From positions 1 to 20,745 of the IMG/VR virus record IMGVR_UViG_3300044615_001577: a stretch of DNA of 20,745 nucleotides; one strand, given 5' to 3'. Shown in pieces: positions 1 through 20,745 of the stretch. The translations under genes and the position numbers were made by a program. Every line of letters begins with the position of its first letter. Position 1 is the stretch's first letter. Below the pieces are notes generated by a model, which saw nothing but the letters and a program-made list of their open reading frames with translations, was not told the origin of the DNA and did no database searches. The DNA is from a virus.

Positions 1-972
1 AAATTCCCATCTACTATCATTAATATCCCAAACTATTTGATGAACTTTACTATTATCATGATCAAGAACTTGCAATCCACCCAAACTTTCTGTTCCAGAA
101 ACATTAACTTGTATGATATTATCTCCAATATCAACAGTTGTACTATTAACAGTAGTAGCAGTACCCTGAACAACCAGATTACCTCCAACGGTAACATTTC
201 CATCAGTAGTTAAGTTTCGTAAACCAGTTATATCTTTACTACTATCCAGTACAACAGCTCTACTAGCCGATGCTGTTCCAACAACAACCCCAGATAAATA
301 TGTTAACTCATTTAGTGTGGCTTTGGTAGATGCATCTGTTATATTACTCCATAAATGAGTATGATTAGTATAAGCATATCCTGTGGTATGAATAGTTAAT
401 ATATTACTATTACTATCATAACTTAAAACAATGCCAGTACCAGCACTAAGAGTTGTGTCTACTTGATCAGAAACCGCATTCGCAAAATCTGTGATCAAAG
501 TTGATGGTATGCCAGTAACACAGGCTTTTAAGGTTCCAGCACTGTCATCATATGTCCAAGCTATCCCTGTACAGTTGCGTAAAAATCCGGTAGTTGTATG
601 GTCTCCACTACCAACAATATCTTGAACGCCTTCTGCGTCAACAGAAGCGACTGATACAAGATCCAATACTGCTTGATTAAAATTATTAACTTGAGAGGTG
701 GCTATTCCTGTTACTCCAATAGTAAGTGTTGAGCCATCCGGTCCTAATATTAATCCAACACCACTATTACTTAAAAAGCCACTTGGTACTATAGCCGTAA
801 ATGGTAGTCCACTGGCCCAATGTGTTGAACCATCGCCTATCTTAAATCTTTTTGTTGTAGTATCATAACCTAATTCACCATTATATAATATGCCTTGTCC
901 TAAAATACCAGAGGCATTATTCCATTGGGTTGTTGATCCTCTTCTAAATTGAATTAAATTATTAATTGGCAT
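1..972 (-). CDS. Tail fibre / receptor-binding protein, N-terminal part (runs off left edge)
   Basis: The reading frame is open from an ATG at 972 to the window edge, giving 324 residues with no stop, so only the N-terminal part is present. AAAGG lies a few bases upstream of the ATG. Residues 5-55 match the N-terminal domain seen in phage tropism-determinant and tail fibre proteins: FRRG near residue 10, GELGYDT near 32-38, KIGDG near 44-48. Then come three degenerate beta repeats ending in TGI or TGY (about 72-90, 135-155, 179-199), a module LSGVVVGTASASRAVVLDSS (227-246), and a domain around 280-323 (DIGDNIIQVN ... WDINDSRWE) common in long phage fibres. The role would be host-surface recognition at the tail tip. 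Position after the capsid and neck genes fits. The family call is confident; the receptor is unknown. Confidence 0.85.
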   Translation of the reverse strand, partial: MPINNLIQFRRGSTTQWNNASGILGQGILYNGELGYDTTTKRFKIGDGSTHWASGLPFTAIVPSGFLSNSGVGLILGPDGSTLTIGVTGIATSQVNNFNQAVLDLVSVASVDAEGVQDIVGSGDHTTTGFLRNCTGIAWTYDDSAGTLKACVTGIPSTLITDFANAVSDQVDTTLSAGTGIVLSYDSNSNILTIHTTGYAYTNHTHLWSNITDASTKATLNELTYLSGVVVGTASASRAVVLDSSKDITGLRNLTTDGNVTVGGNLVVQGTATTVNSTTVDIGDNIIQVNVSGTESLGGLQVLDHDNSKVHQIVWDINDSRWEF

Positions 973-990
973 ATTTAGTACCTTTATAGG

Positions 991-1209
991 TTATGGTGAT
1001 CCGCAGTCTAGTTCATAAAAATAATTATCTAAATAATAATCCAATCCATCAACTCCAGTCTTTTTGATTTTTGTTAATGGAATATTGTCTGGTAAATCTG
1101 AAATTAAAAATTTTTCAGTATTCACAACTTCAATATTTAATGAAACCTGATCTTCAACAGTAACTATATTGGCCTCATTTGAGGTTTCAATAACAATAAT
1201 ATTGCTCAT
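991..1209 (-). CDS. Small virion-module protein, unknown function
   Basis: 72 residues. The ATG at 1209 overlaps the stop of the upstream 142-aa gene as ATGA, a sign of translational coupling; an in-frame TTG three codons earlier is less likely. The protein is acidic, with no signal peptide, membrane segment or known motif visible. It contains a beta-rich looking N-terminal half (IIVIETSNEANIVTVEDQVS) and an aromatic C-terminus (YYLDNYFYEL). It sits between a structural protein and the tail fibre, so a small tail or baseplate component or a fibre-assembly factor is possible, but this is inference from position only. Confidence 0.7.
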   Translation of the reverse strand: MSNIIVIETSNEANIVTVEDQVSLNIEVVNTEKFLISDLPDNIPLTKIKKTGVDGLDYYLDNYFYELDCGSP

Positions 1210-1634
1210 GTCTGACAATCCAATGCGGTTTCAGAACTACTATATCGTTGTTTAATTGTTATTACACCATAAAGTAATCGTATAGTATAATTACCACCAT
1301 CTCCATAGAATTCATCTGGTGATTGTAATTCAAGATCGTATTTAGCACTATCAAAGTCAAAATTATTGGTAGTATCAGATGGTAATAATAGGGTTAATCT
1401 ACCATCAGTACCATCTATATAAAATTTATATAATGAATAATCTGCATTAGTGGTAGTATATACTTTTGTTGATGCTAGACTTTTTTTACTAACAGATAAA
1501 TATTCGGTCTTCATAGTTAATCTAGCACACCAATTAGTAATATTAATAGGATTTTCATTAGCATCTTTATATACTAATGATATTCTAAAAGACGATCCTC
1601 TTTCTATAGTAAAATTATAGTTAGCGGCTGACAT
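1206..1634 (-). CDS. Probable virion structural protein (beta-sandwich type)
   Basis: 142 residues, ATG at 1634 with AAAGGG just upstream in an 11-bp gap after the preceding gene. The N-terminus (NYNFTIERGSSFRISLVYKD, residues 5-24) followed by PINITNWCARLTMK resembles the first beta-sandwich of many small phage tail or baseplate accessory proteins, in which a polymer of strands carries a W-x-x-R-x-x motif. No transmembrane or catalytic motif is seen. It belongs to a leftward set (neck protein, this gene, 72-aa gene, fibre) with overlapping or closely packed frames. Likely a neck, tail or fibre-attachment component; the exact role cannot be decided here. Confidence 0.65.
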   Translation of the reverse strand: MSAANYNFTIERGSSFRISLVYKDANENPINITNWCARLTMKTEYLSVSKKSLASTKVYTTTNADYSLYKFYIDGTDGRLTLLLPSDTTNNFDFDSAKYDLELQSPDEFYGDGGNYTIRLLYGVITIKQRYSSSETALDCQT

Positions 1635-1645
1635 TAATGCCCTTT

Positions 1646-2161
1646 CTAGAACATATTTTTATGACGATGATTATCGTAGGCGATAAGCATAAATGGATCA
1701 AATTTATTGCCAACAAAAGGACTAAGTATAGCAGCAACTGCTGTAGCTTGTTGAACATCCCAGTGTTCTGATAAGTTGCTATACAACTGACACGGACCGT
1801 GCTGTATAATTTCTTTAAAGCCTGATAAATGATTGGATATTGCTAACTGAGCAGGACCAAGACCGGCCCTTACACCTTCTAGCGCTGCTCTGGTTCTAAA
1901 ATTACTTTGATCAATAATACAAGCTGCTTTTAAACTAACTAAGCAAAGAAAAATCTCGTCTTTATTGGCTGTGGGATCAGGATTTATGGTATTATTTATA
2001 CTATCAACATTATATTCTGTTTCTAATTGAACATCAAACTGAACATATCTAGCAGCTACTGTTATAACTTGTGTTAATCTATCATCATTATAACTAGGAT
2101 TATCAGATAAATCATTTATTAAAACTCTAACTAAATTAATAATATCAGATTGCCAAGCCAT
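1646..2161 (-). CDS. Probable head-tail connector / neck protein
   Basis: 171 residues if started at the ATG at 2161, which has AAAGGAG at proper distance. An upstream in-frame ATG at 2197 would add 12 residues but lacks such a site, so 2161 is preferred. The N-terminal half is helical (SDIINLVRVLINDLSDNPSYNDDRL, about 4-28, then a helix TQVITVAARYVQFDVQLE), the pattern of gp6-like connector proteins that bind under the portal. C-terminal to that, CLVSLKAACIIDQSNFRTRA suggests another helix. It is the first gene after the terminator that ends the capsid transcript, and precedes tail components. The connector role rests on helix pattern, size and position, not on a recognised signature. Confidence 0.55.
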   Translation of the reverse strand: MAWQSDIINLVRVLINDLSDNPSYNDDRLTQVITVAARYVQFDVQLETEYNVDSINNTINPDPTANKDEIFLCLVSLKAACIIDQSNFRTRAALEGVRAGLGPAQLAISNHLSGFKEIIQHGPCQLYSNLSEHWDVQQATAVAAILSPFVGNKFDPFMLIAYDNHRHKNMF

Positions 2162-2200
2162 AATATCTCCTTTGTTATATACTAATGTATTATACACCTA

Positions 2201-2227
2201 AAAAATAAGGCTGGCACTAGGCCAGCC
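2201..2227 (-). terminator. Intrinsic terminator after the major capsid gene
   Basis: GGCTGGC at 2209-2215 pairs with GCCAGCC at 2221-2227 around a 5-nt loop. Read on the minus strand the stem is followed by TTATTTTTT. It lies 31 bp past the capsid gene stop, so it would lower expression of the downstream neck and tail genes relative to capsid. A plus-strand reading is also possible (CTATTTTAT after the stem) but nothing is transcribed that way here. Confidence 0.8.
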
Positions 2228-2257
2228 CTATTTTATAATCAAGTTATTATGGTTATA

Positions 2258-3271
2258 TTATAGAGCGCCAAGTAGCACTCTACGATTATCAAGAACAGCA
2301 AAACCTTGTTCTGCCCAACCATAGAAACCAGCTCGTTTTTGACGATGAAGTGTATCATCTTCAAAAATTTGAACTTCTTGACGAACTGGCATAATGAAGC
2401 TGTCTCTCTTGCGAAGATCAAGACCAACAACAACTTCTAGTTTGCTGCCAGGAAGACTACCACTAAGAGTATTGCTATAGAATAGTTGATACTCTTGACC
2501 TTCACCAAGTTCATCAAGATCGTGAAGATTGATGCCGAATACTCTGTTAAGAGTACCGTCAGCAGCAGTATAAATTTCACGACGAGTAACTTCATCAACT
2601 TGGTCGATACCCCAATTACGAATATCTTCCATAGCCTCTGGTGAAACATAAAGATCGGTCAACATACCACGATTATTACTAGCGGAGTTACCACCGCCGT
2701 TACGTCTCATGACTGTTTTCATCAAAGAAACCAATCTCTTGCTAAATTGACCAGCTGTAGCATCGCTATCGTAAACTACGATATTGCGATCAACACCAGC
2801 GGCAAGAACAGTGTGCCAGCCGTCATCATTCATCTTCTTGACGAATGAACCTTCTAGCACTTCCATGGCACGACCAACAACATCCCAGCGAGCATCACGA
2901 GCATACTTTAGTAAGTAGTCGATACTAGCTCCGATGTCATAGGTTGGAACCATGACGTAATCGCCTTCAACATGACGTTCTGGAATATAGCCGTGATTAG
3001 GAACAGTATAAGCAACAAAGTCTTTTTCTGTTCCAGGAGCTAAGAAATCTAGTGGGAATTCAGGAGTAGCACTTTGAGCCAATTGAATGGGTTCAAAAAT
3101 ACCATCAAGAATATCACCACTCAACAAACCTTGACGAAGTGGAAGCTCTAGTGCTTTTGCAAATTCTGCATTAGCAGCAAGAGATACCTCTCTATTAGCA
3201 GAACCAGATTTTACCAAAAGATCGGTAAGTTCTGGTGTTGGCTTAAAAGCTTTAGTATTAACTTCTGACAT
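2258..3271 (-). CDS. Major capsid protein (HK97-fold type)
   Basis: 337 residues, ATG at 3271 preceded by AAGGGAG. The size, the position directly after protease-scaffold and decoration genes, and segments such as FVAYTVPNHGYIPERHVEGD (about 87-106), the long helix YARDARWDVVGRAMEVLEGS and the P-domain-like C-terminus (LYVSPEAMEDIRNW ... GFAVLDNRR) are typical of HK97-like major capsid subunits. The product assembles the icosahedral shell around the scaffold and is probably trimmed by the protease encoded just upstream. A strong intrinsic terminator follows. No start or frame anomaly was seen. Confidence in the role is high on context and moderate on sequence alone. Confidence 0.85.
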   Translation of the reverse strand: MSEVNTKAFKPTPELTDLLVKSGSANREVSLAANAEFAKALELPLRQGLLSGDILDGIFEPIQLAQSATPEFPLDFLAPGTEKDFVAYTVPNHGYIPERHVEGDYVMVPTYDIGASIDYLLKYARDARWDVVGRAMEVLEGSFVKKMNDDGWHTVLAAGVDRNIVVYDSDATAGQFSKRLVSLMKTVMRRNGGGNSASNNRGMLTDLYVSPEAMEDIRNWGIDQVDEVTRREIYTAADGTLNRVFGINLHDLDELGEGQEYQLFYSNTLSGSLPGSKLEVVVGLDLRKRDSFIMPVRQEVQIFEDDTLHRQKRAGFYGWAEQGFAVLDNRRVLLGAL

Positions 3272-3297
3272 AAGTGTTTCTCCCTTATTTTAAAAAA

Positions 3298-3747
3298 TTA
3301 TCGAATGTTGACTGAGACTTTGGCGTAACCATCAGCATCTACTTTGCTCAAGAATGAGCCAATTTGCACAGCGTTGGTACTTGTGGTAGAAATTAGGCCA
3401 TTAGCACCAACATAAGCGCCGCTACCAGCACTTGGGGTACCATCAACCAGATTTGTAGTAACTTGACCAACACGCAACAGTGTGACTTTGCCACCAACTT
3501 GCACTTCATCTTTGTGCCAATTGATGTGCTGTCTGGTTAGATCATAATTGACTACGTCATTTAATAGAACGCCGACTGGAAGAGAACCGCTAGCAGCAGC
3601 AGCATATGCCACAACAGCAGCAGAATCATCCATTGCTACGCCTGAACCACTAGTTGTAGTGCAAACAACACCGCCCCTAGCGCCAGTTGTATTCATGAAA
3701 AATGATACATCGGTAAGTACTTCGATACGATCAGGTTTAAGAGCCAT
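3298..3747 (-). CDS. Capsid decoration / stabilisation protein
   Basis: 149 residues, ATG at 3747 with GGGAG upstream. It is rich in Gly, Ala, Val, Ser and Thr, with low charge and an all-beta look (VGGKVTLLRVGQVTTNLVDG, SGAYVGANGLIS), as in the small head-decoration proteins (DUF2190-like and related) that bind the outer face of mature capsids. It sits between the protease-scaffold gene and the major capsid gene, the usual place for such proteins. It could instead be a minor head protein; family membership is by resemblance, not by a diagnostic motif. Confidence 0.7.
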   Translation of the reverse strand: MALKPDRIEVLTDVSFFMNTTGARGGVVCTTTSGSGVAMDDSAAVVAYAAAASGSLPVGVLLNDVVNYDLTRQHINWHKDEVQVGGKVTLLRVGQVTTNLVDGTPSAGSGAYVGANGLISTTSTNAVQIGSFLSKVDADGYAKVSVNIR

Positions 3748-3748
3748 A

Positions 3749-5278
3749 TTATTCTCCCTTATTAAGTTTTTTGCCTAGTCTAGCACATACGAATTCAACA
3801 AGTTCGGCACGGGTAGTGTCTATTGAAGAAACACTTTCTGAGCCAACAGATAAATTAACTGATTCTTCAGTTTCTACAGTATCAAGCAATTCTGGAGTAA
3901 CTTCTTCATTCTCGCTAGCTACTGATTCTTCTGCTTTATAATTGTTAGTAAAAAGTGTTTTGAATGTTTCAAATGTGTCATCATCAACTTTTTCTAGCTT
4001 ATCAACAGTTTCATTAGCTAATTCTTTAGCTACACCAAGATCGATAAGAGCGGCCATTCTTTTGTTCTTTTTCTCTTTTTTCATGTCTTCAACTTCTTTG
4101 GCCTTATAAGCAGCGATAGCTTCTTTAGCTTCTTCTAGTTCTGCTAGTGCAGCTTTGTATTTTGATTCATACTCAGCTTTCATTAGAGCAACTTCTTCTG
4201 CCATTTTCATAGCTTTCTCTTCGGCCATCTTCATAGCCTTTTCTTCTGCCATTTTCATGGCTCTCTCTTCAGCCATTTTCATAGCTTTTTCCTCAACCAT
4301 TTTCATGAGAGTATCTTCATCTTTATTCATTGGAACAGCAGCTTCGGTTTCTGTTGTGTTAGTCACTACTTCTGCTACTGGAGACTCATTGGTGTTTTCT
4401 GTGACCACTGATGCCTCCGATACTTCAGTTGCTACGTTATTTTGTGTTGTGTCTAAACTCATATCTATTGTCTCCGGTATACAGGTTGACTGATTCAGTA
4501 ATACACCTAATTCTTCGAAAGAATCATTTTTTTTATCACAAATACAACTTTGTGAAAAAATTATACTATCAGGATTAGCGGGCTTATTAACAAAACCCTT
4601 TCCAGAAAAAGTAATATTTCGTAAAACTCTACCAATTTTATAGTTCTCATGTTGGCCAACTCCACCATAAGCTCGTAAAAACTTGGTTAAATGGGCCGTA
4701 CTTTCGTTTCTTGGTAATGTAGAATATTTACCATTTTTAGTATTTAGCAATCCATAATCAAATCCTTTAAAAAAACATTCCATACTTACAAATTTGGTTC
4801 CATTTTCAATTTCTGAAATTAATGTTTCTGCTCTATTTTTAAGTTCAGGATCTGTAAATCCCCTATAAATAACGGATCCTGTTAATATATGATATTTATC
4901 TGGTAGTTGATCTAATGGAATATCTTTATCTATAATATTTCCACTATCATCAATTGGCCAATTAGCAGTTATGTGGCCGATTATAGTATTTTCATCGTGT
5001 TCAAGATTTGTTGGTTTGTCTTCTGGAGAATCTTTTGCTGCCCAAACTTCTGCTTTGTCAAAAATATCATCATTTTTATTCCAAGATGAACTTACTAAAA
5101 TAGATTGAACATAATATAAATCAGAATCTTTGACAGATGCTTCGCTTTTTACCATACATCTCATTGCTGGTTCGTCTTTAGAATCAGCTTTTTCTGCAAT
5201 AGATGCATAGGTTATGGATGCGGATGATTTGATAATATCTTCTAGACCATCTTCTTGTTCGGCAATAAATATATTCAT
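3749..5278 (-). CDS. Prohead maturation protease fused to scaffold-like domain
   Basis: 509 residues; ATG at 5278, only 2 bp after the portal stop. Residues about 38-240 look like a phage prohead serine protease: a candidate His in NLEHDENTIIGHI (H94) and a candidate Ser in KFVSMECFF (S165), followed by FSGKGFVNKPANP (224-236). The rest (about 280-509) is acidic and helical and contains four consecutive 8-residue repeats of the type KAMKMAEE (331-362, DNA 4193-4288), then a Lys/Glu coiled coil, then an acidic tail. Such a protease plus scaffold fusion would form the core of the procapsid and then cut itself and the capsid N-termini. The catalytic assignments are from motif shape only. Position between portal and capsid supports the role. 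Confidence 0.8.
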   Translation of the reverse strand: MNIFIAEQEDGLEDIIKSSASITYASIAEKADSKDEPAMRCMVKSEASVKDSDLYYVQSILVSSSWNKNDDIFDKAEVWAAKDSPEDKPTNLEHDENTIIGHITANWPIDDSGNIIDKDIPLDQLPDKYHILTGSVIYRGFTDPELKNRAETLISEIENGTKFVSMECFFKGFDYGLLNTKNGKYSTLPRNESTAHLTKFLRAYGGVGQHENYKIGRVLRNITFSGKGFVNKPANPDSIIFSQSCICDKKNDSFEELGVLLNQSTCIPETIDMSLDTTQNNVATEVSEASVVTENTNESPVAEVVTNTTETEAAVPMNKDEDTLMKMVEEKAMKMAEERAMKMAEEKAMKMAEEKAMKMAEEVALMKAEYESKYKAALAELEEAKEAIAAYKAKEVEDMKKEKKNKRMAALIDLGVAKELANETVDKLEKVDDDTFETFKTLFTNNYKAEESVASENEEVTPELLDTVETEESVNLSVGSESVSSIDTTRAELVEFVCARLGKKLNKGE

Positions 5279-5280
5279 AA

Positions 5281-7479
5281 TTAATTATCTAAAGAATAGA
5301 GGGTAGTATAGAATGAAGATTTAGCTTGTTTAATATTTTCAGTAGACAATTCTTCTTGCAAATCAGATTTTAATCTATTTAACCATACACTATATATATC
5401 CATAGTAGCTAGAATTTTTTGATCATTTATAGTTTCTAGTTTACTAACAACAGAATTATGACTAATATTTTCAAAAGGATCTAATGTGAATAAAATTTTA
5501 GTTTTAGTTTTTTCTAATTCTTTGCTTTCTTCATTAGATAAGCTTCTAAGATTTTTTTTATTATAGAAGTCTAAAATAATAGGATTAATAATATTACTAA
5601 TTTTATCCTGAGCATTATTTGCCCATATATTTAAGCTAGCTCCTGTTTGAGGAGAAAATTGCTTTTGCTTTCTTTGGGTGGTATCTTTACTATTTTTAGG
5701 ACGACCCTGATTAGGTTGTCCAGATAAATTTGGTCCAACAGATGGTGCTACTGGCGAACCAAGTTTAGGCATTGCCAATTCTTGTTTAAGTTCCATAGCA
5801 TTTTTTTCGCCATTTTTCTTTTTTTCTAATTCTAGTCCAACTTGACTAGGAGATACTAATCCACTTTGTAGAGCTATTTTCTTTAATGAATTTTCTAATT
5901 GAGGATCATGCCACGGCCCAGCTTTTCTAACCATACGATTTTTTGCCCTATCTTTAGATTCTCTTGATAGTCTTGATTTTTCTATATCGGCATCAAAACC
6001 AAAACGACTATGTAATAATTCGTCACTAATAAGATTACGATCTGCTAATTGAATAAGTAAAGCCTTTTCGGAATCTTCATTACTAAGATCCATTTTATCA
6101 AATTCTATTTTAGCAGGATATCTAAAACCCATAGCTTTTTGTACTATCGCTATTTCATTCTCCCAGAATTCTGTTAATACATCTCTTCCGTATTGTAATC
6201 TTTGTGTGAGGGTTTTTAGACTAATAAAATTATTTGTTGTTCCTGCTGCACCAAATGTGCCGGTGAGCGTTGGAGGAATACCAAGACCAGCATATACGCT
6301 ATTTAAATGAGGAATATATTTACCTTCTCCTAAAAATTGATGCACACTAGTTTTACTTTCTAGCAAATCAATATCTGGACCCCAAATAAGATCCATTGTA
6401 CCACCACCAACATTATTGCCTAAAATTTGTGCTAATTTACTGGTTGCTGCTTTGGTAGGAGATATTTTATGTTCTAAGCTACCTAATTTAAAAATACGAA
6501 TATTAGATATCGCGCCATCTAGTGCTGACATATCTGCTAATTTTAATTTTTCAAGAATGGTAATATCGTCCATAATAGCATATATCATAGGATATGCCCA
6601 GCTTTGCCAATCATCTTTCTTGTAATGAAAGACTAGAGTTTTATTAGGATCTAATGGATATCCACGTTTTTGTTTTGCTGCCTCGACAATATTTTGTGGT
6701 AAAGAATTAACAATCTGTTTTTCAATTTCGGTTTTTGGAGCTAATATAGCTTTTCTAATTGGTGCTGGTAAAGAAATTTCAAGTAATTTTTGTTGTGCAA
6801 ATGATGCTATTGGGCCAGCCGTTATGTCTACTACAACAGGATCTATAAAAGTATATTTCCAAGGAATTTCTCTTTTTTCAACGATTGGAGTTATAATTTT
6901 ATCTACCAAGAGATCTGGAGATGATACGCTCTTATAAAGATCGTTAGCTACTTTTAAGCTTAGTTTACCTGTTTGTCTATTAACAACAACGTTTCCAGTC
7001 TTGTATAGATTATTTAAAAATCTTTCGCTACGATCTTTACCCCTAATCTTTTTAAACCATTGTTTATAAAATCTTTCTATTCTTTTATCTTTATGAACCA
7101 ATCTAACTCCCTGAGAAGCAAAATCGCCCATAAGGTCAATAACATTTTTTACTAAACCAACTCTTTGATAAATATCTTCGGCTTTTTGCATTATCTGTTT
7201 TTGTCTAACAGGAATAGCTTCGCCTGGTCTAAAATAATAGTAGTCAGATTTGGTTAATCCTGGTCTGCCTGACGTATTACGATCAAGATCAGAATAATCA
7301 AGATTATATCGTCTTGTTGCGCCCGCTTTTTCAACAACTGTATATTCAGACAATGATTGTCCAGAAATTTTCATGGCTTCTTGTCGAGAAGCTTCGTCGT
7401 CTCCCCAAGCTATAAAAGCTGGTTCGTCGGGATTATTGGTCGTATTAACTGTTTCGCTTTTTGGATATTTTTTAGCCAT
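5281..7479 (-). CDS. Portal protein
   Basis: 732 residues, ATG at 7479. No good Shine-Dalgarno is visible. The length is within the upper range for portals. The first part (IYQRVGLVKNVIDLMGDFASQGVRLV, about 108-133) is the usual portal start in which a helix leads into the clip/stem fold. FHYKKDDWQSWAYPMIYAIMDDI (284-306), a typical wing segment, and a Gly-rich turn GIPPTLTGTFGAAGTTNN (399-416) follow. The C-terminus beyond residue about 540 is Lys/Gln-rich and low complexity. Portals form a dodecamer at one capsid vertex through which DNA is packaged by the terminase encoded immediately upstream. The order terminase, portal, protease, capsid is canonical. Confidence 0.88.
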   Translation of the reverse strand: MAKKYPKSETVNTTNNPDEPAFIAWGDDEASRQEAMKISGQSLSEYTVVEKAGATRRYNLDYSDLDRNTSGRPGLTKSDYYYFRPGEAIPVRQKQIMQKAEDIYQRVGLVKNVIDLMGDFASQGVRLVHKDKRIERFYKQWFKKIRGKDRSERFLNNLYKTGNVVVNRQTGKLSLKVANDLYKSVSSPDLLVDKIITPIVEKREIPWKYTFIDPVVVDITAGPIASFAQQKLLEISLPAPIRKAILAPKTEIEKQIVNSLPQNIVEAAKQKRGYPLDPNKTLVFHYKKDDWQSWAYPMIYAIMDDITILEKLKLADMSALDGAISNIRIFKLGSLEHKISPTKAATSKLAQILGNNVGGGTMDLIWGPDIDLLESKTSVHQFLGEGKYIPHLNSVYAGLGIPPTLTGTFGAAGTTNNFISLKTLTQRLQYGRDVLTEFWENEIAIVQKAMGFRYPAKIEFDKMDLSNEDSEKALLIQLADRNLISDELLHSRFGFDADIEKSRLSRESKDRAKNRMVRKAGPWHDPQLENSLKKIALQSGLVSPSQVGLELEKKKNGEKNAMELKQELAMPKLGSPVAPSVGPNLSGQPNQGRPKNSKDTTQRKQKQFSPQTGASLNIWANNAQDKISNIINPIILDFYNKKNLRSLSNEESKELEKTKTKILFTLDPFENISHNSVVSKLETINDQKILATMDIYSVWLNRLKSDLQEELSTENIKQAKSSFYTTLYSLDN

Positions 7480-7531
7480 AATATTAATTGTAATGCAGTA
7501 GGATTATGATGTGATTACTTTAATAATACAC

Positions 7532-9556
7532 TCAATTATTATAAATACCCAAATATATATCGTTATCATTAGCGCTGGATGTAAACCATTCTGGACCTTT
7601 GTACATTTGGCCATTTAATTTTGTAGCATTTTTAGCATTTTCTCCTACAACATCATATTCAATAGTTTTATATGATCTAGTCATTTGTCTAGCTAACATA
7701 TTAGCAATAAGCAAGGCGCTATATCTATCTTTTCTTAATCTGCCTTTTTTACCACTAGTTAGTTTTATTTCTGGAGTATCCCATCTATCTCTAGCATTAG
7801 GGCCCTGACTAGTTTGTGTCATAACAATTGTGGTTAATTCATTTTTAAGTTCTTCAATTTCTACAACACATTCGCTAAGATTATCATAAATAGGATTAAG
7901 ATCTGTTGTTAATATATCCTGTCCTTCTGCTGCTAGCGTTAAACCTAGTGTAAGATTATCAAATCTTGGAAATAGCAATACTTTATCTTCCATATCTTTT
8001 CGTAAACCATGATTAGCTTGACTAGTCCAATCTGCTCTAGCGAATTGTATAAGTTCAAGTATGTGCAAGCCTTGCTGATTATCAGTTTCTTTGGATTTGC
8101 TGTAGTCTATAGTTGGCCAAATTAATATTTCTCCATCATTTAACTTATCCGGATCATGTAAGGCTTCTTCTATAGCTATACCTCCTCCTTGAGCATCTAA
8201 TCCTATTCTAGCGCATGGAAAAGTTTTCATTAAATTTCTAATTTTTCTTGCACAAAAACCATAGAAGTCATGATCTTCTACTAGCCCTGTCTTTTGACGA
8301 TCTTTAAAATTACTACGATTGGTTGTCCAGCAATATACTACTCTATTATGATCATTGTTTAATTCTAAAATAACTATACTAAAATTATCATTTTCTGATG
8401 CAGGATCGATACCGTATATGTATTGCTTGTGTGAGGAACCCTTTACTATTGCATCAAAAAGTATTGGCCTGCCTTGGGAGTCTGTTATATTTTTTTCTGT
8501 TGATACAACACAACTTTCTACTAAACTACGCCTAAAAAATCCTTCACTGTCCTCAACAAAACAAGCAGCATATTCCATATTATATATACCAGTATGAATA
8601 GTGGCTTTTGCTCTAGCAACTTGTTTATCATCCATAAATCCTTTAGGGATTAATTCATATGGTATTCTTACTATACTATAATCTTTCCAATTAAAATTTT
8701 CTGGAACACTTTCTGGAAATACATCTTTAAGTTTATTAATATCTCCTTTGCTATTAATAATAGTTTTGTATCTATTCCAATATTTAGCAAAATGCTTAAA
8801 GGCATAGTCTGCTGTTCCTGATATTATGGCCTGATTGCTCATTTTTGTGTCTAATGCTTCTAATTCATCATTCCATATACCCATTTCTTGCATCGCTGTT
8901 TTTTTAGCTTGTTCTTTGACATTTTGTATTGGACTAGCACTCACGGCTGCGAAACCTGAAACAACCGTTTCATAAATATCGGGCGATATTGACGCAAATT
9001 CGTCTGCGATAATAATATGTGCTCTTAAACCTCTAATTTTACTACCGTCACCCATTGGAATAGCAATAGCCCAGCTATCGCCATATCTCATTGTACATCT
9101 ATCAACATCTCTTCGTGGACCGTCATCATTACCGTTGAATATGCTCCTTAGAATTGGGCTATTTCTCCAAATCGTTTCCATATATTCAAAAATCACTTTG
9201 CTTTGACGAAATGCTGCACCAACTATAACTATTTTGGTTCCAGGAATAAAGATACATTTTAATGTAGCATATAATGCTAATAAAAAACTTTTACCAAAAC
9301 CACGACTAGCAACAAACATTGGAAAAGCTCTATTCCAAAATTCTTGTAATATTGCTATCTGCACAGGATGTAGTTCAATATTCATTAGCAGTTTGCATGT
9401 TGATCCTAAATAGTTCGGATCTCTCATAATTTTTAATAAATGCTTATCTGGATTTTCTATATCTTCTCTGGATCTATTAATCATAAGATTACGACTAATA
9501 GTTAGTTTAGATAAATCTCCTAGACCTAACCATGCATCATCAAAATTATATGACAT
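7532..9556 (-). CDS. terL: Terminase large subunit (ATPase plus nuclease)
   Basis: 674 residues from the ATG at 9556, which gives an 11-bp overlap with the upstream gene; an in-frame ATG at 9589 would give a longer overlap. Neither has a clear Shine-Dalgarno. Walker A is ASRGFGKS (83-90), Walker B is IIIADE (181-186), a coupling motif SGTAD follows at 246-250. The C-terminal RNase H-like nuclease shows YGIDPASENDNFS (381-393, D384) and a second acidic strand IGLDAQGGG (451-459, D454); a third acid probably lies in KDRYSALLIAN. This is the motor that pumps and cuts DNA into the prohead through the portal encoded next. All key motifs appear intact. Confidence 0.93.
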   Translation of the reverse strand: MSYNFDDAWLGLGDLSKLTISRNLMINRSREDIENPDKHLLKIMRDPNYLGSTCKLLMNIELHPVQIAILQEFWNRAFPMFVASRGFGKSFLLALYATLKCIFIPGTKIVIVGAAFRQSKVIFEYMETIWRNSPILRSIFNGNDDGPRRDVDRCTMRYGDSWAIAIPMGDGSKIRGLRAHIIIADEFASISPDIYETVVSGFAAVSASPIQNVKEQAKKTAMQEMGIWNDELEALDTKMSNQAIISGTADYAFKHFAKYWNRYKTIINSKGDINKLKDVFPESVPENFNWKDYSIVRIPYELIPKGFMDDKQVARAKATIHTGIYNMEYAACFVEDSEGFFRRSLVESCVVSTEKNITDSQGRPILFDAIVKGSSHKQYIYGIDPASENDNFSIVILELNNDHNRVVYCWTTNRSNFKDRQKTGLVEDHDFYGFCARKIRNLMKTFPCARIGLDAQGGGIAIEEALHDPDKLNDGEILIWPTIDYSKSKETDNQQGLHILELIQFARADWTSQANHGLRKDMEDKVLLFPRFDNLTLGLTLAAEGQDILTTDLNPIYDNLSECVVEIEELKNELTTIVMTQTSQGPNARDRWDTPEIKLTSGKKGRLRKDRYSALLIANMLARQMTRSYKTIEYDVVGENAKNATKLNGQMYKGPEWFTSSANDNDIYLGIYNN

Positions 9557-10109
9557 GTTTTTTAGCTTTACTAATAGCTTGATTAACAACCATACGAACT
9601 ACTGTTGGAATAAATGGAATATTTCGTTCTTTGCATTCTTGTTTAAGCCATTCTATAATTGTTTCTGTATTATCTTCACACCATTTTACTCCTTTAGTAT
9701 TCATTTCATTAGCATGTTTCATACATTTGCATGTTGGTGTTATAGATACGCCAACGCTTTTAATCATTTGTGATAGTATTGTACCAGGACCATTTGGAAA
9801 TTCTTCTAACGTAGGAGGAAACAAAGATCTTATTTTAGCTGCCGGATCTGATCCTAGTTTTTCTTTAACTAATTTTTCTCTAATGGAACTAGAATAATCA
9901 CCCAAATTATCATATTCTTGATCTGATTCTACCAAAGGAAGCACATAGGGTAATGAGTCTATTCTTGCTACTAATTTTTTTTGATCCGGACTATCAATAT
10001 AAGTTATTTTTAAATCTTGTAAAGTTATAGATTCTGGCTGAGTAATTTTTTTAGTTGATGGATCAGTATATGGCGGAGGAGTAATTGTTATAGGAAAATC
10101 AAGTCTCAT
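9546..10109 (-). CDS. Conserved phage protein with Cys motif, unknown function
   Basis: 187 residues, ATG at 10109, overlapping the ERCC4 gene upstream and the terminase gene downstream by 11 bp each. The N-terminal two thirds has no recognisable motif. Residues about 107-187 carry PGTILSQMIKSVG, CKCMKHANEMNTKGVKWCE and WLKQECKERNIPF: a CxC pair followed by a third Cys, then a helix, a layout recurrent in uncharacterised phage proteins encoded near terminases. The three or four Cys could bind a metal. Context suggests a packaging or DNA-end role, but I do not assign a function. Confidence 0.65.
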   Translation of the reverse strand: MRLDFPITITPPPYTDPSTKKITQPESITLQDLKITYIDSPDQKKLVARIDSLPYVLPLVESDQEYDNLGDYSSSIREKLVKEKLGSDPAAKIRSLFPPTLEEFPNGPGTILSQMIKSVGVSITPTCKCMKHANEMNTKGVKWCEDNTETIIEWLKQECKERNIPFIPTVVRMVVNQAISKAKKHVI

Positions 10110-10578
10110 TATGTAAATTTCCTTTTTCTTGATTATAAATTTTATGTAATAAATATCCTGCTAGATTCTCAGCATAAGAATGAGATCCGCAAAAATATAC
10201 TTTAATATTATGTTTTAATTGCCAGTCTGTTATATTTTTTAGTAAAAAATTTGCAGTAATTTTAATATATTGCCACTTGCTTTTAGGAATATTAGATCCT
10301 ATTGGATATATTAGAATATCTTTTAAAGAAAATTCAAAAAGCATAAAAGCATATTTTGTTTCACTTAACCTTTGTATAACATCCTTGAATCTGCTTTCTG
10401 TAATATTAGTTGCTAGTTCACTAACACTCTTTTTTCTTTCTATTGCTACTAAATTTTCTAATCCTTGTATACTATAATCTCCAGTATCTAATTTATTTAC
10501 AGCTGTAACTTTATTTCTAAAAGTCCATGGTTGCTGTTCTCTAGAATCAATAATTATGGTATATTCAGGATCTGTCAT
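10099..10578 (-). CDS. ERCC4-type (XPF-like) nuclease
   Basis: 159 residues, ATG at 10578, overlapping the HNH gene by 14 bp. The signature of the ERCC4/XPF nuclease fold is present: IIIDSREQQPW (8-18), a GDY turn (33-35), and IERKKSVSEL (46-55), matching the family's D...GDxxx...ERKxxxD/E metal-binding core. The protein is the nuclease domain alone with no helicase part and no obvious C-terminal HhH pair, as in many phage members. It would cut branched or structured DNA and could resolve replication or recombination intermediates before packaging, being directly upstream of the terminase set. Function in vivo is inference. Confidence 0.85.
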   Translation of the reverse strand: MTDPEYTIIIDSREQQPWTFRNKVTAVNKLDTGDYSIQGLENLVAIERKKSVSELATNITESRFKDVIQRLSETKYAFMLFEFSLKDILIYPIGSNIPKSKWQYIKITANFLLKNITDWQLKHNIKVYFCGSHSYAENLAGYLLHKIYNQEKGNLHNET

Positions 10579-10840
10579 CTTTTTTCTTGTCCGCTACTAT
10601 TTTTAAAAAAACTGCTTCGTAATAAGTTTCAATGCCCCTGATCATTTTATGATGTTCGTAACATAGTGTTATTCCATTGTTAACATCGTATCGTAATCCA
10701 GGATGATTTGCCCACGTTTTTATATGATGAGCATTTATCTTTTTTTTACTATTACAATTGGGCCATTGACAAGTTTTGTTGTCTCTTGTATAGACCCCTT
10801 TTCTCCACTGTTTGTATTCTAAAGAATTAAAAAATCTCAT
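10565..10840 (-). CDS. HNH endonuclease
   Basis: 91 residues, ATG at 10840 overlapping the dehydratase stop as ATGA. It shows the HNH core: C24 and C29 (CQWPNC), HH at 38-39, N at 54-55, then C60 and HH at 63-64, so both the metal-binding Cys set and the catalytic His are in place. It is short, as are the stand-alone HNH proteins found next to terminases in many phages, where they assist DNA cleavage during packaging. A homing role is the alternative, but there is no intron or intein in the flanking genes. Together with the ERCC4 protein it forms a two-nuclease group upstream of terL. Confidence 0.88.
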   Translation of the reverse strand: MRFFNSLEYKQWRKGVYTRDNKTCQWPNCNSKKKINAHHIKTWANHPGLRYDVNNGITLCYEHHKMIRGIETYYEAVFLKIVADKKKDDRS

Positions 10841-11877
10841 GAAACAACTTTTTTATATTTGCTATGGGCGTATTGTTTAACGTCATAATCCACCATATCT
10901 TGTACTAGCTGCTCAAAAGATATTTGTGGTTGCCATCCTAAAATATGATAAGCTTTTGTGGATCGTCCTCGTAAATAATCTACCTCTGCTGGTCTAATAA
11001 ATTCGCTATCAATTTCCACATAATCTTCATAATTTTTATTAACCAAATTAAAAGCTATGGATAAAAATTCTTTAATAGAGTGTGATGAGCCGGTGGAGAT
11101 AACAAAATCATCAGGAATATTTTGTTGTAACATAAGATGCATAGCGCGCACATAATCTTTAGCATGGCCCCAATCTCTGCAACTATTTAGATTACCAAGT
11201 TTAAGTTTTTCATTTGTTAGATTGTTTTGTAGCATACCTATATAATTAGTAATTTTTTTAGTAACAAAATTTACGCCGCGTCGTGGACTTTCGTGATTAA
11301 ATAGTATGCCGCAACAACCAAATAGATTATATCCTTCACGATATATTCTTACCAAATGATGACTAGCTAATTTGCTAGCGCCGTATGGACTTTGAGGCTT
11401 AAAAGGAGTAGTTTCGTCTTGAAATTTTTCTATAGTATTTAAATCATGATTTTCGGCTGCTGAAAATTCTTGACCAAACATTTCGCTTGTGCTGGCCTGA
11501 TATAGTTTGGTGTGGGGCGAATAATTTAATAGATTTTCTAGTATATTAACTACGCCGCCGGTATTTACGCTAAAAGTTAAATTGGGCTGTTTGAAACTGG
11601 TACCCACATGACTCTGAGCTGCTAGATTATAAAATTCGTGTGGAGAATACTTTTTGATTATATTACATACAGAATGAGAATCTGTAAGATCACCTTCTTC
11701 TAACAAGAATTTAGGGTTATGCAGAAGATGGGATGCTCTTGATAATCCATTATTATTGGATAGTCTTCTGTGAATTCCTATTACTTTAGTATACTCTGGT
11801 AGTGATAGCAGATATTCGGCCAAGTATGATCCGTCTTGACCTGAAATTCCTGTAATAACGGCAGTTTTATTTGTCAT
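10837..11877 (-). CDS. gmd: GDP-mannose 4,6-dehydratase
   Basis: 346 residues, normal for the family. It belongs to the extended short-chain dehydrogenases: NADP-binding GISGQDG at 10-16, NLAAQSHV at 84-91, catalytic T130 and E132 in STSEMFG, Y165 and K169 in SPYGASK, and the GDP-mannose loop LFNHESPRRGVNFV at 192-205. It converts GDP-mannose to GDP-4-keto-6-deoxymannose, precursor of GDP-fucose, rhamnose or perosamine. All catalytic residues appear intact. It is embedded in the packaging operon (4-bp overlap downstream, 11-bp upstream) and is a host-derived auxiliary metabolic gene; the partner enzyme acting on the keto sugar is not in this window. It may serve to alter cell-surface sugar or to glycosylate virion or DNA. 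Confidence 0.93.
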   Translation of the reverse strand: MTNKTAVITGISGQDGSYLAEYLLSLPEYTKVIGIHRRLSNNNGLSRASHLLHNPKFLLEEGDLTDSHSVCNIIKKYSPHEFYNLAAQSHVGTSFKQPNLTFSVNTGGVVNILENLLNYSPHTKLYQASTSEMFGQEFSAAENHDLNTIEKFQDETTPFKPQSPYGASKLASHHLVRIYREGYNLFGCCGILFNHESPRRGVNFVTKKITNYIGMLQNNLTNEKLKLGNLNSCRDWGHAKDYVRAMHLMLQQNIPDDFVISTGSSHSIKEFLSIAFNLVNKNYEDYVEIDSEFIRPAEVDYLRGRSTKAYHILGWQPQISFEQLVQDMVDYDVKQYAHSKYKKVVS

Positions 11878-12688
11878 ATTTTTCCACGCTTTCTGGTGTT
11901 AAAAAGGGGCGATCTATATTATTATTAGAGTATGAGTGAAGTTGCTCAAGTTTATTTTTTTGATTAAGAGTGGCTAATTTCAATATTTCCATTTCACGAC
12001 CTTGTTTTTCTCTTAATTCTTCGTCTTCTAGCATTCGTATTAATCCTACCCAAGAGCTTTTACCATCTTCTATTCGTTTGATTCTTTGCTCCCTAGTAGC
12101 TTTAAGATCTTTACTAATTTTTTGTTGTTCGTTAAGAAGCTTGGTATATTCATTAGTATAATTAGCGATACTGTTACGGGCGAATGATAGCTGCGTTTCC
12201 AGGTTGGCCAATTTCGGAATATCTCTTTGATCCTCTGATTTAGCATACTCTTTATCAACCTCGGTTTGTATTTTTTCAGTGTCGGCTATGTGTCTTTTAC
12301 GCTCTTTCATACTCCGATTAATAAGAATATCAATAGTAATAAATTGTTTAATTTGTAATTCTTCAGCAGGAAGAACATCTTCTCTGAATTGTTTAATTAA
12401 ACTTACCCAAGTGTTCTCAAAGTATTCTAATTCTCCTGATGTATTGTCAAATTGTTTAGTAATTTCGGGCCAAAACGGCTTAGTATGAAGTTTAAGTTTT
12501 AAATATTCAAGGTCTGCTATGGATTCTTGGTCAGTAAATAAAAAGTTTTGTTCCGCATATTTTTGTATCGGGGCTATGTTTCTGTTAAGATTATTAGCAA
12601 TATCGGCCACAGATAAAGAATGAATATTATCTTTAATATATTTTTCTTCGTCTAGACTGAGTTGTCCTCTTTTTTTAGGAATAGTCAT
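11867..12688 (-). CDS. HTH plus coiled-coil protein, possible small terminase
   Basis: 273 residues, ATG at 12688 overlapping the sigma-like gene stop as ATGA. Residues 10-45 form a small helix-turn-helix-like unit (LSLDEEKYIKDNIHSLSVAD followed by IANNLNRN). Residues about 100-240 are strongly helical and charged, consistent with a coiled coil; TREQRIKRIEDGKSSW (198-213) and RPFLTPESV near the C-terminus recur in uncharacterised phage proteins. DNA-binding head, oligomerising coil and location in the terminase operon fit a small terminase that selects the packaging site, but no diagnostic motif settles it. The HTH resembles that of the plus-strand protein at 13510. Confidence 0.6.
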   Translation of the reverse strand: MTIPKKRGQLSLDEEKYIKDNIHSLSVADIANNLNRNIAPIQKYAEQNFLFTDQESIADLEYLKLKLHTKPFWPEITKQFDNTSGELEYFENTWVSLIKQFREDVLPAEELQIKQFITIDILINRSMKERKRHIADTEKIQTEVDKEYAKSEDQRDIPKLANLETQLSFARNSIANYTNEYTKLLNEQQKISKDLKATREQRIKRIEDGKSSWVGLIRMLEDEELREKQGREMEILKLATLNQKNKLEQLHSYSNNNIDRPFLTPESVEKYDK

Positions 12689-13317
12689 TGGTAATTAGCT
12701 ATAATATTTAATATAGTTTCTTTAAGTTTATTTAATTCTGCACTAGGTATTTTTTGTCCGTGTTTTAATTTGATATAAACGGCCCTGTCTGATGGTAGCA
12801 TATGTTTGTCTATTAGTTCTAGTAGTTCCTTATTTGCAATATCACCACAAATACTAGATTCATTACTAAAAACATTCATATCATCTATATTTTGTGGGGT
12901 CATTAAATTTTTCTTATTATTATTTCTTTTTTCCCATAGTTTGTATAGTTCGCAATCGCTCTTGTTTGAAAATGCTTTACATCCATTGTTTGAGCAGGAA
13001 AGAGAAGGATCATTTTCGGGACATTTAAAACAAGGTTTATCGGGCCTTTGATAGTGATCTCTTTTATAATTAAAAAGTCTATTTCTAACGTGGGTCCATA
13101 GGAAGTTTTCTAGGGGCCTTTTGTTATCATATTTATCTAAACATTCTAAGCCAAAAATAATAGCTTGTTGTTTCATATCTTCAAAACTATGATATCCAAA
13201 TTTAAATTTATGTGCTAATTTTTTAGCAACATTATCTATAGCTTTTAAAAAGTCTTCTTCTTGAACATTATTCGGCAGACAAGGCTTTTGGGTCTTTTTC
13301 TTGTTCTTCTTTTTCAT
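12685..13317 (-). CDS. Phage RNA polymerase sigma-like factor
   Basis: 210 residues, ATG at 13317, Lys-rich N-terminus. Residues about 28-88 match sigma region 2: AHKFKFGYHSFEDMKQQAII, then GLECLDKYDNKRPLENFLWT and HVRNRLFNYKRD, the pattern of T4 gp55-like late sigma factors that bind the host core enzyme and read the -10 element. A Cys cluster follows (C96, C99, C108, C113, C122), a probable zinc-binding insert. The C-terminal third (LPSDRAVYIKLKHGQKIPSA) may be a reduced region 4. It heads the leftward operon of virion genes, so it probably directs late transcription. Sigma activity is inferred from region 2; the promoter it reads is unknown. Confidence 0.75.
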   Translation of the reverse strand: MKKKNKKKTQKPCLPNNVQEEDFLKAIDNVAKKLAHKFKFGYHSFEDMKQQAIIFGLECLDKYDNKRPLENFLWTHVRNRLFNYKRDHYQRPDKPCFKCPENDPSLSCSNNGCKAFSNKSDCELYKLWEKRNNNKKNLMTPQNIDDMNVFSNESSICGDIANKELLELIDKHMLPSDRAVYIKLKHGQKIPSAELNKLKETILNIIANYQ

Positions 13318-13429
13318 GCAGTAGTTCTGCTATTGTTTTTGTGGATTCGGCCTGTAAATCTTCTGTAACATCTATTTGTTGTGCTGTAGTATGTAATACT
13401 GACGGTACAAAATTGTAATTTTTATTCAT
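13268..13429 (-). CDS. Small 53-aa protein, first gene of leftward operon
   Basis: ATG at 13429, stop at 13268-13270, overlapping the sigma-like gene by 50 bp in another frame. AAGGG lies about 9 bp upstream. The product is acidic and Gln/Glu/Lys-rich toward its end (ELLHEKEEQEKDPKAL), with no motif I recognise. Its reading frame, start site and position directly behind the divergent intergenic region support a real gene, but it is short and the overlap is long, so a spurious frame cannot be excluded. If real, it could be a partner of the sigma-like factor translated in the same transcript. Confidence 0.5.
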   Translation of the reverse strand: MNKNYNFVPSVLHTTAQQIDVTEDLQAESTKTIAELLHEKEEQEKDPKALSAE

Positions 13430-13439
13430 AAAGCGGCCC

Positions 13440-13467
13440 TTGCTAACGGTTATGATCGTATTATAAT
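13440..13467 (+). promoter_or_regulatory. Promoter for the 82-aa HTH gene
   Basis: TTGCTA (13440-13445), 16-bp spacer, TATAAT (13462-13467). It reads toward the gene starting at 13510. The AT-rich block around the -10 is nearly symmetric (TTATAATAATAAGG), so a leftward promoter might share it, but no convincing minus-strand -35 is seen. Confidence 0.65.
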
Positions 13468-13509
13468 AATAAGGTTACTACACCTTTAGTCTAGTTCAAG
13501 GAGATAAAT

Positions 13510-13758
13510 ATGAGGTCATCTTACCATAAGTGGAGCACAACAGAGTTGCAGTATATAAAAGATAATCATGCTATACTAAGCGATGATGAATTAGCATTAA
13601 ATATAAGCAGAATATCTGGCAACGATCAGATTACAGCACCAATGATTAGGAGACAAAGACGAAAACTATCTTTGAAAAAGAGTCGCGGAAGGAAACCCAA
13701 AAATAGAAACTTTGTTCAAGATAGTATCGTTAGCGCTGGTATTCAAGCTTCTAATTGA
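13510..13758 (+). CDS. Small HTH DNA-binding protein
   Basis: 82 residues, ATG at 13510 preceded by CAAGGAGATAA, a strong ribosome site. Residues 6-45 (HKWSTTELQYIKDNHAILSD then DELALNISRISG) look like a homeodomain-like helix-turn-helix, with positively charged C-terminus LSLKKSRGRKPKN, of which RGRKP resembles an AT-hook. It is the first rightward gene, monocistronic, closed by a strong terminator at 13788-13812 and separated from the cassettes that follow. A regulator role, perhaps of the divergent region or of the right-arm operators, is plausible; its target is unknown. The N-terminal half resembles that of the HTH protein at 11867-12688. Confidence 0.75.
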   Translation: MRSSYHKWSTTELQYIKDNHAILSDDELALNISRISGNDQITAPMIRRQRRKLSLKKSRGRKPKNRNFVQDSIVSAGIQASN

Positions 13759-13787
13759 ACATATAGAAGTTGGTATCAGATAAAATT

Positions 13788-13812
13788 GGGGAGCATCATG
13801 CTCCCTTTTTTT
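13788..13812 (+). terminator. Strong intrinsic terminator after HTH gene
   Basis: GGGAGCA (13789-13795) and TGCTCCC (13799-13805) form a 7-bp stem with a 3-nt loop, followed directly by seven T. It isolates the HTH gene from the cassettes to its right. Confidence 0.9.
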
Positions 13813-13890
13813 ATTAGTTATTAGGGGAATACGGCCAATTATTTTATGGTGTTCGGATCGTGTTTGCACCACCCCCGGCCGCCGCCAGTT

Positions 13891-13907
13891 TTGAGAATCG
13901 TTCTCAA
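13891..13907. repeat. Inverted repeat in intergenic region
   Basis: TTGAGAA, TCG, TTCTCAA: a perfect 7-bp-arm dyad. The half-site TGAGA also occurs in the TCTCAAAnTGAGA dyads at the three sigma-54-type loci, but with opposite arm order. Nearby is a GC-rich block CCCCCGGCCGCCGCC (13872-13886). The stretch 13759-14123 holds no gene: it contains the terminator, this dyad, the first enhancer-like array and the first -24/-12 promoter. Confidence 0.6.
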
Positions 13908-13941
13908 TAAAATGAAAAAACCCCCCTACTAAGCGGGTGAC

Positions 13942-14015
13942 GCAAAATGCTGTGCAAAATGCTACAGTATGACGCAAAATGCTACAGTGATCCTTACCCC
14001 CGTCTCAAATTGAGA
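13942..14015 (+). promoter_or_regulatory. Enhancer-like array, cassette 1
   Basis: Three GCAAAATGC sites (13942-13950, 13954-13962, 13974-13982; several flanked as TGT..ACA), then the dyad TCTCAAATTGAGA at 14003-14015. The dyad centre is 65 bp upstream of the GG of the -24 element; the three sites are 63, 51 and 31 bp upstream of the dyad centre. The same geometry is found at the two other cassettes. Confidence 0.7.
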
Positions 14016-14020
14016 ATGCT

Positions 14021-14047
14021 GTAACCCTATATTTTTCAAGGGGTTAT
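14021..14047 (+). repeat. 27-bp dyad, cassette 1 (single, promoter-proximal)
   Basis: Form GTAA-CCC-TAT, 7 bp, AAG-GGG-TTAT, the most diverged copy. Centre 40 bp upstream of the GG of the -24 element, as in the two other cassettes. Half-site consensus across the window is GTAAnnnCTT. Confidence 0.6.
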
Positions 14048-14072
14048 GGAAAATCGTATTTTTTTTCTCGAA

Positions 14073-14087
14073 TGGCACGACATTCGC
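14073..14087 (+). promoter_or_regulatory. Sigma-54-type -24/-12 promoter, cassette 1
   Basis: TGGCACG at 14073-14079 and CGCA around 14085-14088; GG (14074-14075) and GC (14086-14087) are exactly 10 bp apart, as required for sigma-54. Predicted start about 14099, giving a leader of about 25 nt before the ATG at 14124. Confidence 0.7.
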
Positions 14088-14123
14088 ATATATATCTGGC
14101 AACAAAGAAAGAGAGAAAGAAAA

Positions 14124-14354
14124 ATGGAAAACCTTATCGTCCTCAACACCGTTTCTGAACTTCGTGATCTGATCAATACCACGACGATGACCACGTTTGT
14201 TGGTCGCGTTGCTTTCGCAATGGATCTTCTGGAAAGTGTTCGCCAGAATGACAACATGATCGAAATCAATCATGAATTGGGATTCTGTGATGATGGTGGA
14301 TTCATCCAGATTGATGAAATGGGTTACGTGGTCGATGACTATGCAATCCAGTGA
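14124..14354 (+). CDS. Small protein, unknown function (cassette 1, gene X)
   Basis: 76 residues. The ATG at 14124 is chosen because the -24/-12 promoter and its leader lie inside any longer frame starting at 14046. The leader is purine-rich (AAAGAAAGAGAGAAAG) with no classical GGAGG. The protein is acidic, with a helical first half (VSELRDLINTTTMTTFVGRV) and an acidic C-terminal part with DDGGFIQIDEMGYVV. No catalytic motif or membrane segment. It is driven by a sigma-54-type promoter and followed at 16 nt by another promoter. Not recognised. Confidence 0.75.
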   Translation: MENLIVLNTVSELRDLINTTTMTTFVGRVAFAMDLLESVRQNDNMIEINHELGFCDDGGFIQIDEMGYVVDDYAIQ

Positions 14355-14370
14355 TTCCCTATAAGGGGGG

Positions 14371-14398
14371 TTGTGGCGGAAGAAAAGTTTGGTAGGAT
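14371..14398 (+). promoter_or_regulatory. Class II promoter, cassette 1
   Basis: TTGTGG, 16-bp spacer, TAGGAT, with the shared block GAAAAGTTTGG just before the -10. Two close relatives stand at 15236 and 16133. Confidence 0.6.
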
Positions 14399-14422
14399 CG
14401 TAGAAAAGAAAGAGAGAAAAAG

Positions 14423-14608
14423 ATGGTTTACCATGTTGGTGATAGGTTGAGTGTGGTCTATAGTACTGGCGAATCGTTCACCGGTGAACTGGTTAGCGTT
14501 CGTGAGATTCCCAACAAGGGAACGTTGATTCTGGTCAACGATGATACGGTGGGCTATCGGTCCATGTATGCCGACAAGGTTGTGAGCGTGATCGTGGAGA
14601 ATGCTTGA
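14423..14608 (+). CDS. Small beta-rich protein, unknown function
   Basis: 61 residues, ATG at 14423 after the purine leader AAAGAAAGAGAGAAAA. The sequence is nearly all strands (LSVVYSTGESFTGELVSVRE, TLILVNDDTVGYRSMYADKV), the size and look of a small barrel such as an SH3-like or Sm-like fold, but no diagnostic motif is present. It ends with TGA directly abutting the ATG of the next gene (TGAATGG), so the two are translationally coupled and both depend on the promoter at 14371. Confidence 0.7.
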   Translation: MVYHVGDRLSVVYSTGESFTGELVSVREIPNKGTLILVNDDTVGYRSMYADKVVSVIVENA

Positions 14609-14809
14609 ATGGATACTAACTACTTTCAATCGTCGTTCGAGAGTATGGAAACGAGTACCATACGATTGTGGCTCCACGAAGCCCAAGTACGACTGCCCCA
14701 TGAGAGCGGTAGCGTTCGTGAAATACTGAAGGAAGGTATACGCGCGTCTGCTCGTGAACTGTTGTACAGGTATAGGGAAGAGTCTCGCAGGCTGAACGCT
14801 AGAGCGTAA
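14609..14809 (+). CDS. Small helical basic protein, unknown function
   Basis: 66 residues, ATG at 14609 immediately after the previous stop. The product is helical, with an Arg-rich amphipathic C-terminal part (GIRASARELLYRYREESRRL, about 44-63) and N-terminal SSFESMETSTIRLWLHE. No known motif. An alternative frame-shifted reading is not supported by spacing. Its tail runs to within 3 bp of the dyad pair that begins cassette 2. It could be an RNA- or DNA-binding accessory protein, which is inference from its basic helix. Confidence 0.7.
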   Translation: MDTNYFQSSFESMETSTIRLWLHEAQVRLPHESGSVREILKEGIRASARELLYRYREESRRLNARA

Positions 14810-14885
14810 ACCCTTGCACCGTAAGGACTTACGGCGAAATCGGGCCGCCATTTTTGACGTAACTCCTTATGTATCAAGCACTTAC
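14806..14885 (+). repeat. Tandem pair of 27-bp dyads (array A)
   Basis: Dyads at 14806-14832 and 14859-14885, both of form GTAAnnnCTT, 7 bp, AAGnnnTTAC. Equivalent positions are 53 bp apart, and exactly 26 bp (GC-rich, GGCGAAATCGGGCCGCC at its start) separate the two. The first begins inside the end of the preceding coding frame. Confidence 0.85.
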
Positions 14886-14907
14886 GTCGCCCCCCAAAGG
14901 TGGTGTA

Positions 14908-14981
14908 GCAAAATGCTGTAGCAAAATGCAACACCTGTAGCAAAATGCCTCACCTTGGCACACCCCCGTCTCAAAATGAGA
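14908..14981 (+). promoter_or_regulatory. Enhancer-like array, cassette 2
   Basis: GCAAAATGC at 14908-14916, 14921-14929 and 14940-14948, each with TGTAG before it; then the dyad TCTCAAAATGAGA at 14969-14981. Dyad centre is 65 bp before the GG at 15040; the three sites are 63, 50 and 31 bp before the dyad centre. Confidence 0.75.
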
Positions 14982-14986
14982 ATGTC

Positions 14987-15013
14987 GTAAAGTGTTGTGG
15001 CGTAAGGACTTAG
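14987..15013 (+). repeat. 27-bp dyad, cassette 2 (single, promoter-proximal)
   Basis: GTAA-AGT-GTT, 7 bp, AAG-GAC-TTAG. Its centre (15000) is 40 bp before the GG of the -24 element. Confidence 0.7.
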
Positions 15014-15038
15014 GAAGAAAAAAATATTTTTTGCTGAA

Positions 15039-15053
15039 TGGCACGGAAAGTGC
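15039..15053 (+). promoter_or_regulatory. Sigma-54-type -24/-12 promoter, cassette 2
   Basis: TGGCACG (15039-15045) and TGCA (15051-15054); GG 15040-15041, 10 bp, GC 15052-15053. This is the closest copy to the textbook consensus TGGCACG, N4, TTGCA. Predicted start about 15065. Confidence 0.75.
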
Positions 15054-15085
15054 ATTATATAGAGACATAAGAAAGAGAGAAAAGA

Positions 15086-15229
15086 ATGAGCAAGATTGAA
15101 GTTTACTATTCCGATTGCTGTGGTGTTGAGATTGTTGGTGATATCGCTGGTCTCGAATTGTGTCCCCGATGCTGGGAACACTGCGACTGCGTTATCGAGG
15201 AAATCGACGATCCATCATGCCCCGCCTAA
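15086..15229 (+). CDS. Small Cys-rich protein (cassette 2, gene X)
   Basis: 47 residues, ATG at 15086 after the purine leader GAAAGAGAGAAAAG, TAA at 15227-15229. Seven Cys are present: CC near residues 11-12, CPRC at 26-29, CDC at 33-35, and C45. The CxxC plus CxC layout suggests a small zinc ribbon. Acidic overall. It depends on the -24/-12 promoter at 15039, and a class II promoter begins 6 nt after its stop. Not recognised as a family; metal-binding is inference from the Cys spacing. Confidence 0.7.
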   Translation: MSKIEVYYSDCCGVEIVGDIAGLELCPRCWEHCDCVIEEIDDPSCPA

Positions 15230-15235
15230 TAGGGG

Positions 15236-15263
15236 TTGACGCGACAGAAAAGTTTGGTAGAAT
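15236..15263 (+). promoter_or_regulatory. Class II promoter, cassette 2
   Basis: TTGACG, 16-bp spacer, TAGAAT, with GAAAAGTTTGG immediately before the -10. Same block as at 14371 and 16133. Confidence 0.75.
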
Positions 15264-15289
15264 CAAGACACAAGAAAGAGAGAAAGAAA

Positions 15290-15604
15290 ATGGAAAAGTT
15301 CCCTATTGTCGAACAGTACAAGCGTACAGTGCGTGGTATCTTCTACGGTATGGCGATCCCTTGCGACAAGCGTACCGCTGATGGTGGTACGATTACCAGC
15401 GAGAAGGTATTGAAGTTCAATCGTTCCGCTCTGCGAAAGATTGGCAAGAGTAAGATCGAAAAGGCCGACCCCCGCATGGTAGGGGGTGAGGATCGTATGC
15501 GTTTTCCAGTTGGCAAGCCTGGCTCCCCCGAAAGAGTGGTTGCTCTCGCAGAGCAGTACGCTAGCCTCATGGATGATGAGATATCCCCCTTCGTGGGGGA
15601 TTGA
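15290..15604 (+). CDS. Basic protein of unknown function (cassette 2, gene Y)
   Basis: 104 residues. The ATG at 15290 follows the purine leader AAGAAAGAGAGAAAGA and lies just downstream of the promoter at 15236; the in-frame ATG at 15236 is excluded because it overlaps the -35. Central basic segment KFNRSALRKIGKSKIEKADP (about 43-62) between a neutral N-terminus and an acidic tail (LMDDEISPFVGD). No membrane segment or known motif. It might bind nucleic acid through the Lys-rich stretch; function unknown. Confidence 0.7.
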   Translation: MEKFPIVEQYKRTVRGIFYGMAIPCDKRTADGGTITSEKVLKFNRSALRKIGKSKIEKADPRMVGGEDRMRFPVGKPGSPERVVALAEQYASLMDDEISPFVGD

Positions 15605-15631
15605 CATTTGTTCAGTAGATCATAACTTGAC

Positions 15632-15711
15632 GCAAACCCTTGTCCCATAAGGACTTACGGCGAAATCGGGCCGCCCCGCTCGACGTAAACCCTTGTGCAA
15701 CAACAACTTAC
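15632..15711 (+). repeat. Tandem pair of 27-bp dyads (array B)
   Basis: Dyads at 15632-15658 and 15685-15711; first bases GCAA and GTAA, ends TTAC. Same 53-bp repeat and 26-bp GC-rich spacer (GGCGAAATCGGGCCGCC) as array A. Followed by CAAAGGTGGTGTAGCAAAAT as at cassette 2. Confidence 0.85.
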
Positions 15712-15732
15712 AGCGACTCCAAAGGTGGTGTA

Positions 15733-15805
15733 GCAAAATGCTGTGCAAAATGCTACAGTGTGTGGCAAAATGCTACAGTGCCACGAATCGCGTCTCAAAC
15801 TGAGA
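15733..15805 (+). promoter_or_regulatory. Enhancer-like array, cassette 3
   Basis: GCAAAATGC at 15733-15741, 15745-15753 and 15765-15773; dyad TCTCAAACTGAGA at 15793-15805. The dyad centre is 65 bp before the GG at 15864; the three sites are 62, 50 and 30 bp before the dyad centre. The stretch 15605-15907 is entirely regulatory: pair of dyads, this array, one more dyad, promoter. Confidence 0.75.
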
Positions 15806-15810
15806 AAATC

Positions 15811-15837
15811 GTAAATCCTTGAAAATACTAGACTTAC
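15811..15837 (+). repeat. 27-bp dyad, cassette 3 (single, promoter-proximal)
   Basis: GTAA-ATC-CTT, 7 bp, CTA-GAC-TTAC; with flanks the outer arms extend to ATCGTAA / TTACGAT. Centre 40 bp before the GG of the -24 element. Confidence 0.75.
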
Positions 15838-15862
15838 GATCCCAAAAATATTTTTCGGACTT

Positions 15863-15877
15863 TGGCATGGGAAGTGC
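15863..15877 (+). promoter_or_regulatory. Sigma-54-type -24/-12 promoter, cassette 3
   Basis: TGGCATG (15863-15869) and TGCA (15875-15878); GG 15864-15865, 10 bp, GC 15876-15877. Predicted start about 15889, 19 nt before the ATG. Confidence 0.75.
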
Positions 15878-15907
15878 ATTATATAGAGGTATAAGAAAGA
15901 GAGAAAG

Positions 15908-16129
15908 ATGAAAATGAGAAAGCCCCCTAAGACTGAAACGATTCGGAAGAGCATTTACCGTTACGCTTACAATGCGGGTTTCATATTCTCGCAAGAGAAC
16001 GATGGTTCCGTTCGCCTGTTCGATATCAAGGCGAATTACTGGGTTTTTCGCGGTTCTAAGGATCGGGCAGTCCAGATGGTTATGGATGACTTGTGGGCAA
16101 AGTATTTTAGGCTCCATCCCTCAAAGTAG
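15908..16129 (+). CDS. Small basic protein, unknown function (cassette 3, gene X)
   Basis: 73 residues, ATG at 15908 after the purine leader AAGAAAGAGAGAAAG; a second in-frame ATG two codons later is possible. The N-terminus is basic (MKMRKPPKTETIRKSIYRYA), then aromatic-rich strands (FIFSQENDGSVRLFDIKANY) and a helix with DLWAKYFRLHP at the end. No motif recognised. The class II promoter starts 3 bp after its stop, so cassette order X then Y is repeated here with a different gene. Confidence 0.72.
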   Translation: MKMRKPPKTETIRKSIYRYAYNAGFIFSQENDGSVRLFDIKANYWVFRGSKDRAVQMVMDDLWAKYFRLHPSK

Positions 16130-16132
16130 GTG

Positions 16133-16160
16133 TTGACGCGGCGGAAACGTTTGGTAAGAT
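16133..16160 (+). promoter_or_regulatory. Class II promoter, cassette 3
   Basis: TTGACG, 16-bp spacer, TAAGAT, with GGAAACGTTTGG before the -10. Confidence 0.7.
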
Positions 16161-16178
16161 TGAAGAAAAGGATTAGAA

Positions 16179-16373
16179 ATGACTGACAGCGAAAAGCAAG
16201 TTTTAGATTTTATTAGAAAGATGGAAACCGATATACTTGGAAGATGGATGGTAAACATGCAAAGTGTTTCCAGTAATGTTTCCGTCCACGCTAGAACGTT
16301 TCCTAATATGTGCGTTAGTTTTGCCGCTGGCGAATTGCTTCGACGTTATCACGAAAATAGAAATGATAACTGA
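16179..16373 (+). CDS. Small helical protein, unknown function
   Basis: 64 residues, ATG at 16179, AAAAGGA 6-8 bp upstream. Helical N-terminus (SEKQVLDFIRKMETDILGRW), then VSVHARTFPNMCVSFAAGEL and a basic tail. No membrane segment or signature. Followed after 10 bp by the next small gene; both use the class II promoter at 16133. Confidence 0.68.
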   Translation: MTDSEKQVLDFIRKMETDILGRWMVNMQSVSSNVSVHARTFPNMCVSFAAGELLRRYHENRNDN

Positions 16374-16383
16374 AAGGAAATGT

Positions 16384-16572
16384 ATGAATAGCCTCGATAA
16401 AATTCTGTCTGCTATGCGAACTGGCAAGTATGGTAGCGTGGTGGATACTAAGGGTAAGATTCATGTTGGCATTATCAATTCACTATTGCGTGAAGATGGC
16501 AGTAATAAAAACTGGATCGTAACGGTGAGCAACCGTACAGTTACTGAACAAGTGTTCATTCATGCCAGTTAG
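16384..16572 (+). CDS. Small beta-rich protein, unknown function
   Basis: 62 residues. The ATG at 16384 is preferred because GAAAGGA lies upstream and the longer frame reading from 16264 overlaps the previous gene by 110 bp without a site. Strands IHVGIINSLL and NWIVTVSNRTVTEQVFI follow a helix and GKYGSVVDTKG turn. The fold resembles a small barrel; no diagnostic residue. An upstream out-of-frame ATG at 16380 is closed after three codons. Stops 48 bp before array C. Confidence 0.65.
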   Translation: MNSLDKILSAMRTGKYGSVVDTKGKIHVGIINSLLREDGSNKNWIVTVSNRTVTEQVFIHAS

Positions 16573-16620
16573 GATTGTCTCAGCATAACCTGTCGGTTTG
16601 CAAGAGTGGCTATAGCCAGC

Positions 16621-16700
16621 GTAAACCCTTGAACCGTAAGGACTTACGGCGAAATCGGGCCGCCCCCGGCGACGTAACTCCATATGGGACAAGCACTTAC
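16621..16700 (+). repeat. Tandem pair of 27-bp dyads (array C)
   Basis: Dyads at 16621-16647 and 16674-16700 with the same 53-bp repeat distance and 26-bp spacer GGCGAAATCGGGCCGCC... as arrays A and B. No -24/-12 promoter follows; a sigma-70 promoter does. Confidence 0.85.
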
Positions 16701-16760
16701 GACGAGTAGCAAAGCAAACGCTGTGCCACAAAAAATAATCTTTTTTCTAAGATTTTCTGC

Positions 16761-16788
16761 TTGACAGTGTCGATAAGTAGTGTAGAAT
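16761..16788 (+). promoter_or_regulatory. Class I sigma-70 promoter
   Basis: TTGACA (16761-16766), 16-bp spacer containing CGATAA, TAGAAT (16783-16788). AT-rich TTTTTTCTAAGATTTTCTG upstream may act as an UP element. Confidence 0.8.
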
Positions 16789-16815
16789 CCGACCATCACC
16801 CCAACGGAGGTTCTC

Positions 16816-17007
16816 ATGTACGATTTCGAGGACATCAACGCGATTCTTGCTGGTATGGCCGACGAGGGTATTCTGGAACCGATGGTCGAGCCGATTGACG
16901 AACTCGACTGCCATCCGCTCGACTGGGCAGAAGTAGTCGGATGTGCGGACGATATTTTTGACGAAGTGTATCTTGACGACGCTGGCAATCCGTGGTATCT
17001 TGTTTGA
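16816..17007 (+). CDS. Acidic protein without Lys or Arg, unknown function
   Basis: 63 residues, ATG at 16816 after the strong site ACGGAGGTTCTC (the same leader is found before the small membrane protein at 18438). Composition is striking: about 18 Asp/Glu and no Lys or Arg, with helical stretches (DINAILAGMADEGILEP, DWAEVVGCADDIFDEVYLD). This resembles acidic phage proteins that mimic DNA to block host enzymes, but this is inference. Its stop is 11 bp before the next gene, whose product also lacks Lys and Arg. Confidence 0.75.
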   Translation: MYDFEDINAILAGMADEGILEPMVEPIDELDCHPLDWAEVVGCADDIFDEVYLDDAGNPWYLV

Positions 17008-17017
17008 AAAGGAGAAA

Positions 17018-17293
17018 ATGATGAGTCACCCCGATCCGCTGTATGATCCCGATAACTCTTACGAGGATGATGATATGAATTACGATGATCACGACGATTT
17101 CTATCAAGAGGTCGAAGATTACAACGATTATTACATCGAGGAAAATAGCGTGGACGATGACGACTACGATGATAGCATGGATGGTGACCATGATAGTGCC
17201 ATGACTTCAGCCGGTTGGGGAACCGATGAAGATTATGGATCGTATCACGATGATATTGACGCTTATCACGATTACTACGGGGAGGATTTCTGA
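17018..17293 (+). CDS. Extremely acidic Asp/Tyr-rich protein, possible DNA mimic
   Basis: 91 residues. The ATG at 17018 is used because AAGGAGAAA precedes it; an adjacent ATG at 17021 is possible. The frame opens earlier (16943) but that would overlap the previous gene and lacks a site. The composition is extreme: 28 Asp and 7 Glu, no Lys or Arg, many Tyr and His, with repeats such as DDDDYDD and YHDDIDAYHDYY. Such a chain should be disordered or metal-binding, or a DNA mimic. No homologue is recognised. The gene is co-transcribed with the neighbouring acidic protein. Function unassigned. Confidence 0.75.
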   Translation: MMSHPDPLYDPDNSYEDDDMNYDDHDDFYQEVEDYNDYYIEENSVDDDDYDDSMDGDHDSAMTSAGWGTDEDYGSYHDDIDAYHDYYGEDF

Positions 17294-17295
17294 AT

Positions 17296-17502
17296 ATGAT
17301 CGATTACATTTGCGATAACATCACGGTTGACAATGATTCGGAAGATGGTATTTTTCTTGGAAACAAGATGGTTGTAATTTCTGTTCCGGAGTGTGGCGGT
17401 ACTGATCCTTTGGACAGGTATGACCACCTTGTGTCAATATCCGGAGCGTTGGAAAATGCTCTGGACTGCGGTGTACGCTCGTTCAGTTACAGTAAGATTT
17501 GA
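17296..17502 (+). CDS. Small acidic protein, unknown function
   Basis: 68 residues, ATG at 17296 preceded by GGGGAGGATTTCTGAAT, i.e. the ribosome site lies within the end of the upstream gene. Beta-rich (KMVVISVPECGGT) with an acidic N-terminus (MIDYICDNITVDNDSEDG). No motif recognised. Last gene of a three-gene transcript from the promoter at 16761; array D begins 2 bp after its stop codon. Confidence 0.68.
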   Translation: MIDYICDNITVDNDSEDGIFLGNKMVVISVPECGGTDPLDRYDHLVSISGALENALDCGVRSFSYSKI

Positions 17503-17503
17503 A

Positions 17504-17583
17504 GCAAACCCTTGCCGCGTAAGGACTTACGACGCGGCGGGCGGCACGATTTTGATGTAAGTGCTTACTGCACAAGCACTTAG
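17504..17583 (+). repeat. Tandem pair of 27-bp dyads (array D)
   Basis: Dyads at 17504-17530 and 17557-17583. The second is the most perfect copy: GTAAGTGCTT, 7 bp, AAGCACTTAG. Same 53-bp repeat distance; the 26-bp spacer is diverged in sequence but still GC-rich. Confidence 0.85.
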
Positions 17584-17601
17584 AAAATATTGCAGTTTTT
17601 C

Positions 17602-17630
17602 TTGACAAGCGTCGATAAGTATGGTATCCT
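17602..17630 (+). promoter_or_regulatory. Class I sigma-70 promoter
   Basis: TTGACA (17602-17607), 17-bp spacer with GTCGATAAG, TATCCT (17625-17630). The ATG of the next gene (17637) begins 7 nt after the -10, at the likely transcription start. Confidence 0.75.
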
Positions 17631-17636
17631 AACACC

Positions 17637-17807
17637 ATGAGCAAGCGAAAAAAGAGTATCGTTGTGCAACTGAATGTTCGTCCGTTGTGGGCTCTTGGTA
17701 CGGGCCATCACGACCACAAGAGCGGAAGCGGACAGCACGACAATCGACCCAAGCGACTTCGCACTCGCGAAGCCAAGAATCGACAGGCCGTGAGGGATGG
17801 TTGGTAG
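17637..17807 (+). CDS. Small basic protein, possibly leaderless mRNA
   Basis: 56 residues, ATG at 17637, TAG at 17805-17807. It is very basic (N-terminal MSKRKKS and NRPKRLRTREAKNRQ near 37-50) with GTGHHDHKSG in the middle; the layout KR..RTR..A recurs in uncharacterised small phage proteins. There is no ribosome site because the ATG sits only 7 nt behind the -10, so the transcript is predicted to start at or near the ATG. A second, out-of-frame reading starting at 17687 is considered a shadow. Nucleic-acid binding is possible. Confidence 0.65.
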   Translation: MSKRKKSIVVQLNVRPLWALGTGHHDHKSGSGQHDNRPKRLRTREAKNRQAVRDGW

Positions 17808-17866
17808 TCCTACCTAATCCTACGGATTTGGATTGTGTGGATGTAGTCAGCCAAAAAATAGATCAC

Positions 17867-17894
17867 TTGACAAAATAGATTTCTCGACTAAAAT
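17867..17894 (+). promoter_or_regulatory. Sigma-70 promoter for nuclease-like gene
   Basis: TTGACA (17867-17872), 16-bp spacer, TAAAAT (17889-17894). Lacks the CGATAA block. Confidence 0.72.
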
Positions 17895-17914
17895 ATCGTT
17901 CAAAGGAGAAAACG

Positions 17915-18376
17915 ATGCTTACTCTTCGACATTTTCGTAAGATCGAGAAGGAAATCAAGGGACTGAAAAAGTGCCAAAGTATTTATAGCCGGAAAAAGAA
18001 TGCTCTGTGCTATAAACTTTCTAAGATGGGTACTCAGCACAGGGCCAACGCTATTGAGCGTATGATTCGTGATTATTTAATCACTATGGGTAATAGGGTT
18101 AATTATTTTGGTGGTAATCATTCTTATGATATGGTTGTAAATGGAAAAAAGGTAGAAGTAAAGTCCTCCCTTGCACAACCCATATCTGGTAAAAAGTATC
18201 GTTATAGGTTTCAAAATATCAAAAGTGGTTATTTTCACGAAATTATTTTAGTATTTGTTACCCCAAAGGGTATCAAGATCAAACGCATGAATAAAAATCG
18301 TTTGGAAAATCAAATCAGATATGCTAAGTGTTATTCAAATGGTAAGACTTTGGAGTTAAAAGAACTCGCGGCCTAA
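17915..18376 (+). CDS. PD-(D/E)XK nuclease-like protein
   Basis: 153 residues, ATG at 17915 with CAAAGGAGAAA upstream. A conserved restriction-endonuclease core is readable: a helix with E48 (ANAIERMIRDYL), then YD (D72) and, after a short loop, E81-V82-K83 (VEVKSS), the D..ExK catalytic triad. A later strand HEIILVFVT (109-117) is the expected next beta element. The N-terminal 40 residues are Lys-rich. Such stand-alone domains in phages act as Holliday-type, host-degradation or restriction-like nucleases; the substrate is not predictable. It has its own promoter and lies alone between array D genes and the next promoter. Confidence 0.8.
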   Translation: MLTLRHFRKIEKEIKGLKKCQSIYSRKKNALCYKLSKMGTQHRANAIERMIRDYLITMGNRVNYFGGNHSYDMVVNGKKVEVKSSLAQPISGKKYRYRFQNIKSGYFHEIILVFVTPKGIKIKRMNKNRLENQIRYAKCYSNGKTLELKELAA

Positions 18377-18387
18377 AGTTTTGGCTC

Positions 18388-18415
18388 TTGACAAACGATA
18401 AAAACAATGTAGAAT
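18388..18415 (+). promoter_or_regulatory. Class I sigma-70 promoter
   Basis: TTGACA (18388-18393), 16-bp spacer with CGATAA, TAGAAT (18410-18415). Confidence 0.75.
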
Positions 18416-18437
18416 TGTGCAGAACAAGGAGGTTCTC

Positions 18438-18509
18438 ATGGATGGGGCAATTGTGCTTATTGTGGTGGTTATGATTATTGGTCTAATTGTGGAGGTATTG
18501 TGGAAATGA
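18438..18509 (+). CDS. 23-aa single-span membrane peptide
   Basis: ATG at 18438 after ACAAGGAGGTTCTC, a strong site; TGA at 18507-18509. Residues 4-22 are almost all Ile, Leu, Val, Met and Gly, a complete membrane span with an acidic/basic edge (D2, E19, K23). The stop overlaps the ATG of the next peptide as ATGA. The promoter at 18388, the strong ribosome site and the overlap make translation likely despite the length. Membrane effector, holin-like or toxin-like peptide: function unknown. Confidence 0.6.
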   Translation: MDGAIVLIVVVMIIGLIVEVLWK

Positions 18510-18586
18510 TTAGTAGTTTTCATGCTTTTGTAATTATCTCTTGTGCTTTTATCATGTATTTTGCCATTATGACCGATAGTTTATAA
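18506..18586 (+). CDS. 26-aa membrane peptide, coupled to the 23-aa gene
   Basis: ATG at 18506 within the overlap; GGAGG at 18491-18495 inside the upstream gene serves as ribosome site. Hydrophobic from residue 5 to 22 (FHAFVIISCAFIMYFAIM), thus a second single-span peptide. Stop TAA at 18584-18586 overlaps the start of array E by 4 bp. Unknown function; both peptides would be made from the same short transcript. Confidence 0.6.
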   Translation: MISSFHAFVIISCAFIMYFAIMTDSL

Positions 18587-18662
18587 ATCCTTGTCCTGTA
18601 AGGACTTAGATCAAAACGGTGCGGCCGACTTTGGCGTAAGTGCTTAATCCTCAACACCTTAC
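18583..18662 (+). repeat. Tandem pair of 27-bp dyads (array E)
   Basis: Dyads at 18583-18609 (more diverged at its start) and 18636-18662 (GTAAGTGCTT start, TTAC end). Same 53-bp distance and 26-bp spacer. Confidence 0.82.
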
Positions 18663-18691
18663 GTCAAAAAGATTTTTCTAAAGATTACCTC

Positions 18692-18719
18692 TTGCGTTGG
18701 CCGATAAATATGGTATGAT
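18692..18719 (+). promoter_or_regulatory. Class I sigma-70 promoter
   Basis: TTGCGT (18692-18697), 16-bp spacer with CCGATAAATA, TATGAT (18714-18719). Upstream GATTTTTCTAAAGATTACC resembles the block ahead of 19819. Confidence 0.7.
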
Positions 18720-18741
18720 TGGGACTCACCAAGGGAGAAAG

Positions 18742-19053
18742 ATGATGACTCATTCTGAAGCGGTTAGGATGGTTCGTGGCAAGCGGAATGCGGGGCGTCG
18801 CAAGGTTGGCAACAATACCTACGCGGAGATTCTGAGCGACGGTAGCGTTGGAATCATGCTGCATAGTACCTATGTGGTCAAGATTCATGAGGATGGTACT
18901 TATACCCTGAATAGTGGGGGTTGGCAAACCTTGACCACTAAGGATCGTATCAATCAGTATAGCCCGCGTTATGTTTTCCAGAAGAACTATGAATGGTTCG
19001 TGAAAATCAACGACAAGCCGTATCCTTTTCTGGACGGGATGGTGGTGAGTTGA
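18742..19053 (+). CDS. Conserved phage protein, unknown function
   Basis: 103 residues from ATG 18742 (AGGGAG upstream); the second ATG at 18745 is also possible. A longer frame from 18697 would start inside the promoter, so it is rejected. It has a repeated beta pattern: NNTYAEILSDGSVGIMLHST, VVKIHEDGTYTLNSGGW and QTLTTKDRINQYSP, which I recall as recurrent in uncharacterised phage proteins. N-terminal helix plus Arg-rich MVRGKRNAGRRKVG. No catalytic site visible. Followed, with a 4-bp overlap, by the HicA-like gene. Confidence 0.75.
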   Translation: MMTHSEAVRMVRGKRNAGRRKVGNNTYAEILSDGSVGIMLHSTYVVKIHEDGTYTLNSGGWQTLTTKDRINQYSPRYVFQKNYEWFVKINDKPYPFLDGMVVS

Positions 19054-19247
19054 AAAATATCAACCAGATTCTGAAAGGATTAGGAAAACTTGGTTTCAGG
19101 ATAGAATTTTGTGATGGTAGTTTGGTCAAGTTATATCCGGCAGATTCTAGCCAACCTTTTTATTCATTACATGTGGGAGAACGTGCGATTCATCCGCTAA
19201 AGAGGTTTGCCAAGAAAAACTGGAATATCGAACTTGACAAGGTGTGA
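19050..19247 (+). CDS. HicA-like small protein (start TTG)
   Basis: 65 residues from TTG at 19050, overlapping the previous stop as TTGA, with GGTGGTGAG ahead; an in-frame ATG at 18993 would extend the protein by 19 residues but overlap 61 bp. The sequence INQILKGLGKLGFRIEF, DGSLVKLYPAD and GERAIHPLKRFAKKNW follows the HicA alpha-beta-beta-beta-alpha layout of an RNA-binding fold, but the HicA catalytic His is not clearly present, and no HicB partner follows. I give the fold as a resemblance only. The promoter of the next gene overlaps its 3' end. Confidence 0.55.
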   Translation: MKNINQILKGLGKLGFRIEFCDGSLVKLYPADSSQPFYSLHVGERAIHPLKRFAKKNWNIELDKV

Positions 19248-19261
19248 GATGATGGTATACT
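19234..19261 (+). promoter_or_regulatory. Sigma-70 promoter inside upstream gene end
   Basis: TTGACA (19234-19239), 16-bp spacer, TATACT (19256-19261). Its -35 lies in the last codons of the HicA-like gene. Confidence 0.7.
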
Positions 19262-19294
19262 TGTGACATAAGGTAACTAACTGAAAGGAAAAAG

Positions 19295-19702
19295 ATGAAC
19301 GATTTTATTGCTGCTGCTCTGGTTTCTACGATTTGTCTGGTTGGTCTGGTCTGCTTTGTGTTGTTTCATATCTATCGTGGATTGAATGATTCGCTGATTA
19401 CTGCTAGGATCGGTAGTGTTTATAACTTTGAGTATGAACAGCCGGTTACTGGTGATCCTGAGCGTTTTATGGCTAAGGTAATTAGTGTGCATCGTCTTAG
19501 CAATGATAGTATCGCTAGGCTGAATGCTACTAGCCGTTATCGAAGACACGATGGACAGTTTGTGCGTACTCATCATCTGGTGACCGCTCAAACGCCGGAT
19601 GGTAAGATTCGCAATTTCTACGCCGAACGTACTCGCAATGTGCGTCGCCCCCTCTTGGGTGGTACGCTCTTCAAGAGTGGTTTGGCCGCTATGATGTTCT
19701 GA
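19295..19702 (+). CDS. Membrane-anchored protein with soluble domain, unknown
   Basis: 135 residues, ATG at 19295, GAAAGGAAAAAG upstream. One membrane span at residues 4-25 (FIAAALVSTICLVGLVCFVL), followed by a basic soluble domain (about 34-135) with VYNFEYEQPVTGDPERFMAK, VTAQTPDGKIRNFYAERTRN and a Gly/Leu-rich end. No signal peptidase site is evident, so it should be anchored with its C-terminus inside or outside depending on topology; positive residues after the span suggest the C-terminus faces the cytoplasm. Family not recognised. Confidence 0.7.
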   Translation: MNDFIAAALVSTICLVGLVCFVLFHIYRGLNDSLITARIGSVYNFEYEQPVTGDPERFMAKVISVHRLSNDSIARLNATSRYRRHDGQFVRTHHLVTAQTPDGKIRNFYAERTRNVRRPLLGGTLFKSGLAAMMF

Positions 19703-19718
19703 GTATCGCCCCATCGCT

Positions 19719-19798
19719 CTAAGTTCTTGCTAGTAAAGGACTTAGGGCGAGATGGGCGGGCCGGCCGCGACGTAAGTGCTTACTTATCAACCACTTAG
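19719..19798 (+). repeat. Tandem pair of 27-bp dyads (array F)
   Basis: Dyads at 19719-19745 (diverged) and 19772-19798 (GTAAGTGCTT start). Same 53-bp distance and 26-bp spacer, here GGGCGGGCCGGCCGC-rich. Confidence 0.82.
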
Positions 19799-19818
19799 GA
19801 TTTTCTAAAGAAAACCTC

Positions 19819-19846
19819 TTGACAAGCCGATACTATCTAGTAGAAT
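19819..19846 (+). promoter_or_regulatory. Class I sigma-70 promoter
   Basis: TTGACA (19819-19824), 16-bp spacer with GCCGATAC, TAGAAT (19841-19846); upstream GATTTTCTAAAGAAAACC. Confidence 0.8.
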
Positions 19847-19866
19847 GACTCGAACAGGAGAAAATT

Positions 19867-20046
19867 ATGAGTTATACTTGGGCCGTTTGGCAAAATAATC
19901 GTCTGGTGGGTTATGTTAAATCACCTAGCGAATGGGATGCTATTAGATTAGCCCATAGCAATTATGGGTCTTGTTTGTATGTGGAACGATGTTTGGCTGG
20001 TGTGTGTCCAAAAAATCTTCAAGAAAATGTCTTGACAGGCCGATAA
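19867..20046 (+). CDS. 59-aa protein, unknown function
   Basis: ATG at 19867 with AACAGGAGAAAATT upstream, TAA at 20044-20046. It starts SYTWAVWQNNRLVGYVKSPS, a beta pattern typical of small phage accessory proteins, continues with a helix SEWDAIRLAHSNYG, and has three Cys (36, 42, 47). It may be a small metal-binding or soluble protein; not recognised. Its last codons include the -35 (TTGACA) of the next promoter at 20032. Confidence 0.65.
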   Translation: MSYTWAVWQNNRLVGYVKSPSEWDAIRLAHSNYGSCLYVERCLAGVCPKNLQENVLTGR

Positions 20047-20059
20047 TAGAGTGTAGAAT
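20032..20059 (+). promoter_or_regulatory. Class I sigma-70 promoter for the structured region
   Basis: TTGACA (20032-20037), 16-bp spacer with GCCGATAATA, TAGAAT (20054-20059). It drives the 386-bp non-coding stretch and possibly the gene at 20433. Confidence 0.75.
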
Positions 20060-20065
20060 ACAAAC

Positions 20066-20385
20066 TTCCGTGGGTCCATGCTCAAGGGACTAGATAGGGA
20101 TAAGCCATTACGATAAACCTACGGCTGTTATGCAGCGTGGGGTTGACAGCGGGCTTATACGCTGTATAGTAGTGCCTATCTATGTGGGATTGCGTCCAGA
20201 CCACGGCCAATACAAAGACAGGCGGAGTAACTGAGGCGCTTCTAAGTGTAAGTGTCCCGGCCTGTCTAAAATACAACCAGTAACCGTTCCCAAGAGCCAG
20301 ACGATATGAGTCATGAACATATCTAGGGAGGATTTCCGTGGACGGTTTCTTACTGGTCCGTAACAGGGCTACCAGTAAGGCTAGA
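20066..20385 (+). ncRNA. Candidate structured RNA or structured 5' leader
   Basis: The stretch 20047-20432 has no credible gene. Behind the promoter at 20032 several long complementary segments nest or follow one another: CCGTGGGTC (20068-20076) with GACCACGG (20199-20206, one bulge); TAGATAGG (20091-20098) with CCTATCTA (20175-20182); ATAAGCC (20100-20106) with GGCTTAT (20152-20158); an 11-bp bulged hairpin at 20116-20144 with a 5-nt loop; AGACAGGC (20216-20223) with GCCTGTCT (20260-20267); GATATG with CATATC (20303-20323); CTTACTGG (20349-20356) with CCAGTAAG (20372-20379). An alternative pairing links CCAGTAACCGT (about 20277-20287) to the ACGGTTTCTTACTGG region. No tRNA, tmRNA, or group I intron core was recognised. 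It may be a stand-alone RNA or a leader for the gene at 20433. Confidence 0.5.
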
Positions 20386-20432
20386 ATCGGGGCGTAAAAG
20401 ATTCGCTGGTTTACAATACTAAGGAAATAAAA

Positions 20433-20669
20433 ATGACCGTTAACGAACTTATTGAGCAGTTGAAGAATTATCCGTCCGATATGAGGGTTCTTACTCTTGG
20501 TTATGAGGGTGGGTATGATGATGTCAACCTCAAGACTAAGGATATTATTTTCAATGTGAATAGTAAGGATACTTGGTATCTTGGTAGCCATGACGAACCG
20601 GGCATGGTGAATAATATAGATAATGATGAAACCGGAACAAAGTGTGTTGTTATTGTGAGAACAGCATGA
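20433..20669 (+). CDS. Conserved small phage/bacterial protein, unknown
   Basis: 78 residues, ATG at 20433 preceded by CTAAGGAAATAA. The N-terminus (TVNELIEQLKNYPSDMRVLT, LGYEGGYDDVNLK) is a widespread pattern in uncharacterised phage and bacterial proteins: a helix followed by DMxV and EGGYDDV. It ends in a GTKCVVIVRTA strand. Its stop overlaps the next ATG as ATGA. It follows the structured region, whose output could control it. Confidence 0.78.
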   Translation: MTVNELIEQLKNYPSDMRVLTLGYEGGYDDVNLKTKDIIFNVNSKDTWYLGSHDEPGMVNNIDNDETGTKCVVIVRTA

Positions 20670-20745
20670 AAGTTTACGTTGTATTTGATATTCCCGGTAT
20701 TGATCCAGACGATGAAGATGCTGACGAGATTATCGCAGTATTAGA
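20666..20745 (+). CDS. Small acidic protein, 5' part (runs off right edge)
   Basis: ATG at 20666 in the ATGA overlap with the previous stop; 26 residues are visible: it starts MKVYVVFDIPGIDPDDEDAD. The acidic start after a beta strand is common in small phage proteins encoded beside the 78-aa family. Its length and end lie outside the window. Confidence 0.6.
   Translation, partial: MKVYVVFDIPGIDPDDEDADEIIAVL

Follow-up and report, generated by a model that had tools for sequence, protein, structure and literature searches.

What kind of genetic element occupies the noncoding stretch at positions 20047-20432, at the right-hand end of the 20,745-base IMG/VR virus record IMGVR_UViG_3300044615_001577? 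The record, analysed at its full length and called the window below, belongs to a tailed phage that has only distant cultured relatives. An earlier note, made from the letters alone, had proposed either a novel noncoding RNA or riboswitch-like control of the 78-aa gene that follows. Phage noncoding RNAs besides tRNAs are few and mostly unexplained. We are nearly certain that the stretch is a real array of structured noncoding RNAs, and sequence comparison points to a family of viral noncoding RNAs outside the Rfam library.

Searches and alignments

IMG/VR was searched with the 78-aa neighbor, which gave about 40 loci at which the noncoding stretch was conserved besides the gene. Pattern scans for the modules M3, M1, and M2 (Table 1) and profile searches enlarged this set to 88 distinct related arrays in IMG/VR contigs, with 78 distinct sequences of M1, 75 of M3, and 6 of M2. 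The M1 covariance model was built on 35 sequences without the pseudoknot and then used to align the 78. Thirteen module seeds were followed across loci. The reference set for newness comprised Rfam 15, 50,697 phage records, and the open-access literature.

Table 1. Features of the array and its surroundings (window positions, except for the Pistol matches, which are numbered in their own loci)
Feature	Position	Strand	Details
Array promoter	20032-20059	+	TTGACA 20032-20037, 16-nt spacer, TAGAAT 20054-20059; scan 11/12 matches
M1, pseudoknotted RNA	20068-20206	+	78 homologues aligned; covariation
M1 P1	20068-20073/20201-20206	+	
M1 P2	20074-20077/20087-20090	+	
M1 P3	20092-20098/20175-20181	+	
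M1 P4	20100-20106/20152-20158	+	pseudoknot
M1 P5	20116-20119/20141-20144	+	
M1 P6	20146-20151/20160-20165	+	
M1 P7	20186-20190/20194-20198	+	
Linker AATACAA, M1-M2	20209-20215	+	sequence; after M1 nearly invariant among relatives
M2, small closed RNA	20216-20267	+	optional module; 6 distinct homologues; z -3.6
M2 closing stem	20216-20223/20260-20267		AGACAGGC / GCCTGTCT
Linker AATACAA, M2-M3	20270-20276	+	sequence; last two bases paired in M3 P1
M3	20275-20411	+	75 distinct homologues; 32-sequence alignment
M3 P1	20275-20280/20406-20411	+	AACCAG / CTGGTT
M3 P2	20282-20286/20343-20347	+	
M3 P3	20349-20357/20371-20379	+	exchangeable hairpin
M3 P4	20384-20388/20400-20404	+	GAATC / GATTC; conserved loop GGGGCGTAAAA 20389-20399
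78-aa protein gene	20433-20669	+	PHROG 5861/7217, function-unassigned family; neighbor of array
Inverted-repeat pair	20068-20073/20201-20206		outer pair of M1
Inverted-repeat pair	20100-20106/20152-20158		
Inverted-repeat pair	20216-20232/20251-20267		
Inverted-repeat pair	20276-20283/20350-20357		
Inverted-repeat pair	20279-20287/20342-20350		
Inverted-repeat pair	20349-20357/20371-20379		
Pistol match, L084	7896-7958		
Pistol match, L085	8135-8197		
Pistol match, L086	7889-7951		
Pistol match, L089	7523-7585		
Pistol match, L091	8134-8196		
Pistol match, L095	7900-7962		
Pistol match, L105	7493-7555		

Architecture and predicted transcription

The complementary segments described in the earlier note are all present, among 18 inverted-repeat pairs of 6-17 nt in 20047-20432. 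The note had nested them as outer and inner hairpins of one RNA; the hairpins hold up, and the single RNA gives way to three separate closed domains at 20054-20419 (M1, M2, and M3), each shut by its own terminal stem and joined to the next by an AATACAA linker, which is also found at other module boundaries in relatives. The interior of M2 carries invariant GGAGTAACTGAGGCGC and GTGTCCCG; M2 was also considered as a known ribozyme, for which Rfam gives no match. The note had seen no coding frame, and there is no plus-strand ORF of at least 50 aa inside the region. A 169-aa minus-strand ORF overlaps it and is regarded as mechanical because 68 of 72 homologous arrays lack any frame open throughout. 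On these reading frames, the array is noncoding.

The promoter claimed ahead of the region is in place (TTGACA-16-TAGAAT) and shares a GCCGATA spacer motif with other promoters of the same phage. Its predicted transcription start, at about 20066-20068, coincides with the base of M1, and a promoter of the same type precedes 63 of the 66 homologous arrays (shuffles would give 0.5). An internal candidate, TTGACA..TATAGT at 20143-20170, was rejected: the P5 and P6 strands account for it better, since many relatives have TTGCC there. No intrinsic terminator was found after M3 in the window, so in this phage the array and the 78-aa gene may share a transcript. Elsewhere in the window, an 87-nt intergenic repeat of the hairpin type AACCCTTG...AAGGACTTACG occurs six times ahead of early genes (14803-14889, 15629-15715, 16618-16704, 17501-17587, 18580-18666, and 19716-19802), and similar elements precede promoters in relatives. 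Two 64-nt intergenic repeats (13926-13989 and 15717-15780) are made from GCAAAATGCTACAGTG-type units.

Conservation of structure

Folding energy was set aside as proof of structure, being too weak: the z scores are modest (M1 -1.9, M2 -3.6, M3 -1.6), and that of the whole stretch, -1.2, is not clearly beyond chance. The array stands far above chance because it is conserved with compensatory change in relatives. In the 78-sequence alignment of M1, both sides are altered at 25 of 39 pairs, and 96% of cells hold standard pairs, against 88% in shuffles and 34-44% with a slid partner strand; none of 500 shuffles matched the M1 covariation. The pseudoknot P4 covaries although it lay outside the model, with one pair being C-G in 41 distinct sequences and G-C in 30. 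Conserved nucleotides outside the M1 helices are scattered. In M3, 98.8% of cells are paired across the 32 aligned sequences, the outer stems are nearly invariant, and P4 has compensatory changes at four of five pairs around a terminal loop conserved as GG, two variable bases, and CGTAAA. P3 is replaced by unrelated hairpins in other copies and is absent from 7 of 55 parsed copies. The covariation over homologous loci that the earlier note had called for is thus found in M1, above both shuffled and slid controls, and in P4 of M3.

Wobble pairs give the sense of the structure, since GU cells in M1 number 214 against 14 for AC and the functional strand is therefore the plus-strand RNA. The same count bears on whether the hairpins act as DNA, in an origin, packaging, or recombination site. 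Inverted repeats, freely recombining modules, and a single site per genome would all suit such an element, but the GU excess indicates that one strand is under selection as RNA, a pseudoknot is a fold of the RNA type, and the promoter is directed into the array, so that we consider a DNA element extremely improbable.

Distribution and exchange of modules

M1 occupies one locus per large record, at times as a tandem pair, and was present in 9 of 10 contigs of at least 150 kb found via the capsid protein. In IMGVR_UViG_3300044695_006747 (L224/L226, 186823 bases), both contig ends lie inside M1; the record may be a whole genome that assembly cut open within a tandem M1. Nearly all arrays that contain both modules have M1 ahead of M3 in the same orientation, and the spacing between them runs from abutting to more than 200 nt. 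Their identities are nearly uncorrelated over 2278 locus pairs (rank correlation rho 0.10), and in one example M3 is 99% alike while M1 is 61% alike. The modules are therefore exchanged independently of one another, the pattern to be expected of RNAs with separate functions.

Other phages carry extra modules on either side of M1 and M3 or between them. For 12 of the 13 seeds, all copies lie less than 900 nt from M1 or M3 and on the same strand. At least eleven further module families were counted (a-f, h, and j-m), nine of which have compensatory changes; family l has too few copies for folding, and family m folds poorly. Family n, with almost no structure, was left out of the count. Seed g also stands alone about 1 kb downstream of the 78-aa homologue at many loci. 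A separate, conserved structured element of the type GGGCCGCTGGCAGAATGATATCAAAGAAGCCACGG... was seen at L085:5920-6004, L088:6204-6288, and L084:6107-6186 and in about 40 other distinct copies; its closing stems vary, it follows the 78-aa homologue at a distance of about 1 kb but is instead an array module in some phages, and it had no Rfam match in the loci scanned.

Among the 50,697 phage records, no cultured-phage DNA matched the array, even at E 10. The capsid protein had no matches among cultured phages, and the terminase had distant ones only (Bacillus, Staphylococcus, Microcystis, and a few other phages). The 78-aa protein has a weak match in Synechococcus phage B23, but neither M1 nor M3 occurs in that phage. 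In bacterial genomes, the M3 pattern found nothing, and M1 was found in a single Lake Lanier MAG contig, which we take for a stray fragment from this phage group because it has the same promoter, M1, M3, and 78-aa gene.

Relation to the 78-aa gene

A cis-acting leader or riboswitch would control the 78-aa gene through the competing pairings in M3. In the window, about 20 nt separate the end of M3 from the start codon, this interval contains no promoter, and TTACTGG is able to form either pairing, so the two exclusive pairings of the earlier note are possible there, both within M3. The rival pairing needs TTACTGG, however, which is present in 2 of 75 M3 copies, and there is thus no conserved switch. 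Nor is the place upstream of the gene fixed: in relatives, the 78-aa homologue lies 38-822 nt from M3, often with other ORFs between, and a separate promoter-like sequence lies downstream in 25 of the 88 arrays. Riboswitch-like control is accordingly very doubtful, and the gene is probably not the target of the RNA, although "leader" is literally possible in the window phage alone.

tRNA-like modules and comparison with known RNAs

The window had no match to Rfam 15 at gathering thresholds and, up to E 10, chance matches only, outside the element; relatives matched tRNA and Pistol only, outside M1-M3. The proposal of a novel noncoding RNA is strongly supported by the covariation. ARAGORN gives no tRNA in the region, in agreement with the earlier note. 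A cloverleaf with anticodon, T-loop, and CCA-capable acceptor was sought in M1 with ARAGORN and Rfam and was not found, the layout of P1, P2, and P7 being only loosely tRNA-like. A CCA tail on M1 was also rejected as not conserved (GCCA or ACCA in many copies; CTCTA, AGCA, or TTACA elsewhere).

Some modules of other arrays are tRNA-like. Family j is a tRNA-Glu-like RNA whose anticodon arm has a long insert. Genes of the tRNA-Glu-like kind were seen inside arrays at L182:995-1092 (minus strand), L186:3390-3487, L085:4087-4164, and L090 (about 3870-3972), and their anticodon arm has a long insert or an unusual replacement; in the L182 alignment, the long insert falls within the anticodon arm. 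Covariance scores as tRNA were 30.3 for L182, 28.7 for L186, and 33.3 for L085 (cut-off 29). Most relatives also have tRNA genes about 3 kb downstream, and Pistol ribozyme matches (50-56 bits) occur in this phage group at about the same distance from the array, close upstream of tRNA-Arg.

Pistol (RF02679) is, like M1, a small pseudoknotted RNA of the same phage region, but M1, M2, and M3 do not match it. The modules could themselves be self-processing, as new ribozymes or as processing signals, and cleave each other or the neighboring tRNA transcript; they are compact conserved domains with pseudoknots, the constant linkers resemble cut sites, and the Pistol matches occur in the same phages. 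Against this, no module matches a known Rfam ribozyme, loose E-values included, and the unpaired nucleotides conserved in M1 are scattered, which makes self-processing unlikely.

The nearest described kind is GOLLD and ROOL, large structured phage or prophage RNAs without assigned function in a similar setting, often beside tRNA islands. In GOLLD, the 3' region is conserved and the 5' region variable, and the linker sometimes contains tRNAs (PMC12286853). The array could likewise be one large ornate RNA forming a GOLLD/ROOL-like particle, with M1 and M3 conserved and the other modules as its variable middle or 5' part; M1 followed by M3 co-occurs in most arrays, and tRNA genes are nearby. However, M1 and M3 vary almost independently, each small domain has its own closing stem, the M1-M3 spacing is elastic, and there is no match in Rfam, where GOLLD and ROOL are included. 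A single ornate RNA is thus improbable. Phage tRNA clusters resemble the array as tandem RNA genes of the early region with gain and loss, and some array modules are tRNA-derived, but M1, M2, and M3 are not tRNAs, and the tRNA-like modules have a rebuilt anticodon arm. Phage T4 species 1 and 2 are non-tRNA stable RNAs of unassigned function from the tRNA-cluster transcript; the array is likened to them by description, not by sequence.

Proposed function

The locus is best explained as a polycistronic noncoding RNA gene, an RNA-only operon, of a large phage. Transcription is predicted to start from the phage-type promoter at the base of M1, and the RNA would fold into a string of independent domains, M1, M2, and M3, with single-stranded AAUACAA linkers between them. 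M1 and M3 would form the conserved core, and other domains, tRNA-like ones included, would be gained, lost, and swapped among related phages. Host RNases may cut the linkers and so release stable small RNAs, which would act in trans and not on the next gene; we somewhat favor released trans-acting RNAs. Their likeliest role may be to serve as structural decoys for, or to inhibit, host RNA-binding or tRNA-directed defense, because of the arms-race-like module turnover, the nearby tRNA cluster, and the tRNAs with a rebuilt anticodon arm. Both tRNA-directed immunity and its evasion by phages are established (PMC13096335, PMC12851939, PMC11455837), which is a further reason for this suggestion. 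M1 itself is not recognized as a tRNA, so a tRNA-decoy role would apply to it by analogy with neighboring modules, and counter-defense decoys specifically are conceivable but rather unlikely on our analysis. As a whole, a combinatorial locus of RNA cassettes, some made from tRNAs, serving a large clade of uncultivated phages as a trans-acting, RNA-only arsenal for counter-defense or host takeover with no described counterpart, is put forward tentatively.

The locus gives two well-supported RNA families, M1 with its covarying pseudoknot and M3, together with at least eleven accessory families and a natural record of their shuffling. It makes testable the idea that phages may use interchangeable RNAs, tRNAs with altered anticodons included, against host defense or for takeover of the host's RNA machinery.
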